From assembly GCA_018658715.1 (NCBI GenBank), contig JABHUQ010000099.1:1-64000 (forward strand): a stretch of 64,000 nucleotides of DNA. Reading direction: 5' to 3'. Every line of letters begins with the position of its first letter. The stretch's first letter is position 1. Under the pieces are notes generated by a model. It was not told the DNA's origin. It searched no databases and saw nothing but the letters and a program-made list of their open reading frames with translations. The DNA is from Fidelibacterota bacterium (lineage in GTDB: Bacteria; Fidelibacterota; Marinisomatia; Marinisomatales; UBA1611). The position numbers and the translations under genes were made by a program. This document shows, piece by piece, positions 1 to 64,000 of the stretch.

Positions 1-863
1 GTAGCAATGGCTTTTGTCCACACATAGGCTGGGACTTCCCAGCCCCAAAGAACGCCTTTACTTGGGGAATCATAGACACGACGTGCTTTTGCTGAATCCA
101 CTTCCTGTTGAATTTCTTGTGTTACATTATCAATAGCGCGTTGGTCAATTGATTTGCCGGTTCTGGCAGAATTTTCCATGGCCAATTGAACCAGTAAATT
201 TTCTGTATCCGATTCGGTCACACGCTTGTCTGCATATTTTGCATAATGCCCCACACCCGCTTCTTGTTCTGACCATAAATATTTCCCATCCCGAGTTGTT
301 GCATTGGGGTCAAGCATTTCATTCGTCCCATTCACATAATACAAATTAGGATTGGTCAATTTTTCCGGCTTTCGTGTCATGGTATCTTCATTGATAACTA
401 ATTGGGCAATCTTGGAATTAGTATCATCCAAATCACCGGAGACAATGGCTTCTACCGGGCAGACCACCACACAAGCTGGCTCATAACCATAATCTACACG
501 ATGGGCACAATAATTACACTTTGCAGCCGTATTCGTATCTGGATCTATATATAGAGCATCGTAAGGACAAGCTTGCATACAGGATTTACAACCAATACAT
601 CGATCATTGTCAAAATCAACAATACCATCAGCTCTTGTGTGCAGTGCCGTGGTTGGGCAAATTTCTACGCAGGGCGCGTTAGCGCAGTGGTTGCATCGGT
701 GTACAGAAAACTCCCGGGTATTATTTGGGAATTCCCCTTTTTCAATATATTTCACATGAGTACGGTTGACACCAATAGGCACATCATGCTCACTTTTGCA
801 AGCTACGGTGCAGGCATGACAGCCAATGCACATTCTATTATCTATTACAAATCCGTAATTCAT
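1..863 (-). CDS. Fe-S electron-transfer subunit running into an NrfD-like membrane domain (partial)
   Basis: The first 287 codons are open and run off the window edge. Sixteen cysteines form four 4Fe-4S motifs: 12/15/18/22, 57/60/65/69, 89/92/95/99 and 116/119/131/135. This is the pattern of electron-transfer subunits of molybdopterin oxidoreductases (NrfC/PsrB/TtrB type). From about residue 270 the sequence turns into a GWEVPAYVWTKAIA segment, which resembles the first helix of NrfD/PsrC quinone-binding anchors, so the gene probably encodes a fused soluble-plus-membrane subunit. The start is an ATG at 863 preceded by AGGATAAA. No catalytic subunit is visible and the substrate cannot be told. 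The Fe-S part is certain, the fusion likely. Confidence 0.85.
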   Translation of the reverse strand, partial: MNYGFVIDNRMCIGCHACTVACKSEHDVPIGVNRTHVKYIEKGEFPNNTREFSVHRCNHCANAPCVEICPTTALHTRADGIVDFDNDRCIGCKSCMQACPYDALYIDPDTNTAAKCNYCAHRVDYGYEPACVVVCPVEAIVSGDLDDTNSKIAQLVINEDTMTRKPEKLTNPNLYYVNGTNEMLDPNATTRDGKYLWSEQEAGVGHYAKYADKRVTESDTENLLVQLAMENSARTGKSIDQRAIDNVTQEIQQEVDSAKARRVYDSPSKGVLWGWEVPAYVWTKAIA

Positions 864-938
864 TTTATCCTTTTAGCCATAGAGATCGAAGAGTTTATCT
901 ATTTTTCATCTGTTATTCTCGGTGTGCTCTGTGGCTAA

Positions 939-1157
939 TCAATCTTCAAATAAATCTTCTACACTTCCAGAAATAATTCCTAGAATCATAGTGTATTTGG
1001 CAAAGGGAGCATCATCTGATTTACCATTACTACGAAAATCAGAATTAATACTTGTTGTTTGACTTTCTGTATAATCATTCGATATACCAATATCATGGCC
1101 TGCAAATAAGCATTTCGAAACAAGTATAGTAAATAAAAATATTTTTAGGTATTTCAT
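939..1157 (-). CDS. Small exported protein, unknown
   Basis: This encodes 72 residues with a plausible signal peptide (Lys-rich start, hydrophobic residues 5-18, possible cleavage near FAG). The mature part is short and polar, rich in Ser and Asp, with no recognisable domain. An AGGGG ribosome site lies upstream of the ATG. It sits between the Fe-S gene and tatD on the same strand. I do not recognise a family, and it could be a chance reading frame. Confidence 0.5.
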   Translation of the reverse strand: MKYLKIFLFTILVSKCLFAGHDIGISNDYTESQTTSINSDFRSNGKSDDAPFAKYTMILGIISGSVEDLFED

Positions 1158-1197
1158 ATAAATATCCCCTTATTAGTGGAGAATAAAAAAATATACA

Positions 1198-1956
1198 TTA
1201 GGAAAGTTTAAATAAGTTTCGAGCATTATTACTTGTTTTTTCTGCAATATCTTCAATAGATGTTTCATGGATGAGCGCCAATCTTTCTGCAACAAAACGC
1301 GTTCGTCCAGGTACATTTGGTTTCCCCCGAAATGGCATAGGACTCAAATAAGGTGAGTCTGTTTCAACTAAAATTCGTTCAAGTGGAACTTGTCCAGCTA
1401 CCGATGGAAGGTGACTATTCTTAAATGTTAGGTTTCCTGAAAAAGAAATGTAATATCCTAATTCTAAAAAAGCTTCAGCAGTTTTTAAATCACTAGAAAA
1501 ACAATGGGCGACCCCGTTTCCATTACCATATTTTGTTAACACCCGAATAGTATCCTTATCTGCATCTCTATTATGAAAAATAATTGGTTTTTCTAAATAG
1601 TTAGCTAATTCAATTTGTTCAATAAAAATGCGTTTTTGTTCCTTTGGTGTAGAATGATTTCTAAAAAAATCTAATCCCATTTCTCCGCATGCAACCATAC
1701 GATCAAATGACATTAAATTCGTAATTTGATCTATATAATCTATTGGAGCATCCTTTGCATCATGGGGGTGAATACCAGCTGAACCAAATATACGGATATC
1801 TGTTTCAGATAAAATGAGACATTCTCTTGAGTCTCCCAAATTTGTCCCTACACAAATAAATTGTGTAACACCTTGCTCTTCAGCTTGGCTCAATACACTC
1901 TCTAAACTATTTTTAATATCAGGGTAAAAAAGGTGGCAATGGGTATCAATAATCAT
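1198..1956 (-). CDS. tatD: TatD family metal-dependent DNase
   Basis: The protein has 252 residues, the usual size for TatD/YcfH. It shows the family's metal-ligand landmarks: DTHCH at residues 4-8, GIHPHDA, EMGLDFF, the HNRDAD block, HCFS and the C-terminal ETDSPYL. TatD proteins are amidohydrolase-fold 3'-5' exonucleases and D-aminoacyl-tRNA-deacylase-like enzymes linked to DNA quality control; the exact substrate here is not resolved. It is the leftmost recognisable housekeeping gene on this strand and is transcribed away from the gene at 2100, leaving a 143-base AT-rich divergent promoter region. Confidence 0.93.
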   Translation of the reverse strand: MIIDTHCHLFYPDIKNSLESVLSQAEEQGVTQFICVGTNLGDSRECLILSETDIRIFGSAGIHPHDAKDAPIDYIDQITNLMSFDRMVACGEMGLDFFRNHSTPKEQKRIFIEQIELANYLEKPIIFHNRDADKDTIRVLTKYGNGNGVAHCFSSDLKTAEAFLELGYYISFSGNLTFKNSHLPSVAGQVPLERILVETDSPYLSPMPFRGKPNVPGRTRFVAERLALIHETSIEDIAEKTSNNARNLFKLS

Positions 1957-2099
1957 TTATGAATTTACATCACTAAAAAGAATGACACACTCAGAAGGAG
2001 ATAAATAATTATTAAACTAACTAATATATTTTTTAATATTTATATTATCATATATAGTTTAGCTCTATAAAACCATTTAAATATTTTGGAATTATTGCA

Positions 2100-2660
2100 A
2101 TGCTCGATAGTTTATTAGCAGGTGTAGTATTATTTACATCTTTTGCCATGCGAACATCAAATGTTCAGCCAAACCCCGATGATTATGAATTTAGTCTAGG
2201 GATCAAAAAAGGCCATTGGTTTCTTAATACCCAATGGGAAAGAGAGTTGGGTAGTTATTTCACAGATACACATTTTTGGTATCAATATGAAGGACATCGG
2301 TTTTATTTTAAACCAGAATATTTGGATAAAGAGTCTAAAAGTGTCTCCTATGCTAAATTAGATTCTCGGTTAACTCGTGCTGGATTTTCCTTGGGGATCA
2401 CAACACGAAGTTTGGAAGATAATTTATATAAATACGAAAATTTTATTTCTGGTGGATATGTGATTGAAAAAATGTATGAAAAATTAAAATTAGATTTCTC
2501 TATGGATGGGTATTACACAGAAGTTTTTGATTATGAAACTAAATTCAATATTGGATATAAGCTCATCGAAAAAGTTTGGCTCTATCAATTAGGAGAATTT
2601 TATTTTGTCCAAGGAGAACATTTTTACAAAGCTAAAGTAGGCATTGAAATTAAATTGTAG
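2100..2660 (+). CDS. Small beta-rich envelope protein, unknown
   Basis: The product has 186 residues with a hydrophobic N-terminus (residues 3-17) that could be a signal peptide. The rest alternates aromatic and polar residues in short strand-like segments, as in small outer-membrane barrels or YaiO-like porins, and ends in a strand-like KVGIEIKL. I cannot name a family. The ribosome site is weak, so the start is uncertain. The DUF2164 gene follows three bases downstream, suggesting co-transcription. The beta-barrel reading is an inference from residue pattern only. Confidence 0.65.
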   Translation: MLDSLLAGVVLFTSFAMRTSNVQPNPDDYEFSLGIKKGHWFLNTQWERELGSYFTDTHFWYQYEGHRFYFKPEYLDKESKSVSYAKLDSRLTRAGFSLGITTRSLEDNLYKYENFISGGYVIEKMYEKLKLDFSMDGYYTEVFDYETKFNIGYKLIEKVWLYQLGEFYFVQGEHFYKAKVGIEIKL

Positions 2661-2662
2661 TT

Positions 2663-2914
2663 ATGTCATCCTTAAAAATAAAATTTACTTCGGATGAAAA
2701 GGGTCAACTTGTAAAAGAAATCCAACAATATTGTTTTGATGAACTTGATCTTGAGTTGAGTCGTTTTGATGTAGAATTCTTATTTGATTTCTTATCAAAG
2801 AAAATGGGAACCGTTTTTTACAATCAAGGTTTGAAAGATGCGCAAGCAATATTATCGACAAAACTAGATTTAATTACTGAAGCTATTGCAGATATTGAAA
2901 AACCGATAGATTGA
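2663..2914 (+). CDS. DUF2164 family protein
   Basis: An 83-residue acidic protein matching the DUF2164 pattern: an N-terminal strand with FTSDEKGQLV, a helical middle, and the conserved FYNQGLKDAQ block near residues 51-60 followed by a helical tail. The family is widespread and of unknown function. It lies two bases after the preceding gene and ends six bases before the convergent aspS stop. There is no signal peptide, so it is probably cytosolic. Confidence 0.8.
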   Translation: MSSLKIKFTSDEKGQLVKEIQQYCFDELDLELSRFDVEFLFDFLSKKMGTVFYNQGLKDAQAILSTKLDLITEAIADIEKPID

Positions 2915-2920
2915 GTATTT

Positions 2921-4678
2921 TTATTTTTCTATATCTTTTATTTTAATTCCAAGTTCATCTAATTGAACTATGCTTACATTGTTTGGGCTTTCATCCATTA
3001 GTGATGTAGCGGATGTTGTTTTGGGGAATGCAATGACGTCTCTGATATTTTCAGTCCCAGCCAACAACATAACGAGTCGGTCAAACCCAAGTGCAATACC
3101 TCCGTGTGGAGGTGCCCCATATGTGAGTGCTTCAACTAAGAAACCAAATTTTTCAATAGCTTCTTCTCGGCTCAGCCCTAACAATGAGAAAACTTTTTCT
3201 TGAATTTTTTGATCATGAATTCGAATAGAGCCACCGGCAATTTCATACCCATTCATAGTTAAATCATACCCTCGGCTTAATGTATGTGATGGATCTGTAT
3301 CTAACATAGATATATCTTCATTTCTTGGTGCTGTGAATGGATGATGCATCGCAATATATCGATTTGCTTCTTCATCATATTCAAACATAGGGAATTCAGT
3401 TATCCATACTGGTCTATATTCATCAGTCTTAGCTAAAGATTCTTTCTTCGCGATTTCAATTCGTAATTGGCCCAATGCATTTAATGTGACAGATTCTTTA
3501 TCGCCAATCATAAAAATGATATCACCATCTTTTACATTTAGAGACGATCGTATGGATTGATGTAATTCATCTGAGAAAAATTTAGAAATGCCACCAATAA
3601 GAACCCCATCTTCCCCTTTCATCCATGCTAACCCTTTAGCTTTATATTTTTTCACATAATCAGTGAATTGGTCTATATTTTTTCGAGAATACTTTGCTCC
3701 GCCTTCAACAACAATTGCTTTTACTCTTTTAGCAGATTTAAATGCATTAAAATCTGAAGCATCCGTGAATTCTTTTACATCCTTCAATTCCAGACCATAT
3801 CGTAAATCAGGCTTATCAGAACCATAGGTTTCCATAGCTACAGCCCAAGTAAGCCTTTCAAAGGGTTCTAGTAATTCAATTCCTCTTACTTGGCTAAAAA
3901 TATGTTTTGTCAATCCTTCAATTATTGAAAAAATATCTTCCTCATCGATAAAGGATAATTCCATATCAATTTGAGTGAATTCGGGTTGCCGATCAGCTCG
4001 CAAATCTTCATCTCTAAAACATTTTACAATTTGGAAATACCGATCATACCCAGATATCATGAGAATTTGTTTATAGATTTGTGGGGATTGTGGTAATGCA
4101 TAAAATTTCCCATGATGTATTCGACTTGGTACAAGATAATCTCGAGCACCTTCAGGTGTTGATTTCATCAACATGGGTGTTTCAATCTCTACAAATTTTT
4201 CTCCTGAAAGATAAGAGCGTGTTGCTTGGTAAGTCTCATGGCGTATTAGCATATTCCGCTGAAGTTCTTCCATCCGAAGTTCTAGATAACGGTATTTTAA
4301 TCGAAGATTTTCTTCAGCATTTTCTCTATCTGATATTACAAATGGTAGCGGTGAAGCTTCATTTAGCATAATATACTCACCAACCACAATTTCAATTTCA
4401 CCTGTTTCCATTTTTGGATTGATAGCAGACTCTGCACGCGATTGTACCTGCCCCTTAATAGAAAGTACATCCTCCATTGATAATTTTTTTACTGCTTCAA
4501 AATCTCCACTAAATGAGTCAGCGTTAAATACAATTTGTGTTTTACCATAGCGATCTCGCAAGTCTACAAATACGACTTGCCCATGAAGCCGAACTGTATT
4601 CACCCACCCATTCAGATAAATAGTATCACCAATATTTTCTCTTTTTAATTCACCACATGTGTGTGTTCGTTTATACAT
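2921..4678 (-). CDS. aspS: Aspartyl-tRNA synthetase
   Basis: A class II aminoacyl-tRNA synthetase of 585 residues, the full bacterial length. The N-terminal OB-fold anticodon domain (about residues 1-105) is followed by the catalytic core with motif 2 (FRDEDLRADRQPEFTQ), a GAD insertion in the middle and motif 3 (GIALGFDRLVMLLAG) near the C-terminus. It charges tRNA-Asp. Whether it is discriminating or also charges tRNA-Asn was not determined. It lies downstream of the ATP synthase operon but is separated from it by a strong terminator, so it probably has its own promoter in the short gap before 4678. Confidence 0.97.
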   Translation of the reverse strand: MYKRTHTCGELKRENIGDTIYLNGWVNTVRLHGQVVFVDLRDRYGKTQIVFNADSFSGDFEAVKKLSMEDVLSIKGQVQSRAESAINPKMETGEIEIVVGEYIMLNEASPLPFVISDRENAEENLRLKYRYLELRMEELQRNMLIRHETYQATRSYLSGEKFVEIETPMLMKSTPEGARDYLVPSRIHHGKFYALPQSPQIYKQILMISGYDRYFQIVKCFRDEDLRADRQPEFTQIDMELSFIDEEDIFSIIEGLTKHIFSQVRGIELLEPFERLTWAVAMETYGSDKPDLRYGLELKDVKEFTDASDFNAFKSAKRVKAIVVEGGAKYSRKNIDQFTDYVKKYKAKGLAWMKGEDGVLIGGISKFFSDELHQSIRSSLNVKDGDIIFMIGDKESVTLNALGQLRIEIAKKESLAKTDEYRPVWITEFPMFEYDEEANRYIAMHHPFTAPRNEDISMLDTDPSHTLSRGYDLTMNGYEIAGGSIRIHDQKIQEKVFSLLGLSREEAIEKFGFLVEALTYGAPPHGGIALGFDRLVMLLAGTENIRDVIAFPKTTSATSLMDESPNNVSIVQLDELGIKIKDIEK

Positions 4679-4700
4679 ATCTATTTCTCTTTAACCATAA

Positions 4701-4731
4701 AAAAACCGCTCGGAAATTACGAGCGGTTTTT
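4701..4731 (-). terminator. Intrinsic terminator of the ATP synthase operon
   Basis: A perfect hairpin with the stem CCGCTCG/CGAGCGG around a 7-base loop, flanked by A and T runs on both sides, so it can work in both directions. It lies just after the atpC stop and before aspS and ends the long minus-strand operon. Confidence 0.9.
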
Positions 4732-4755
4732 AATTAATTCAGATTGAAAATTGGT

Positions 4756-5153
4756 TTATCTTTTCGAAACCTTTAGTCGATTGATTGCACGCATTAATGA
4801 AGCATCCCTCCGAGCATCATCCATATTTATTTCTATTTCAGCCTTTCTATTTTTAGCTCTTTGAATTGCACTCTCTGCTCTTCCTAGATCAATCTCTTTG
4901 GATTTCTCTACTGACTCTAAAAGCATTTGTACTTTTTCGTTCGTGATTTCAATAAATCCACCGCTCGTAGCCATCCATTCAGATTTACCATTTCTGTCAA
5001 CCTTGATTTCTCCAATACCTAGAGCAATAATTCCTTCACGATGATTTTTCATAACACCAAAAGATCCATCTAAGCCAGGACAGCGAACGTGATTCACTTC
5101 CCCTAGGTCTATGCTTCGTGTTGGAGTAACTATTTCAAGGCTAAAATGGTTCA

Positions 5154-5154
<1 letters not shown>
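4756..5154 (-). CDS. atpC: F1 ATP synthase epsilon subunit
   Basis: A 132-residue central-stalk epsilon subunit. The N-terminal beta-sandwich (residues 1-85: FSLEIVTPTR, CPGLDGSFGVMKNH) is followed by a helical hairpin rich in Arg, Lys and Glu. Epsilon couples the rotor to F1 and can inhibit ATP hydrolysis. It is the last gene of the atp operon, and its ATG overlaps the atpD stop by one base (TAATG), indicating translational coupling. Confidence 0.95.
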
Positions 5155-7428
<2,274 letters not shown>

Positions 7429-7431
7429 AAA

Positions 7432-8955
7432 CTATGCAGTAAATCCTTGTTTGAATTCTGTAATAGCTTTATCTAATGCAGCGCTTGTTTCGTCAGTGAT
7501 TTTTCCTTCACTTACAATAGAAGCTAAAACATCAGATACATTTGCTTGTATATAATTAAATAATCCAGATTCAAAATCAGATACTTGTTCTACGCTTAAA
7601 TCATCTAAATATCCTTTTGACGCAGCATAAATAATGGAAACTTGTTTCTCTACATCCATCGGGACATATTGGTTTTGTTTTAATATTTCAACCATTCGTT
7701 CACCACGGGTTAGCTGAGCTAATGTAGATTTATCTAAGTCAGAACCGAATTTTGCGAATGCTTCTAATTCACGAAATTGGGCTAAATCTAAACGAAGAGT
7801 TCCTGCAACAGATTTCATTGCTTTAATTTGAGCAGCACCACCCACACGTGAGACTGAAAGTCCCACATCAATAGCTGGGCGTATCCCTGAATTAAATAAA
7901 TTTGTTTCCAAATATATTTGTCCATCTGTAATTGAAATTACATTGGTTGGGATATAAGCTGAAACGTCACCTTCTTGTGTTTCAATAATGGGTAAAGCTG
8001 TTAAGGACCCTCCACCCAAATCATCGGATAATTTTGAAGCACGCTCTAGCAATCTACTATGAAGGTAAAAAACATCACCTGGGAATGCTTCACGTCCTGG
8101 TGGACGACGAAGAACAAGTGACATTTGTCGATAAGCTACAGCTTGTTTTGATAAATCATCATAAACAATTAATGCATGTTTCCCACCATCACGGAAATAT
8201 TCACCCATTGCAGCACCTGCATAAGGAGCAATATATTGCATGGGAGCAGGATCAGATGCATTTGCAGCAACAACCGTTGTGTATTCCATAGCACCATTTG
8301 CTTCTAATTCTCCAACAAGTGAAGCCACAGTTGAAGCTTTTTGTCCAATGGCAACATAAATACAGTAAACAGGTTTATCTGTATTATGTGTGTATTTTTG
8401 GTTGATAATTGCATCAATAGCGACAGCAGTTTTCCCTGTTTGGCGATCACCAATAATTAATTCTCTTTGACCGCGGCCAATTGGAATCATACTATCTACC
8501 GCTTTAATGCCGGTTTGTAATGGTTCTGTTACTGGTTGCCGCGCCATTACACCCAGAGCTTTCCTTTCAATTGGCAAAGAATGTGGTGTATCAATTGGAC
8601 CTTTCCCATCAATGGGTTGACCTAATGGATTCACAACACGACCCAGCATGGCTTCGCCCACAGGAACTTCTACAACACGTTCTGTTCGTTTGGCTAAATC
8701 TCCTTCTTTTACTAATCGACTTTCACCAAAAAGGACTAGACCAACATTGTCATCTTCTAAATTTAATGCCATTCCAAAAACGCCATTTGGTAGTTCCACA
8801 AGTTCGGAACTCATTACATTTTCGAGGCCACTTACACGAGCTACACCATCACCGATTTTGATTACTTCACCGACTTCAGCGACATCTATTGCTCCATCAA
8901 ATTTTTCAATTTGTTCTTTTATTAACTGTGTTATTTTTTCAGTCTGTATTTCCAT
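7432..8955 (-). CDS. atpA: F1 ATP synthase alpha subunit
   Basis: The 507-residue non-catalytic nucleotide-binding alpha subunit. The Walker A motif GDRQTGKT, the [25 protein letters not shown] region and the arginine-finger segment [10 protein letters not shown] are present. The first 25 residues form the N-terminal helix that binds the delta subunit. It starts 15 bases after the atpH stop and is followed three bases later by atpG. Confidence 0.98.
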
Positions 8956-8970
8956 TTTCTTCCTTAAGAA

Positions 8971-9510
8971 TTAGGATTGCATTAAATCTGAACGCAATTC
9001 ATTCAATTTATTTTGTATGGATGCATCCAAAAATATATTTTCAATTCTCAGCTTAATTCCTCCAACCAATTCTGGATCAACAGAAACATTTAAATCCGTT
9101 GATTTCTCAAGAATTGTATCAAGAGATAATTTAAGATGGTCTGTTTCACTTTCTGACAAAGCTTCAGCCACATGGGCGGTAACAGAAATCTTATTTAGAG
9201 AATCTTTAACTTTCTCTTGAATCATTTCCCCTGTTTCGCGAATGAGTTTAATCGTTTGAGCACCTGATATCATTCCAAGAAATTCTATCACGATTAGGTG
9301 ACAGCTTTCTCCTAGAATAGCAACCAATGATTGCTTTTTTTGATCAGATGGAATTCGCTTTGACAGAATAAAAGATCTGAATTGCGCATTAGTACGAATC
9401 AAATTTTCCACAACGTGAAAAGAAGCACCCACTTCTTGGGTTGCTCCCAATTGCTCAGCAACTTCTATAAGCGCAGTGGCATATTGGTTCGGTTTTAAAT
9501 TATGCTTCAT
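8971..9510 (-). CDS. atpH: F1 ATP synthase delta subunit (OSCP)
   Basis: A 179-residue peripheral-stalk subunit with the usual N-terminal six-helix bundle (NQYATALIEVAEQLGA), a SRIPSDQK-like linker (SKRIPSDQKK) and a C-terminal domain with the DPELVGGIKLRIEN signature. It links the b stalk to F1. Its start overlaps the end of atpF by 11 bases. Confidence 0.95.
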   Translation of the reverse strand: MKHNLKPNQYATALIEVAEQLGATQEVGASFHVVENLIRTNAQFRSFILSKRIPSDQKKQSLVAILGESCHLIVIEFLGMISGAQTIKLIRETGEMIQEKVKDSLNKISVTAHVAEALSESETDHLKLSLDTILEKSTDLNVSVDPELVGGIKLRIENIFLDASIQNKLNELRSDLMQS

Positions 9511-10003
9511 ACCCTTTTATTTTTTGTAATGATTCATCAATGAGTGATTGATTATCATCTCTATTGAGATTTTTTTGAATCAATTTTTCTGCAACTTGAA
9601 TAGCAAGATTAGCTACTTCTCCTTTGATTTCTGAAATAGCTTTGTCTTTTTCAACTTGGATCTGCTTTTCTGCTGATTCAATAATTGCAGTTGCTTTTTC
9701 TTTAGCCTGATTCAAAGTATCTTCTTTTACTTTTTCGGCTGCTACTTTCCCATCAACTAAGATGGCTTGTGATTCAGCTCGTGCTTTAGCCAAAACATTA
9801 TCAGATTGTTGGTTTATTGTTTCCAACTCTTGCTGTGCTTTTTCTGCATCTGCAATAGAAGATCGAATCATATTCTCTCGATTTTCCAATGCTTTTAAAA
9901 GGGGCTTCCAAGCATATTTGGCTAGTGCCCCAAATAAAATGAGAAAAGTGAGAATGGTCCAAATAAATAGACCGGGATCTAGCTGAACTAAAGGATTATC
10001 CAT
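9500..10003 (-). CDS. atpF: FO ATP synthase b subunit
   Basis: A 167-residue stator subunit with one N-terminal membrane helix (about residues 9-28, ending YAWKPLL) and a long Ala/Glu/Lys-rich coiled coil thereafter. The PLLKALENRENMIRSSIADAEKAQ region is typical of b. It anchors delta and the alpha-beta hexamer against rotation. Only one b gene is present, so the stalk is likely a homodimer. Confidence 0.95.
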   Translation of the reverse strand: MDNPLVQLDPGLFIWTILTFLILFGALAKYAWKPLLKALENRENMIRSSIADAEKAQQELETINQQSDNVLAKARAESQAILVDGKVAAEKVKEDTLNQAKEKATAIIESAEKQIQVEKDKAISEIKGEVANLAIQVAEKLIQKNLNRDDNQSLIDESLQKIKGYEA

Positions 10004-10039
10004 TTATTTCTCCGTTTATTGATTGTAAAGGTTCACCCC

Positions 10040-10264
10040 TTACTTCATTAAAACGATTAGCAGAACAAATACTTCAGCAAGAATTGCTACCCCTTCGAGA
10101 AGGAATAAAGGCAGATTCACTGCGCCTGTGATTTTGTCTGCTGCTTCTGGTTGACGTGCGATACCTTCAGCTGCTGCTGCAGTGAATTTGCCAATGCCTA
10201 ACCCAGCTCCAATTACGATCATTCCAAGACCGATTGCAGCGCCAAAATAATGAAGAACTTCCAT
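10040..10264 (-). CDS. atpE: FO ATP synthase c subunit
   Basis: A 74-residue two-helix rotor-ring subunit. The conserved loop AEGIARQPE (residues 32-40) separates the helices. By alignment on that loop the ion-binding carboxylate is Glu57. The Na+ ligands of Ilyobacter-type rings (Gln in helix 1, Ser after the Glu, Tyr further on) are absent; the aligned residues are Ile, Gly and Leu, so proton coupling is likely. A second acidic residue, Glu64, lies seven residues later in the same helix and is not usual. A GGAGG ribosome site precedes the ATG. Confidence 0.96.
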   Translation of the reverse strand: MEVLHYFGAAIGLGMIVIGAGLGIGKFTAAAAEGIARQPEAADKITGAVNLPLFLLEGVAILAEVFVLLIVLMK

Positions 10265-10288
10265 GTTAAGGACCTCCGTTTTTATTGT

Positions 10289-11212
10289 TTAATGATGAAC
10301 ATTGATAGCCATGCCTATAAACACAGCTGATAAAAGCGTAAATACATACGCCTGTACTAAAATAACGATTATTTCTAAACCAGAAATAGCTGCAGCCATT
10401 GGAACAAATACTAACGCAACGCCTACACCAGTAACTACACTGTGAAACATTTCTCCAAAAATAGCCATAAATGATAGGATGGCTAATAATGCAATGTGAC
10501 CTCCCGTCATATTCGCAGCTAAACGCATAGTTAATGCGAAAGGTTTAACAAATAGGCCAATTAATTCGATTGGAATTAATATAATATAAATGGGCCAAGC
10601 TAAACCATGTGGGACCAAATTGATCCAATGTTTTATAAATCCGTGTGCTAATGTACCAGCAACCATAATGGAGAAAAAAGTCACGACCGCAAGACCAGCA
10701 GTTACATTATAATTCCCTGTAGCTGTTGTTCCTCCATGAAGTAATTGATTCAAAAAAGAATGAGAATCTGTGTGTAAAACGAATCGGTCGGCTAGCCCCA
10801 ATATATCAAAGATTGGAATCATACCAATGGCATTTGCAAAAAAGATAAAAAAGAATAAAGTAAAAATAAGAGGAGACCATGTATTCACCCAACGAGGTCC
10901 AACATTAGGTTTTACTATTGAGTCTCGAATAAAAACAACAACTGTTTCGATCAAATTAGCCATCCCACTTGGAACAACTTTATTCCCTTTTAAAAATCGA
11001 CGAATCGGAATAATAACTGTTATCGAAACAAGCATAGCAACAAGCCATAACATAAACACATGCTTTGTAACAGACATGTCTATTCCAAAAACTTTTGGGA
11101 GATGAATTAATGGGTGATCAATAGGCGAATTGGAGACATGGTGAATGATATTGTCCCCGACTTGCGACATGACACTTCCGGTGTTTCCACCCGATTCAAT
11201 TGCACTACTCAT
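10289..11212 (-). CDS. atpB: FO ATP synthase a subunit
   Basis: A 307-residue polytopic stator subunit. The essential arginine lies in the LTMRLAANMTGGH helix, and the C-terminal helix carries the expected polar residues (ILVQAYVFTLLSAVFIGMA). It has an extended N-terminus of about 45 residues before the first membrane helix. It forms the proton half-channels against the c-ring. It is followed 24 bases later by atpE. Confidence 0.96.
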   Translation of the reverse strand: MSSAIESGGNTGSVMSQVGDNIIHHVSNSPIDHPLIHLPKVFGIDMSVTKHVFMLWLVAMLVSITVIIPIRRFLKGNKVVPSGMANLIETVVVFIRDSIVKPNVGPRWVNTWSPLIFTLFFFIFFANAIGMIPIFDILGLADRFVLHTDSHSFLNQLLHGGTTATGNYNVTAGLAVVTFFSIMVAGTLAHGFIKHWINLVPHGLAWPIYIILIPIELIGLFVKPFALTMRLAANMTGGHIALLAILSFMAIFGEMFHSVVTGVGVALVFVPMAAAISGLEIIVILVQAYVFTLLSAVFIGMAINVHH

Positions 11213-11234
11213 GCTATCAATATATTTATGTTAA

Positions 11235-11579
11235 TTATGTTTTGGATTTTAAGACTACAGCTTCTACAACGTGAAGCCCAATAAAATAGCCGGCAAAGCT
11301 AAAAATAAACGGGTAAGGAGCAAAGGAATAAAATTTAAAAATTATTATAAAATAGATTGGGTAAATCAGCATTTTAATTCCAAAACTAATCATAAGCCAT
11401 TGGGTCATTTGTTGGGTAGTCATTTTTTGAAATTTAGAAAAAAGCATTACCGTCAGTAATCCAATAACTGCAGGAGCCATTAAACCTAATAATATTTCCA
11501 AACTCCATTCAGGTTTAGCTCGTACGAAAAGCCCATATATTCCAAAACTGATCATTAACCCATACAAAAATAATTTCAT
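11235..11579 (-). CDS. AtpI-like membrane protein of the ATP synthase operon
   Basis: A 114-residue protein with about four predicted membrane helices. Position and topology match the UncI/AtpI-type proteins that help assemble the c-ring or supply cations in other bacteria. Sequence similarity is low, so the assignment rests mainly on context: it lies 22 bases upstream of atpB and its start overlaps the stop of the AtpZ-like gene by four bases. Confidence 0.7.
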   Translation of the reverse strand: MKLFLYGLMISFGIYGLFVRAKPEWSLEILLGLMAPAVIGLLTVMLFSKFQKMTTQQMTQWLMISFGIKMLIYPIYFIIIFKFYSFAPYPFIFSFAGYFIGLHVVEAVVLKSKT

Positions 11580-11833
11580 TTATTTAACCATATTGTTTTG
11601 GCTAATTGATAAAACCCAGAAATAATACCTAATAAAATTCCGCCTAATAAGAACCATGGCTGAGAATTAAATCGATTATCTAAATAATAACCTATCAACC
11701 CAAATAGAATCACAGCCCCAATTAATGCATAAGATGCGCCAGCTGCAGGGCCAGATTTTTGAACTATTTTTTGAAAATAAGATAAAGAATTGATTGCAGA
11801 ATGTTCGACAGATTCTTTATCAATATGTGACAT
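11576..11833 (-). CDS. AtpZ-like F0F1-ATPase assembly protein
   Basis: An 85-residue protein with a polar N-terminus and two membrane helices separated by YYLDNRFNSQPWF. The GYYLD-----PWF/L---GxxLGxxxGF pattern is that of the putative F0F1-ATPase subunit family (AtpZ, PF09527), encoded at the head of many atp operons and implicated in Mg2+/Ca2+ transport or assembly. It overlaps the next gene by four bases (ATGA). Confidence 0.85.
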   Translation of the reverse strand: MSHIDKESVEHSAINSLSYFQKIVQKSGPAAGASYALIGAVILFGLIGYYLDNRFNSQPWFLLGGILLGIISGFYQLAKTIWLNK

Positions 11834-11861
11834 ATGAATACTTAATTATATTTTAATTTTT

Positions 11862-12203
11862 TTAATTTGATGAAACAAGATTGCATTTTCCTTCAAACTG
11901 AGCACCATCTTCAATCAATAGTTTTTTATATATAATATCGCCATTCATAATACATTTCTCCCCTAATACAACCAAGCCATTAGCTACCAAGTTTCCTGTC
12001 ACTTGACCACCAACCTGAATATCGCTACCAGATATGTTACCTTTTACAGTTGCTCCTTGCGCAATACGAACAGGTCCTTCCGTTATAATATCACCCAATA
12101 CATGCCCGTAGATAATAATACCTTCGTTTAATTTAACCGGGCCATGGATTGTTGCATCTGCACCAACCATAGTGTGTACATTTTGAAAATTAATTTTAGT
12201 CAT
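11862..12203 (-). CDS. Bactofilin
   Basis: A 113-residue protein made of the bactofilin (DUF583) right-handed beta-helix: regularly spaced Gly/Val/Ile turns such as GPVKLNEGIIIYGHVLGDI and GNISGSDIQVGGQVTGN. Bactofilins polymerise into nucleotide-free filaments that position cell-wall enzymes and, in Myxococcus, the ParABS system. Here the gene overlaps the M23 peptidase by eight bases and parAB lies just upstream, which supports both roles. The N- and C-terminal extensions are short. Confidence 0.93.
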   Translation of the reverse strand: MTKINFQNVHTMVGADATIHGPVKLNEGIIIYGHVLGDIITEGPVRIAQGATVKGNISGSDIQVGGQVTGNLVANGLVVLGEKCIMNGDIIYKKLLIEDGAQFEGKCNLVSSN

Positions 12204-12960
12204 TATTCGATGTTAAATCTTTTGATTTGAAAGCTGGAAAATAATCCAATGGATCAACAGCTACACCGTCTTTCCATATTTCATAATGCAAATGAGGCCC
12301 AGATGAATTCCCTGTATTTCCTGACAATGCTATAACTTCACCTCTCGACACCATATCTCGTTGATTTTTGAGGTTTTTTTGATTATGTCCATAATGGGTA
12401 AAATATCCATCCCCATGGTACAGTATGATTAAGTTTCCTTGATCATAAGTCCAATCAGAAAAAACGACAAAACCTGCAGCAGATGCTTGAATTGGTTCAC
12501 CTTCTTTTATTACAATATCAATCCCATAATGCCCTGGCTGTATAAAAGTATCTGTTCGCTGCGAAACATACCCTAAAACGGGTGGCACAGATGGAATATT
12601 TTCAATATAAGATATAGATTCATTCTGTTTCGTTAACAATCCATATGATGTTGTATCAATAATGGATTTATTAGATGTTCCCAATGAATTTCGAATAAGC
12701 TTATCCATTTGCTTCAAGCGTTGAAGGTCTCTACTCAATTCTAATATTTGTGTACGCTCAGCTGCAAATATATCATATTGTTTCTTCATTGAATCATATT
12801 TCATTGACTTTGGAATATAGTATAGAAACAATCCAACAATGATTGCTAATAATACTACTGAAAAAATAAGTGCACTTTTTAATCGGAAGCCAGATAAGCG
12901 AAATCGCCGTGTTTTCCCATCATTATCTGGGATAAGAATTGCTGTATATTTTTGACTCAA
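12196..12960 (-). CDS. Membrane-anchored M23 family metallopeptidase
   Basis: The product has 254 residues. A short cytosolic N-terminus is followed by one membrane helix (about residues 28-48), a coiled-coil segment (residues 55-95) and a C-terminal LytM domain with the HYGID and HLHYEIW zinc-site motifs, so the site appears intact. M23 enzymes cleave peptidoglycan cross-links. Pairing with a bactofilin is a recurring arrangement for cell-shape control (as for CcmA and Csd1 in Helicobacter). It starts eight bases after parB. Confidence 0.92.
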   Translation of the reverse strand: MSQKYTAILIPDNDGKTRRFRLSGFRLKSALIFSVVLLAIIVGLFLYYIPKSMKYDSMKKQYDIFAAERTQILELSRDLQRLKQMDKLIRNSLGTSNKSIIDTTSYGLLTKQNESISYIENIPSVPPVLGYVSQRTDTFIQPGHYGIDIVIKEGEPIQASAAGFVVFSDWTYDQGNLIILYHGDGYFTHYGHNQKNLKNQRDMVSRGEVIALSGNTGNSSGPHLHYEIWKDGVAVDPLDYFPAFKSKDLTSNND

Positions 12961-12968
12961 CTGAATCC

Positions 12969-13844
12969 TTAATCAAGAGAATTGAGCAAATCAAGTAGTC
13001 GTTCTAAATCGTCTTTAGAAAAATAGACTATTTCAATACTGCCACCCTTTTTTGCAGGTTTAACTTTTACTTTTGTTCCAAGAGAAGTAATCAATTGATT
13101 TTCAATGGCGCGAATGTGAGCGGGAGATTTTTTCTTTTTAGATTGAACTTTAATTTTTGTCCCAGATTCTTTTACAAGTGATTCTGCTGCTCGTACGCTC
13201 AAATTATCATTAAGAATTTTTTTCCAAATGCGATTCATAGATTGGTTTGTTTTTGCTTGGAGAATAGCTCTGCCATGGCCTCCTGAAATTTCACCATTCC
13301 GAAGACTTTTTCGAATGTCGGGTGGAAGTTTTAATAACCGTAATGCATTCGATATGGTTACTCGTTTTTTACCAACAGCTTTTGCAATCGCATTGTGGGA
13401 TAAATTATGTTGACTATTTAAAACGGCATATCCTTCTGCTTCTTCCAATGGATTTAAATCCTCCCGTTGAATATTTTCAATTAGAGCTAATTCCATGACT
13501 TCAGCGGCATCTGATACAGTAATGATATATGCAGGAATGGATTTTAATCTAAGTTTTTTTGCAGCTCGCCAACGACGTTCTCCTGCAATTAATTCATACC
13601 CATTATCTATACTTCTAACCGTAACTGGTGTAATGATTCCCTTTTCTTTGATCGATGCAATGAGTTCTTCTAACGCGCCTGATTCAAAATCTCGTCTTGG
13701 TTGATTTGGGTTTGAAAAAATATCTTTAACTGGGATTTGTGAAACTCCCGGTTTATTTTTTTTCTTTGGTGTTTGTTTTCTCTTTTGTTCGGGTTCAGGG
13801 CGAATAAGTGCTTCTAACCCTCTCCCTAATCGATTAACCGACAC
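12969..13844 (-). CDS. parB: Chromosome partitioning protein ParB
   Basis: A 291-residue ParB/Spo0J protein. The ParB N-terminal CTPase domain carries GERRWRAA (about residues 91-98) and the ENIQREDLNPLEEAEGY motif, followed by a helix-turn-helix (HNAIAKAVGKKRVTISNALRLLKLP) and a C-terminal dimerisation domain. It loads onto parS sites and works with ParA in origin segregation. No 16-base parS match was seen by eye in the window. It overlaps parA by 11 bases. Confidence 0.96.
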   Translation of the reverse strand: MSVNRLGRGLEALIRPEPEQKRKQTPKKKNKPGVSQIPVKDIFSNPNQPRRDFESGALEELIASIKEKGIITPVTVRSIDNGYELIAGERRWRAAKKLRLKSIPAYIITVSDAAEVMELALIENIQREDLNPLEEAEGYAVLNSQHNLSHNAIAKAVGKKRVTISNALRLLKLPPDIRKSLRNGEISGGHGRAILQAKTNQSMNRIWKKILNDNLSVRAAESLVKESGTKIKVQSKKKKSPAHIRAIENQLITSLGTKVKVKPAKKGGSIEIVYFSKDDLERLLDLLNSLD

Positions 13845-14598
13845 GATGTAATATTTCCTCTGTTAAATTCATATAATCCATTGCTCCAGTGGAACTAGCG
13901 TCATACAATAGGGCTGGTTTACCAAAACTCGGAGCTTCACTTAACCGGACATTACGATGGATCAATGTTTTAAACAATTTGTCTTTAAAATAACCCTGAA
14001 CTTCATCTGCAACTTGTTTGGACAAATTTAATCGACCATCATACATTGTCATAAGAACACCGGCAATTTCTAACTTTTTATTTAAATGGCGCTGAACAAG
14101 CCTTACGGTATTCAACAATTGCCCTAAGCCTTCTAATGCATAATATTCACTTTGAATTGGAATAATTATGGAATCTGATGCCGTTAATGCATTAATGGTT
14201 AAAAGGCCTAACGATGGTGGACAATCAATAATTATAAATTTATATTTCTTTTTAATGAACTTTAAACATTTCTGCAATTGATACTCTCGAGCCATGATAC
14301 TCACTAATTCAATTTCAGCTCCAACTAAATCATTCGTGGATGCGATTAAATCTAATTCAGGAAATTTTGTAGATGTGATTGCATCTTTAACTGGGACATC
14401 TTTTATAAGAACATCGTAGATAGAAGATGTGGGTGGGTCAGAAATGTCCATAACTCCTGTCGTCGCATTGGCTTGTGGGTCTAGATCAATTAAAAGCGTT
14501 TTTTCTTCAGTAACACCTAAACTTAAAGCCACATTAACAGCAGATGTGGTTTTTCCCACACCGCCTTTTTGGTTTGTGAATGAAATAATATGTCCCAT
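13834..14598 (-). CDS. parA: Chromosome partitioning ATPase ParA
   Basis: A ParA/Soj/MinD-type ATPase. The deviant Walker A KGGVGKTT lies near the N-terminus, Walker A' near LLIDLDPQANAT, and Walker B at IIIDCPPSLG. The longest reading frame begins at a GTG at 14628, but the ATG at 14598 gives the canonical MGHIISFTNQKGGVGKTT start, so I prefer 14598 (254 residues). It moves ParB-parS complexes and is the first gene of the transcription unit leading into bactofilin and the ATP synthase genes. Confidence 0.95.
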   Translation of the reverse strand: MGHIISFTNQKGGVGKTTSAVNVALSLGVTEEKTLLIDLDPQANATTGVMDISDPPTSSIYDVLIKDVPVKDAITSTKFPELDLIASTNDLVGAEIELVSIMAREYQLQKCLKFIKKKYKFIIIDCPPSLGLLTINALTASDSIIIPIQSEYYALEGLGQLLNTVRLVQRHLNKKLEIAGVLMTMYDGRLNLSKQVADEVQGYFKDKLFKTLIHRNVRLSEAPSFGKPALLYDASSTGAMDYMNLTEEILHRVG

Positions 14599-14794
14599 AA
14601 TATACTTTCCCGAAATATTTTCGGGCACGGAATTTATATCTAGTCAAGCCTTAAGGTTAAGGAATAAGATTATACTAATAAAGATTTAACATGTTTCGAA
14701 AAACTAGAAAATGTTTTGTCATCATATGGTTTAATAAAAATTCAACTTGTAAATTTCAATTGTATTTTTCCTATGAAATGAACTTAATTCTTGA
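14599..14794. promoter_or_regulatory. Divergent intergenic promoter region parA / tdh
   Basis: 196 AT-rich bases separate the divergent parA and tdh starts, so promoters for both transcription units must lie here. I see no convincing -35/-10 pair, operator palindrome or parS site. Confidence 0.4.
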
Positions 14795-15817
14795 ATGAAA
14801 GCACTTGTAAAAAAATCTCCAGAACGTGGAATATGGTTGGACAACGTACCTACTCCAACCTGTAGCACAAATGATGTAAAAATAAAAATAACCCATACAG
14901 CTATTTGTGGAACTGATCTTCATATTTATAAATGGGATGAATGGTCTAAGCGCACAATTAATACACCGTTGGTTACAGGCCATGAGTTTTGTGGCATAGT
15001 CGAAGAAATTGGGCCAGGCGTTACACACTTCAAAATTGGAGATCGTGTTTCGGGCGAAGGTCACATTACATGTGGATATTGTCGAAATTGTAGAGCAGGT
15101 AAACGCCATTTATGCCATAAAACAGTTGGCATTGGAATTCATCGTGAGGGTGCATTTGCCGAATATTTAGTCATGCCAGAATTCAATGTATGGGGTGTTC
15201 ATAATGATATTCCTTCTGAAATTGCTGCCATTTTTGATCCATTTGGCAATGCAGCTCATACAGCTCTTTCATTTGAAATGGTGGGGGAAGATGTTCTTAT
15301 TACGGGTGCAGGACCTATTGGAATTATGGCTGTGGCGATTTGCAATTATGTGGGTGCACGTCATATTGTTATTACAGATGTGAATGATTTTCGCTTAGAG
15401 CTTGCAAAAAAGATGGGCGCCACAAAAGTAATCAATGTATCTAGGGATAAAATAAAAAATGTTATTTCTGAATTAGGTATATCCAATGGTTTTGATGTGG
15501 GACTTGAAATGTCGGGAAATTCTGCAGCATTCAAATCCATGTTGGAGAATATGTATCATGGCGGACGCATAGCTCTTTTAGGGCTACTTCCAGAATCTAC
15601 ACAAATCAATTGGGATGATATAATTTTTAAGGGACTACACGTTAAAGGGATTTATGGACGTGAAATGTTTGAAACTTGGTATAAAATGACCCAAATGCTC
15701 AGAAGTGGATTAGATATTTCAAATGTATTAACTCATACATTTCCTGTGCATGATTTTCAAAAAGGTTTTGATATTATGGAATCAGGAAATTGCGGAAAAG
15801 TAGTACTGGAATGGTGA
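14795..15817 (+). CDS. tdh: L-threonine 3-dehydrogenase
   Basis: A 340-residue zinc-dependent medium-chain dehydrogenase, very close to E. coli Tdh throughout. Catalytic zinc ligands Cys38, His63 and Glu64 and the structural cysteines 93/96/99/107 are present, with the Rossmann motif GAGPIGIMA for NAD+. It oxidises threonine to 2-amino-3-ketobutyrate, which Kbl then splits to glycine and acetyl-CoA. The partner gene kbl lies downstream but is separated by the gene at 15855. Confidence 0.97.
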
Positions 15818-15854
15818 GTATTATCCAACATTACAAGGTGTTGATGAGTAAGTA

Positions 15855-16721
15855 ATGAATAACCCATATGAAAATAGTTTAGATGGCTTAAATATTGACG
15901 ATCCTATAAAGGCGTTTTTTAATTGGTGTATTGAAAGAGAAAGTATACGCATTAATAGAGAAAATGGCCAAAAACCACCTTGGACATCTGACTCAATATT
16001 CCAACAAGGACGTTTCCTGAATACATTTAGAGAAGACGACAAAGGGTCTAAAGCAGTAATAAAATTTTGTGAACCCGTAAAAGATTCTTTAGAAGATTTA
16101 ATCCATGCGCTTTTTTTTTCTCGTTGGTGTAATCAATATACAACACTAGATCGCCTAGACCCTTCAGATTTAAAAAAGCCATCATACCTTAAAGATCTAT
16201 TATTAAACCAAATGGATCAACCCTGGTCATCTGAAGCTTATCCTGTTGTACCTGTACATTGGGATGATGTTGAATACGATAGACTGGCCGCAAGCACAGA
16301 ACTTTTTCCCAATATTGTTAACTTCCTATTAGATATTATTTTAGCATCCAATCAGAATGTTGTTACTGCCACAAACTCAATAAATCAAACATTTGCAATG
16401 TCCAATGATTTCCCAATATTTATGGCTGTTATTGATATTTCTTGGTTTAGGCCAGACATTATTACTCCCAATAGTCCCGTACCCACAGGTATTGGTGCGA
16501 AGCCATATTTAGATCGATTACAACAATATCTCGACTTGAAAAACCATCATGAGACGATTGATAAAATGATTGAACTACAAGATGAATATTGGCCAACACG
16601 CCCAAGGCAATTGACACCTGTAGATATTGAATATATTTCGTGTGAAAACAGAAAATATTTTAGTTATATAAATGGAACAAAAACATTTGAAGGAAAAAAC
16701 CTATTTAAACCAAATGAATAA
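15855..16721 (+). CDS. HMUDK-helical-domain / aGPT-Pplase-like protein
   Basis: A 288-residue protein matching the helical family annotated as 5-hmdU DNA kinase helical domain or alpha-glutamyl/putrescinyl thymine pyrophosphorylase. The signature is in residues 20-66: [13 protein letters not shown], then [10 protein letters not shown], then [11 protein letters not shown], with conserved ER, PWT-D, F-N-R and DD positions. Relatives act on base J-like or thymine-hypermodified DNA of phages and in some eukaryotes. No other phage gene is nearby. It starts 37 bases after tdh, and kbl overlaps its last codons by eight bases, so it is part of the threonine-degradation operon. The family call is made from memory of the motif; the substrate is unknown. 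Confidence 0.75.
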
Positions 16722-17898
16722 ATCCAATCAACATTTCACTGCTATTCTCTCTCAAATTGAGACTAAAGGTCTTTATAAAAAAGAACGAACTATTGTAACG
16801 CCACAGGGGGTTCATATTTCCACCAAAGAAGGTGGAAATGTTTTGAACTTTTGTGCTAATAATTATTTAGGCTTGGCCAATCATCCTGATTTAATTCATG
16901 CTGCAAAACAAGCATTGGATGAACATGGGTTTGGTATGGCATCGGTCCGGTTTATTTGCGGAACGCAAGATTTACACAAATCACTGGAAAAATCTATTTC
17001 ATCTTTTCTTGAAACGGACGATACCATTTTATACACAAGTTGTTTTGATGCAAATGGCGGACTTTTTGAAACACTTCTTGGCCCAGAAGATGCAGTTATT
17101 TCCGATGCTCTAAACCATGCATCCATCATTGATGGTATACGATTATGTAAAGCACAACGATTTCGATACACCAATAATAATATGGCGGATTTAGAAGCCA
17201 AACTTATTGAAGCTGAAAATGCACGGATTCGACTTATTGCTACCGATGGCGTTTTTTCAATGGATGGCTATATTGCTAAATTAAAAGAAATCACTGATTT
17301 AGCTCAAAAATATAATGCAATTGTGATGGTGGATGATTCACATGCTACTGGTTTCGTAGGAAAAACTGGTCGTGGATCTGCTGAACATAATGGTGTTTTA
17401 AATAAAATTGATATTTTCACATCCACTCTTGGGAAAGCATTAGGTGGCGCTTCAGGTGGTTTTACATCTGGGAAACAAGAAATAATTGATTTATTACGGC
17501 AACGATCTCGCCCATACCTTTTTTCTAATAGTGTGGCTCCATCCATTGTTGCAGCAGGATTAAAAGCATTTGAGCTATTATCGTCAACTACAGAATTACG
17601 AGATAAGCTAGAAAAAAATACTTCATACTTTCGATCTAAAATGGCTGATGCAGGTTTTGATTTAAAAAAAGGTATTCACCCTATTGTACCCATTATGTTA
17701 TATGATGCAGAGTTGGCTCAAATGATGGCAGAGTCACTATTAAAGGAAGGAATTTATGTTACAGGATTTTTCTTCCCTGTAGTTCCCGAAGGTGAAGCTC
17801 GGATTCGAGTTCAAATTTCCGCTACCATGAACCAAAAACATTTAGATACAGCTATAAATGCTTTTATAAAAGTCGGAGAAGATTTAAATATTATTTAA
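16714..17898 (+). CDS. kbl: Glycine C-acetyltransferase (2-amino-3-ketobutyrate CoA ligase)
   Basis: A PLP-dependent alpha-oxoamine synthase, highly similar to E. coli Kbl along its length ([18 protein letters not shown]-type N-terminus, [25 protein letters not shown], and the PLP lysine in [13 protein letters not shown]). It makes glycine and acetyl-CoA from 2-amino-3-ketobutyrate supplied by Tdh. The frame is open from 16672, but the ATG at 16714 fits the family start (394 residues) and overlaps the upstream gene by eight bases, which suggests translational coupling. The 110 bases after it hold only a weak GC-rich hairpin near 17947-17970. Confidence 0.96.
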
Positions 17899-18008
17899 AA
17901 TAAAAGGTCTAATTTCTAAAATAAATAGAAATTGCCTGTGGAAATGCCGGCGAGTAAATTCCCGGGCTTTAATAGTCAAATCATAAATATTTACAGTTAA
18001 AAAGGCAC

Positions 18009-19904
18009 ATGAATAAAGAACTTACACCCAGATACATAGTCATTGGCGTTATTTTGGCATGGGCATTATATGCTCTTATTCCTTCTTGGAAATTCCAAAA
18101 TCTTAACGAGAATGAAAAAGAATCTCTTAGAGAATCTGGCCAACTGGCACAACTAGAATCCAAAATAATCCGTCAAGGTTTAGATTTAAAAGGTGGAATG
18201 TATATTGTCCTAGAGGCAGACATTCCTCTACTAATGTCAAACTTGGCTAAAAATAAAGATGAACGATTTGAAAAAGTCATTCAAAGCGTTCAGGAAAAAC
18301 TCTCTGCTCCTGATGCAGAATTTTTTCCATTATTTAAACAGGAAATTGCTACAACAGGTTTAAAACTTCCGCGTTACTACCATGAATTTGGTGGAAACAT
18401 AGACGATATTTTTGTTCAACTAGAACAAGAAGCAGGTGATGCAATTAATCGTGTTTTAGAAATTCTTCAAAATCGAGTAGACCAATTCGGTGTTTCCGAG
18501 CCAACGATTCAAAAACAAGGTAAACATCGCATAGTAGTCGAATTAGCGGGAATCCAGGATCCTGAAAGAGCACGAGCTCTTTTACAAAGTACAGCACTAC
18601 TAGAATTCTATCTCGTAAAAGGACCTGAAATATCAAATGACATTATTCAACGGATTGATGATAAACTTAAAGGAACAACTGAATTAGATGAATTTATTGC
18701 ATCAAATAAGACTTCATCTGAAAGTACAAATGAAGAAACAGATGATACCAAAACTGTCAGTGAATTATTTGGTGAAGAAGATGTTAATCCCGAAGAATCA
18801 GATGATAGCCTTTTAGTGGATGATGCACTTTTTGCTGAACGTCCTTTATTATCATTATTAATACCTATGGGGACTGATTATGGTGTAAATGAAAAAAATA
18901 TTTATGCCGTTAAAAAAATGCTTCAAAAACCAGAAGTTGAATCCATTGTTAAAACAGCTGGCGGACAATTCATGTTTGGAAATGATATTGAGAAACCTGC
19001 TGGTGCTGAAGAGCAATCAGGGTTTTACCGTCTTTATTATTTAAAAAGTACATCGGAACTCACTGGTGGTGTTGTAGAAGAAGCTAAAGCTAACTTAGGT
19101 TCCTTAGGTGGCGGTTCTGCAGGACAACCTGTTGTTTCTTTAACAATGAATTCAGAAGGTGCAAGAACATGGGCTAGAGTTACAGGAGCAAATGTTGGAC
19201 AAAGAATAGCAATTGTTTTGGATAAAAAAGTTCACATGGCGCCTAATATTAGAGAAAAAATTCCTAGTGGCCGTACCCAAATTGAAGGATTTGCAAATAT
19301 AAATGAAGCGAAAGATATTGGTATTATTCTAAGAGCGGGTGCATTACCAGCTCCTGTCAATATCATTGAAGAACGTATTGTTGGCCCTTCACTCGGTGCT
19401 GATTCAATTTCACAGGGGACACGATCTGTTATCATTGGACTTGCATTAGTTCTCGTTTTTATGGTCTTGTACTATAAGGGATCTGGTGGAATTGCTGATT
19501 TTGCCTTAATCTGGAATATTTTATTAGTCCTAGCTGTGCTTGCTTCTCTTAAAGCTACGTTAACATTGCCAGGTATTGCTGGATTAATCTTAACAGTTGG
19601 TATGTCCATCGATGCAAATGTCATTATTTTTGAACGGATTCGGGAAGAACTAAGAAAAGGAAAAACACCAAAGACAGCCATTGATGCTGGTTATGATCGC
19701 GCTTTAACAACAATAATTGATGCGAATGTAACAACTGTCATTGCAGCCTTAGTCTTGTATCAATTTGGTACTGGGCCAATCAAAGGATTTGCCACAGTAT
19801 TATTTTGGGGAATCTTAATAAGTATGTTTACGGCTGTTTTTGTTACCCGGACCATTTTTAATTCACTATCTGCTCGCGGGCGGATGAATAGCTTGAGTAT
19901 TTAA
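18009..19904 (+). CDS. secD: Protein translocase subunit SecD
   Basis: 631 residues. The first membrane helix (about 10-27) is followed by a DLKGGMYIVLEAD motif, a large periplasmic P1 domain containing an acidic low-complexity insert at about residues 235-275 (Ser/Glu/Asp-rich), and the C-terminal five-helix RND-like domain with LTLPGIAGLILTVGMSIDANVIIFERIREE. SecD with SecF uses the proton gradient to pull preproteins through SecYEG, which suits the many exported proteins in this window. It is followed two bases later by secF. Confidence 0.96.
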   Translation: MNKELTPRYIVIGVILAWALYALIPSWKFQNLNENEKESLRESGQLAQLESKIIRQGLDLKGGMYIVLEADIPLLMSNLAKNKDERFEKVIQSVQEKLSAPDAEFFPLFKQEIATTGLKLPRYYHEFGGNIDDIFVQLEQEAGDAINRVLEILQNRVDQFGVSEPTIQKQGKHRIVVELAGIQDPERARALLQSTALLEFYLVKGPEISNDIIQRIDDKLKGTTELDEFIASNKTSSESTNEETDDTKTVSELFGEEDVNPEESDDSLLVDDALFAERPLLSLLIPMGTDYGVNEKNIYAVKKMLQKPEVESIVKTAGGQFMFGNDIEKPAGAEEQSGFYRLYYLKSTSELTGGVVEEAKANLGSLGGGSAGQPVVSLTMNSEGARTWARVTGANVGQRIAIVLDKKVHMAPNIREKIPSGRTQIEGFANINEAKDIGIILRAGALPAPVNIIEERIVGPSLGADSISQGTRSVIIGLALVLVFMVLYYKGSGGIADFALIWNILLVLAVLASLKATLTLPGIAGLILTVGMSIDANVIIFERIREELRKGKTPKTAIDAGYDRALTTIIDANVTTVIAALVLYQFGTGPIKGFATVLFWGILISMFTAVFVTRTIFNSLSARGRMNSLSI

Positions 19905-19906
19905 TT

Positions 19907-20836
19907 ATGAGATTTATTAAAGAAACACATATTGATTTTATGAGCCAATCTCGATTAGCCGGGTTTCTCTCACTCTTTCTAATAGCAGCTGGCATCATTT
20001 CTCTCGGCCTTAATGGTGGTCCAAAACTTGGGATTGACTTTAATGGCGGTACAATGATTGCGGTAAATTACAGCGAAACGGTTAATATTGAAGAAGTGCG
20101 ATCTGCGCTTGCAAATGTTTCCCTTGATGGACAATCATTTGACTTTAGTAAAGCAGAAATAAAACACTTTGGGGATCATTCTAATGTTGCTGTTCGCATT
20201 CCAACATTAGAAAATGAACCAGAAAATTTTTCTCAAAAAGTTGTTGGATTTATGCGAAGCATATTTCCCGATAAAGTGCCAGAAATCGAGACTGATTTTA
20301 TTCTATCTATCGAAAAAGTAGGTCCAAAAGTTGGGGCAGAATTAAGTGGTGATGCTATGATGGCTATTTTCTCAGCTCTTGCTTTGATTTTAATTTACAT
20401 TTCAATTCGGTTTGAGTTTACATTTGCAGTGGGTGCGATTGCAGCCTTAGCTCACGATATTATGATTACCTTAGGCTTTTTCTCTATATTAGGATATGAA
20501 ATAACCTTAGCTGTAATTGCTGCCTTCTTAACAATTGTGGGTTATTCATTGAATGATACAATTGTGATTTTTGATCGTATTCGTGAAAATTTAAAGCTCA
20601 ATAAACGTGCAAATTATACAGATGTGATTAATCAAAGTATCAATGAATCATTGAGCCGAACGATTATTACATCTTTAACTACATTTTTTGTTGTAGTTAT
20701 ACTATTCTTATTTGGAGGAGAAGTGATTCATAATTTAGCATTCGCTCTTATTATTGGTGTAATTGTAGGGACATATTCCAGTATTTTTGTTGCAAGTCCA
20801 ATTGTCATTCGGATGCATGACAATAAACAAAATTAA
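19907..20836 (+). CDS. secF: Protein translocase subunit SecF
   Basis: 309 residues, with a first membrane helix, the GIDFNGGTM motif, a short periplasmic domain and the conserved SYSLNDTIVIFDRIREN segment of the second half. It pairs with SecD directly upstream. A strong terminator follows 20 bases after the stop. Confidence 0.96.
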   Translation: MRFIKETHIDFMSQSRLAGFLSLFLIAAGIISLGLNGGPKLGIDFNGGTMIAVNYSETVNIEEVRSALANVSLDGQSFDFSKAEIKHFGDHSNVAVRIPTLENEPENFSQKVVGFMRSIFPDKVPEIETDFILSIEKVGPKVGAELSGDAMMAIFSALALILIYISIRFEFTFAVGAIAALAHDIMITLGFFSILGYEITLAVIAAFLTIVGYSLNDTIVIFDRIRENLKLNKRANYTDVINQSINESLSRTIITSLTTFFVVVILFLFGGEVIHNLAFALIIGVIVGTYSSIFVASPIVIRMHDNKQN

Positions 20837-20856
20837 TACTTTAGAGTAATGTTTAA

Positions 20857-20887
20857 ATAAAAAACCCGCTTTGCTGCGGGTTTTTTA
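20857..20887 (+). terminator. Intrinsic terminator after secF, probably bidirectional
   Basis: A stem AAAACCCGC / GCGGGTTTT with loop TTTGCT, flanked by A and T tracts. It lies between convergent secF and the ABC permease gene and can serve both strands. Confidence 0.88.
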
Positions 20888-20892
20888 TTTAA

Positions 20893-22083
20893 TTAATTCC
20901 GGAAGATGGTTTCTTCTCTGTTAAACCGGTTAACGCAAAACCAAATCGACAGCCCAGCTAATAAAAAAAGAGACCCATATACTTCAGCCATCAATATAGG
21001 GTCAACAATTCCAGCCACAACATCTTTGGCCGCTAATGAAACATTTAAGACAGGGATTAATGCAGTTATATGATTTAATTCAATACCTGGAATTGTCCCA
21101 ATGATTGCGGGGAAAATAATTATTATATTTAAGGGAGCAACTATACTTTGCGCCTCTTTAAATGATTTTGCATAAATCGATAAACTTAAAATGATTGCAC
21201 TAAAAAACGCAGATACGGGAACAACCAATCCCACAATCATAAGAAAAACCTTTAAACTTAAAACATCCTGAATAACCTGAAGTATTTCTACCGGTATGTC
21301 AGGAAATTGCTGAACAGCCAAATATAATCCTCCAATAGCAATAAATGATGTAGTAATGGCTGCTGTTAAGACAACGAGAAATTTTCCCATCACTATATCA
21401 AATCGAGATGCAGGAGATGATAAAATCGTTTCTAATGTACCTCTTTCCTTTTCTCCCGCACCTAAGTCTAATCCAGGATACATAGCACCCATAAACCCAA
21501 AAATGATGAATATATATGGTAGAAATCCACCAGCAGCTTTCCCGATTTTTTCTTGGGATGATGATACATCAATCCTCTCCACTTCAAAAGCATCTACAAT
21601 ATCTAAATCTAAATTTAATTTTTCCATACGTTCTGAAATGATAATTCGCTCTCGCCGCTCAACAATTTGTTCCACACGTTTCCTTGTAATACCCATGGAA
21701 TCTGAACCTTTGTAATATAATTTTATACTCGCTTTTCTGTTCTGCCCCAAAGCTAAACTATAATGAGATGATACTTCAATGACGGCATCAATGAATTCTT
21801 CTTGAATATAGTGTTGAATACTATCTTTTTGGATGCGGGGTATCATAACCACTCTCTCAGAAGAAACGAATTCTTGAAAAAGATTTGGAGCATACTCTTT
21901 TCCAATAAAATGCAACTTCAACTTTTTTTCTTGAGCTTTTTTCATTTGCATCATTTGAACTTTTGAAACACCTGTTATAATCGCTGGTGCTATTAAGAGC
22001 GGAAATATAATCATCATCATGATTGTTCGTCTATCACGAAGAATATCTTTTAATTCTTTTTTAAAAATGATCCATATTTTCAT
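20893..22083 (-). CDS. ABC-2 type transporter permease (NatB-like)
   Basis: The membrane partner of the ATPase just upstream. A first membrane helix near the N-terminus (MMMIIFPLLIAPAII) is followed by a long extracytoplasmic domain and then five or six helices with the ERGTLETILSSPASR coupling segment typical of NatB/ABC-2 exporters. The frame is open from 22122, but an ATG at 22083 preceded by GGAGGAAAA, one base after the natA-like stop, is clearly the start (396 residues). Substrate unknown; NatAB exports Na+, and relatives export drugs or peptides. Confidence 0.9.
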   Translation of the reverse strand: MKIWIIFKKELKDILRDRRTIMMMIIFPLLIAPAIITGVSKVQMMQMKKAQEKKLKLHFIGKEYAPNLFQEFVSSERVVMIPRIQKDSIQHYIQEEFIDAVIEVSSHYSLALGQNRKASIKLYYKGSDSMGITRKRVEQIVERRERIIISERMEKLNLDLDIVDAFEVERIDVSSSQEKIGKAAGGFLPYIFIIFGFMGAMYPGLDLGAGEKERGTLETILSSPASRFDIVMGKFLVVLTAAITTSFIAIGGLYLAVQQFPDIPVEILQVIQDVLSLKVFLMIVGLVVPVSAFFSAIILSLSIYAKSFKEAQSIVAPLNIIIIFPAIIGTIPGIELNHITALIPVLNVSLAAKDVVAGIVDPILMAEVYGSLFLLAGLSIWFCVNRFNREETIFRN

Positions 22084-22084
22084 T

Positions 22085-22855
22085 TTAGTTTTCCTCCACA
22101 CGAAATACAAATTCATCTTCAAATGTTGGCTGAGTCATTTCTGATTTAAACTGTTCTAAACTACCATTGAAAAATAATTTACCTTTATAAATAATAGCCA
22201 AATCATCACAAACTTGATTTATTTCTCCCATACGATGAGTAGAAAACAAAACTGTTTTTCCATCATCCTTACATGATCTAATCAGATTCATAATGGCCCG
22301 TGAAGACATAACATCAAGTCCAGAAGTTGGCTCATCAAATACCATCACTTCTGGGTCATGAATTATTGTTCTAGCAATAGATGTTTTCTGTTTCATACCT
22401 GTACTTAAACGAGCGATTCGTCTATTCGAAAAATCGTGCATATCCAAAATATCAAAAAGTTTTTCCCTTCTCTTTAGGAATTTTTCCTTATTCATTCCAT
22501 GTAACTCAGCCATGTATTGTACCATTTCATTAGGCGTTAATCTATCATATAATGCAGTCTGGCCCGTCATGAATCCAATTTGTTTACGCACTTGTTGATT
22601 ATGATGGACCGTATCATATCCACATACAATAATTGATCCTTTGGTAGGTTTTAACATGGTAGCAACCATTCGAAGCGTCGTCGTTTTCCCGGCTCCATTT
22701 GGACCTATGAGTCCAAAGATTTGTCCCGGTTTACATGTAAATGATATATCATTTACAGCTTGAATTGTTTTTTTATCCTTAAAGGATTTACCCAGTTCTC
22801 GTCGGTGCTGTTTTGTTAATCTAAATGCTTTAGATAATGATTTTATTTCAATCAA
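22085..22855 (-). CDS. ABC transporter ATP-binding protein (NatA-like)
   Basis: A 256-residue ABC ATPase with Walker A GPNGAGKTT, a LSTGMKQK signature (NatA-type rather than LSGGQ), Walker B VMVFDEPTSGLDVMS and the H-loop FSTHRMGE. The subfamily drives ABC-2 exporters, and the permease follows directly. The N-terminal insertion QHRRELGKSFKDKKTI is typical of NatA relatives. Confidence 0.92.
   Translation of the reverse strand: MIEIKSLSKAFRLTKQHRRELGKSFKDKKTIQAVNDISFTCKPGQIFGLIGPNGAGKTTTLRMVATMLKPTKGSIIVCGYDTVHHNQQVRKQIGFMTGQTALYDRLTPNEMVQYMAELHGMNKEKFLKRREKLFDILDMHDFSNRRIARLSTGMKQKTSIARTIIHDPEVMVFDEPTSGLDVMSSRAIMNLIRSCKDDGKTVLFSTHRMGEINQVCDDLAIIYKGKLFFNGSLEQFKSEMTQPTFEDEFVFRVEEN
22089..22097 (-). 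promoter_or_regulatory. Ribosome binding site deciding the permease start
   Basis: GGAGGAAAA lies five bases upstream of the ATG at 22083 and inside the last codons of the ATPase gene. It overrules the longer frame starting at 22122. Confidence 0.85.
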
Positions 22856-22877
22856 AGATTAATGTCCTTCCCGTCAC

Positions 22878-22909
22878 TAAAATGAAACTAATATAAAATG
22901 AAACTAATA
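22878..22909. repeat. Two-copy 16-bp tandem repeat
   Basis: The unit TAAAATGAAACTAATA occurs twice in tandem and is followed by a degenerate third copy (TAAAGAGAAACTAAAT). It lies between the divergent ABC ATPase and DMT transporter genes and could be slippage-derived or a binding site. Confidence 0.6.
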
Positions 22910-22943
22910 TAAAGAGAAACTAAATTTACCGTCTTCTAATCGC

Positions 22944-23828
22944 ATGAAACTAAAGATAATATCATTATATGCTATTCTTTGTGTTATTTGGGGTACCACA
23001 TGGATTGTATTAAAAATTAGCCTGAATGAAGGGACACCGCCCATATTTGGTGTTGCCATTCGATTTATTATTGCTGCTATAATATTATGGGGAATTCTTT
23101 TTTTTCGAAAAGAAAAATTACCCATGTCAAAAATTGCTTGGTCGTTATACCTACAATTTGCCATTTTTAACTTTGTTATATCTTATAGTTTAACATACAT
23201 ATCTACTCAATTTGTTTTTTCAAGTGTATCATCTGTTATGTGGGCGGGATTTCCGCTCGTAGTTGCACTAATATCACATTTTATATTAGCTGATGAGAAT
23301 TTAACCTTTTCGAAAATTGGAACTATTCTTATTGGTACAACGGGTGCATTTATTTTACTGAGTGAAAGTTCTGGACTAGGAGGCAACAATGTACCCTTAG
23401 GCATTGCAGGTCTGGCGTTAGCAGTATTAGTAGCAGCTTGGCCAAATGTCTATTTAAAAAAACATCATAAAGTATTGTCAACCGTTCAATTGAATGTAGT
23501 CAGTCAAACAATTGCTGGTATTCTATTAATGATTATTTCATTTATTTTTGAAGCAGATATGACTATGAATTGGAGCCATTATAATATTTTTGCGATTGGA
23601 TATTTAACAGTATTTGGAACGGTCATTACTTGGCTTATTTATGTATGGTTATTTTCTCATTTAACCATGCCCCAAATATCTTATGTGGCTTTTTTCCCTC
23701 CTGTGATTGCTACAACGCTAGGATGGATATTTTTAGGTGAAGTTTTATCGCTATCAGCTATTATTGGTGGAACTATGATTGTATCTGGTGCTGTTCTTAT
23801 TCATTGGATAAATCCATCAAAATCTTAA
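22944..23828 (+). CDS. EamA/DMT family transporter
   Basis: 294 residues with ten predicted membrane helices in two EamA halves (N-terminal half with CVIWGTTWIVLKISL, second half beginning near residue 150). The DMT superfamily exports amino acids or other metabolites; the substrate cannot be inferred. Divergent from the ABC exporter and followed 21 bases later by the alkyltransferase gene. Confidence 0.88.
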   Translation: MKLKIISLYAILCVIWGTTWIVLKISLNEGTPPIFGVAIRFIIAAIILWGILFFRKEKLPMSKIAWSLYLQFAIFNFVISYSLTYISTQFVFSSVSSVMWAGFPLVVALISHFILADENLTFSKIGTILIGTTGAFILLSESSGLGGNNVPLGIAGLALAVLVAAWPNVYLKKHHKVLSTVQLNVVSQTIAGILLMIISFIFEADMTMNWSHYNIFAIGYLTVFGTVITWLIYVWLFSHLTMPQISYVAFFPPVIATTLGWIFLGEVLSLSAIIGGTMIVSGAVLIHWINPSKS

Positions 23829-23849
23829 TTATTTTAAAAAATTTCAATT

Positions 23850-24338
23850 ATGCTTACCCTCATTCAATTTAATTCTCCCATTGGAATAATCTGCCTTCTA
23901 TACTCAAAAAAAGGTATTCGAAGAATTCTATTTGAAAATGAAATACCTTTTCTATTAAAGCTCAAATCCTTTTATCCAAATGAGTCTATTCAATCGAGCG
24001 AAGAAAAAGATCACCCATTCCAAAAACAAATTTTGGATTATTTGAATGGGCAAAGGAAAATATTTGATTTACCCTTAGACTTTCAAGCGCCTCCCTTTTA
24101 CACAAGAGCATTAAAAGAAGTGGCAAAAATTCCATACGGAAAAACATCATCTTACAAGAAAATTGCTCAACAATGTAATAATCCAAATGCGGTTCGTGCA
24201 GTGGGGAGTGCAAATGCGAATAATCCCATTCCACTTATTATCCCATGTCATAGAGTATTAACTCATGGTGGGGGACTTGGTGGGTTTGGTGGCGGATTAC
24301 AGATAAAGCAATTTTTATTAGAGCTAGAATCGCAATAA
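23850..24338 (+). CDS. ogt: Methylated-DNA-protein-cysteine S-methyltransferase
   Basis: A 162-residue DNA repair protein. The acceptor cysteine is Cys133 in the IPCHRV motif, preceded by the helix-turn-helix arginine finger region (AVRAVGSANANNPIPLI) and followed by GGLGGFGGG. It removes methyl groups from O6-methylguanine in a suicidal transfer. It lacks an Ada-type N-terminal zinc domain, so Ogt or MGMT-type is the right level of naming. Confidence 0.94.
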   Translation: MLTLIQFNSPIGIICLLYSKKGIRRILFENEIPFLLKLKSFYPNESIQSSEEKDHPFQKQILDYLNGQRKIFDLPLDFQAPPFYTRALKEVAKIPYGKTSSYKKIAQQCNNPNAVRAVGSANANNPIPLIIPCHRVLTHGGGLGGFGGGLQIKQFLLELESQ

Positions 24339-24347
24339 CTTTAGACT

Positions 24348-24956
24348 ATGAAAAATCCATTATTACATAACTTCAAATCTAAAATATTTGCGGGAATCGC
24401 AGCCCTTTTCCCAATTTATTTAACTTATTTCGTTTTAAAATTCTTATTAGATATTCTGAGTCAAATGTCTTTACCTGTGTTGAAAAAAATTGGTTTAGAT
24501 GAAATCCCAGGCTTAGGTATACTACTCACTTTAGTTCTCATCTATTTATTAGGTGTCATTGTGTCTAATTTTTTGGGGAGAAAATTATTTGGTTTAGGGG
24601 AAAGGATACTAAAGCGTGTTCCAATTGTAAATACAATTTATAGTACCCTAAAACAAATTACAGAAACATTCACAGGGAAAACGGCTGATGCATTTAAGGG
24701 TGCTGTCTATATTCAATATCCTAGAGTAGGATTGTGGACCATGGCTTTTATTAGCGGAGAATCAAAAACTGAAAATGGTCAATTACATTACCATTTATTT
24801 GTACCAACAACACCAAATCCTACATCTGGTTTTTTCCTTATGATTCCTGCAAAAGATACTATACCAACAGGTATGACTGTAGAAGAAGGATTAAAGACCA
24901 TTATTTCTGGTGGCATGTTAGCCCCGAATACAAATCCACTTTCTGACACAGAATAA
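24348..24956 (+). CDS. DUF502 family membrane protein
   Basis: 202 residues with two N-terminal membrane helices (about 14-34 and 55-75) and a conserved cytosolic or periplasmic domain with VPIVNTIYSTLKQ and FKGAVYIQYPRVGLWTMAF. DUF502 proteins are conserved across many bacteria without a firm function. It lies nine bases after ogt and 12 before plsY, so it is probably in the same transcript. Confidence 0.88.
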   Translation: MKNPLLHNFKSKIFAGIAALFPIYLTYFVLKFLLDILSQMSLPVLKKIGLDEIPGLGILLTLVLIYLLGVIVSNFLGRKLFGLGERILKRVPIVNTIYSTLKQITETFTGKTADAFKGAVYIQYPRVGLWTMAFISGESKTENGQLHYHLFVPTTPNPTSGFFLMIPAKDTIPTGMTVEEGLKTIISGGMLAPNTNPLSDTE

Positions 24957-24968
24957 AATTCCTACATC

Positions 24969-25619
24969 ATGGCAATTTTAATATTACTCCTTACTGCAAG
25001 TTTTATTGCAGGATCATTTCCAACGAGTATACTTACAGGGAAATATCTTAAAAATATTGATATACGTCAGCATGGGAGTGGAAATGCGGGAGCAACAAAT
25101 GCCTTTCGTATCTTAGGTTGGAAACCAGCGCTTTTTGTTTTATTCATTGATGGATTAAAAGGATGGGTATCTGCTAAAATCATCGCTGAATTGGGTTTTC
25201 AATATCAAAATATTCCTGATCTAGGTGTATTACAAATTTTATGTGGAATTGCATCTGTGTTAGGCCATACATATTCAATATTTGCGCAATTTCGCGGTGG
25301 AAAAGGTATTGGGACATTAGCAGGTGTCTTTATTGGATTATTTCCTGTGGCTTTTCCTATGGCTTTAGGTGTTTTTATAACAACTTTAATAACGACAGGC
25401 TATGTATCATTAAGCTCAATATTGGCTGCCCTTTCAATTCCCGTTATACTATTGGGAATACTACCCTTTCTCCTTTCAGTTCAGCCGCCACTTTCGTTAC
25501 TTATATTTAGCCTGATTATACCTTGGTTTGTGATATATACTCATCGTAAAAATATTTCAAGATTGAAAGATGGGACAGAATCCCGATTTGATAAAATAAT
25601 GATCTTTAAAAGAAAATAG
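24969..25619 (+). CDS. plsY: Glycerol-3-phosphate acyltransferase PlsY
   Basis: 216 residues, about six membrane helices. The three PlsY motifs are visible: SGNAGATNAFR, a GHxxxxFxxFRGGKG block (GHTYSIFAQFRGGKGIGT) and the C-terminal THRKNISRLKDGTE. It transfers acyl groups from acyl phosphate to glycerol 3-phosphate, the first step in phospholipid synthesis. The plsX partner is not in the window. Confidence 0.95.
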   Translation: MAILILLLTASFIAGSFPTSILTGKYLKNIDIRQHGSGNAGATNAFRILGWKPALFVLFIDGLKGWVSAKIIAELGFQYQNIPDLGVLQILCGIASVLGHTYSIFAQFRGGKGIGTLAGVFIGLFPVAFPMALGVFITTLITTGYVSLSSILAALSIPVILLGILPFLLSVQPPLSLLIFSLIIPWFVIYTHRKNISRLKDGTESRFDKIMIFKRK

Positions 25620-25620
25620 A

Positions 25621-26910
25621 TTAAAACCGATGGCCCATGGCCAAATGGAAGGAAGATTCTATATGTTTTCCTTCATAAAATGCCCAGCCATAATCTAACC
25701 TAAGAACGCCTATCATTGGCATGGGAATACGCATACCAAAACCTGTCCCAAATAAGGGTGTTTGATTCATAAGCTCATTTAATTCAATTGAGGTCATTCC
25801 AACATCAAAAAAGAGCCCTATATCTAGCCCAATTTCATTGCCATACTGTGTGGCATGTTTTGGTATAATTACTTTTCTTAATTCAACTGAACTTTGTATC
25901 AAATGGTGGCCAAACCTATATTGTTGATCATTGGATTCATATAATTTCCGAGATGGCATTTTCCATCCTCTAACAGAATTGCCACCACCAATATAATATA
26001 ACCAAACAGCATTTTGATTGCCCCAGCTTAATTGATTCGAAAGATTTATCCCCAATATGACTTTTTTTTCTCCTGGGACAATTGTGTGAAAAACACTTGA
26101 TGAATGATTCCAAACAAGACGATTTTTATCGGTTGATTCATGATCAATTTGTCCATAAAGAGAATTTTTTATTTTTATCCCTTTACTTGGATTCGAATAT
26201 ACATCTCTGGAATCATAACCTATGGAGCCAAATAAACTAACATATTTATATATGTCATCGTTCATTGTATCAGTTATATCCTCAGAAAATATTTTTTTCT
26301 CGATTTCAATTTCAAATTTTGTTCGAAAATATTTATTAAAATATCTTCCCATTCCAAAACTGAGAGATGTAACCCTTTTTTCAAGATTAAGAAATAGATG
26401 ATTATTGGTGCTTTTTCCTAATTCGAATTCAGCAGATACATGATCTCCAAATATCCATGGATCAAAGAATTGGAAACCATAATTATTTTGTCCCCCAATG
26501 CTTCCACCTATTTCCAACATTTGGTTTCGACCACCTAGGTTTTTTATAATATAGCCACCCGTAACTGCCCAGCCATACTCTTCTGAATATATTGGCATGG
26601 CCCCTTTGATATTATTCCACGATTCAGTTACACTGAATTGTAAAATAACAGATCCATCTTCTAATGGGATGGATTTCCATTGAACGTCACTAAAAATACC
26701 TAAATTGTCAATTCGGTCTCGATCTTGAGTGGCAAGAGTACTATCGAGAGAATGATATTTAGAATGCTGTATCTCTCTCTTAACAACATATTCCTTTGTT
26801 TTTTTTATTCCTACAATTTGAATTTCAGAAACCGTTTGTGCCCACAAAAAAGAATATAAATAAATAAATAAAAAAAGGCCATTCGGCCTTTTTTTAATAC
26901 TAGATATCAT
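25621..26910 (-). CDS. Omp85/BamA-like outer membrane protein
   Basis: 429 residues: signal peptide (cleavage probably after LWAQ), one POTRA-like domain (about residues 28-100) and a C-terminal 16-strand-type barrel with the surface-antigen features GGGNSVRGWKMP and a terminal strand ending GHRF. Short Omp85 members of this kind include TamA- or patatin-associated barrels; the precise role is unknown. The ribosome site is a modest AAGG. Codons 6-14 of this frame form a perfect terminator hairpin, which is odd. The stop is one base from the convergent plsY stop. Confidence 0.87.
   Translation of the reverse strand: MISSIKKRPNGLFLFIYLYSFLWAQTVSEIQIVGIKKTKEYVVKREIQHSKYHSLDSTLATQDRDRIDNLGIFSDVQWKSIPLEDGSVILQFSVTESWNNIKGAMPIYSEEYGWAVTGGYIIKNLGGRNQMLEIGGSIGGQNNYGFQFFDPWIFGDHVSAEFELGKSTNNHLFLNLEKRVTSLSFGMGRYFNKYFRTKFEIEIEKKIFSEDITDTMNDDIYKYVSLFGSIGYDSRDVYSNPSKGIKIKNSLYGQIDHESTDKNRLVWNHSSSVFHTIVPGEKKVILGINLSNQLSWGNQNAVWLYYIGGGNSVRGWKMPSRKLYESNDQQYRFGHHLIQSSVELRKVIIPKHATQYGNEIGLDIGLFFDVGMTSIELNELMNQTPLFGTGFGMRIPMPMIGVLRLDYGWAFYEGKHIESSFHLAMGHRF
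26870..26895 (-). terminator. Perfect intrinsic terminator inside the signal-peptide codons
   Basis: An 11-bp perfect stem (AAAAAAAGGCC / GGCCTTTTTTT) with a four-base loop. It lies 26 bases downstream of the stop of the 26921-27697 gene but within codons 6-14 of the Omp85-like gene. It may end the upstream transcript or act as a translation-sensitive attenuator. Confidence 0.8.
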
Positions 26911-26920
26911 ACAATATACC

Positions 26921-27697
26921 TTAAAGATCGATACCTTCCATCATCAAACGTTTCTTATGTTCGATACCTTGTTTACTATAAACTTCTTCAATAGCTTCAT
27001 GTAATTGTGCTTTAATCTTTAAACCATCCATTTCAACTTTTAGGTTTTTATCATCTAATTTTCGAACTCTAAATCCAGAAGATGAATTGGAATAAATATG
27101 CCAAACACCGTCAAATTCCCTCGGTGTACCATATTGCATTAACACTTTAAATTTAATGACATCATCAGAACTTAATTTTGGAAATCCACCATCTTTCAAT
27201 TTGATTCTTTTAGTGATTTTCTCCAAAATAAAGTGAGAATCACTGCTATTGGTCGTACTATAGATAAAATCTACATTTACAAAAGAAAGAGTAATTTGCT
27301 CATGCGTCAACCGCGCAGTATAATCAAAAGTCACTGATGCACGTTTAATGGGAAGCATTATTCCATCTTTAGTGGTTTTCTTCTCATCTTGATAAACAAC
27401 TTCAATTGATGAGTCGGGAATAATTGAAATGACAGCAGGAAGATTTGTGCCCCAATTAGCGAGTAATTCATCACGGAAAACCCAACCGCCAGGTAGTGCT
27501 TTCACAGGGATTTTCTGTGTCGATTTCCGTGTTATTACTGATTCTTCTTTTGGGACGTGCTTTACCGGTGTGCTTTTTTTAGATACTTCTTCTTTCTTTT
27601 TAAGCCACTGTGCTTCAAATTCACCTAGGTTAGCTCCTCTTAGATTAGGAGCAAACAAGCATGTCATTATTATTATGGATACAATTTTCTTTGTCAT
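26921..27697 (-). CDS. Exported protein, unknown
   Basis: 258 residues with a clear signal peptide (MTKKIVSIIIMTCLFAPNLRG). A Lys/Ser/Glu-rich linker at about residues 32-62 leads into a beta-rich domain with predicted strands (ASVTFDYTARLTHEQITLSF). I do not recognise a family. It sits ten bases upstream of the Omp85-like gene on the same strand, suggesting an envelope role for both. Confidence 0.75.
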   Translation of the reverse strand: MTKKIVSIIIMTCLFAPNLRGANLGEFEAQWLKKKEEVSKKSTPVKHVPKEESVITRKSTQKIPVKALPGGWVFRDELLANWGTNLPAVISIIPDSSIEVVYQDEKKTTKDGIMLPIKRASVTFDYTARLTHEQITLSFVNVDFIYSTTNSSDSHFILEKITKRIKLKDGGFPKLSSDDVIKFKVLMQYGTPREFDGVWHIYSNSSSGFRVRKLDDKNLKVEMDGLKIKAQLHEAIEEVYSKQGIEHKKRLMMEGIDL

Positions 27698-27768
27698 GAA
27701 AATTCCTACCTCAGTTGATTCATGAAATATACAAGTGCGAATTTAAATATATAAATCATATATTAAAC

Positions 27769-27801
27769 AAAAAAAAAGGCTCTCCGGAGAGAGCCTTTTT
27801 T
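27769..27801 (-). terminator. Intrinsic terminator of the 76-residue repeat protein gene
   Basis: Perfect stem GGCTCTC / GAGAGCC with loop CGGA and long A/T tracts on both sides. It starts 14 bases after the stop of the gene at 27815. Confidence 0.92.
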
Positions 27802-27814
27802 CCGGTAAATGGAT

Positions 27815-28045
27815 TTATTTCTTACGTCCACGAGCCATTGGGGAGCGTGCAACATCGCCATTTTTATCAATAAAATAAAGGTAACCGCCTTCGCGTGTTA
27901 CACCAGCATCTGCAACTTTTTCTGCATTACCTCCGCCTTTTCCAGCACGGGCCATTTGAGAACGCCAAACATTGCCGTCTTTTCCGAGATAATATAAGTA
28001 TCCGCTTTCTTTGGATACACCTGTAGCTTTTACAGTTTCAGCCAT
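27815..28045 (-). CDS. Small basic protein with an internal duplication
   Basis: 76 residues made of two similar units, each with a GYLY(F/Y)...GNV/GDV...RSPMAR pattern: residues 15-33 (GYLYYLGKDGNVWRSQMAR) and residues 54-72 (GYLYFIDKNGDVARSPMAR), joined by a Gly/Lys-rich linker. Similar short GYLYFIDK-GDV-R-MARG proteins occur in other bacteria to my knowledge, without known function. There is no signal peptide. The gene has a strong GGAGG site six bases before the ATG, its own terminator and a promoter bracketed by palindromes, so it is a tightly defined, probably highly expressed single-gene unit. Confidence 0.85.
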   Translation of the reverse strand: MAETVKATGVSKESGYLYYLGKDGNVWRSQMARAGKGGGNAEKVADAGVTREGGYLYFIDKNGDVARSPMARGRKK

Positions 28046-28100
28046 TTAAGACCTCCATTTTTTTATTGGTTTGTGGTTAATAGAGAGAAAATTCTTAACC

Positions 28101-28111
28101 TCTCGACGAGA
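28101..28111 (-). promoter_or_regulatory. Operator-like palindrome TCTCGTCGAGA, downstream copy
   Basis: An inverted repeat TCTCG-N-CGAGA abutting the -10 element, so it would cover the transcription start. It is identical to the copy at 28148-28158. Confidence 0.6.
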
Positions 28112-28141
28112 AGTGTACGATATTCTGTCTGATAGAGTCAA
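28112..28141 (-). promoter_or_regulatory. Sigma70-like promoter of the 76-residue protein gene
   Basis: On the minus strand TTGACT (28141-28136) and TACACT (28117-28112) are spaced by 18 bases, about 70 bases upstream of the ATG. Operator-like palindromes lie directly against both ends of this promoter. Confidence 0.6.
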
Positions 28142-28147
28142 GTTTTT

Positions 28148-28170
28148 TCTCGACGAGACTCCGACGAGAG
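28148..28170 (-). promoter_or_regulatory. Operator-like palindromes upstream of -35
   Basis: An identical TCTCGTCGAGA at 28148-28158 and a partial third copy (CTCTCGTCGGA) at 28160-28170 lie upstream of the -35 element. Centre-to-centre spacing of the two perfect copies is 47 bases, and 12 for the adjacent pair. Confidence 0.6.
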
Positions 28171-28271
28171 ATATTTGCCTTTTTTTTACCTGTTCAAGCA
28201 TCTGAATTTTGGTAAATTTATTTGGCTGATACGAGTCAATTATTTCCATTTCTTTCTAATTATAAATATAT

Positions 28272-28345
28272 GCCCCGGTAGCTCAGCTGGATAGAGCAAC
28301 AGCCTTCTAAGCTGTGGGTCACAGGTTCGAATCCTGTCCGGGGTA
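28272..28345 (+). tRNA. tRNA-Arg (anticodon TCT)
   Basis: A 74-base cloverleaf. The acceptor stem is GCCCCGG/CCGGGGT with a G-U first pair, the D arm GCTC...GAGC, the anticodon stem ACAGC/GCTGT with loop CTTCTAA (anticodon TCT), and the T arm ACAGG-TTCGAAT-CCTGT. The discriminator base is A and CCA is not encoded. It is divergent from the 76-residue protein gene. Confidence 0.96.
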
Positions 28346-28365
28346 CAAAACTCTAAATATTATTA

Positions 28366-28380
28366 ATCTCGTCGTGAGAT
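28366..28380. repeat. Fourth copy of the CGACGAGA element, inverted
   Basis: ATCTCGTCGTGAGAT lies 20 bases after the tRNA. It contains the core shared with the operator copies at 28101-28170, in the opposite orientation to two of them, and is itself an inverted repeat (ATCTC/GAGAT). Confidence 0.45.
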
Positions 28381-28387
28381 ACACAAA

Positions 28388-28416
28388 ATAGGGAGGTTTA
28401 ATCGCATCCCTTTTTT
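28388..28416 (+). terminator. Possible terminator after tRNA-Arg
   Basis: A short stem AGGGA / TCCCT with a 12-base loop followed by six T residues. It is weak but correctly placed for the tRNA transcript. Confidence 0.45.
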
Positions 28417-28500
28417 GTTCCCCTACTATGCCAAACCTTGACAGAGTTAACCCCTATCTGTTCTAGATAATTATTTTTTTGAGATTAATTCCGCATACAA

Positions 28501-28528
28501 AAAAGCCCCATGAAGACATGAGACTTTT
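28501..28528 (-). terminator. Intrinsic terminator of the FKBP gene
   Basis: In minus-strand RNA a 12-bp stem (AAAAGTCTCATG paired with CATGGGGCTTTT, two G-U pairs) with a four-base loop and a U tract. It lies 21 bases after the stop of the gene at 28549. Confidence 0.8.
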
Positions 28529-28548
28529 TATATCATGTTAAATCTGAT

Positions 28549-29235
28549 TTATTTAACTATTTCTAATAATTCCACTTCAAAGATAAGTGTGCTATTTGCG
28601 GGAATAGTTGCACTTGGTCGGGGGCCATAAGCAAGATTTGAAGGAATATAAAATTCAAATTTCGCTCCCACTTTCATGAGTTGAATACCTTCTTTCCATC
28701 CTTTGATAACTCCGCCAACACTAAAGGTTGCAGGTTCACCACGACTATAAGAACTATCAAATTCAGTTCCATCAATTAGCTTACCGCTATAATGCACTTT
28801 AACTTTATCTGAAGCTGTTGGAGAATCTCCATTACCTTCTTGAATAACTTTATATTGTAATCCTGTCGGCGTTTCTTGAACACCTTCTTTTGCTTTATTT
28901 GTCTCTAAGAATTCTTCCCCAGCCACAATATTTATTTCTGCTTTAGCTTTTTGGTTATCTCTAAGTGTTTTTTGGAATTTCCGAATTGTTTGATTACGCT
29001 CATCTTTTGTTAACATAACTTCACCATCACCAAACCCATGTTTAATTCCAGTGAAAAATACATCATAATCCAAATCAATCATTTCTCTTTTGAAATTTTC
29101 ACCTATGTCTATTCCAAGTGTATAACTAAGAGAATCCGATTCTGTCCCCAATGAGCTGATATCCTGATGCCCACCATCAACACAACCAACCATGAGACTG
29201 CCAATAATGACAGTTGCTGCTAATTTTAATTTCAT
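28549..29235 (-). CDS. FKBP-type peptidyl-prolyl isomerase lipoprotein
   Basis: 228 residues. The signal peptide ends in a lipobox-like LMVGC (Cys18). An N-terminal helical dimerisation region like that of FkpA/Mip (SDSLSYTLGIDIGENFK; FQKTLRDNQKAKAE) precedes a complete FKBP domain (VHYSGKLIDGTEFDSSYSRG, VIKGWKEGIQLMKVGAK, NLAYGPRPS). It helps fold envelope proteins. It has its own terminator. Confidence 0.94.
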   Translation of the reverse strand: MKLKLAATVIIGSLMVGCVDGGHQDISSLGTESDSLSYTLGIDIGENFKREMIDLDYDVFFTGIKHGFGDGEVMLTKDERNQTIRKFQKTLRDNQKAKAEINIVAGEEFLETNKAKEGVQETPTGLQYKVIQEGNGDSPTASDKVKVHYSGKLIDGTEFDSSYSRGEPATFSVGGVIKGWKEGIQLMKVGAKFEFYIPSNLAYGPRPSATIPANSTLIFEVELLEIVK

Positions 29236-29304
29236 TTTCTTTCCTTGTATATTTTTTTAACGAATATCTAAAATTTAGAATTACTCAAATTTTAGCTGGC
29301 GATA

Positions 29305-29484
29305 TTACGCTTCTTTTTTACTCATATCATATAAAAGAAGTCCGGCACCAGCGACTATCGCAATGAATGCTAAGCCTAAAATAGGATGGCCTGCAATAAA
29401 TGAAAAAATAGCACCAATAAATTTGATGATAAATATTATTAAACCTCCAAAAATGAGATACCAACCTAATTGTTTTGTTTGCAT
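29305..29484 (-). CDS. Small two-helix membrane protein
   Basis: 59 residues with two hydrophobic segments (about 7-30 and 34-51) and a charged C-terminal MSKKEA. A strong GGAGG ribosome site lies five bases before the ATG at 29484, which makes this a convincing gene despite its size. No family recognised. It lies upstream of the FKBP gene on the same strand, 69 bases away. Confidence 0.8.
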   Translation of the reverse strand: MQTKQLGWYLIFGGLIIFIIKFIGAIFSFIAGHPILGLAFIAIVAGAGLLLYDMSKKEA

Positions 29485-29489
29485 TATAA

Positions 29490-29494
29490 CCTCC
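29490..29494 (-). promoter_or_regulatory. Ribosome binding site GGAGG of the 59-residue protein
   Basis: A perfect Shine-Dalgarno core at five-base spacing from the ATG at 29484. It is the main support for the small gene. Confidence 0.8.
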
Positions 29495-29500
29495 GTAGCG

Positions 29501-29640
29501 GTCTGTTTCTTTGTTTAAATATCAATTTGATTCCCCTAATTTTAAGCACCAAACTCATGTTAGTGCGAATTAAAACTCAAGTATATATATTATTCCTACG
29601 AAAGATTTTTCAATTCGTTCCGTAAAATACGTGTATTATC
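29501..29640 (+). pseudogene. Decayed copy of the promoter and 5' end of the gene at 35403
   Basis: It aligns without gaps to 35315-35454: 65 of 80 bases match in the upstream part and about 39 of 60 in the part overlapping codons 1-17, with a perfect ATTCGTTCCG block. The start codon has become ATT. In the matching frame it reads IIPTKDFSIRSVKYVYYLN then stop, against MILVKEYSIRSAKGGYDDN in the intact gene. The rest of the 355-base gap (to 29839) may hold a gapped extension to about 29695 and is otherwise featureless AT-rich sequence. Confidence 0.75.
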
Positions 29641-29839
29641 TCAATTGATGTAATCTGATAATGTCTCTTACAATCAATTGAACAATTGATAAAGAATCAT
29701 GAGTATATATTAAAGATATATTCAGGATTATCTGTATTAATCCGAAAGATTTAAAATAATTACCTTATCAATACCATTATTTTGTCTTGATAAAGTATTC
29801 CTTAATTCTGATTATTTGAGAAACAAGAAAGTAAGTACT

Positions 29840-32782
29840 CTATTTTAGGAGAATCATTTTCCTCGTTTCATTGAAACTGCCTGCCTGGATCGAATAAATA
29901 TAAACCCCTGCACTAACAGGATGTCCACTGTTGTTTGTAGCATTCCACTGCAGTGATTTGAAACCAGCTGTTTGTGTCCTATTTACAAGCGTTTTAACAA
30001 CTCTACCCATCATATCAAAAATAGTGATATTAACCATGGCTTCTTCAGGAAGATCATAGCTTATGTTAGTTACAGGATTAAATGGGTTCGGATAGTTCTC
30101 ATGAAGTGCATAAGTAATAGGTAATTCATTTGCATTAATATCCATCCATCCCAAAGTGACAGAAAGTACCTCTGAGTATTCACTCCATGAGCTAGAATAA
30201 TAGGACAGTCTATAGAAATATTCAATATCATACTCTAGATTATTATCTTGAAAATAGTTATAAACTGCATATTGAGTCACAACGTTAGTCGCAAATTCTG
30301 GATCAGTGGATCTGTCAATAATATAATATTGAAAATTATCATCTAATATAGGATTCCACGTCAGAATAACATATGTATCAAGTGGGACCAATTGAAAGTT
30401 TGTAGGTGCGGATAAAATTGATTCAAATGCTCCTATATCTGGTGCTAAACCAGCATAAGTGATGTCTTCTTCACCATCCCCATCCGTATCTGCTGTTCCA
30501 GCATCAATACATGGTGAATCGGGAGACTGTAAGGTATAATCACCATTATCTGGATCAGTAAAGAGTGGATCTGCATCTATGTTTCCTTCCCCACCAAATC
30601 CACCTTCAATATCGCTGTAAGTGACAGTGGCAGAACCACTATACACCCAAACTTCAATACCAGTATTGTCCCAGACAATTGAATTGGTTATATCGACATT
30701 AGCGTCAGTGATGCCTATGCCACCACCATCTGATGTATTTCCAGTAACAGTAACATTGTTTATAGTTGCAGATGTACCAGTAACATCAATTCCGCCAACA
30801 TTCCCTGAAGCATGATTGTTCACTACGAAAGTACGACTGATAACAGCGTCAAGATCATCATTAAGTAATATTCCACCACCATCACTATCGCCCGTTTCAT
30901 TTCTGGTAATCATGCAGCCTTCAATAACCGGAGGATCAACACCCTCTAGTGGGCCGAATGCGAAGATACCACCACCACCTCCATATGAAAAATTATCACT
31001 GACCGTTGATCCGTCTAAGGTGAAACCAGAATTAATTCCACTAATTCCACCACCACCCCACCATGCTGAATTCTCACTAATTACCGTATTAATAACGGTT
31101 GGGTGTGACCATGCAAAAGTAATACCACCACCCAACATATCACTATGGTTTCCGCTAATGAAAGAGTTTGTCATTACCCAGCCAAGCTCATCATCACCAC
31201 TACTATTGGTCCATATTCCTCCACCATGGCTGCCATTCGCGGTGTTATTAGTAATGGTCATACTATCTAGTGTGCCCTCCGTACCTGCAAGCATCATACC
31301 GCCACCTTGCCCATCACCTAAATTTTGATTTCCTGTAACGGTGACATTTGTCATTGTGATTCCACCGCCATAGCAGAAAACGCCTCCCCCAAACGCAGTT
31401 GCTACATTATTTCTTATGATGACATTGTTCAAAACAGAACCATGGGTTCTAAAAAAAGACAATCCTCCACCATTGTGCGAGTGATTATTCTCAATAATCA
31501 CATTTTCAATTAAAGGTGTCGAAATAACATCTAAACCGGTACCACCATCACCATCAAACAGATTAAACATATCATTTGCAGTGATTAAAAGTCCTCCACC
31601 TCCGGTGCAGCCGTGACTCTCAGTATAGCCACCAGTCAAGGTCAGATTAGCTAGTACTACATTTTCAACTTCTTTGATGATAATGACTGCTGATTCAGCA
31701 GTTTCATCCGCTCCAGCGTCTAATATAGTATTTTCTGTATTCGCACCAATTAAATGAACATTATCCGGTAAAACGATTGGAAATTGTTCACCATTACTTA
31801 ACGGTGAGTAAACACCTGATGCAAGATTAATAGTAGTAACAGTTTCACTATCTCGTACAACCGTTAAGGCATGCCCTATGGTTTTGAAGGGCGCTGACTC
31901 TGTGCCTTCGTAATTATCATCACCATCATTGGAAATATAAAATGAATTTGATTCTATACAGGTGCCAGAAATTTCATTTTGAATATAATTTGCTTCATTT
32001 TCAACAGAATGCAGCACAAATTCATTCACTGAACTTGATTCACAATCTATATTCTCAAAAACACTTCCACTGACATTAATGGAACCTTCATATCCATATG
32101 AATAAAAGTTTTCACCATTTCCACTACTGTTTCCTTCAAAATAATTATTCTGAATATTAATCTCGTCCGGTACATCTCGAGATGAATTGTTACTTTGACT
32201 GGCATTATTTCTATCTTCATCAAACTCAACATCTTCAGAATCGTAATGACTGATGGCACCACCAATTAAAACAGATGGAATGTCTTCATCACCAATAAAT
32301 TGCCCTCCACCATTATTTAGAAATCTATTGAATGATAAGTTGGGATACGCTTGATAGATTAGAATTGCACCTCCAGAACGTTCTTTTTTTGAAGAACAAT
32401 TATTATCAACAGTCATGGAAGTCCCAATCCCATCCTGGAATGTTAACCCGATGATTGTAGGTGCAATATTATCGTTACGAATAATGAGACAACTACCCTT
32501 GTTAGGATCTGTCGGATTTGAGACACCATTGATTATGGTCTCATTAATATGCTCATTATCTAACCAACCCGATTCAAGATCATCATATATAGCATGGCTC
32601 GCGATCACAATTTCTTTTTCAAGAATTAGATTTTCATAGTAAATACCTTGTGCAATAAGTAGTGTATCGCCATTCGTTGATGCATCAATGCCTTCTTGAA
32701 TAGTCGTATAATCAGTGGGAATTTGAATAGTAGTGCCAAAAACAACCACATTCATAGCACAAAAAACAGTTATCATTTTCAT
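29840..32782 (-). CDS. Secreted right-handed beta-helix protein with T9SS sorting tail
   Basis: 980 residues: signal peptide, then a pectate-lyase-like parallel beta-helix across most of the length (about residues 20-760), with two choice-of-anchor-like halves and many GG-G and NN repeats (GGGLSFFRTHGS, GGGIWTNSSGD). A fibronectin-type stretch follows at about 790-880, and the C-terminal 85 residues carry YPNPFNPVTNISY ... AGVYIYSIQAGS, the type A sorting domain. Such proteins are exported by the type IX route and often bind or cleave polysaccharide; no catalytic residues could be assigned. A GAGG site precedes the ATG. Confidence 0.9.
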   Translation of the reverse strand: MKMITVFCAMNVVVFGTTIQIPTDYTTIQEGIDASTNGDTLLIAQGIYYENLILEKEIVIASHAIYDDLESGWLDNEHINETIINGVSNPTDPNKGSCLIIRNDNIAPTIIGLTFQDGIGTSMTVDNNCSSKKERSGGAILIYQAYPNLSFNRFLNNGGGQFIGDEDIPSVLIGGAISHYDSEDVEFDEDRNNASQSNNSSRDVPDEINIQNNYFEGNSSGNGENFYSYGYEGSINVSGSVFENIDCESSSVNEFVLHSVENEANYIQNEISGTCIESNSFYISNDGDDNYEGTESAPFKTIGHALTVVRDSETVTTINLASGVYSPLSNGEQFPIVLPDNVHLIGANTENTILDAGADETAESAVIIIKEVENVVLANLTLTGGYTESHGCTGGGGLLITANDMFNLFDGDGGTGLDVISTPLIENVIIENNHSHNGGGLSFFRTHGSVLNNVIIRNNVATAFGGGVFCYGGGITMTNVTVTGNQNLGDGQGGGMMLAGTEGTLDSMTITNNTANGSHGGGIWTNSSGDDELGWVMTNSFISGNHSDMLGGGITFAWSHPTVINTVISENSAWWGGGGISGINSGFTLDGSTVSDNFSYGGGGGIFAFGPLEGVDPPVIEGCMITRNETGDSDGGGILLNDDLDAVISRTFVVNNHASGNVGGIDVTGTSATINNVTVTGNTSDGGGIGITDANVDITNSIVWDNTGIEVWVYSGSATVTYSDIEGGFGGEGNIDADPLFTDPDNGDYTLQSPDSPCIDAGTADTDGDGEEDITYAGLAPDIGAFESILSAPTNFQLVPLDTYVILTWNPILDDNFQYYIIDRSTDPEFATNVVTQYAVYNYFQDNNLEYDIEYFYRLSYYSSSWSEYSEVLSVTLGWMDINANELPITYALHENYPNPFNPVTNISYDLPEEAMVNITIFDMMGRVVKTLVNRTQTAGFKSLQWNATNNSGHPVSAGVYIYSIQAGSFNETRKMILLK

Positions 32783-32888
32783 ATTAGGACCTCTCTTCCT
32801 ACCATAATTATAGTAAAATTAGTTTATCATTTCAAGAATAATCCCCGTTTTTATTTTTTAAACATTAATTATAATAAAATAGCTTCAT

Positions 32889-35204
32889 TTACAAGTTATC
32901 CCATGCGGTTGCGATATTTTGATGCAATTGAACTGATAAATATTTTTTTCGATCTGATTTATTTTTTATTTTTTTAGATCTTGTCTTTAATTCCAGGTAT
33001 GAATTCTCTAAATATTCTTTTGCAAATTTTTTATCCCCTGCTAATACATGGGCCTGATACATGTTCCAATTTATTGATATAATATCCTTACTGTTTGGAT
33101 CATGTTGGTCAATAAGTTCATTAAAACTTTGAAAATAATTTTGAGCCTGGCTTTTACTACCTGCTTTCATTGCTGTAATTGCCAACCAGGAAAGGGTTGT
33201 CAACCTATTAATAGGGATGCCCAGATAGATATAGATGCTATCTGATTTGCTTAAATAATGGCTAGCACTGTCATAGGCTGCGAGATTGTAATGGACAATG
33301 CCAATTCCTTTATTTCTTTCAGATATTTGGTGTTTATCTTCCAGAGTATTAGCAATTGATAATGCTCTCCGAAAATTGGGAAGAGCATCATCATAGTTTG
33401 AATTATAGATCTGAGCTTCACCAAGATTAAACAAAGTTGAATTCAGTCCTAACTGGTCGCCAAGTGTATCTTTGATTGCAATACTTTGATTAAAATGATC
33501 AATTGCGCTTGTGAAGTCTCCCATATCATAATATACCTCACCAAGATTATTCAATGTTTTGCCATAGTTTCTGGTATCGCCCAATTCTTCCTTAATGGCC
33601 AGACTTTGTTCATAATAATCAATCGCTTTAGAATAATCAAAATCTTTCCAGTACCATATTCCGATATTATTTACATATTTAGAAATTTTTAATTTATCAT
33701 CAAACTCTTTCGCAATACTAAATGCCTGAAGCCAATATTCTAAAGCCTCATCAAGTCTTTGAGTCTTGTAGTACAAGATTGCAATACTATTCATAGCTTT
33801 TGCCATACTACTTTTATCATTCATTACCTTGAATATAGATAAAGCTTCATCAAATTTTATTAGAGCATCTTCATATTGTCTTTGTCGTCGTAATAGAGCA
33901 CCCTGTTTTCGTAATGATTCAGCGATATTGGTATTGTCTTCCAACTGTCTGCTTCTTTTGAGCGATCTAGAATATAGGAAGTCAGCTTGAGTATAATCTC
34001 CAATCTCATAATACATCATTCCAAGTCTGAGCTGGGCAGAAATTAATTTATCATCAAGGTCAACGGATTCTTTCATCATATTGATTGCTTCTAAATCTTG
34101 CTCCCTATTGTCGCTCCGTGCATATAGATCTATGCCTTTTAGGTAAAGCTCATAGGATTGAGGATCATATTCAATTTTTCTCAATTCGGCAGCCATAGGA
34201 ATATCTAATCCACCGATAATATTTTCAACCAATACCCCAACTATAGATTGTAAACTATTTTCTTCAATGACCCAATTATTAACAAATTTTTCAGTTCCGG
34301 TTTTGGCTTCTACCAAATTACATCCCAAATTGAATCCGTCACTTGTCCGCTCAAGGCTGCTCCTAAATACAAATTGCACACCCAAGCTTTTAGCAATATC
34401 CGCTATCTCCATATCTGTATTTTTTAGTTTTCGGACTGATGAAACTTCAGAGACCAATAGGTTTGCGGGTAAGGCTTTTGAAAGACTAAAGATTATATCT
34501 TCAGTGATCGTTTCAAGATATTGGTCTTGCTTGTTACCAATGATGTCCATGTACATGACAGCTACAGAAACAACTTTTGGCTTCTTAGGCATCATAAAAT
34601 ACCCCGCAATACCGATGGCCAATAGGACACCAATAGCATATTGCCAAATTGGAATTGATTTTTCCAACTTAGCAGATACTTCAGATAATTTTGTCTCTGG
34701 AAGATCATGAGAAATAATGCAATAAACTTCAACAATTTGCCCAACACCCTTTAGCTTCGGTTTTCCGATGAATTTTGTTTTGAATTCTGGTTCTCGGACT
34801 AATGCATCATTTACCTTATTAGAAACGGCAATACCTCCTGGAGCAGAAAATGGTTCGATTCTGGCAGTGACGTTTACGTCATCGCCAATAATATCATTTT
34901 CTTTTTCTAATATTTCCCCAAGATGGATACCAATTCGGAGCGATAAATGGTCAATTTCTAACGCTTTTTGTTGAATCTTTACACAACAATGAACCGCTTT
35001 ATTAATGGTGTCAAAAGTTAATATAAGGCCATCTCCCATTTCCTTAACCCAATGCCCTTGGTAGGATTCTACAAGTGGTTTAAGTTCGGCCCGTTGAATA
35101 TCAAGTAAATCACTCGCTTTTTTCTGGTCTTCTGCTGTTAGTTTTGTAAAGCCGACGATATCTGTAAATACAATCGCTACTAATTTTCTTTTATCTTGGT
35201 CCAT
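32889..35204 (-). CDS. Class III adenylate cyclase with TolB-like and TPR domains
   Basis: 771 residues. The N-terminal cyclase domain (1-165) has all six canonical residues: metal Asp15 (FTDIVGFT) and Asp58 (EMGDG), purine-specifying Lys54 and Asp104, and transition-state Asn111 and Arg115, so it should be active on ATP. One membrane helix follows at about 188-205, then a FlgO/TolB-N-like domain (about 212-335) and around nine TPR units to the end. The topology places the cyclase in the cytosol and the TPRs in the periplasm. It lies upstream of the beta-helix gene on the same strand. Confidence 0.93.
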   Translation of the reverse strand: MDQDKRKLVAIVFTDIVGFTKLTAEDQKKASDLLDIQRAELKPLVESYQGHWVKEMGDGLILTFDTINKAVHCCVKIQQKALEIDHLSLRIGIHLGEILEKENDIIGDDVNVTARIEPFSAPGGIAVSNKVNDALVREPEFKTKFIGKPKLKGVGQIVEVYCIISHDLPETKLSEVSAKLEKSIPIWQYAIGVLLAIGIAGYFMMPKKPKVVSVAVMYMDIIGNKQDQYLETITEDIIFSLSKALPANLLVSEVSSVRKLKNTDMEIADIAKSLGVQFVFRSSLERTSDGFNLGCNLVEAKTGTEKFVNNWVIEENSLQSIVGVLVENIIGGLDIPMAAELRKIEYDPQSYELYLKGIDLYARSDNREQDLEAINMMKESVDLDDKLISAQLRLGMMYYEIGDYTQADFLYSRSLKRSRQLEDNTNIAESLRKQGALLRRQRQYEDALIKFDEALSIFKVMNDKSSMAKAMNSIAILYYKTQRLDEALEYWLQAFSIAKEFDDKLKISKYVNNIGIWYWKDFDYSKAIDYYEQSLAIKEELGDTRNYGKTLNNLGEVYYDMGDFTSAIDHFNQSIAIKDTLGDQLGLNSTLFNLGEAQIYNSNYDDALPNFRRALSIANTLEDKHQISERNKGIGIVHYNLAAYDSASHYLSKSDSIYIYLGIPINRLTTLSWLAITAMKAGSKSQAQNYFQSFNELIDQHDPNSKDIISINWNMYQAHVLAGDKKFAKEYLENSYLELKTRSKKIKNKSDRKKYLSVQLHQNIATAWDNL

Positions 35205-35402
35205 GATGTTTATAATCTAATCATCATTCCACAAACAAAAAACCCTGTACTGTTATACGGTTCTATATCCTGAACAAATTAGTTAGCTTTTTTTAAAGAT
35301 TTTCCTCAGTTAATGACTGTTTCTTTGTTCAAATATCATATTGATATACCTAATTTTGAGCATCAATCTCATGAGAGTACGAATTAAAACTGAGGGAATA
35401 AT
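35205..35402. promoter_or_regulatory. Divergent promoter region cyclase / MBL hydrolase
   Basis: 198 AT-rich bases. The right part from 35315 is the intact counterpart of the relic at 29501, so it likely carries the promoter of the gene at 35403. No clear operator was found. Confidence 0.4.
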
Positions 35403-35454
35403 ATGATATTAGTGAAAGAATATTCCATTCGTTCCGCAAAAGGCGGGTACGATG
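35315..35454 (+). repeat. Right copy of the 140-bp direct repeat
   Basis: The partner of 29501-29640 (offset 5814 bases, same orientation). It covers the last 88 bases before the ATG at 35403 and the first 17 codons. Confidence 0.75.
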
Positions 35455-36065
35455 ATAATTTTTCTTATTTGGTTACCTGTTCAGAATCTGGTCAACAATG
35501 CATTATTGACCCTGCACTTCCATATGATAATTTTAAATCATTTATTAACGGAGCTTTATCAGCGATTATTATTACTCATACACATGGTGATCATATAGCT
35601 CATTTAAAAGACTATATTCGAACGAATCCAAAAGCCGTCATACTAAGCCATCCAATGAGCAAGAGTATAATACAATCTAAAAACAACCAAGCAGTATACC
35701 ATCTAGAAGAATTTAAAATGGGTCAATTAATGTTTCAATTTATCCATACTCCCGGTCATTACACTGACTCTATTTGCGCTACAATGAAGAATATTCTATT
35801 TACTGGAGATACACTATTTGTGGGACGGACCGGTCGTGTTTTAAGCCCTGGTAGTAATATTAATGATTTATACGATTCTGTATATAATCAATTATTGAAA
35901 ATGAATCCTGATACAATTATATATCCAGGGCATGATTATGGTAATCAACCAAGTATAAGCCTAAAAGAGAATATTTCTATCAGCCCACTTCTTCAGGCTG
36001 AAAGTGAACAAGATTTTATTCATCGTATGGATCAATATGAGAAAAACAGATCCAATGGATGGTAA
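35403..36065 (+). CDS. Metallo-beta-lactamase-fold hydrolase (glyoxalase II-like)
   Basis: 220 residues. The zinc motif THTHGDH, the HTPGHYTDS ligand, GDTLFVGRTGR and the YPGHDYG motif are all present, as in hydroxyacylglutathione hydrolases and persulfide dioxygenases. The C-terminal glutathione-binding domain is short. The substrate cannot be chosen from sequence. No signal peptide, so cytosolic. It begins the plus-strand run to 40146; the next gene is nine bases downstream. Confidence 0.9.
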   Translation: MILVKEYSIRSAKGGYDDNFSYLVTCSESGQQCIIDPALPYDNFKSFINGALSAIIITHTHGDHIAHLKDYIRTNPKAVILSHPMSKSIIQSKNNQAVYHLEEFKMGQLMFQFIHTPGHYTDSICATMKNILFTGDTLFVGRTGRVLSPGSNINDLYDSVYNQLLKMNPDTIIYPGHDYGNQPSISLKENISISPLLQAESEQDFIHRMDQYEKNRSNGW

Positions 36066-36074
36066 GGAGAGAAA

Positions 36075-36335
36075 ATGAAACAACTATTAATAACATTAAT
36101 CTTAACATTATTATTTATTGGTTGTGATTCAGTAGATACAGAATGTGGGGAATGTGGCGGTGGATTAATTGATGGATATATTTATAAAACAGTCATCGTC
36201 AGTGATATGCAAGAACTAGCAGATATTAATGTCACACCTAATATAGGGGCCTGTATTAGAGTCCAATTAGATGAAAGCGGTTTTTTTACTGAAGCTACAA
36301 TTGTAGATAATTGTTGTTGTACTGAATATGAATAA
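36075..36335 (+). CDS. Small cysteine-rich lipoprotein
   Basis: 86 residues. The signal peptide ends at a lipobox FIGC (Cys17). The mature part has a GECGGG motif near the start and a NCCC cluster near the C-terminus, six more Cys in all, suggesting metal binding or disulfides. No family recognised. It overlaps the esterase gene by eight bases, so the two are probably co-translated. Confidence 0.75.
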   Translation: MKQLLITLILTLLFIGCDSVDTECGECGGGLIDGYIYKTVIVSDMQELADINVTPNIGACIRVQLDESGFFTEATIVDNCCCTEYE

Positions 36336-36903
36336 ATCAATCGCTATCATTGCCATTCATGGTTGGCAAGGAGATAAAACATCCCTGCAGCCTTTAACAA
36401 ATTCTATTGGCGAAAATAATATCAAATGGTTTTTACCTCAAGGCCCATATTCTGCTAAAGAAAAAGGATTTTCATGGTACGGAGGAAGTACAGAGACAAA
36501 ATGGGAGATGGATCTTTCTTTTGATTTAATGAATCAGGTTGTATCTAAAGCGTCAGATCAATTTTCTAAAAAGGATATTTATTTTCTAGGGTTTTCTCAG
36601 GGTGCTGTATTTACTTTTCATTATATCGTAAAAGGGACAGATACATTTGGTGGCGCCATTCCTATTGCTGGTTTTGTACCCAATAAATATCGATTCGAAT
36701 CAAAAGGATTTATTCAAAAAAATGAAACACCTTTTTTAATTTTACATGGGACAGAAGATACAATTGTTAGACCTGAAGGGAGCAAAATAATGCATTCCAT
36801 TCTTGATAATTCAGGATTTGATTCTAACCTAGTAATATATAAAGGTGGACATAAAATTCGACTTTCAACAATAAAGCATATTAAATCATTTATATTTAAA
36901 TAA
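36328..36903 (+). CDS. Alpha/beta hydrolase, carboxylesterase/phospholipase type
   Basis: 191 residues, a compact esterase of the YpfH/carboxylesterase group: the nucleophile Ser in GFSQG, Asp in LHGTEDTIV and His in KGGHKI form the triad. No signal peptide. It would hydrolyse small esters or lysophospholipids. It begins inside the small lipoprotein gene. Confidence 0.88.
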   Translation: MNKSIAIIAIHGWQGDKTSLQPLTNSIGENNIKWFLPQGPYSAKEKGFSWYGGSTETKWEMDLSFDLMNQVVSKASDQFSKKDIYFLGFSQGAVFTFHYIVKGTDTFGGAIPIAGFVPNKYRFESKGFIQKNETPFLILHGTEDTIVRPEGSKIMHSILDNSGFDSNLVIYKGGHKIRLSTIKHIKSFIFK

Positions 36904-36961
36904 AATATTTAACCTTTTATAGGTTTTCCTATCTACATTCTCCTAACAACTATTAAACCTT

Positions 36962-38617
36962 ATGGCCGAAAAAAAAATCTCTAGAAGATCATTATTGGGC
37001 TTAGACCTAAATAGGTCTTATAATACATCTAACCTAAATCCGGAATGGCCAACGCCTAAAGTTGCTTCTATTTATAAAAAATATTTGCAGGAAAAATTAC
37101 CCGTCTATCAACCAGATCCTACAATAGAAATTCCAAAAAAATTAAATATCCCACAATCAAATCGTAGCTTACCACGAGTTGATTGGAATGAAGCAGCAGC
37201 AGCTCACTTATTAAAAAGAATTCTACCAGCACCTCGTTATGAAGAAATTCAATTAATATCTCAGCAATCATTGGATGAAGCACTTGCCCAAATATTAGAA
37301 GATCAGCCTTTACCGGAACCGCCTGGTTCTTGGGTCACAGAAGCACCGCCTGAATGGGATACGCTATCTGAAGATGAAATATTAGCTTTATTAGACACAT
37401 ATAATGAACGCATGTTTTCTTTGATTGATTGGTGGATTATGAGAATGACTCAAACACCAGTTTCAATTACAGAATCTATGGCTTTATTTTGGCATGATCA
37501 TTTTGCTACATCCCATTCAAAAGTATTTTATCCCCAAGCCATGTTTGAGCAAAACCAAGTAATACGAGAGCATGGATTAGGCAATTTTAAAACTCTCTTA
37601 AGAAAAATTACTTTTGGACCTGCGATGATGATTTGGCTGGATACACATGGAAGTAAAAAGCGACATCCTAATGAAAATTTTGGTCGTGAATTATTAGAAT
37701 TATTTACGCTTGGTGTAGATAATTATACGCAAGAAGATATTGAAGAAGCATCTCGAGCATTCACAGGATATGTGACGAATGGATTATTAACCAATTACGA
37801 TTTTAATACTCAAGTAGGTTGGGGAGTTTGGTGGGATGATTGGCATGATTTTGATGAAAAAACATTCCTTGGCCAAACTGGTAATTGGACCGGAGATGAG
37901 ATTATTAATATCATTCTTGAACAAAGTGAGACATCTTTATTTTTATGTGAGAAAATATATAAATGGTATGTATATGAAACTGTGGATGAAAATATTGTCT
38001 CAGAAATGGCAAATATTCTCGTAGAAAATGATTATGAAATTAGACCTGTTTTGGAATTTTTATTTTCTACTGAATATTTTTATGACTCAGCTCTTCGTGG
38101 GTCCAAAATTCGTAATCCTATTTCTGTTATTCAGGGTACAGTTCGGCAATTTGATTTAAGCGAATCCACTTTTCCCGATCAATTCTTTTTACAGATTTAC
38201 CATTTTCTTGGGATGCTTCCCTTAGAACCGCCAGATGTGAGCGGCTGGGCTGGATATCGTACATGGATAAATTCAATTTCTCTTCCCATACGTAAATTAT
38301 TAAGTACATCCTTCATTGATGGAAATAGCCCGCTGGGACAATTGGATGATACTATAGATGTCATTGCATTTGCCAATTCCATGTATAATCCTGATGAAAG
38401 TCAATTTGCATCCGTACAAATGGTCCGTAAATGTAGCTTATTGCTCTTTGGTGTTCCTCTCTCTGAAACAATGGAAGCAGATTTGTTATCTGTGTTACTT
38501 GATGGAGCGGAGCCTTACGATTGGTTTATTAATGCCCCAGAAAATAATGGACAATGGAATCGATTTCGTGATATGCTTCGATTTATGATGAAAAAACCAG
38601 AGTTTCAATTATCATGA
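36962..38617 (+). CDS. DUF1800 domain-containing protein
   Basis: 551 residues. It has the DUF1800 hallmarks: an N-terminal AAHLLKR motif, the ALFWHDHFATSH block, the NENFGRELLELFTLGVDNYTQEDIEEASRAFTG core and the WVYETVDENIVSEMA-like region (CEKIYKWYVYE). DUF1800 proteins are almost always encoded next to DUF1501 and are widespread in FCB and planctomycete genomes; function unknown. The start carries a SRRSLLGL-type sequence but no clear signal peptide. The next gene overlaps by four bases. Confidence 0.93.
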   Translation: MAEKKISRRSLLGLDLNRSYNTSNLNPEWPTPKVASIYKKYLQEKLPVYQPDPTIEIPKKLNIPQSNRSLPRVDWNEAAAAHLLKRILPAPRYEEIQLISQQSLDEALAQILEDQPLPEPPGSWVTEAPPEWDTLSEDEILALLDTYNERMFSLIDWWIMRMTQTPVSITESMALFWHDHFATSHSKVFYPQAMFEQNQVIREHGLGNFKTLLRKITFGPAMMIWLDTHGSKKRHPNENFGRELLELFTLGVDNYTQEDIEEASRAFTGYVTNGLLTNYDFNTQVGWGVWWDDWHDFDEKTFLGQTGNWTGDEIINIILEQSETSLFLCEKIYKWYVYETVDENIVSEMANILVENDYEIRPVLEFLFSTEYFYDSALRGSKIRNPISVIQGTVRQFDLSESTFPDQFFLQIYHFLGMLPLEPPDVSGWAGYRTWINSISLPIRKLLSTSFIDGNSPLGQLDDTIDVIAFANSMYNPDESQFASVQMVRKCSLLLFGVPLSETMEADLLSVLLDGAEPYDWFINAPENNGQWNRFRDMLRFMMKKPEFQLS

Positions 38618-40146
38618 AACGACGAGATTTTATTAAATCATCCATTGCGCTTTCCCTACTTGGGAAACAGGTTCCCCTTTTTGCGTATAATAGAGCAAAA
38701 TATACTCTACAACGGTCTACACAGTGGGACACAGACAGAATTGTTGTCCTAATTAAATTGAATGGCGGGAACGACGGACTGAATACAATTATACCTACAA
38801 ACAATGACGTGTATTACGAGAAACGACCCAACTTAGCAATTAACCCATCAGATACTATCATGATCAGCGATGAGATGGGATTCCATCCAAGTATGTCCCC
38901 AGTAATCAGTTTATACCAAAATGAAAAAATGGGTATAATTCATGGCGTTGGATATCCCGATCCAAATTTATCTCATTTCCGTTCCTCAGATATTTGGGTT
39001 ACAGGGTCTAACTCCAATGAGCATTGGAATACGGGCTGGCTTGGAAGATTATTCCAGCTAGAATATCCGGATTTCCCTGATAATTCTCCCGAATTTCCGC
39101 TGGCTATACAGTTCAAAAGTGCCAACTTACTTGAATTTCAAATGGATGGAACAAATGCGGGGAATATGGTCTTTGATCCCGAAGTCATGTACCAAATTGT
39201 CACAGGAAATTATGTACCAAGTGATAATGATCCGCCCCCGCAGACAGCAGGCGGGGATGAATTATCATTTATCCGTGAAGTGGATTTGAATACATTCGAA
39301 TATTCAGGTATCATTTATGATTCGGCTATTAATGGGACTACAACCGTGGACTATCCCAATTCAAATATTTCAACACAACTTGCGCTCACATCAAAACTCA
39401 TTTCAGGAGGGCTTAATACTCCTGTTTATCGTTTATCTCAAAGTGGATATGATACTCATGCAAATCAATTAGGGACTCATGCTGAATTATTGAGTGATGT
39501 ATGTGAAGCTGTTCAAGCATTTATTACAGATATGGAAAATCAAGGGTTACAAGATAGAGTTCTTGTTATGACTACATCAGAATTCGGTCGTCGAGTGGAA
39601 GATAATTATTCAAATGGCACGGACCATGGAACAAGTGGCCCCATGATGATATTTGGATCGCAAGCTCAATCTGGATTTTTTGGAAATCAACCGGATTTAT
39701 CTAATTTAGATCAAAATGAAAATCTCCTAAATCAATTCGATTTCCGTCAATTGTATTCCACGCTCATTACTGATTGGTTTGGACTTTCTCAAGACGTAGC
39801 AGAAACAGTTTTTCAATCACCATTTGAAACAATACCGTTTATCCGTAGTCCATTATCAACCATAAAACCTATTCCTGTTGCTTCAACATTTAAAATTGAA
39901 CCTGCATTCCCTAATCCATTTAATCCAGCAACTCAAATCCGATATCATTTACCCAAGAAATCTTCAGTAACTATTAGGGTATTGGACGGCAAAGGGTGTG
40001 AACTAAAATCCTATTTACAAGGTGTTCTTCAAGAGGGTGACCATACTTTTATATTGCAAGGAAATGATTTATCAAGTGGATTGTATTTTTTACAGGTAGA
40101 ATCGGGCGGAAATGCACTTACACAAAAAGTAACCTTATTAAAATAA
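38614..40146 (+). CDS. DUF1501 protein with T9SS sorting tail
   Basis: 510 residues. The N-terminus MKRRDFIKSSIALSLLG resembles a Tat/Sec signal, followed by the DUF1501 core (LNGGNDGLNTIIPTNNDVYYEKRP, HPSMSPVISLYQ, QSGYDTHANQLGTH, TTSEFGRRVEDN) related to sulfatase-like alkaline-phosphatase folds. The last 80 residues are a sorting domain (AFPNPFNPATQIRYHLP ... SGLYFLQVESG). It pairs with DUF1800 via an ATGA overlap. Function unknown. Confidence 0.92.
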   Translation: MKRRDFIKSSIALSLLGKQVPLFAYNRAKYTLQRSTQWDTDRIVVLIKLNGGNDGLNTIIPTNNDVYYEKRPNLAINPSDTIMISDEMGFHPSMSPVISLYQNEKMGIIHGVGYPDPNLSHFRSSDIWVTGSNSNEHWNTGWLGRLFQLEYPDFPDNSPEFPLAIQFKSANLLEFQMDGTNAGNMVFDPEVMYQIVTGNYVPSDNDPPPQTAGGDELSFIREVDLNTFEYSGIIYDSAINGTTTVDYPNSNISTQLALTSKLISGGLNTPVYRLSQSGYDTHANQLGTHAELLSDVCEAVQAFITDMENQGLQDRVLVMTTSEFGRRVEDNYSNGTDHGTSGPMMIFGSQAQSGFFGNQPDLSNLDQNENLLNQFDFRQLYSTLITDWFGLSQDVAETVFQSPFETIPFIRSPLSTIKPIPVASTFKIEPAFPNPFNPATQIRYHLPKKSSVTIRVLDGKGCELKSYLQGVLQEGDHTFILQGNDLSSGLYFLQVESGGNALTQKVTLLK

Positions 40147-40148
40147 GT

Positions 40149-40352
40149 TTAACCCAAGCGGACATTAATCGCCTTATCCCCTTTCATACCGAAATCAACA
40201 TCAAATAATACGCGTTGTCCTGACATCAATCCTCGCTGTTTGAGATGCTCTCTTAAACCACTAACATGAACAAAATAATCTTCTCCATCATCTGAAGTAA
40301 CAAAACCAAACCCTTTGGTACGATCATATTCTTTTACCGTTCCTTGTTTCAT
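40149..40352 (-). CDS. Cold-shock-like nucleic-acid-binding protein
   Basis: 67 residues from the ATG at 40352, matching the CspA fold: [33 protein letters not shown] carries RNP1 (KGFGFV) and RNP2 (DYFVHVS). The frame extends further upstream, but that part overlaps msrB and lacks Csp character. The start shares one base with the msrB stop (TAATG), so it is coupled to msrB. RNA chaperone role expected. Confidence 0.94.
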   Translation of the reverse strand: MKQGTVKEYDRTKGFGFVTSDDGEDYFVHVSGLREHLKQRGLMSGQRVLFDVDFGMKGDKAINVRLG

Positions 40353-40819
40353 TATTTTTCCTTTTTTGCTTTGAAATCTAACGATGCGGAATTTACACAA
40401 TGTCGAATTCCAGTTGACTGTGGCCCATCATTAAACACATGACCTAAATGTCCACCACAATTCGCACAAGTAATTTCAGTTCGAACCATCCCAAATGAAT
40501 AGTCAGGCGTTTCGTTTATTTTTCCGTCAATGCCGTCGCTAAAAGCGGGCCAGCCACATCCTGAATTATATTTAGTATCTGATGAATAAAGAATTTCTCC
40601 ACAACCAGCACAAACATATTCACCCTTTTCATAATGTTTATCATACTTCCCTGTAAAGGCCTGCTCCGTCCCTTTCTCTCTAAGGATATGGTACTGTTCA
40701 TCTGTTAAAATTTTCTTCCACTCAAAATCAGATTTGGCCATATGATCCTCCTTTTCCCCTTGCGCCATTATTAGCCAAGTGCTTCCAATCAACATAATTT
40801 TTATAAATATATTTTTCAA
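40352..40819 (-). CDS. msrB: Peptide-methionine (R)-S-oxide reductase
   Basis: MsrB reduces methionine-R-sulfoxide in proteins. The catalytic Cys lies in RHCVNSASL, and two CxxC pairs (CAGC, CANC) bind zinc. Start choice is open: the frame from a TTG at 40819 adds a signal-peptide-like stretch (hydrophobic residues 4-19, then AQGEKED), giving an exported 155-residue form, while the ATG at 40741 has a perfect AAGGAGG site five bases upstream and gives a 129-residue cytosolic form. Both may be used. Confidence 0.9.
40747..40753 (-). promoter_or_regulatory. Internal ribosome site AAGGAGG in msrB
   Basis: A strong Shine-Dalgarno five bases before the ATG at 40741, inside the longer msrB frame. 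It supports a cytosolic start. Confidence 0.7.
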
Positions 40820-40834
40820 TTTATTGGTTGATCC

Positions 40835-40996
40835 CTATTCTTTGAAATAATTTAAAACGGATGATGCCGCTATACCAATTGAAATAAAATATAGGATTCC
40901 TGTTATTTCATCAGGCATATTAAATAATTGATCTAGATTTATTACAACAAAGGCGGCTATTCCCATCCCGACTATAAGAAATAATATTTTTTTCAC
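40835..40996 (-). CDS. Small two-helix membrane protein
   Basis: 53 residues starting at GTG 40996, overlapping the upstream stop by four bases (GTGA). Two hydrophobic segments (3-19 and 32-48) are separated by NLDQLFNMPDE. It ends 15 bases before the msrB frame. No family recognised; support comes from the overlap, the hydrophobic pattern and the operon position. Confidence 0.6.
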   Translation of the reverse strand: MKKILFLIVGMGIAAFVVINLDQLFNMPDEITGILYFISIGIAASSVLNYFKE

Positions 40997-41343
40997 GGAG
41001 TGCTAGGCAAATTGATTAAAAAGACAGCAAACCCAATCCCTAAAATATCAGCTAATAAATCTCTTCGGCTAAAAAAACCTTTTGGTTTCTTTTTATCAAC
41101 AAATTCTTTACTAATGCCAATTAATAGGCTTGATGATGCAGAAATATATACAGCTCCATTTTCTTCCATCCCAAATTTATTGACAAACAAATATTGAGAG
41201 CTTAAAGTAATTAAACAACTAAATGAAAAGTGTTGAACCTTATCGAAACCCAACCATGGATCCACCAAATCTTTAGGCAATTTTTTTGGCGCTGATAACC
41301 CAATAGAAAAAAATAATATCCAAATTAATTTATTTTTATACAT
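40993..41343 (-). CDS. YfiM/DUF2279-like exported protein
   Basis: 116 residues with a signal-peptide-like N-terminus (residues 3-18). The conserved pattern FDKVQHFSFS ... GISKEFVDKK...SRRDLLADILGIG matches the YfiM/DUF2279 family of small envelope proteins (His in DK-QH, GI-KE-D, D-aD-lG). Function unknown. It heads the cluster of small membrane proteins and msrB. Confidence 0.75.
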   Translation of the reverse strand: MYKNKLIWILFFSIGLSAPKKLPKDLVDPWLGFDKVQHFSFSCLITLSSQYLFVNKFGMEENGAVYISASSSLLIGISKEFVDKKKPKGFFSRRDLLADILGIGFAVFLINLPSTP

Positions 41344-41428
41344 GTGTGAACCATATTCCTACGTAGAAATAAAGGATGATTCCTACAAATAGTAATACAA
41401 GTGTCCTAATTATTATCTTTTCTATCAT
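41336..41428 (-). CDS. Possible 30-residue single-helix peptide
   Basis: From the ATG at 41428 this reads 30 residues, a Lys/Arg-bearing start followed by one hydrophobic helix. It overlaps the end of the PAP2 gene by 23 bases and the start of the next gene by eight. No strong ribosome site, so it may be spurious. Confidence 0.35.
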   Translation of the reverse strand: MIEKIIIRTLVLLFVGIILYFYVGIWFTHV

Positions 41429-42035
41429 GGTCGAATTTACCCTTTTTAATCCAATATTTAAATCCAGCATAAGCTATAATGATACCTGCAATTGAATCAA
41501 TTATAAAATGTTGTTTAATTAAAAATGTTGATAGAAATATAGAGAAACCGATAATATATAAACCCCATTTCACTTTTGGAAACTCAAAGGCAAAAACCCA
41601 CATGAAAAAACAAGAAATAGCAACATGCATTGAAGGAAATGAATTCTGATCCCATCCATTTTTTAATAGGATAGAATAAAGTAAATCAAGATGGTTTGGC
41701 TCTATAACGTTCCATACAACACTCGCGCTGATGGGCCATATAATAAAACTCATATAACATACTAAGGTTATAAGAATACTTGTTTCTCTCAAAATTATTA
41801 ATTTACTTTTATTTTTAAATAATAATGGAGGAAGAATTAATCCTATATAATGAAAATAGTATGGAATAATCATCCACCAAATAAAAGGAATAAATTGGTC
41901 AACCCAGGCAATCCAAATTGGAGATGGAATTGGCTCAACCCATTCTAAAATAATAAAATATCCAACAATCAAAACCCAAAAGGGTAATATAATCTTTAAT
42001 CGTTTTCTAAGTGTTAATTGGATATTATTGAACAT
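41406..42035 (-). CDS. PAP2-like membrane phosphatase / inositol phosphotransferase family
   Basis: 209 residues with about six membrane helices. The PAP2-type histidines are in QNSFPSMHVAIS and KQHFIIDSIAG (HxxxD), the pattern of the AUR1/inositolphosphotransferase-type PAP2 subgroup. Likely acts on lipid phosphates at the membrane; substrate unknown. The upstream terminator at 42036 lies immediately before its ATG. Confidence 0.82.
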   Translation of the reverse strand: MFNNIQLTLRKRLKIILPFWVLIVGYFIILEWVEPIPSPIWIAWVDQFIPFIWWMIIPYYFHYIGLILPPLLFKNKSKLIILRETSILITLVCYMSFIIWPISASVVWNVIEPNHLDLLYSILLKNGWDQNSFPSMHVAISCFFMWVFAFEFPKVKWGLYIIGFSIFLSTFLIKQHFIIDSIAGIIIAYAGFKYWIKKGKFDHDRKDNN

Positions 42036-42065
42036 AAAAAAAGGGTAACTAGAGTTACCCTTTTA
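42036..42065 (-). terminator. Intrinsic terminator after the Cys/Lys-rich gene
   Basis: Stem AAAAGGGTAACT / AGTTACCCTTTT with a short loop and U tract in minus-strand RNA. It directly abuts the PAP2 start, so that gene may rely on readthrough or on a promoter overlapping the hairpin. Confidence 0.85.
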
Positions 42066-42086
42066 AAAAAGTTATTTTTTAAATAA

Positions 42087-42473
42087 TCATTTTTTTTCAC
42101 AGCATGGTTTAGTGCAATCGGGGCCACATTTTTCTTTTTTAGTAACCGATTTTGATTTTACACAATCAGCAGAAGCTTTTGATGCGCACTTCTCATGAAC
42201 ACATTCTGATTTTTTGTCACAACCATTTTTCCCTTTTTTTGCACAATCAGATGATCCTTTAGAAGCACAATCCTTTTTAGCGAATCCACCTTTTTTATCA
42301 CAATGCGATTTGGCTTTCTTAGCGCAATCAGCCGATGCATGATTTTCACCTTTTTTACAGCAATCTTTTTTTACTTCAACAGAGGCTTTTGTGTCGCCTT
42401 CTGGCTGATTCATAGCACTAAGGACAACAATCCCAAATGTTGCAACTAAAACTATTCCAATAATTTTTTTCAT
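42087..42473 (-). CDS. Exported Cys/Lys-rich repeat protein
   Basis: 128 residues: signal peptide (about 1-20), then a low-complexity mature domain with 14 cysteines in repeating DCAKK, CDKK and KCASK units, ending KPCCEKK. The composition (Cys, Lys, Asp, no aromatics) suggests metal chelation or a reducible structural protein. The family is not recognised. It is a single-gene unit with its own terminator. Confidence 0.8.
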   Translation of the reverse strand: MKKIIGIVLVATFGIVVLSAMNQPEGDTKASVEVKKDCCKKGENHASADCAKKAKSHCDKKGGFAKKDCASKGSSDCAKKGKNGCDKKSECVHEKCASKASADCVKSKSVTKKEKCGPDCTKPCCEKK

Positions 42474-42538
42474 TTGTATTCCTTTCTAGTTAAAAATGAA
42501 CCCTGAAATGTAATTGGGCAACGTGAGTTACACAATAA

Positions 42539-43168
42539 TTAATTTTGAATGACCTTTAGCTTTTTTCCAATTAAATCTATGGCCCAAAACCATAATAGAC
42601 CTATGGTTATATTAGCAAAAACATAATTGGGCCAGGGTCCAAAAGCTTTTTCAATATCCAAAGTTGCCTCTTGTAAATCTAGAATATTTTGGTCAAATGC
42701 AACATCATACACATACATGATACTTACATAACTCAGCATAAATATCATGGCATGTTTATAGGCGTGTTTCTCAATAAAATATTTTTGATTTCGAATAAGA
42801 TCCATCACAAGTAGAATAGGTCCAACATGTTTAAAATAAAAAGCCAACCAAAATAAGGGATCAAGATCTAGTGATGGAGCCACTGGATTGTCTATAATTA
42901 AAAGAGTAAATAAATCTCCAGACCAAACAAAGAAAAAGAAAACATTGAATAATCTCTGATCAAACTTAAAGGTTAAATAAATGGCAATCAGAGCTGTTAA
43001 ATTGCATAAATATAAAACCATATGTGGATTATGATTAAAATTATACCATGTTGATGCTGCCATTGCATAAATCAACATACTTTTTATTTCTTTACTTACA
43101 TTTCGTTTGGTGAAAATTTTATATCCAGCCCAAAATGAAGTGATTAATAGAAAATAAAAAGCGACCAT
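42539..43168 (-). CDS. YwaF/TMEM164-like integral membrane protein
   Basis: 209 residues with about seven membrane helices. The FWLAFYFKHVGPILLVMDLI segment, YVSIMYVYD and GPWPNYVFANITIG resemble the YwaF (TIGR02206) family. Function unknown. It ends the operon that begins at 49474, ten bases after the cytochrome/lamin-tail gene. Confidence 0.7.
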   Translation of the reverse strand: MVAFYFLLITSFWAGYKIFTKRNVSKEIKSMLIYAMAASTWYNFNHNPHMVLYLCNLTALIAIYLTFKFDQRLFNVFFFFVWSGDLFTLLIIDNPVAPSLDLDPLFWLAFYFKHVGPILLVMDLIRNQKYFIEKHAYKHAMIFMLSYVSIMYVYDVAFDQNILDLQEATLDIEKAFGPWPNYVFANITIGLLWFWAIDLIGKKLKVIQN

Positions 43169-43178
43169 AATGCGATTA

Positions 43179-44285
43179 TTATTTTAGGTAAACAGCCTTC
43201 TGTGTTTGATTATAATTCCCTGATATAAGTTGGAAAAAGTAGACCCCAGAAGGATAGACTGCTGCATTCCAAACGGCTTTATATTGACCTGTTTTAAATT
43301 GTCCATCAACAATGGAGTCAACATACCGACCATTTGAATCAATAATTTGGATGGTAACATGGTTCTCCATTCCATCTCCAACATTAAACTGAATTGTTGT
43401 AGTTGGATTGAATGGATTTGGATAGCTTGGGCTTAAAACTACTTTTTGTGGAATATTATCCGGGGCATCTATAGCTAATTCATTAATATTTGAAAATCCT
43501 GGTGTGGGATTTGTATATATCCAAGAGTCTGACCCATCAGGAAATCGTCCGTAGGATATATTAGATAACTGAACATTATAATTTAATGTATCAATTGTTG
43601 TCTCTCCATCACCCATAAAAAGACCAATTTGTCCTCCTGAACTAGATAGTTTGAAATTCAAATGATTTATCCCTTGAGCTGAATCATCATCTGCCCAAAA
43701 TAGAACAAATCCGCCAGGCTCAATATAAAAATTAGCCGAATCAATATCAGAATACGGAATCATGAATTTTGTTGGTTCTGATAAATCATCCGTTAAATAC
43801 ATACCATCAAGAACAACCATTGTATCACCTGAATTGAAAATTTCAATATAATCATCAAATTCACCATTCTCATCTGTACAGCAAGAATTATTAATAGCGA
43901 GAAATTCATTAATGGTCAATGCTGGATGTATAAGAGTATCAACTGCTGGGTACTCTAATGCTCCTTCATCAATCCATTGTGAAATAAAATCAATCGTTTC
44001 CTGAGGCAAAGGCCCATTTTGCGGCATCTGATTTCCAAATGGCGGATTAGGTCCAAGTTTTTGAATTAAAATAGAATTTGCACCATCAAAAGGGATAATA
44101 GCTAGACCGTGGTTACCAGGGGACATTAAATTGTCATAACTGGCTAAATTAAATCCACTCGTATTTCCAGTTGTGTGGCACCCACCACAATTTCCTGTTA
44201 AAATAGGCTCAATCTCTGAATGATAATCAATTTGACTGACTAAAAGTGAATTTGCCATAATGATAATTGCGATGTATTTTTTCAT
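43179..44285 (-). CDS. Cytochrome c / lamin-tail / T9SS-tail fusion protein
   Basis: 368 residues in three parts after a signal peptide: a cytochrome c-like haem site CGGCH (Cys33, Cys36, His37) in a planctomycete-type cytochrome domain (to about 112), a lamin-tail domain (about 120-275: INEFLAINNS, DDYIEIFNSGDT, GGFVLFWADDD) and a C-terminal sorting domain with SPSYPNPFNPTTTIQF. The haem would be attached in the periplasm before export. Function unknown; the LTD may bind sugars or surfaces. Confidence 0.88.
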   Translation of the reverse strand: MKKYIAIIIMANSLLVSQIDYHSEIEPILTGNCGGCHTTGNTSGFNLASYDNLMSPGNHGLAIIPFDGANSILIQKLGPNPPFGNQMPQNGPLPQETIDFISQWIDEGALEYPAVDTLIHPALTINEFLAINNSCCTDENGEFDDYIEIFNSGDTMVVLDGMYLTDDLSEPTKFMIPYSDIDSANFYIEPGGFVLFWADDDSAQGINHLNFKLSSSGGQIGLFMGDGETTIDTLNYNVQLSNISYGRFPDGSDSWIYTNPTPGFSNINELAIDAPDNIPQKVVLSPSYPNPFNPTTTIQFNVGDGMENHVTIQIIDSNGRYVDSIVDGQFKTGQYKAVWNAAVYPSGVYFFQLISGNYNQTQKAVYLK

Positions 44286-44303
44286 TGCTCTTAATCTGCC
44301 TTA

Positions 44304-45557
44304 TTAAATTTTGTTTGTCATCTTTGATTTTACGTATTTAAACAATGCTTTTTCGAATTGATCATTGGTTTCATAATAATAACCAAAAACTGAATTCCAC
44401 AATGATTTATCTTCCATACAAAAATAGAAAAATACATCATTATGCCAATCTTTAAAGTAGTTGTAAACACTTCTAAAGATTTTCTCTTTAATATCCATCG
44501 GATATGATAATTTCCCGGCTGCATCTACTAAAGGTATCTGCAGAGCTTTACTTTTAAATCCAGCTTCTCGCATTCTTCTAATAGCAGGTTTTATATAGGT
44601 TAATGTGCCAAAGGATATCATACCTATTTCTTGTGGAGAAAATTGGTCAAAAATATTTAGAACTATTGATTGGTATCCTTCTTCCCAACCTTCATAATAA
44701 AAAATGGGATGAAAATGAAACCCAATAATGACTCCTTTATCCGCTAAGGCTCGGGCAGATACTAACCTCTGTTTCAACGTGGCTGTTCCATGTTCTTCAT
44801 GATTAATTATAACCTGTGGATTTAACGACCAACATACAAATACATTCTTTGGTACCCCTGTCTCTAATAAATATTGAATATTTTTTGTTTTAGTCTTGAA
44901 TTCAAAAATGATATTTGGATTATTTCGAGCAAAATTTAATTGAGCTTCAATGATGCCATTTTTATTTCCGACCGCAAGTGAATCAGATGATTGCCCTGAA
45001 CCAATATGATAATTCTTTTTTGGGTCTAATTGTATTGCATCCAATTTTTCTTTCAATTGATTATCTACTAGGATGGCTCCATCTTCATAGAATGTTTGAA
45101 TACTACAATAACTACATCCTAATCCGCATCCTTGGACAGCATCAATTGTCATCAAATTACAACAAACCGTTTTTTCAGATGCAACAGGACACATACCTAT
45201 TATTTCATTTTGGTTATCATGTGATGCTACCTTTCGGATACTTGTTTTTGGTCTAATTGGATTCGAATTATATTGTATTGTAGATATTTTTAATTCTTCC
45301 CACCTTTTTCGAATAAGGCTAAAAGTTTTGTCTAAATTGCTCTCATTTTGTATGTCCACCCAAGTATGACTAAATGAGTCCCCCCACATTGAAAAATCAA
45401 TAGCTATTTCAATACATTGTCGAATTTCTTGATACGTTAACTTATCTTTTTGCGCTACTTTATTTATAAATGATTGTGTGTCTACATCGAGGCTTAAAAA
45501 TAAAGCATCTTCTTTGAATGGAAGACTTCTATCTTTGGCTATTGAAATGGGTGACAT
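44304..45557 (-). CDS. Radical SAM protein related to spore photoproduct lyase
   Basis: 417 residues. The radical SAM motif CxxxCxxC is at Cys144/148/151, and the region FVCWSLNPQVIINHEEHGTATLKQRLVSARALADKGVIIGFHFHPIFYYEGW follows the SplB pattern closely. By my alignment to B. subtilis SplB, the catalytic hydrogen-donor Cys141 is replaced by Gln189 and the Tyr after the last cluster Cys by Ser. So it belongs to the family but probably not to classical spore photoproduct lyases. It starts one base after nth. Confidence 0.85.
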   Translation of the reverse strand: MSPISIAKDRSLPFKEDALFLSLDVDTQSFINKVAQKDKLTYQEIRQCIEIAIDFSMWGDSFSHTWVDIQNESNLDKTFSLIRKRWEELKISTIQYNSNPIRPKTSIRKVASHDNQNEIIGMCPVASEKTVCCNLMTIDAVQGCGLGCSYCSIQTFYEDGAILVDNQLKEKLDAIQLDPKKNYHIGSGQSSDSLAVGNKNGIIEAQLNFARNNPNIIFEFKTKTKNIQYLLETGVPKNVFVCWSLNPQVIINHEEHGTATLKQRLVSARALADKGVIIGFHFHPIFYYEGWEEGYQSIVLNIFDQFSPQEIGMISFGTLTYIKPAIRRMREAGFKSKALQIPLVDAAGKLSYPMDIKEKIFRSVYNYFKDWHNDVFFYFCMEDKSLWNSVFGYYYETNDQFEKALFKYVKSKMTNKI

Positions 45558-45558
45558 A

Positions 45559-46206
45559 CTATTCCATCAAACTTGATGGGCAAACGTGAGTTAAAATGCA
45601 ATTCTGGCATTGCGGTCTTCTGGCAATACAAATGGCTCGTCCATGGTCAATAATCATATGAGTTAATTTTACCCATTCTTCATTTGGGAAAATATCCATG
45701 AGCCCCAATTCAATCTTTTTTGGATCCTTAGAATGTGTTAATTCCAATAAATTCATAATTCGAACCATATGTGTATCTATAACCATTGAAGGCACATTGA
45801 AACATTCACCCAAAACACAATTAGCTGTTTTTCGACCTACACCTGGCAATGAAACTAAATCATCTAACGAATTTGGTACTTCCCCGTCAAATTCATTTAA
45901 AATAGTGAGAGTGGCGCCTTGGATACTTCTTGATTTTTGATTATGATATCCGCAAGAATGTATATCTTTTGATAATTCTTGTAAATCCGAGTGAGCAAAT
46001 TCTTCTATGGATGGATATTTTTTAAATAGACCTGGCGTTACTTGATTCACCCGTTTATCTGTACATTGGGCAGATAAGATTGTTGCAATCAATAATTCAT
46101 AAGTGGATTGATAATGAAGGGAACATTTAGAATCAGGGTATTCCTGTTTTAGTAAGTTTAAAATGGCTAGAGCTCTTTCACTCTTTTTTTCCTTACTTTC
46201 TTTCAA
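45559..46206 (-). CDS. nth: Endonuclease III
   Basis: 215 residues: helix-hairpin-helix LPGVGRKTAN with the catalytic Lys, the catalytic Asp in IDTHMVRIMN, and the C-terminal 4Fe-4S motif C-x6-C-x2-C-x5-C. It removes oxidised pyrimidines and cleaves AP sites. It overlaps the preceding gene by four bases and is directly followed by the SplB-like gene. Confidence 0.96.
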   Translation of the reverse strand: MKESKEKKSERALAILNLLKQEYPDSKCSLHYQSTYELLIATILSAQCTDKRVNQVTPGLFKKYPSIEEFAHSDLQELSKDIHSCGYHNQKSRSIQGATLTILNEFDGEVPNSLDDLVSLPGVGRKTANCVLGECFNVPSMVIDTHMVRIMNLLELTHSKDPKKIELGLMDIFPNEEWVKLTHMIIDHGRAICIARRPQCQNCILTHVCPSSLME

Positions 46207-46547
46207 TGCAATAATTCTTTAATTAGTGTTGGCATATTTTTGACTAGAGATGATCGAGGGAGTATCATTTCACATCCTGCTTTTTTTAATTTTGATTGAT
46301 TTTTGTTATTCACTTGTTTCATGAAACCAACCACCTTTAAATCATAACGAGCTAATTCCGCAATAAGCCCAATTGATGAAAAAACTTTATCATCTAGGTC
46401 AACAATTGCCATTTTAGCATTATTCCCAAATAATCTTGGGTCAGACTTTTCATCTACAAATTCCACAATCTGCTCTAAATCAGTACAAATCCCTGATAAT
46501 TTAGTCCCCAGTTCAAAATCTCTTACGAATAATAATATATGCGCCAT
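46203..46547 (-). CDS. Receiver-like (response-regulator fold) protein
   Basis: 114 residues that thread onto a receiver domain: the AHILLFV strand, an acidic residue after it, the IVDLDD strand whose first Asp aligns with the phosphoacceptor, and MILPRSS at the position of the usual conserved Lys-Pro (here Pro-Arg). With the Lys replaced it may not be phosphorylated normally. Its Asp-rich loop could still bind a partner. It lies between DUF309 and nth. Confidence 0.6.
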   Translation of the reverse strand: MAHILLFVRDFELGTKLSGICTDLEQIVEFVDEKSDPRLFGNNAKMAIVDLDDKVFSSIGLIAELARYDLKVVGFMKQVNNKNQSKLKKAGCEMILPRSSLVKNMPTLIKELLH

Positions 46548-46916
46548 TTAAGTCCTTAATTCTGGGACAAATTCCCAATTGAATGATGTATGTGTTTCGA
46601 GCAAATCGTACTCTATACTTAGCTGTTGTAAATCATTTTTAAGTATATCTACGTTTATGCCCCTGCAATCCCCGTTAAAATTATTAAATTTTTTCTGACA
46701 TTTCTTTAAAAGACTTTTTGCACCAATCAAATTCCCATTATTTAAATGGATAAAGCTAACGGAGAGTTGAATTAACCCCTGGATAAAATCTCTATCAGGT
46801 AAATAATAGTCACTCCATAATGTTTCCCAATCTTCATGTGCATTCAAAAAAGACCTATTTTTATAATGGTTTAAACCCTTATGAAATAAATCATACTTAA
46901 TTAGTTCTTCATTCAT
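46548..46916 (-). CDS. DUF309 family protein
   Basis: 122 residues with the family motif AHEDWETLWSDYYLPDRDFIQGLIQLSVSFIHLNNGNLIGAKSLLKK. DUF309 is a small helical family of unknown function. It overlaps the MBL gene by eight bases and ends one base before the receiver-like gene. Confidence 0.85.
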   Translation of the reverse strand: MNEELIKYDLFHKGLNHYKNRSFLNAHEDWETLWSDYYLPDRDFIQGLIQLSVSFIHLNNGNLIGAKSLLKKCQKKFNNFNGDCRGINVDILKNDLQQLSIEYDLLETHTSFNWEFVPELRT

Positions 46917-47757
46917 TAATAGAAATCACTTTATTCAATAGAAAATGTTTCCCTTCCTGTTTCACAGAACATGCTTGGATATTTTGATCATGTTCCAAAA
47001 ATATTATCCAATTATCTTCAACCATCTTTGGTAATAATTCTAATTTTTCTTTTACTGTTTTAACTGGATTTATATCATATGCCATCACCCATGGAATAGG
47101 AATATGAGCAGATGTTGGAAACAAATCTGATCCAAAAAATAATGTATTATTATTATCTGAAATTATGGGGTGAAGAAGGCCGCTAGTATGTCCAAATGTT
47201 AATTGAAAGTCTATTCCATCTAGAAATTGTTCTTTATTCTTGACTAGATGTATCATTCCATTTTCTTGTAAAGTATTCCAATCATGACTCATAAAACTAC
47301 TCTGGTCTTTTTGGGTTGGGTTATTCGCTAATGTCCAGTTATTTTGTGATATCCAGTATTTTGCATTTTCAAATGTGGGTTGAATTTTCCCATTTATAAT
47401 AGATGTATTTCCGCCTACATGATCAAAATGTAAATGTGTGCAAATAACATCGGTTATGTCTTCGGGTTTAATGTCCAGTTTTGATAATTCTGATTGAATA
47501 TTATATCTATCTGTATTGATATTGTAAATATGTTTCAACTTCTCTGACCATTTTGTGCCATTTCCTGTATCAACTAATATTTTTTTATTTTTGCTGACTA
47601 ATAATAGAGAACGCGTCACCATAGGAATTCGATTAAAATCATCAGAAGGAATCTTTTTTTCCCAAAGTGTTTTTGGTATTATTCCAAACATAGCGCCACC
47701 ATCTAACCTAAATTCACTCGTTTCAATACTATAAATTTTGTAGGGTCCAATCTTCAT
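46909..47757 (-). CDS. Metallo-beta-lactamase-fold hydrolase
   Basis: 282 residues. Zinc ligands: THLHFDHVGG, GHTSG, GSDLFP and EHDQ near the C-terminus, the arrangement of N-acyl-homoserine-lactonase/PNKP-like MBL proteins. The substrate is unknown. No signal peptide. It overlaps the upstream unknown gene by four bases. Confidence 0.88.
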   Translation of the reverse strand: MKIGPYKIYSIETSEFRLDGGAMFGIIPKTLWEKKIPSDDFNRIPMVTRSLLLVSKNKKILVDTGNGTKWSEKLKHIYNINTDRYNIQSELSKLDIKPEDITDVICTHLHFDHVGGNTSIINGKIQPTFENAKYWISQNNWTLANNPTQKDQSSFMSHDWNTLQENGMIHLVKNKEQFLDGIDFQLTFGHTSGLLHPIISDNNNTLFFGSDLFPTSAHIPIPWVMAYDINPVKTVKEKLELLPKMVEDNWIIFLEHDQNIQACSVKQEGKHFLLNKVISINE

Positions 47758-48749
47758 GATAATACCTTCTCAATATGTTCGCCAATATTAGGAAGAATTG
47801 AATCATCACAATTTTTCGCTAATGATCGTAATGATTCCAAATAAACTATTTTTTCCTTCTTATCCTCTAATGAAATATTCTTATTAATAATTTTTTCAGC
47901 ACTCATAATAAACTGTTTCCCCCATTCATTTTGACCTTTACAAACCCAATGATCAGGATTACTTTTTTCCACTTTCATCTCAATCATAGATAGTGAGTCT
48001 AATGATTTTAGAATTTCATTTTTATACTGATTTATCCGGACATATTCACTATTCCATAATCTTTCCATGATGGAATAATTTTTTAAAAGAGATTCATCAT
48101 GATGATTTATTATTGTTTTTTTCCATCTATCAATAGATTGGTCATTCTTAGGTGCAGGTTCAGAAAATGTAATATTTTTGGTTTGGTTAATAAGTGATAA
48201 GATATAAGACCATAAAATGTCTTTTCTTTCTTGGAATGCAAAGGCGCGCATAAGATGAAATGTAAATAAACTGAATGTATTAAAGTCTCGATACAAAACT
48301 TCAGCAATTACTTCCAAAACACTTGAGGATCGATCAGAAGCCAAAAATACTTTTGCGACTGAAGAAACAATACGATCAGAGCCTACTTCCAAATCATTTT
48401 GAAGGTCACTAATAAAGATAGATTTTTCCAGCCCATCTTTTTGAATACTGGATAATATTTCCACATCATGAATACGGTAAGATAAATTTTGGACACACTC
48501 TGATGCAAATAAAAGTAAAGGAATTGAAGGATTTACTTTATTATCACTTATAATATTTTTAACACTATTTACTGTAATAATTGGGTGACTCGATGATTCC
48601 AATTCCCAATGTGATAAAACTGCAGTATCAAAAATATCACATAATATATTTATAACATCTTTTGGGGATCTATTAACATTTTGGATAGTCGACTGTATTG
48701 TTCGGGCATCGCCATTTTCAAGGGCAGCTCGAAGGGGAGAATGAATCAT
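47754..48749 (-). CDS. Helical protein, unknown
   Basis: 331 residues, largely predicted helical, without signal peptide or membrane helix and with no motif I recognise. A conserved-looking block at residues 160-180 (AEVLYRDFNTFSLFTFHLMRAFAFQERK) and a C-terminal helix rich in Lys/Glu stand out. The four-base overlaps with the lipoprotein and MBL genes tie it to this operon. Confidence 0.8.
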   Translation of the reverse strand: MIHSPLRAALENGDARTIQSTIQNVNRSPKDVINILCDIFDTAVLSHWELESSSHPIITVNSVKNIISDNKVNPSIPLLLFASECVQNLSYRIHDVEILSSIQKDGLEKSIFISDLQNDLEVGSDRIVSSVAKVFLASDRSSSVLEVIAEVLYRDFNTFSLFTFHLMRAFAFQERKDILWSYILSLINQTKNITFSEPAPKNDQSIDRWKKTIINHHDESLLKNYSIMERLWNSEYVRINQYKNEILKSLDSLSMIEMKVEKSNPDHWVCKGQNEWGKQFIMSAEKIINKNISLEDKKEKIVYLESLRSLAKNCDDSILPNIGEHIEKVLS

Positions 48750-49474
48750 TCAGCTAAATATTTCTTTGCTTTAAAATCGCCGAGATAAAACATAACTTGA
48801 AATGATAATCCTGTTGCCCTAGAATACTCAGACGGCATGCCACCACGAGATGGAGGATAATCTTCATAGCTACTTCCCCACTCTTCTTGGACTTCTGGGT
48901 TTGTTGGATCCCAATTAAAATTCATGATTTCAGAGAAAGGCATGGATGAAAAATCATGATAGTATCCAATTTCATATCCAATTCTTTTTGTTGGTTTCCC
49001 CCCCATAAGGAGTCCAAATCTTAAACTACTTCCTCGAATACCATTTTGAGGAATATACATGAATTTAAAACCCTTCCATTTAACCATTTCTACTTTCTTT
49101 TTTACTGGGCGGGTGCGAGTGACTAATTTCTTTTTAAACTTGTAATAAGTGAAATCCATATTCTTATTGGGATTTAAAGCAAAACTTAAATTAATAGCAT
49201 CCCACTTTTTATCTTTTTGCATCACAATACGCGTATAATCTACCCCAGTCCCATAAAGAGGAAATCCAACTCGTAGACCCATATCACTTTTATTTGACAA
49301 TCCTCTGCGAAACCATACCATTGGTATTGCATTTTCTACAGCTAATGTATAACCCCACGTAGTTTCCCCTATAGGTGCAAGTTCAGGGGATATGGTTGGA
49401 TGTGTGGCACATCCTATCCATAGGAATAAAACAGGTAAAAGGGTCGTGATCTTTCGGGGTATCTTCATATCCAA
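48746..49474 (-). CDS. Outer-membrane-associated lipoprotein, unknown
   Basis: 242 residues. The signal peptide ends at a lipobox LWIGC. The mature part is beta-rich with Gly and aromatic residues and ends in a barrel-like strand (FQVMFYLGDFKAKK). It heads the tightly packed minus-strand operon down to 42539. Family not recognised. Confidence 0.8.
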   Translation of the reverse strand: MDMKIPRKITTLLPVLFLWIGCATHPTISPELAPIGETTWGYTLAVENAIPMVWFRRGLSNKSDMGLRVGFPLYGTGVDYTRIVMQKDKKWDAINLSFALNPNKNMDFTYYKFKKKLVTRTRPVKKKVEMVKWKGFKFMYIPQNGIRGSSLRFGLLMGGKPTKRIGYEIGYYHDFSSMPFSEIMNFNWDPTNPEVQEEWGSSYEDYPPSRGGMPSEYSRATGLSFQVMFYLGDFKAKKYLAE

Positions 49475-49524
49475 TAGCTAAAGTTATGATTTATCCCATA
49501 GGAAGAAAATAAAAAGTGGAAAAT

Positions 49525-51309
49525 TTATTTTAGGTAAATCATCTTCCGACTGAAAGTTACCGGTTCAAATCCATTCACCATTGTTTGAATGGTGAAAAAG
49601 TAAATTCCAGTTGGATGTCCTGTTGCATCCCAAGAAAAATTATATGCTCCAGATTGTAAATATTCACTTTCAACAAATTGATCGATGATGCGTCCATTTG
49701 CATCAAAAATAAATAATGAAACAGTAGCATTTTCCAACAAATCAAATGATATACGCGTTTTAGAGTTAAATGGATTAGGGTAATTCTGGTACAAAACAAA
49801 TATTTCCGGTATGAGTGATTCACTTTCAAATAATGCTTCAGTAGAATTGCTTTTACCTAACGTAAATTCTTGTGTTTCTTCCCATTGGCCACCATCGGGT
49901 GATTTAGCTAAATGTGTTTCTTGAATTGTATTTATTGGGATCCATTCAAAATCTTGCCAATCATCTTGATCTGATTGCGTACGCCAACGAATCCATTGAA
50001 TATTTATTGAATCTTTATCAAATAAAGTGATTGAAGTATCTGTATATATGGTTTCAGCAGATAACATCGGAGACCATTCAAATATAATATCATCATTATG
50101 CCATAATGAGTATGATTCAAATTGATTGGTTTGGCTCATAATTTCAAACTGTAATAAATGATTTGCGAAATGGATTTCATTGATAATGCTGGCTGGTTGT
50201 GGTATTTCAACTTTCCAAATTTGATTATCTTTAGGAACAAAATATTCATTGTTTAATGAAATGGACATTTGGTCTAGCTCTGGAATAAATTGGATATTTT
50301 GAATCCATTCACCACGATGAACTAATGTTGCCGATGCCCAATCAACTGGAATGGCCATTTCAATCCTTTGAGTTTGAGCTGATTCTTCGGGCTTTATGAT
50401 ATCTAAATATGTATCCCCATTTAATAAAAATAAATCTTCCCAAGATATATCATTCTCGCGAATAATGAGAAGTGATACATATTGATTTTCTTCGATTGAT
50501 CTCTTTTGGATGATACGAATGGGATCTATTGAATGGATAAAATCTAAATTATTAGAGAACTGATCATTTAAATAATTCAAATTATTAATCATTTTTAATT
50601 CAATTTTCTTTTCTAGAGCATTCCAATCTTTGTCAAATAATAGAAATTGATTTTGATAATACTCTTTGTAAATATGAATAGAATCTGAGAAATGAAAATT
50701 ATTATAATAGGAATGAATTGCAGAAAAATCATTTTCAAGATTTGGAAATTCTCTTAGCGGGATATTTTCAATCCACGCAAAATCATTTAACGTTTCTCTA
50801 TAAAATAAATCAACCAATGATAATATGATATTTGGTTGCAGATCGGGAATTAAAGAATGAATCATTTGTGATTGTTTAATTTTGAAAAGAGATACCAAAT
50901 TACCTGGGTCTAGACCATCGATAAACATTTTAGATTCTTTTTGTAAACAGGTTCCAAATGTTGGATGATTTATATCACTTGATACTGTGCGACCAAACAA
51001 ATCACTTATTTCTAAATAATAAAAATATCGTTCTTTTTCCACACACGATGTATCTAAATATTTTCTTTTTTTAGGTTCAATCAATTTAAAATTAGTAAAA
51101 TCTTCATTATAGGATGTTTTAGAAAATAATCTTATTTCTGAAATTGAAATTGTATCTGGAATGGTCCATGATAATAGTATTGAACCTTGGCCTTCTTGGA
51201 TATCTAAATCCAAAAAGTTATTTTCATCAGGTGAATTATTTGCAAGGGCAATCCCTAACATAAAGGTAAGGATGGCTTGCAAAATCTTTTTTAAAGTTGT
51301 TTTTATCAT
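49525..51309 (-). CDS. Secreted protein with T9SS sorting tail, unknown
   Basis: 594 residues with signal peptide, an N-terminal fibronectin-like region (about 35-110), a long middle without a recognised domain, and a C-terminal sorting domain (YQNYPNPFNSKTRISFDL ... PTGIYFFTIQT). It may be a surface or structural component. It lies between the S8 peptidase gene and the lipoprotein operon on the same strand. Confidence 0.85.
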   Translation of the reverse strand: MIKTTLKKILQAILTFMLGIALANNSPDENNFLDLDIQEGQGSILLSWTIPDTISISEIRLFSKTSYNEDFTNFKLIEPKKRKYLDTSCVEKERYFYYLEISDLFGRTVSSDINHPTFGTCLQKESKMFIDGLDPGNLVSLFKIKQSQMIHSLIPDLQPNIILSLVDLFYRETLNDFAWIENIPLREFPNLENDFSAIHSYYNNFHFSDSIHIYKEYYQNQFLLFDKDWNALEKKIELKMINNLNYLNDQFSNNLDFIHSIDPIRIIQKRSIEENQYVSLLIIRENDISWEDLFLLNGDTYLDIIKPEESAQTQRIEMAIPVDWASATLVHRGEWIQNIQFIPELDQMSISLNNEYFVPKDNQIWKVEIPQPASIINEIHFANHLLQFEIMSQTNQFESYSLWHNDDIIFEWSPMLSAETIYTDTSITLFDKDSINIQWIRWRTQSDQDDWQDFEWIPINTIQETHLAKSPDGGQWEETQEFTLGKSNSTEALFESESLIPEIFVLYQNYPNPFNSKTRISFDLLENATVSLFIFDANGRIIDQFVESEYLQSGAYNFSWDATGHPTGIYFFTIQTMVNGFEPVTFSRKMIYLK

Positions 51310-51381
51310 GACCAGTTTTTTGGGCGAGGGATATTTTATACCAGCTTTAGATTATAGAGCAAGATAAATCGTTCTGAAAAT

Positions 51382-53025
51382 TTATTTCAAATAAAGGATT
51401 TTATGAGTATCGCTAGACTGCTCAGATTGTAACCGAACGTAATATATTCCACTGGGTTGATTTGATGCATCCCACTGAATTTCATACATACCAGGTTCTT
51501 TCATTTCATTAGCTAATATGTCTACTATACGACCAGTAATATCAATTATTTGGATTGAAATATATTGCATTCCATCAACAGAGAACTTGATAGTCGTCAT
51601 AGGATTAAATGGGTTAGGATATGTTGAAATAATGACAAATCCCATTTCCTTTGTTGATGAAATGGGGAAATTGATTGTTCCCCAAGTATTAATAATACCA
51701 TATCCAAAACTATTATTTGGATTCGAATGATGATCAGCAGACATTAATAATGCAGATCGAAGAGTCATAGGTGTCCAATTAGGCTGGGCACTTATTATGA
51801 TAGCCACAGCCCCTGCAACAAGTGGTGTTGCTAATGAAGTACCATTTAACGTACGAAACCCATTGGTTCCTGGATCGACCCCCCAAGTAGATACACCTCG
51901 CGCACATACTTCTGGTTTAATACGACCATCATAAGTTGGACCATGAGAGCTAAATGTGGCTAACATATCATTTACATTAACAGCACCAACAGATATAACA
52001 GAATCTGCATCTGCAGGTGCAATTATATAATACCAAGATGAATTCCCTTCGTTTCCGGCAGCTGTAACGCATGTCAAACCCAATCGAACGGCAATATCGA
52101 TCGCATTTGTTGTGACAACTGTATTGCCATCTAAATCTTCATATGTATACCAATCAAGATACCCAAGAGATGTGGAAACTACCTGTGCGCCATTTTCTTC
52201 ACCCCATTCTAGACCAGCAACATAATTATCTTCTTCAGCTTGAATTTCTTGCTCCACCATTTCTGTTTTAGCCAATAAATATTCTGATTTAAATGCTGGC
52301 CCAATTAAAGAGCCTGGCTGATTAGCTGCCATAACAGACAAAACAGCTGTTCCATGAAAATCTTGGTTATAATAATTCTCATCATCTGTTTCATTACCTG
52401 TAAAATCATCATTATTAATAAAATCGTGTTGGGCTATAAGTGTAAGTGAATCGAATACAGAATGACTTAAATCAAATCCTGTATCTATGACCAATACACG
52501 TACCCCTTGTCCATAATATCCATTCTCATGAGCGGTATGAACATTGATTTGCTCAATTTGATCTTGAGCATAACCATAGTCCAAATCACCATCACGATTA
52601 ATCATTGGCATTGATATTTCCCCATTTAGGGTTGGTTTTTTTCTGTGAAGTTGAAAGACTGGAGCCAATTTTTTCACAAAAGTGAGCTCATTTAAAATGT
52701 ATAATTGGTCAGGATTCACCAAAACTGAGACTGCATTTAGCCATCGACTTTGGTTAATAATATGTATTCCTAATCCATTAAGTTGATCAATATAATTTGG
52801 AGAAATAGCTAAATCATAAAAAGAAGCTTCTGCCGACAATCCTATATTTGACCGATTATTCTTTCTTCTATTGTCTAATTCTAAATTAGATGATCCATCT
52901 TTATTTTGAAAATATACCCACGTCTTTATAAGGCCATCTTCTCTTAAACCAGGTGAAAAATTGGTTAAATCTAAATCACTACCTAGACTCATTGACATTA
53001 GTAATAGTATTAATAGTCTTTTCAT
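51382..53025 (-). CDS. Subtilisin-like S8 peptidase with T9SS sorting tail
   Basis: 547 residues: signal peptide, an inhibitor-like propeptide (about 20-130), then the S8 domain with Asp181 (VIDTGFDLSH), His224 (FHGTAVLSVMA), the oxyanion Asn (AAGNEG) and Ser397 (GTSLATPLVAG). The C-terminus is a sorting domain (YPNPFNPMTTIKFSVD). A secreted or surface protease for protein degradation. It overlaps the M14 gene by four bases. Confidence 0.94.
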   Translation of the reverse strand: MKRLLILLLMSMSLGSDLDLTNFSPGLREDGLIKTWVYFQNKDGSSNLELDNRRKNNRSNIGLSAEASFYDLAISPNYIDQLNGLGIHIINQSRWLNAVSVLVNPDQLYILNELTFVKKLAPVFQLHRKKPTLNGEISMPMINRDGDLDYGYAQDQIEQINVHTAHENGYYGQGVRVLVIDTGFDLSHSVFDSLTLIAQHDFINNDDFTGNETDDENYYNQDFHGTAVLSVMAANQPGSLIGPAFKSEYLLAKTEMVEQEIQAEEDNYVAGLEWGEENGAQVVSTSLGYLDWYTYEDLDGNTVVTTNAIDIAVRLGLTCVTAAGNEGNSSWYYIIAPADADSVISVGAVNVNDMLATFSSHGPTYDGRIKPEVCARGVSTWGVDPGTNGFRTLNGTSLATPLVAGAVAIIISAQPNWTPMTLRSALLMSADHHSNPNNSFGYGIINTWGTINFPISSTKEMGFVIISTYPNPFNPMTTIKFSVDGMQYISIQIIDITGRIVDILANEMKEPGMYEIQWDASNQPSGIYYVRLQSEQSSDTHKILYLK

Positions 53026-55268
53026 TCCATCTGCATAATCATTGAAACAAGGAGTGTAAGATCAGAAATCTCTAATGAACCATTTCCATTTAAATCTCCA
53101 ACAGATACCTGATAAGGTGTTGGGTTTTCGCTACTATCCATAATTAATTCTGCTAATAATAATAAATCATAAATATCTATAGACAAGTCAGGGACAAGAT
53201 TTCCAACTGTTTCTGAACTAAACCCAGAAATGGAAAAATTATCAAAGTAAAATCCATCTTCTTCAACATAATTATCGCTGGTTAAAATAAACCGAAAACT
53301 GATGGGAACGTGATCCCCCAATTGATCTAAATCTATGTATTCTGTAACCCAGTTGACTTGTGACCCATCATAGCCAGATTCTCCTGCCGGTTGAGCGCTT
53401 TGTCCATTGCCTAACACTGTATAATCACCAGATAAACTTACCCACCCATCTTCAACAGTATAGCCCTGAAACCGAACAAAATCCCAATTATCTTCTATAG
53501 CCCATTTTGCTTGAAAGGAGACAAAGGGTCGAACAATATTTGTCAAATTAAGTGTTCCTGTAAATGTTATTATATTTTCAACACCAGCACTATAATTTCC
53601 TTCTGGACTGTCTGTCACGGAATAATTTCCTGTTGCTGATTCAGATGATAATCCCCATGATTCTGATGACCATTGATTCATGCCTGCTTCAAATGAATCC
53701 AAGAATAACACCATTGGACTCCCAACAATTTGTCGTATTGTATCTGACCGAGTAATACTATTATTATCTTCCATCGTAATAATTAATCCAATTTCTGATC
53801 CATTAAGCGTTAAGTTGGATGAAACTAATTTGGTGGACCAATTCGAAGATGATCTCGCTGGAAGTGACATTATTTCTGTACCATCAATTAATACGATTGA
53901 TTGGTCATTGAGTGGTTGGGCAGAAATTGTTACGGGGCCATTTGAATCAGATAAACCTCTATTTTGGATTACAATAGAAACATCAATCGTATCTCCGGGA
54001 GCAGGTTGTTCATTTGAAATAATTGCATCATAAACTATAAAATCGGATCCTGCAACTAAAGCAAATATTTTATTGGGATAAACTTGGTCTTCACATAAAG
54101 GAATGACTCGATCCTCGGATGGCCAAAAATAATCAGAATAGGAACCCACTTCTGGTGTATAAGAAATCATTCCCTGATCACCATAGGTCCAATCAACTGC
54201 ATCGCCATTAACTGTATATCCAATTAGCTCATAACCAGTCCCAACAGGATACCCATTATATCGCGTCATTTCTGCACCAATTTCTCGTAGAGCAGATAAG
54301 TCTGGTTCAGGCGGTAAAGATGCATCTCCGAATGAATGAATTAACACATTTGAATATGTATGATAGTGTAACACATCTTTAAAAGGATGGCTAGATATGA
54401 AATCTCGTACAGCTTGTGTTTCTGGCTCTGAAAATGGCTCTAAACCGCGATAAACAGCGCTACATGGATTGGGTGAGGAGCCTGTATTATCGGCACCCCA
54501 GTTAAATCCGTAATTTCGATTTAAATCAACGCCTTGCTCATAATTGTTGTTACAAGTATTTGATTCATATCTACGATTTTTTCGATGCATACCGCCACCA
54601 TTCGGTTCAACATCTTCGTTATATACATACCCATCAGGATTTATTACTGGTAAAAACCACATTTCACGCTCATTCACTAAAAAGGTTAATTCTGGGTCAG
54701 AGCCATAATTTTCACATAATAATTGAATAAAGTAAAATAGATTCATCATTCCAAGTGGCTCACGGGCATGAGTTAATCCTGTATATAATACTTCAGGTTC
54801 ATCTTCGTCTTCATCTGGATTATCTGAAATTTTAACCGCCCAAATATCTCTTCCTTCAATAGATGATCCAAGAATATGGCGTTCAGATATGAGATTAGGA
54901 TACATTGCCTGAAGCTCATCCATTCTCACATTTAATTCATCCCAAGAATAATTTCCTAATAGGGAACCAAGAGGGAATTCTCTTTCGGGGCTCGAAACCG
55001 ATCGCTCCAGAAAATACGTTGATAAATCCCTTTGTAATACTTCAACAGTAAAACCAGCTTGGCCTAATTGTTCTAATTGGTTTTCTGTAACTGTTAAATC
55101 AATAAATACATTTTCTTTTATTAATACATGATCTGTAGGAATGTCCATTTGAGTATAGGCATTTATTGCATTTTGAGATGCATCAAATACACGTACTTGA
55201 TGATATGACTCGCCCCAGATACTTTGTAGAAGCAGAATTGATAATAGAATTGTTGTTTTTTTATTCAT
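53022..55268 (-). CDS. M14 zinc carboxypeptidase with C-terminal dockerin-like region
   Basis: About 748 residues. The frame is open from 55346, but the ATG at 55268 gives a proper signal peptide (MNKKTTILLSILLLQSIWG). A propeptide is followed by an M14 domain with HxxE zinc ligands (THARE), the substrate Arg in DLNRNYG, a third ligand in LHYHTYS and the catalytic Glu in YTPEVGS. A CARDB-like domain and a concanavalin-like domain follow. The end shows a dockerin type I repeat (GDLNGNGSLEISDLTLL) instead of a YPNPFNP tail. Confidence 0.92.
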   Translation of the reverse strand: MNKKTTILLSILLLQSIWGESYHQVRVFDASQNAINAYTQMDIPTDHVLIKENVFIDLTVTENQLEQLGQAGFTVEVLQRDLSTYFLERSVSSPEREFPLGSLLGNYSWDELNVRMDELQAMYPNLISERHILGSSIEGRDIWAVKISDNPDEDEDEPEVLYTGLTHAREPLGMMNLFYFIQLLCENYGSDPELTFLVNEREMWFLPVINPDGYVYNEDVEPNGGGMHRKNRRYESNTCNNNYEQGVDLNRNYGFNWGADNTGSSPNPCSAVYRGLEPFSEPETQAVRDFISSHPFKDVLHYHTYSNVLIHSFGDASLPPEPDLSALREIGAEMTRYNGYPVGTGYELIGYTVNGDAVDWTYGDQGMISYTPEVGSYSDYFWPSEDRVIPLCEDQVYPNKIFALVAGSDFIVYDAIISNEQPAPGDTIDVSIVIQNRGLSDSNGPVTISAQPLNDQSIVLIDGTEIMSLPARSSSNWSTKLVSSNLTLNGSEIGLIITMEDNNSITRSDTIRQIVGSPMVLFLDSFEAGMNQWSSESWGLSSESATGNYSVTDSPEGNYSAGVENIITFTGTLNLTNIVRPFVSFQAKWAIEDNWDFVRFQGYTVEDGWVSLSGDYTVLGNGQSAQPAGESGYDGSQVNWVTEYIDLDQLGDHVPISFRFILTSDNYVEEDGFYFDNFSISGFSSETVGNLVPDLSIDIYDLLLLAELIMDSSENPTPYQVSVGDLNGNGSLEISDLTLLVSMIMQME

Positions 55269-55351
55269 AGTATGATTAATGTTTTTGTTCCCCTGTAATA
55301 TAAAAACGAATGTACTAGAAAAATCCCTTATAAAGAATAGTGCCATTTAAT

Positions 55352-55384
55352 AAAAAAGCCTTCGTTTTCACGAAGGCTTTTTTA
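55352..55384 (-). terminator. Intrinsic terminator after citrate synthase
   Basis: Stem AAAAAAGCCTTCG / CGAAGGCTTTTTT with a short loop. It lies 19 bases after the gltA stop and upstream of the M14 gene. Confidence 0.92.
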
Positions 55385-55402
55385 TTTTATTGACTTTTTA
55401 TA

Positions 55403-56674
55403 TTAAGAATGGTCTTTTAACCAATCAATCGTAACGGATTTAGGACGTGTAATTGGCATACCCAATGCACGGTTCACAACCATTTGTGATACCATACCCA
55501 TAGCCCGAGAAATACTGAATAAAACAGTATAAAAACTGAATTCCTTTAAACCATAATAATACAATAGTGCCCCTGATGCTGCATCTACATTTGGCCAAGG
55601 ATTTTTGGCTTTACCTTGTTCTTTCAAAACAGGAGGAACAACATCAAATAAGTTTTTAACAATATCAAAAACTTCATCATCCTGAATATGAGCTTTACCG
55701 AATTCCATAAAAGCAGTGTATCTTGGATCAGGACATCTTAGTACAGCATGTCCATATCCTGGAATGACTCGTCCATTATGCAATCGATCCCAACAAAATT
55801 CTTTCAATTCTTCAACAGATGGAGAACCGCCGAAATGATCTTTTATGTCTAAAACAAAATGTAAACATTCTTGATTTGCAAGTCCATGGAGTGGTCCAGC
55901 TAATCCATTTAGCCCAGCTGAAACAGCATAATAAGGATCCGATAATGCGGAAGCTACTGTTAGAGCGCTGAATGCTGAAACATTTCCTCCTTCATGGTCA
56001 CTATGTAGCATTAAATAAAGTTGCATTAGTTTTTTTAGATTACCATCTGGATCTGGCAACCCAAGCATATGACCAAAGTTCGCACCCCAATCCAAGGATG
56101 AATCTGGTGCAATTCTTTCCCCTTTATCAAAACGCATACGATAAATACCTGCACCAATATTAGGAAGCTTTGCTACAAGACGAATACTATCATCTAAAAT
56201 AGTTTCCCAATATTGATTTTTCTTTAACCCCTTGTCATACTGCTGATGAAACATAGATTCTTTTTCCATGATTAATATGGCTGTATTAAACATAGCCATT
56301 GGATGTGAATCCTTAGGCATAGCCGCTAATACATCCCATACATAGTCTGGTACTTTTTCATGTTCTTTTAGCTGATCTTGTATATCTTTTAACTGGTCAG
56401 CATTAGGCAAATCGCCGGTAAGTAATAAATGGAATACTTCTTCTGGAAGAATATCAGTGATTTCAAGTAATGGGATTCCACGTATAATTAAGCCTGTATC
56501 GGGGGAAACAGATGAAGTATCACAAACAAGCCCTTTTATACCGCGCATACCACCATATACTTGAGCCAATGTAACTTCACCAATGACTTCATTTCCTTTA
56601 TCTTCAATTAGCTTTTTTGCATCGTAACGCCAATCTGGTATTTTTTGACTTAATGTGTTTTTGAGTAATGACAT
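55403..56674 (-). CDS. gltA: Citrate synthase
   Basis: 423 residues. Catalytic motifs LHSDHEGGNVSAF (His), PGYGHAVLRCPDPRY (His) and the NVDAASGALL aspartate region are present, along with GLAGPLHGLANQE. The overall pattern follows the eukaryotic/mitochondrial-like (Si) form rather than the hexameric E. coli type. It is the entry enzyme of the TCA cycle. The gene has a single-gene layout with its own terminator. Confidence 0.95.
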   Translation of the reverse strand: MSLLKNTLSQKIPDWRYDAKKLIEDKGNEVIGEVTLAQVYGGMRGIKGLVCDTSSVSPDTGLIIRGIPLLEITDILPEEVFHLLLTGDLPNADQLKDIQDQLKEHEKVPDYVWDVLAAMPKDSHPMAMFNTAILIMEKESMFHQQYDKGLKKNQYWETILDDSIRLVAKLPNIGAGIYRMRFDKGERIAPDSSLDWGANFGHMLGLPDPDGNLKKLMQLYLMLHSDHEGGNVSAFSALTVASALSDPYYAVSAGLNGLAGPLHGLANQECLHFVLDIKDHFGGSPSVEELKEFCWDRLHNGRVIPGYGHAVLRCPDPRYTAFMEFGKAHIQDDEVFDIVKNLFDVVPPVLKEQGKAKNPWPNVDAASGALLYYYGLKEFSFYTVLFSISRAMGMVSQMVVNRALGMPITRPKSVTIDWLKDHS

Positions 56675-56960
56675 TATTTTCCCCTTTTATTTATTGAATA
56701 ACAGATGATCATGTGTGCCGTTTGGAAGGATCCTGTTGGGACTTGTATCATATAATATAATCATCAAAATAATCCAATTCTACAATTTGAAATCTAACTT
56801 AGTTGTTTATAAAAGACCACCCCATCTTCAAACTTTTCATCTACAATTAAAGATTATTTTTATATATTAGACAGTTATTTAAATTATATTTTCTTTTTAT
56901 ATTTCATAATATTTGCTACTCAATAAGCCCAAAAAGAATTAGGTACCTAAAAAAACTAAA
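56675..56960. promoter_or_regulatory. Divergent promoter region gltA / serB
   Basis: 286 AT-rich bases between divergent genes. Promoters for both must lie here, but I see no clear -10/-35 pair, hairpin or repeat. Confidence 0.35.
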
Positions 56961-58154
56961 ATGAATCATACTGCCAAAAGTATATTAATAACCGTAAGCG
57001 GCGAAGATCAACCTGGTATTACATCAAACTTAATGAATATAATTATGAAGGGTGGATATCATATAAGTGATATTGGTCAATCTGTAACGCATGGGCTATT
57101 ATCTTTAAGCATTTTACTCGATATAAGTTCAAGTAACGATAATGATTTTCCTGTTTTAAAGGAGCTTCTTTTCGCTTCAAAAACAATGGGACTTAATCTT
57201 GATTTCAAAATGATAGAAGGAGATAATCATTATCTTAATATTCCGTTTCATAATTTTATACTGAGTTGTGTCTCAATAAACAATATACCAGCTTCTTTTT
57301 TATATGATTTATCTACTGCTTTATCTGATCATAAAATAAATATACACAGAATTGAAAATATAGGGAAACCTAGTAGCTTTAATTCACTGGAGATTTACAC
57401 TCGGACTGCCAAAGATATAGATTGGATTAGTATAAAAAATAAATTAATGCACATTAGTTCTAAACATTCAATCGATATTGCCTTTTTAAAAGACAATGTA
57501 TATCGGAAAAATAAAAGACTTATCGTTATGGATATGGATTCAACACTCATTCAAAATGAAGTAATTGATGAAATGGCCACAGTGGCTGGTTTTGGGGAAC
57601 AGGTAAGTGCCATTACCAAAGATGCCATGAATGGAAAAATAAATTATAACGAATCTTTAATTCAAAGAGTAAATTTTCTAAAAGGATTAAAAACTAGCGA
57701 ATTAGAAGCAATATTTTCTACACTAGAGTTAACAGTTGGAGCTGAAGATTTTATTACATCAGTAAAAAAATTAGGATATAAGATTGCCATTATATCGGGC
57801 GGATTTAACTTTTTTGCAAATAAATTAAAAACAAAACTTCGGTTAGATTATGCTTTCGCAAATGAATTAGAGTTTGAGGGTGATACCCTTACTGGGAGAG
57901 TAAAAGGAACAATCATCGACGCTGACCAAAAAGAAATTCTTTTAAAAATGATTGCTCAACAAGAAGAAATATCTCTGGAACAAGTGGTTGCTATTGGAGA
58001 TGGGGCAAATGATTTACCCATGTTATCTTGTGCTGGCTTAGGAATTGCTTATCATGCCAAAGATGTTGTTAAAGACAAAGCTCAACATAGTTTGAGCCAT
58101 GGCCCAATGACATCTATTTTATACTTTCTTGGTATACCGGGAATTATTGATTAA
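56961..58154 (+). CDS. serB: Phosphoserine phosphatase with N-terminal ACT domains
   Basis: 397 residues. An N-terminal ACT region (GEDQPGITSNLMNIIMKGGYHISDIGQS) is followed by an ACT-like second segment and a HAD phosphatase with DMDSTL (DxDxT), GxxP-like SGGFNFFA and GDGANDLPML motifs. It makes serine from phosphoserine; the ACT part suggests feedback control by serine. Confidence 0.94.
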   Translation: MNHTAKSILITVSGEDQPGITSNLMNIIMKGGYHISDIGQSVTHGLLSLSILLDISSSNDNDFPVLKELLFASKTMGLNLDFKMIEGDNHYLNIPFHNFILSCVSINNIPASFLYDLSTALSDHKINIHRIENIGKPSSFNSLEIYTRTAKDIDWISIKNKLMHISSKHSIDIAFLKDNVYRKNKRLIVMDMDSTLIQNEVIDEMATVAGFGEQVSAITKDAMNGKINYNESLIQRVNFLKGLKTSELEAIFSTLELTVGAEDFITSVKKLGYKIAIISGGFNFFANKLKTKLRLDYAFANELEFEGDTLTGRVKGTIIDADQKEILLKMIAQQEEISLEQVVAIGDGANDLPMLSCAGLGIAYHAKDVVKDKAQHSLSHGPMTSILYFLGIPGIID

Positions 58155-58157
58155 GGT

Positions 58158-60008
58158 TTAATCACCATCATTAAACTGTATATCATGAAGCTTTTTATAT
58201 AAGCCATTTTGGCCAACCAATTCAGTATGAGATCCATTTTCAACGACCTTTCCATTCTCTAGAACAATGATAGTGTCCGCATTTATAATGGTGGAAAGCC
58301 GATGTGCAATCACGAGTACAGTTCTATCTTTCATTAAAGTTTCTAGTGCATCTTGCACTAACTTTTCGGACTCTGTATCTAACGATGATGTAGCTTCATC
58401 TAAAATTAAAATAGGTGGATTAGCCAAGAGAGCTCTGGCGATGGCAATACGTTGTCTTTGCCCACCAGAAAGTTTTGAACCTTTTTCACCAATATTTGTA
58501 TCTAATTGTCTTGCAAAAGATTCAATAAATTCCCAAGCATTGGCTGCTTTTGCAGCTCTTATAATGTCTCGATCATTTTTAACATCCATGCCATAGGCTA
58601 TATTATTTCTAATAGTATCATTAAATAGAATGGTTTCTTGAGAGACAATGCCCATAAGACTTCTTAAAGATTTTATTTGAACAGAATCTAACGGATGGTT
58701 ATCAATAGTTATTTTTCCATTATCGATATCATAAAATCGTGGAATCAAATCAGCGATTGTGGATTTCCCGGCACCACTAGGACCCACCAATGCAATAATG
58801 TCCCCTCGATTTATATTAAACGAAATATTATTTAATACAAGGTTAGATTTCTTTTCATATCTAAATGATACGTTTTTCAATGTGATAGATTTATTAAATG
58901 AATGAATAGGTGTTGCATCTTTTTTTTCCACAACCCCCGGTTCTAAATCTAGTATTTCAAAAACACGTTCTGCTGAAGCTAATCCTAATTGTATTTGTAC
59001 ATTTACACTCGTCAGTGACTTAATTGGAGCTAAAATGGAGAAGAGTAATAAAATAAATCGAATAAAATCTTCTGATGTAATAGACTGATATTGAATCACA
59101 TCCATTCCGCCAATCCATAAAAGTGTTACACCAATTGAAACACCAATTATTTCTGTAACAGATGGTGAAAAATGCATGAGTTTTGCTCGACGAAACATGA
59201 GTTTAAAATGATGTAGACTTTCATCGCTAAATCGTTGTGATTCCTTTTTCCCCATAGAAAAAGATTTAACCACTCGAACAGAAGTCAATGTTTCATTAAG
59301 AATATTCATAATTCCTGCAATTTGCTTTGAGACTCTTCTTGATTTTCTGCGAATACTTCTTCCAATGGCAATAATGGTTAGACCTGCCAATGGAAGAACA
59401 AGTATGGAGATCAGTGTAAGTTTCCAACTAATAATAGCCATCAATCCAATGAATGTTATAATATTAAATGGCTCCACTAATAGTTTTTGAAAACTCGTTG
59501 AAAAAGCTGTTTGCATATTATTTACATCATTTAGGATAATGGATGTTATTTCGCCCGTCTTTTTTCTATGGAAAAATCCAAGTGACATGGTATGAATATG
59601 AGAAAATAATGCATTTCTTAATTCAGTAATAAGACGTAATTGCACATTGGATAAAAGTACTTTCTTTAAGTAGAGAAATACATTTTTGCCAAAGAAAACC
59701 CCTAAAAGTGTTAAGCATAATACTTTGAGAGATTCTGCGGGTGTATCTCTTAAAATGGCAATATTGGTCCAATATTTTAATTTTTCATTAAAGGTAAGTG
59801 AATCAAGTTGGCCACTCCATTCTGCTTGTTGAGAAGCAAGTTCATAAAAATCAGATAAAATACTATTAATCAATGATGCCGTAAGCCAGACAGATAAACT
59901 ATTCATAAAAACGAATAATAAAGATGCAATCGTAGAAAGAAATAATGCAATCCAATGATGGGACACAAATCCCATGAGTCGACTAAATGTTGATTTATTT
60001 TTACTCAT
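58158..60008 (-). CDS. MsbA-like ABC exporter
   Basis: 616 residues: a six-helix N-terminal membrane domain (about 1-330) and a C-terminal ATPase with Walker A GPSGAGKST, signature LSGGQRQR, Walker B ILILDEATSSLDTES and H-loop AHRLST. Half-transporters of this type flip lipid A or other lipids. It converges on serB with a three-base gap and overlaps the GNAT gene by eight bases. Confidence 0.9.
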   Translation of the reverse strand: MSKNKSTFSRLMGFVSHHWIALFLSTIASLLFVFMNSLSVWLTASLINSILSDFYELASQQAEWSGQLDSLTFNEKLKYWTNIAILRDTPAESLKVLCLTLLGVFFGKNVFLYLKKVLLSNVQLRLITELRNALFSHIHTMSLGFFHRKKTGEITSIILNDVNNMQTAFSTSFQKLLVEPFNIITFIGLMAIISWKLTLISILVLPLAGLTIIAIGRSIRRKSRRVSKQIAGIMNILNETLTSVRVVKSFSMGKKESQRFSDESLHHFKLMFRRAKLMHFSPSVTEIIGVSIGVTLLWIGGMDVIQYQSITSEDFIRFILLLFSILAPIKSLTSVNVQIQLGLASAERVFEILDLEPGVVEKKDATPIHSFNKSITLKNVSFRYEKKSNLVLNNISFNINRGDIIALVGPSGAGKSTIADLIPRFYDIDNGKITIDNHPLDSVQIKSLRSLMGIVSQETILFNDTIRNNIAYGMDVKNDRDIIRAAKAANAWEFIESFARQLDTNIGEKGSKLSGGQRQRIAIARALLANPPILILDEATSSLDTESEKLVQDALETLMKDRTVLVIAHRLSTIINADTIIVLENGKVVENGSHTELVGQNGLYKKLHDIQFNDGD

Positions 60009-60432
60009 TCTTATTATTTAATACCATTTTCATATGTGGAATGTTTGCTTCAAAAAATCGTTCACCTTCTTCCACAAAGCCAAACGGTTTATAAAAGTTT
60101 ATCACACTTTCTTGTGCGTATAAATAAACAGTCTTTGAAAGATCTATATTAGTTATAATGAAACGAACTAATGAAGCACCAATTTGTTTCCCTCGATAAG
60201 ACTTTAATACTGCGAATCTTTCCAATTTCCACCCTTCATCTGTCTCCCGCCAACGTGCTGTTCCTGCCGGTAGGCCATTCCATGATGCTAAAATATGGTT
60301 TGATGATGCATCAAATTCATCCATTTCTATGTCCATAGGAACATTTTGTTCATCGACGAAAACGTCGGTGCGGATAGCCTTCGCCGTGTCCATATCAGTT
60401 TCTATTTTAATCACTTCTACATTTATACTCAC
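60001..60432 (-). CDS. GNAT family N-acetyltransferase
   Basis: 143 residues with the GNAT acetyl-CoA motif in RGKQIGASLVRFI (pattern Q/RxxGxG/A) and the ElaA-like region DVFVDEQNVPMDIEMDEFDASSNHILA. Substrate unknown. Co-transcribed with the ABC exporter (overlap eight bases). Confidence 0.85.
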   Translation of the reverse strand: MSINVEVIKIETDMDTAKAIRTDVFVDEQNVPMDIEMDEFDASSNHILASWNGLPAGTARWRETDEGWKLERFAVLKSYRGKQIGASLVRFIITNIDLSKTVYLYAQESVINFYKPFGFVEEGERFFEANIPHMKMVLNNKNE

Positions 60433-60494
60433 CCTATAATTTCGATAATAATTCTACAACCTCCAACGGAACTTCAAGTTTCATAAATTATAGC

Positions 60495-61607
60495 ATGATA
60501 AAAGCCGGACTCTATATACATATTCCATTTTGCGTCACAAAATGTATGTATTGCGACTTTTATTCCATTGCAGATCGAAATGATTCTATTCCACGATTCA
60601 TCAATGCTCTGGTCTACGAAATAGAACGGAATACTATTGATTCATCCGATTGGATTTTTGATACTCTATTTATTGGGGGTGGAACACCTAGCTTATTAGA
60701 ACCAAACTATATTGAATTAATTCTAAATGCCCTGAATACTAAATTTGATTTATCCCAATTAAAAGAATTCACAATTGAAGCGAACCCTGGTGAAGCGCCA
60801 TTACACCGTTTACACGATTTTCATCAACTTGGGATAAATAGATTATCTATGGGCGTCCAAACATTCCAACCTGAATTACTTCAATTATTAACGCGCGAGC
60901 ATTCAATACAAGATGTATTTGATACGTTTGATAATGCCCTTCAAGCAGGATTCAATAATATTAATTGTGACTTAATTTATTCAATCCCTGAGCAAACCTG
61001 GGATATGTGGGAAAAAGATATGTCCACATTAATTGACCTGAATCCAGATCATATTTCAGCTTATACTTTAACCGTTGAGAAAGGGACAGATTTGTTTCTA
61101 GCAGTGAATAATAAATCCATCATTATGCCAAATAATGATATGGCTGGAGAATGGTTTTTAAGAACACATGAATATTTGGCATCCCATGGATATCCCGGGT
61201 ATGAAATTTCTAATTTTTCTAAACCTGGGTTGGAATGTCATCATAATCTACATTATTGGAATATTGAACCTTATTTAGGGTTTGGTCCTTCTGCCCATAG
61301 TTTTGATGGAAATAACAGATGGTCTAATATTCGCCACTTGGATGGATATATGGCTAAAATTGAATCATCTAAATCCCCAGTTTCATTTCAGGAAAAATTA
61401 ACACCCAATCAAATTCATAATGAAAAAATTGGTTTTGGACTTCGAATGGCTCAAGGGATACATTATGAATTAGTTCAAAATGATTTATTAACTAAAAGTC
61501 AAGAGAAATGGCCCGGTTGTATTCAAATTCAAGGTAATCAAATTCGGCTGACACATCAAGGAATGGTTTTTGCTGATGCTATTGGTGTAGATTTAATGGT
61601 CCAATAA
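60495..61607 (+). CDS. hemW: HemW-type radical SAM protein
   Basis: 370 residues. The radical SAM motif CxxxCxxC is at Cys13/17/20 (PFCVTKCMYCDF). The sequence matches the HemN/HemW-like family; the GGGTPSLL block, FTIEANPGE and the GFGLRMAQG-type C-terminus fit HemW, a haem chaperone rather than coproporphyrinogen oxidase. Divergent from the GNAT gene with a short 62-base gap. Confidence 0.9.
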   Translation: MIKAGLYIHIPFCVTKCMYCDFYSIADRNDSIPRFINALVYEIERNTIDSSDWIFDTLFIGGGTPSLLEPNYIELILNALNTKFDLSQLKEFTIEANPGEAPLHRLHDFHQLGINRLSMGVQTFQPELLQLLTREHSIQDVFDTFDNALQAGFNNINCDLIYSIPEQTWDMWEKDMSTLIDLNPDHISAYTLTVEKGTDLFLAVNNKSIIMPNNDMAGEWFLRTHEYLASHGYPGYEISNFSKPGLECHHNLHYWNIEPYLGFGPSAHSFDGNNRWSNIRHLDGYMAKIESSKSPVSFQEKLTPNQIHNEKIGFGLRMAQGIHYELVQNDLLTKSQEKWPGCIQIQGNQIRLTHQGMVFADAIGVDLMVQ

Positions 61608-61621
61608 TTAGGAGAGTTTTC

Positions 61622-62098
61622 ATGAAACAGACATATCTGATTATTATATTTTTTTACTTCCTAAATGGATGTGCTTCAACTTATGGTCCGGCAACTGAAG
61701 GGTCTAGCGGTCATAGTGAATACAAAATTAAGGAAAATATATTCCAAGTCACTTTTAAAGGCAATAGTAGACAAAGTAGAGATGATGTGCGAATGCGTCT
61801 TATTTATCGTTGCTCAGAAGTGACAGTCCAAAATGGTTTTAGTCACTTCATTCTATTAAAAGATGATAGTTATAAGCACATTGGAAAACGTGAGTTTGGG
61901 AATTCAGATCTATCATTTGAAACAACAACCACAATGTCAGGTGGTATTAATAATCGTGTAAAAAGTAATTTCGGGGCGCAGGATTCGGATGCTTATTTTG
62001 TAGGGATTTTTACCATAAAAATTTTAAAAAACCCTGAAAATATGTCAATTAGTGCTTTATCCTTTCTAAAAAGTAATTCCCAGATTGTAAAAAAATAA
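61622..62098 (+). CDS. CC0125/CC1285-like lipoprotein
   Basis: 158 residues. Lipobox LNGC (Cys17), then a short domain with IFQVTFKGNSRQSRDDVRMRLIYRCSEVTVQNGFSHF, the pattern of the CC0125/CC1285 family of bacterial lipoproteins. Function unknown. It follows hemW by 14 bases on the same strand, with a GGAG ribosome site. Confidence 0.82.
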   Translation: MKQTYLIIIFFYFLNGCASTYGPATEGSSGHSEYKIKENIFQVTFKGNSRQSRDDVRMRLIYRCSEVTVQNGFSHFILLKDDSYKHIGKREFGNSDLSFETTTTMSGGINNRVKSNFGAQDSDAYFVGIFTIKILKNPENMSISALSFLKSNSQIVKK

Positions 62099-62163
62099 TT
62101 GCTAGTATAAGTCTGTTTGACAAATGATTGATTAAATAATTCGAAGATTTATAAAAGAATTAT

Positions 62164-62937
62164 TTAATAAGTGAAATGTTTAATTTTTTCTCCTTCTTTA
62201 CCAATTCGAGTCATAGCTTCTATTCCGAGTTCGATATGTAGATCTACATATTTCCGAGTAATTTCCATATCTGATTCTTGTGTTTTTACACCTTCAGGGA
62301 TCATTGGTGTATCAGATACAAGCAACAATGCTCCTCGGTCAATGCCATTTGCGAATCCAGTAATAAAGATTGTAGCTGTTTCCATATCAATTCCAATAGT
62401 TCTCACTTTTTCTAAATAATCTTTGAAATCTTCATCATGTTCCCACACACGCCGGTTTGTTGTATAAATAACACCCGTTCTGTATTCAATATCCTTTTGT
62501 ACTAATAATGAAGATACATGTTTATGCAGTTTAAAGGATGGCATGGCAGGTACTTCTTTTGGGAAATAATCATTACTTGTCCCTTCACCACGAATTGCCG
62601 CTATTGGCAGAATAAAATGACCTAATTCCGTTGTATGTTTTAATCCACCACATTTCCCAAGAAACAATACTCCCTTTGGATGAATACATGAAAGTAAATC
62701 CATAATTGTTGCTGCATTTGCACTTCCGATACCAAAATTGACAATGCTTAGTCCTTCTTTATTTGTAGCTGATGTCATGGGTCCACCTCTCCCCAACACA
62801 TCCACACCAAATTTTTGGGCAAATTTTTCTACATAATTCTGAAAGTTGGTTAAAAGAATCCATTCTCCAAAAGCTTCAGGATCAGTTCCAGTATATCGCT
62901 TAAGCCAGCTTCGTGTAATATTTTGTTTATCTATCAT
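62164..62937 (-). CDS. amn: AMP nucleosidase
   Basis: A nucleoside-phosphorylase-fold enzyme that splits AMP into adenine and ribose 5-phosphate. GKCGGLKHTTELGHFILPIAAIRGEGTSNDY and GIDMETATIFITGFANG are as in AMP nucleosidases. The frame is open from 62964, but the ATG at 62937 overlaps the xth stop by four bases (ATGA) and gives 257 residues. It lacks the longer N-terminal domain of the E. coli enzyme. Confidence 0.92.
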   Translation of the reverse strand: MIDKQNITRSWLKRYTGTDPEAFGEWILLTNFQNYVEKFAQKFGVDVLGRGGPMTSATNKEGLSIVNFGIGSANAATIMDLLSCIHPKGVLFLGKCGGLKHTTELGHFILPIAAIRGEGTSNDYFPKEVPAMPSFKLHKHVSSLLVQKDIEYRTGVIYTTNRRVWEHDEDFKDYLEKVRTIGIDMETATIFITGFANGIDRGALLLVSDTPMIPEGVKTQESDMEITRKYVDLHIELGIEAMTRIGKEGEKIKHFTY

Positions 62938-63698
62938 AGGTCTAAAGTTAAGGAAATTGGACAATGATCAGAACCCATAACATTATCATGAATGTCTGCA
63001 TCTAAACATAAGTCCATCATATCTTCATTAACAAAAAAGTAATCAATCCGCCAGCCTACATTTCGTTCCCGAGCTCCAAATCGGTAAGACCACCAAGAAT
63101 ATCTGTCACCTTCATCATGAAAGTGACGAAATGTATCTACCCATCCATTTTCCACGTACGTATCCAGTCTTTCTCGTTCGATTGGCATGAAGCCAGATGT
63201 TTTTAAATTAGCCTTTGGACGTGCTAAATCAATGGGATGGTGGGCTGTATTCCAATCACCAGTAACAATAACATTATTTCCAGATTCCACCTGTTCGTTA
63301 ATGATGGGAAGTAATTCATCGTAAAAATCTAATTTATATTGAAGGCGCCCATGATCTCGTTGTCCATTGGGGAAATAAATATTATAAAGGAGAAAATCTT
63401 CATGCTCTGTAAATAGAACTCTTCCTTCCCGATCATATTTATCAAGACCTAAACCTTCCTGAACAAATAATGGTTCATTTTTACAAAATGTGGCTACACT
63501 GCTGTATCCTTTCTTTTCTCCTGAATGCCAATATGTATGGTATCCATGATCCTTAAGGATTTCGTTTGTTAATTGTTCTTTATGTGCTTTTGTTTCTTGG
63601 ATACACACAATATCCGGTTGTTCTTCATCCAACCATTCCAAAAAACCTTTTTTTGCAGCGGCTCGTATTCCATTCACATTCCAAGAGATTAATTTCAT
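62934..63698 (-). CDS. xth: Exodeoxyribonuclease III
   Basis: 254 residues. Motifs WNVNGIRAA, QETK, YFPNG, TGDWNTAHHPIDL, RIDYFFVN and GSDHCPI cover the complete ExoIII/ApeI active site. It is an AP endonuclease and 3'-5' exonuclease of base-excision repair. It is coupled to amn by the ATGA overlap. Confidence 0.96.
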   Translation of the reverse strand: MKLISWNVNGIRAAAKKGFLEWLDEEQPDIVCIQETKAHKEQLTNEILKDHGYHTYWHSGEKKGYSSVATFCKNEPLFVQEGLGLDKYDREGRVLFTEHEDFLLYNIYFPNGQRDHGRLQYKLDFYDELLPIINEQVESGNNVIVTGDWNTAHHPIDLARPKANLKTSGFMPIERERLDTYVENGWVDTFRHFHDEGDRYSWWSYRFGARERNVGWRIDYFFVNEDMMDLCLDADIHDNVMGSDHCPISLTLDL

Positions 63699-63740
63699 TT
63701 TTATTCCTAATTAAGAGGGACGAGTTTAAAGATAGATTAT

Positions 63741-64000
63741 TCAGGGAACAAAAATTCGTTCAATTTTATCTGTGGCAATGGCACCGAAAACTCCAAAGCC
63801 ACCTTCGACTCCAAAAGATCTTCCCGTTGCACCTTCACTTCCCATGATAAAACTAATAAATTCATTTTTATTCCCATGCTCTAAAAAATAATCATAATAC
63901 TGCGAATCCATTGATTCTAATTTTACTTCTAATTGAATCGAATCATCATATTCATCATCACCCCACCAACTATCGGAACAATCAGTTACCTGTGATGTCC
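63741..64000 (-). CDS. Probable DUF4249 protein, C-terminal part (partial)
   Basis: 86 codons open to the window edge, ending with the stop at 63743-63741. The end GGFGVFGAIATDKIERIFVP resembles the C-terminus of DUF4249 proteins, lipoproteins found beside TonB receptors in Bacteroidetes. The N-terminal part is missing, so the call is tentative. It lies 42 bases upstream of xth on the same strand. Confidence 0.55.
   Translation of the reverse strand, partial: TSQVTDCSDSWWGDDEYDDSIQLEVKLESMDSQYYDYFLEHGNKNEFISFIMGSEGATGRSFGVEGGFGVFGAIATDKIERIFVP

Follow-up and report, generated by a model that had tools for sequence, protein, structure and literature searches.

Promoter architecture of the 76-residue protein gene

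The window examined here, that is, the whole stretch of 64,000 nucleotides, belongs to a genome of Candidatus Neomarinimicrobiota (Marinimicrobia/SAR406), an abundant and almost uncultured marine phylum. On its minus strand lies a gene for a small protein of 76 residues (27815-28045), served by a TTGACT-N18-TACACT promoter with palindromic sequences in and around it. The features are as follows.

27770..27803, minus strand: intrinsic terminator hairpin of the 76-residue protein gene
27815..28045, minus strand: gene for the 76-residue two-repeat protein, outside known families
28052..28056, minus strand: Shine-Dalgarno sequence GGAGG, invariant across aligned leaders
28101..28111, no strand assigned: O4, exact palindrome TCTCG-A-CGAGA over the expected transcription start, abutting the 3' side of the -10 hexamer
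28112..28117, minus strand: -10 hexamer TACACT, conserved in homologues
28124..28134, minus strand: O3 position, degenerate in the window (TATCAGACAGA, 4 mismatches)
28136..28141, minus strand: -35 hexamer TTGACT, conserved in homologues
28148..28158, no strand assigned: O2, exact palindrome TCTCG-A-CGAGA, 6 nt upstream of the -35 hexamer
28159..28169, minus strand: O1, partial palindrome TCTCGTCGGAG, half-matching, abutting O2 in an 11-bp register

Read along the minus strand, the order is TCTCGTCGGAG-TCTCGTCGAGA-AAAAAC-TTGACT-N18-TACACT-TCTCGTCGAGA, followed by the leader, GGAGG and the ATG at 28045. The initial annotation had described two identical TCTCG-N-CGAGA palindromes bracketing a promoter of this form, with a third, partial copy beside the upstream one. 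Both palindromes were found, the partial copy was located next to O2, and the promoter hexamers turned out to be conserved in homologues. Since the gene is followed by a terminator of its own, the unit looks monocistronic, and the strong promoter and ribosome site suggest that its product is abundant. The 5' leader of the mRNA (28046-28100) contains a hairpin (GAGAG...CTCTC) and a CCACTACCAAA...GGAGG stretch, both conserved in family f1. Divergent from the gene, the region 28272-28377 holds a tRNA-Arg(TCT), and a one-mismatch palindrome, TCTCGTCGTGA, occurs at 28367, ~20 bp past the tRNA.

The protein is 100% identical to that of Candidatus Neomarinimicrobiota bacterium BS150m-G42, an identity that assigns the host to this phylum. 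Of 36 good genomes of the order, 35 encode it; across the phylum 169 of 245 genomes do, other classes included. More than 30 columns were invariant among 21 diverse homologues. It consists of two repeats of ~27 residues, with 15 of 27 positions identical between residues 9-35 and 48-74 when counted by eye. No Pfam or NCBIfam family scored above its curated cut-off. The predicted structure was all-beta with six strands (pLDDT 87.6, pTM 0.73), and a fold search of this model against the PDB gave no match (best E 0.63). Plasmid and phage records contained no homologue; distant homologues of 36-56% identity, with a single or double repeat, were present on five viral contigs of IMG/VR (L397-L401). 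The gene often lies within ~5-17 kb of parAB, as it does in the window (parA 13834-14628), in which the ParB site TGTTTCACGTGAAACA was not found.

Conservation of the palindromes across the phylum

When 80 distinct homologous promoters were compared, near-palindromes were centred at four fixed positions, counted from the first base of the -35 hexamer: -23/-22, corresponding to O1 (35 promoters), -12, corresponding to O2 (48), +12/13, corresponding to O3 (21), and +35/36, corresponding to O4 (40). The steps between centres were 11, 24-25 and 22-23 bp, and the unit was 11-15 bp long with the consensus TTTCTCGWCGAGAAA and W in the centre. The O3 position, degenerate in the window, carried a good site in many relatives (for example L028, L035, L109 and L412). 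The register of the sites was kept while the flanking bases varied, indicating that constraint acts on the sites themselves, although the genomes are related and these promoter counts do not represent independent events.

The array persisted in other classes of the phylum, and beyond the order its form changed but its place did not. Genomes of family f20 kept the spacer site, and in most cases also the +1 site 22 bp away, and no other sites remained. In f27 and f28 genomes two sites lay upstream of the -35 hexamer, f29 genomes had a half-site near it, and in f16 the spacer element had drifted to AGAGGAGAA. The operators were lost in genus g11 of the window's own family (L012, L016 and L022), yet the protein was still 89-91% identical. 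Non-conservation in related genomes had been named at the outset as a result that would speak against the operators; footprinting revealed that the palindromes are conserved. At the 76-residue protein promoter, then, conserved palindromes overlap the core promoter, which is the pattern of a repressor-operator arrangement.

Frequency of the site and chance expectation

In the window's own genome (2.46 Mb in 115 contigs) we found six exact sites, compared with one for a reversed control pattern. Two were at the 76-residue protein promoter, which was the only pair in the genome; the others were one upstream of nrdJ, two in tRNA-adjacent terminator hairpins and one in a relA/spoT-type ORF. One-mismatch sites in this genome were nearly all coding, at a frequency about that of the control. 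When the 170-bp promoter was dinucleotide-shuffled 20,000 times, one exact site arose in 13 shuffles and two in none. In the set of 80 homologous promoters, sites with no more than one mismatch numbered 47, against 0.45 expected from shuffles.

About half of the exact sites elsewhere genome-wide were terminator hairpins or coding chance matches, and the tRNA-adjacent ones were rejected as targets because they are intrinsic terminator hairpins. A different reading would have the palindromes work as RNA, in a hairpin of the 5' leader, or would take them for hairpins that are terminator-like or arose by chance. O4 does lie within the leader, tRNA-adjacent terminators carry some genomic copies as their loops, and family f1 conserves another hairpin in the leader. 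However, the conservation of O1-O3, which precede the expected start, is just as strong, and the register of the sites is fixed relative to the -35 and -10 hexamers, which makes such a reading highly improbable.

Two further observations concern copies of the palindrome near other elements. At G076:C1:56066-57990 and at L234, duplicated 3' halves of tRNA-Arg(TCT) adjoin the 76-residue protein gene, and each half is preceded by TTTCTC(C/G)TCGAGAAG or by a sequence close to it; tRNA-Arg(TCT) appears to be an integration site of mobile elements whose ends carry a similar palindrome. In two f8 genomes (L263 and L264) an exact TCTCGTCGAGA was present ~100 bp upstream of the same ORF of ~480 residues, possibly a transposase when judged by eye.

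Other genes preceded by the box

The 76-residue protein gene had initially been taken as the sole gene served. This holds for the promoter itself and fails for the site, because the site also precedes nrdJ, both in this genome and in further families, and parA in two families. The own-genome site lies on contig C40, ~171 nt upstream of nrdJ, which encodes an adenosylcobalamin-dependent class II ribonucleotide reductase (RNR). At nrdJ loci of f1, f8 and f10 a site occurred at ~-159 to -184 from the ATG, and a pattern search found exact sites before nrdJ in f2, f8 and f10 genomes. These sites lie ~24 nt upstream of a TTGTCT-N17-TATATT-like promoter, often beside TTGTGGATAAC, which by eye resembles a DnaA box. 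Sites with a position weight matrix (PWM) score above 11 were present in 11 of 30 nrdJ loci; in one of these, L219, the site is placed differently.

For parA, a near-perfect site was found 84-151 nt upstream of the start in all nine f5/f7 loci examined; none was found in f1, f8 or f10, and about a third of parA loci carried one overall. The upstream sites of nrdJ and parA lie at about -60. The best of them scored 20-22.8, and because the maximum anywhere in a fully scanned relative of 1.02 Mb was 18.9, such scores cannot be ascribed to chance. An exact site upstream of dnaN was seen in G089 (L232), with no comparably strong upstream site in 30 other dnaN loci, and dnaN was rejected as a general target.

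A whole-genome PWM scan of G076 revealed no large regulon. The targets found, namely the 76-residue protein gene, nrdJ and parA, indicate that the regulon is small and has a replication flavour, and judging from these sequences the box most likely marks a small replication-related regulon. Apart from the box, nrdJ leaders (for example L198, L197 and L205) shared a conserved, hairpin-like GCCAACC-N-GCGATTTATCGC-TTTCATTTGTCAGCC; this is a possible RNA element, with no match in Rfam.

Proposed mode of action

The comparative data strongly support the palindromes as functional operators of a putative DNA-binding regulator at the 76-residue protein promoter. By their placement in the sequence, the spacer site and the one covering the start occupy predicted repressor positions, and the f20 layout is predicted repressor geometry. 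Looping or blocking by a repressor had both been suggested for this promoter. The distance between O2 and O4 is 47 bp, ~4.5 turns and out of phase, so a simple loop is not favoured, and intermediate sites in relatives at ~22-25 bp steps fit side-by-side occlusion of the promoter better than looping. The conserved sites and their spacer and +1 positions favour blocking, and looping is not supported.

The positions of some sites could also be those of an activator or of an array with dual function. O1 and O2 at about -59 and -48, and the nrdJ and parA sites at ~-60, coincide with class-I/II activator positions. However, the 76-residue protein promoter is near consensus and would not need an activator, and sites in the spacer and at +1 would block the polymerase; f20 genomes keep only those. 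We regard activation, or a dual function, as unlikely.

The best reading is that a putative repressor occludes the 76-residue protein promoter and co-regulates DNA-replication functions. According to this model, the palindromes would be the operators of one sequence-specific regulator found throughout Neomarinimicrobiota, and its dimers would occupy the 11-15-bp sites, perhaps cooperatively. Up to four such sites lie at fixed positions in rough helical phase, a pair immediately before the -35 hexamer, a third between the -35 and -10 hexamers and a fourth over the expected transcription start. Binding side by side, the dimers would cover the strong promoter and repress it until a signal releases the regulator. 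At nrdJ, and at parA in some families, one upstream site may let the same protein act, positively or negatively. Since these genes share the site, the signal probably relates to DNA replication or to the demand for dNTPs. Operators, shared regulator and replication-linked control together form the explanation that we prefer and consider likely.

Candidate regulators

The initial annotation knew of no regulator with this site. NrdR is the usual RNR repressor, with palindromic boxes upstream of RNR genes that often overlap the polymerase site (PMC9110341). Palindromic boxes precede RNR genes in both systems, but the box sequence here is unrelated and the targets include the 76-residue protein gene and parA. 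NrdR was rejected, as a search of 81 genomes found its gene in none, whereas 9 of 14 control genomes were positive.

A search of full-text literature pairing the phylum names with regulation terms found no regulon study. The operator and its small regulon, of a known general kind and well supported, are apparently undescribed. In this phylum without NrdR, a box conserved across classes is common to the gene of the ultra-conserved 76-residue protein, the gene of a class II RNR and parA; such a distribution points to a regulator linked to replication that is so far undescribed. The box also opens this regulator, and the function of the 76-residue protein, to direct in vitro tests.

In the streamlined G076 genome we recognised Fur, Lrp/AsnC, TetR, HxlR, Xre and MraZ proteins by eye, and homologues of Fur, Lrp and MraZ were present in all or nearly all of 34 genomes, g11 included; because they are near universal, their presence does not discriminate between candidates. 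MraZ resembles the regulator sought in being a widespread small regulator of a core cell-cycle locus, but the G076 mraZ promoter has GTGG(G/T)-type repeats and lacks TCTCGWCGAGA.

The symmetry of the box provides leads of two types. TTTCTCG-W-CGAGAAA is formally a 7-1-7 box, a 15-bp inverted repeat with a single central base as in the Fur family (Fur, PerR and Zur), and Lrp/AsnC proteins use 15-bp palindromes in phased arrays. However, the box, to our knowledge, differs in sequence from the known boxes of Fur and Lrp. No strong site occurred near fur or lrp genes in 20 loci (10 of them lrp), and the targets here are not metal genes. A regulator from one of these families, which would be a more specific form of the preferred explanation and not an alternative to it, is possible but tentative.

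It is also conceivable that the palindromes are bound by the 76-residue protein, a new type of small all-beta two-repeat regulator that would then repress its own gene and also act on nrdJ and parA. Its gene has the only multi-site array found, which is typical of autoregulators, and is linked to parAB in many genomes. The protein occurs phylum-wide and is small and basic, with invariant Lys/Arg in both repeats. Of the other candidates, the fur and lrp genes lack a strong site and the G076 mraZ promoter scores low. However, the protein has no recognisable DNA-binding domain and its fold search was empty. The loss of the operators in g11 and their drift to AGAGGAGAA in f16, with the protein highly conserved, are better explained by a separate, more variable regulator. 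We therefore hold self-regulation to be rather unlikely. Its fuller form, a phylum-wide autoregulated transcription factor of undescribed fold that would replace NrdR and coordinate dNTP synthesis with chromosome partition, appears quite doubtful.

A separate repressor of LexA type would share with the proposed regulator operators that overlap promoters and links to replication. LexA was rejected, since the lexA promoters of these genomes carry different boxes, either a direct repeat, ACTTACGAG-N-AACTTACGAG, or a GTACGC type. In most Neomarinimicrobiota lexA loci collected here (L173-L190; the own-genome copy is L187, G000:C28:126969) a conserved direct-repeat box, TACTTACGAG-N-AACTTACGAGT, with a period of ~11 bp, lies upstream of lexA itself, unlike palindromic LexA boxes. 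The lexA genes of f5, f7 and f12 have another box, GTACGC...TGTAC.
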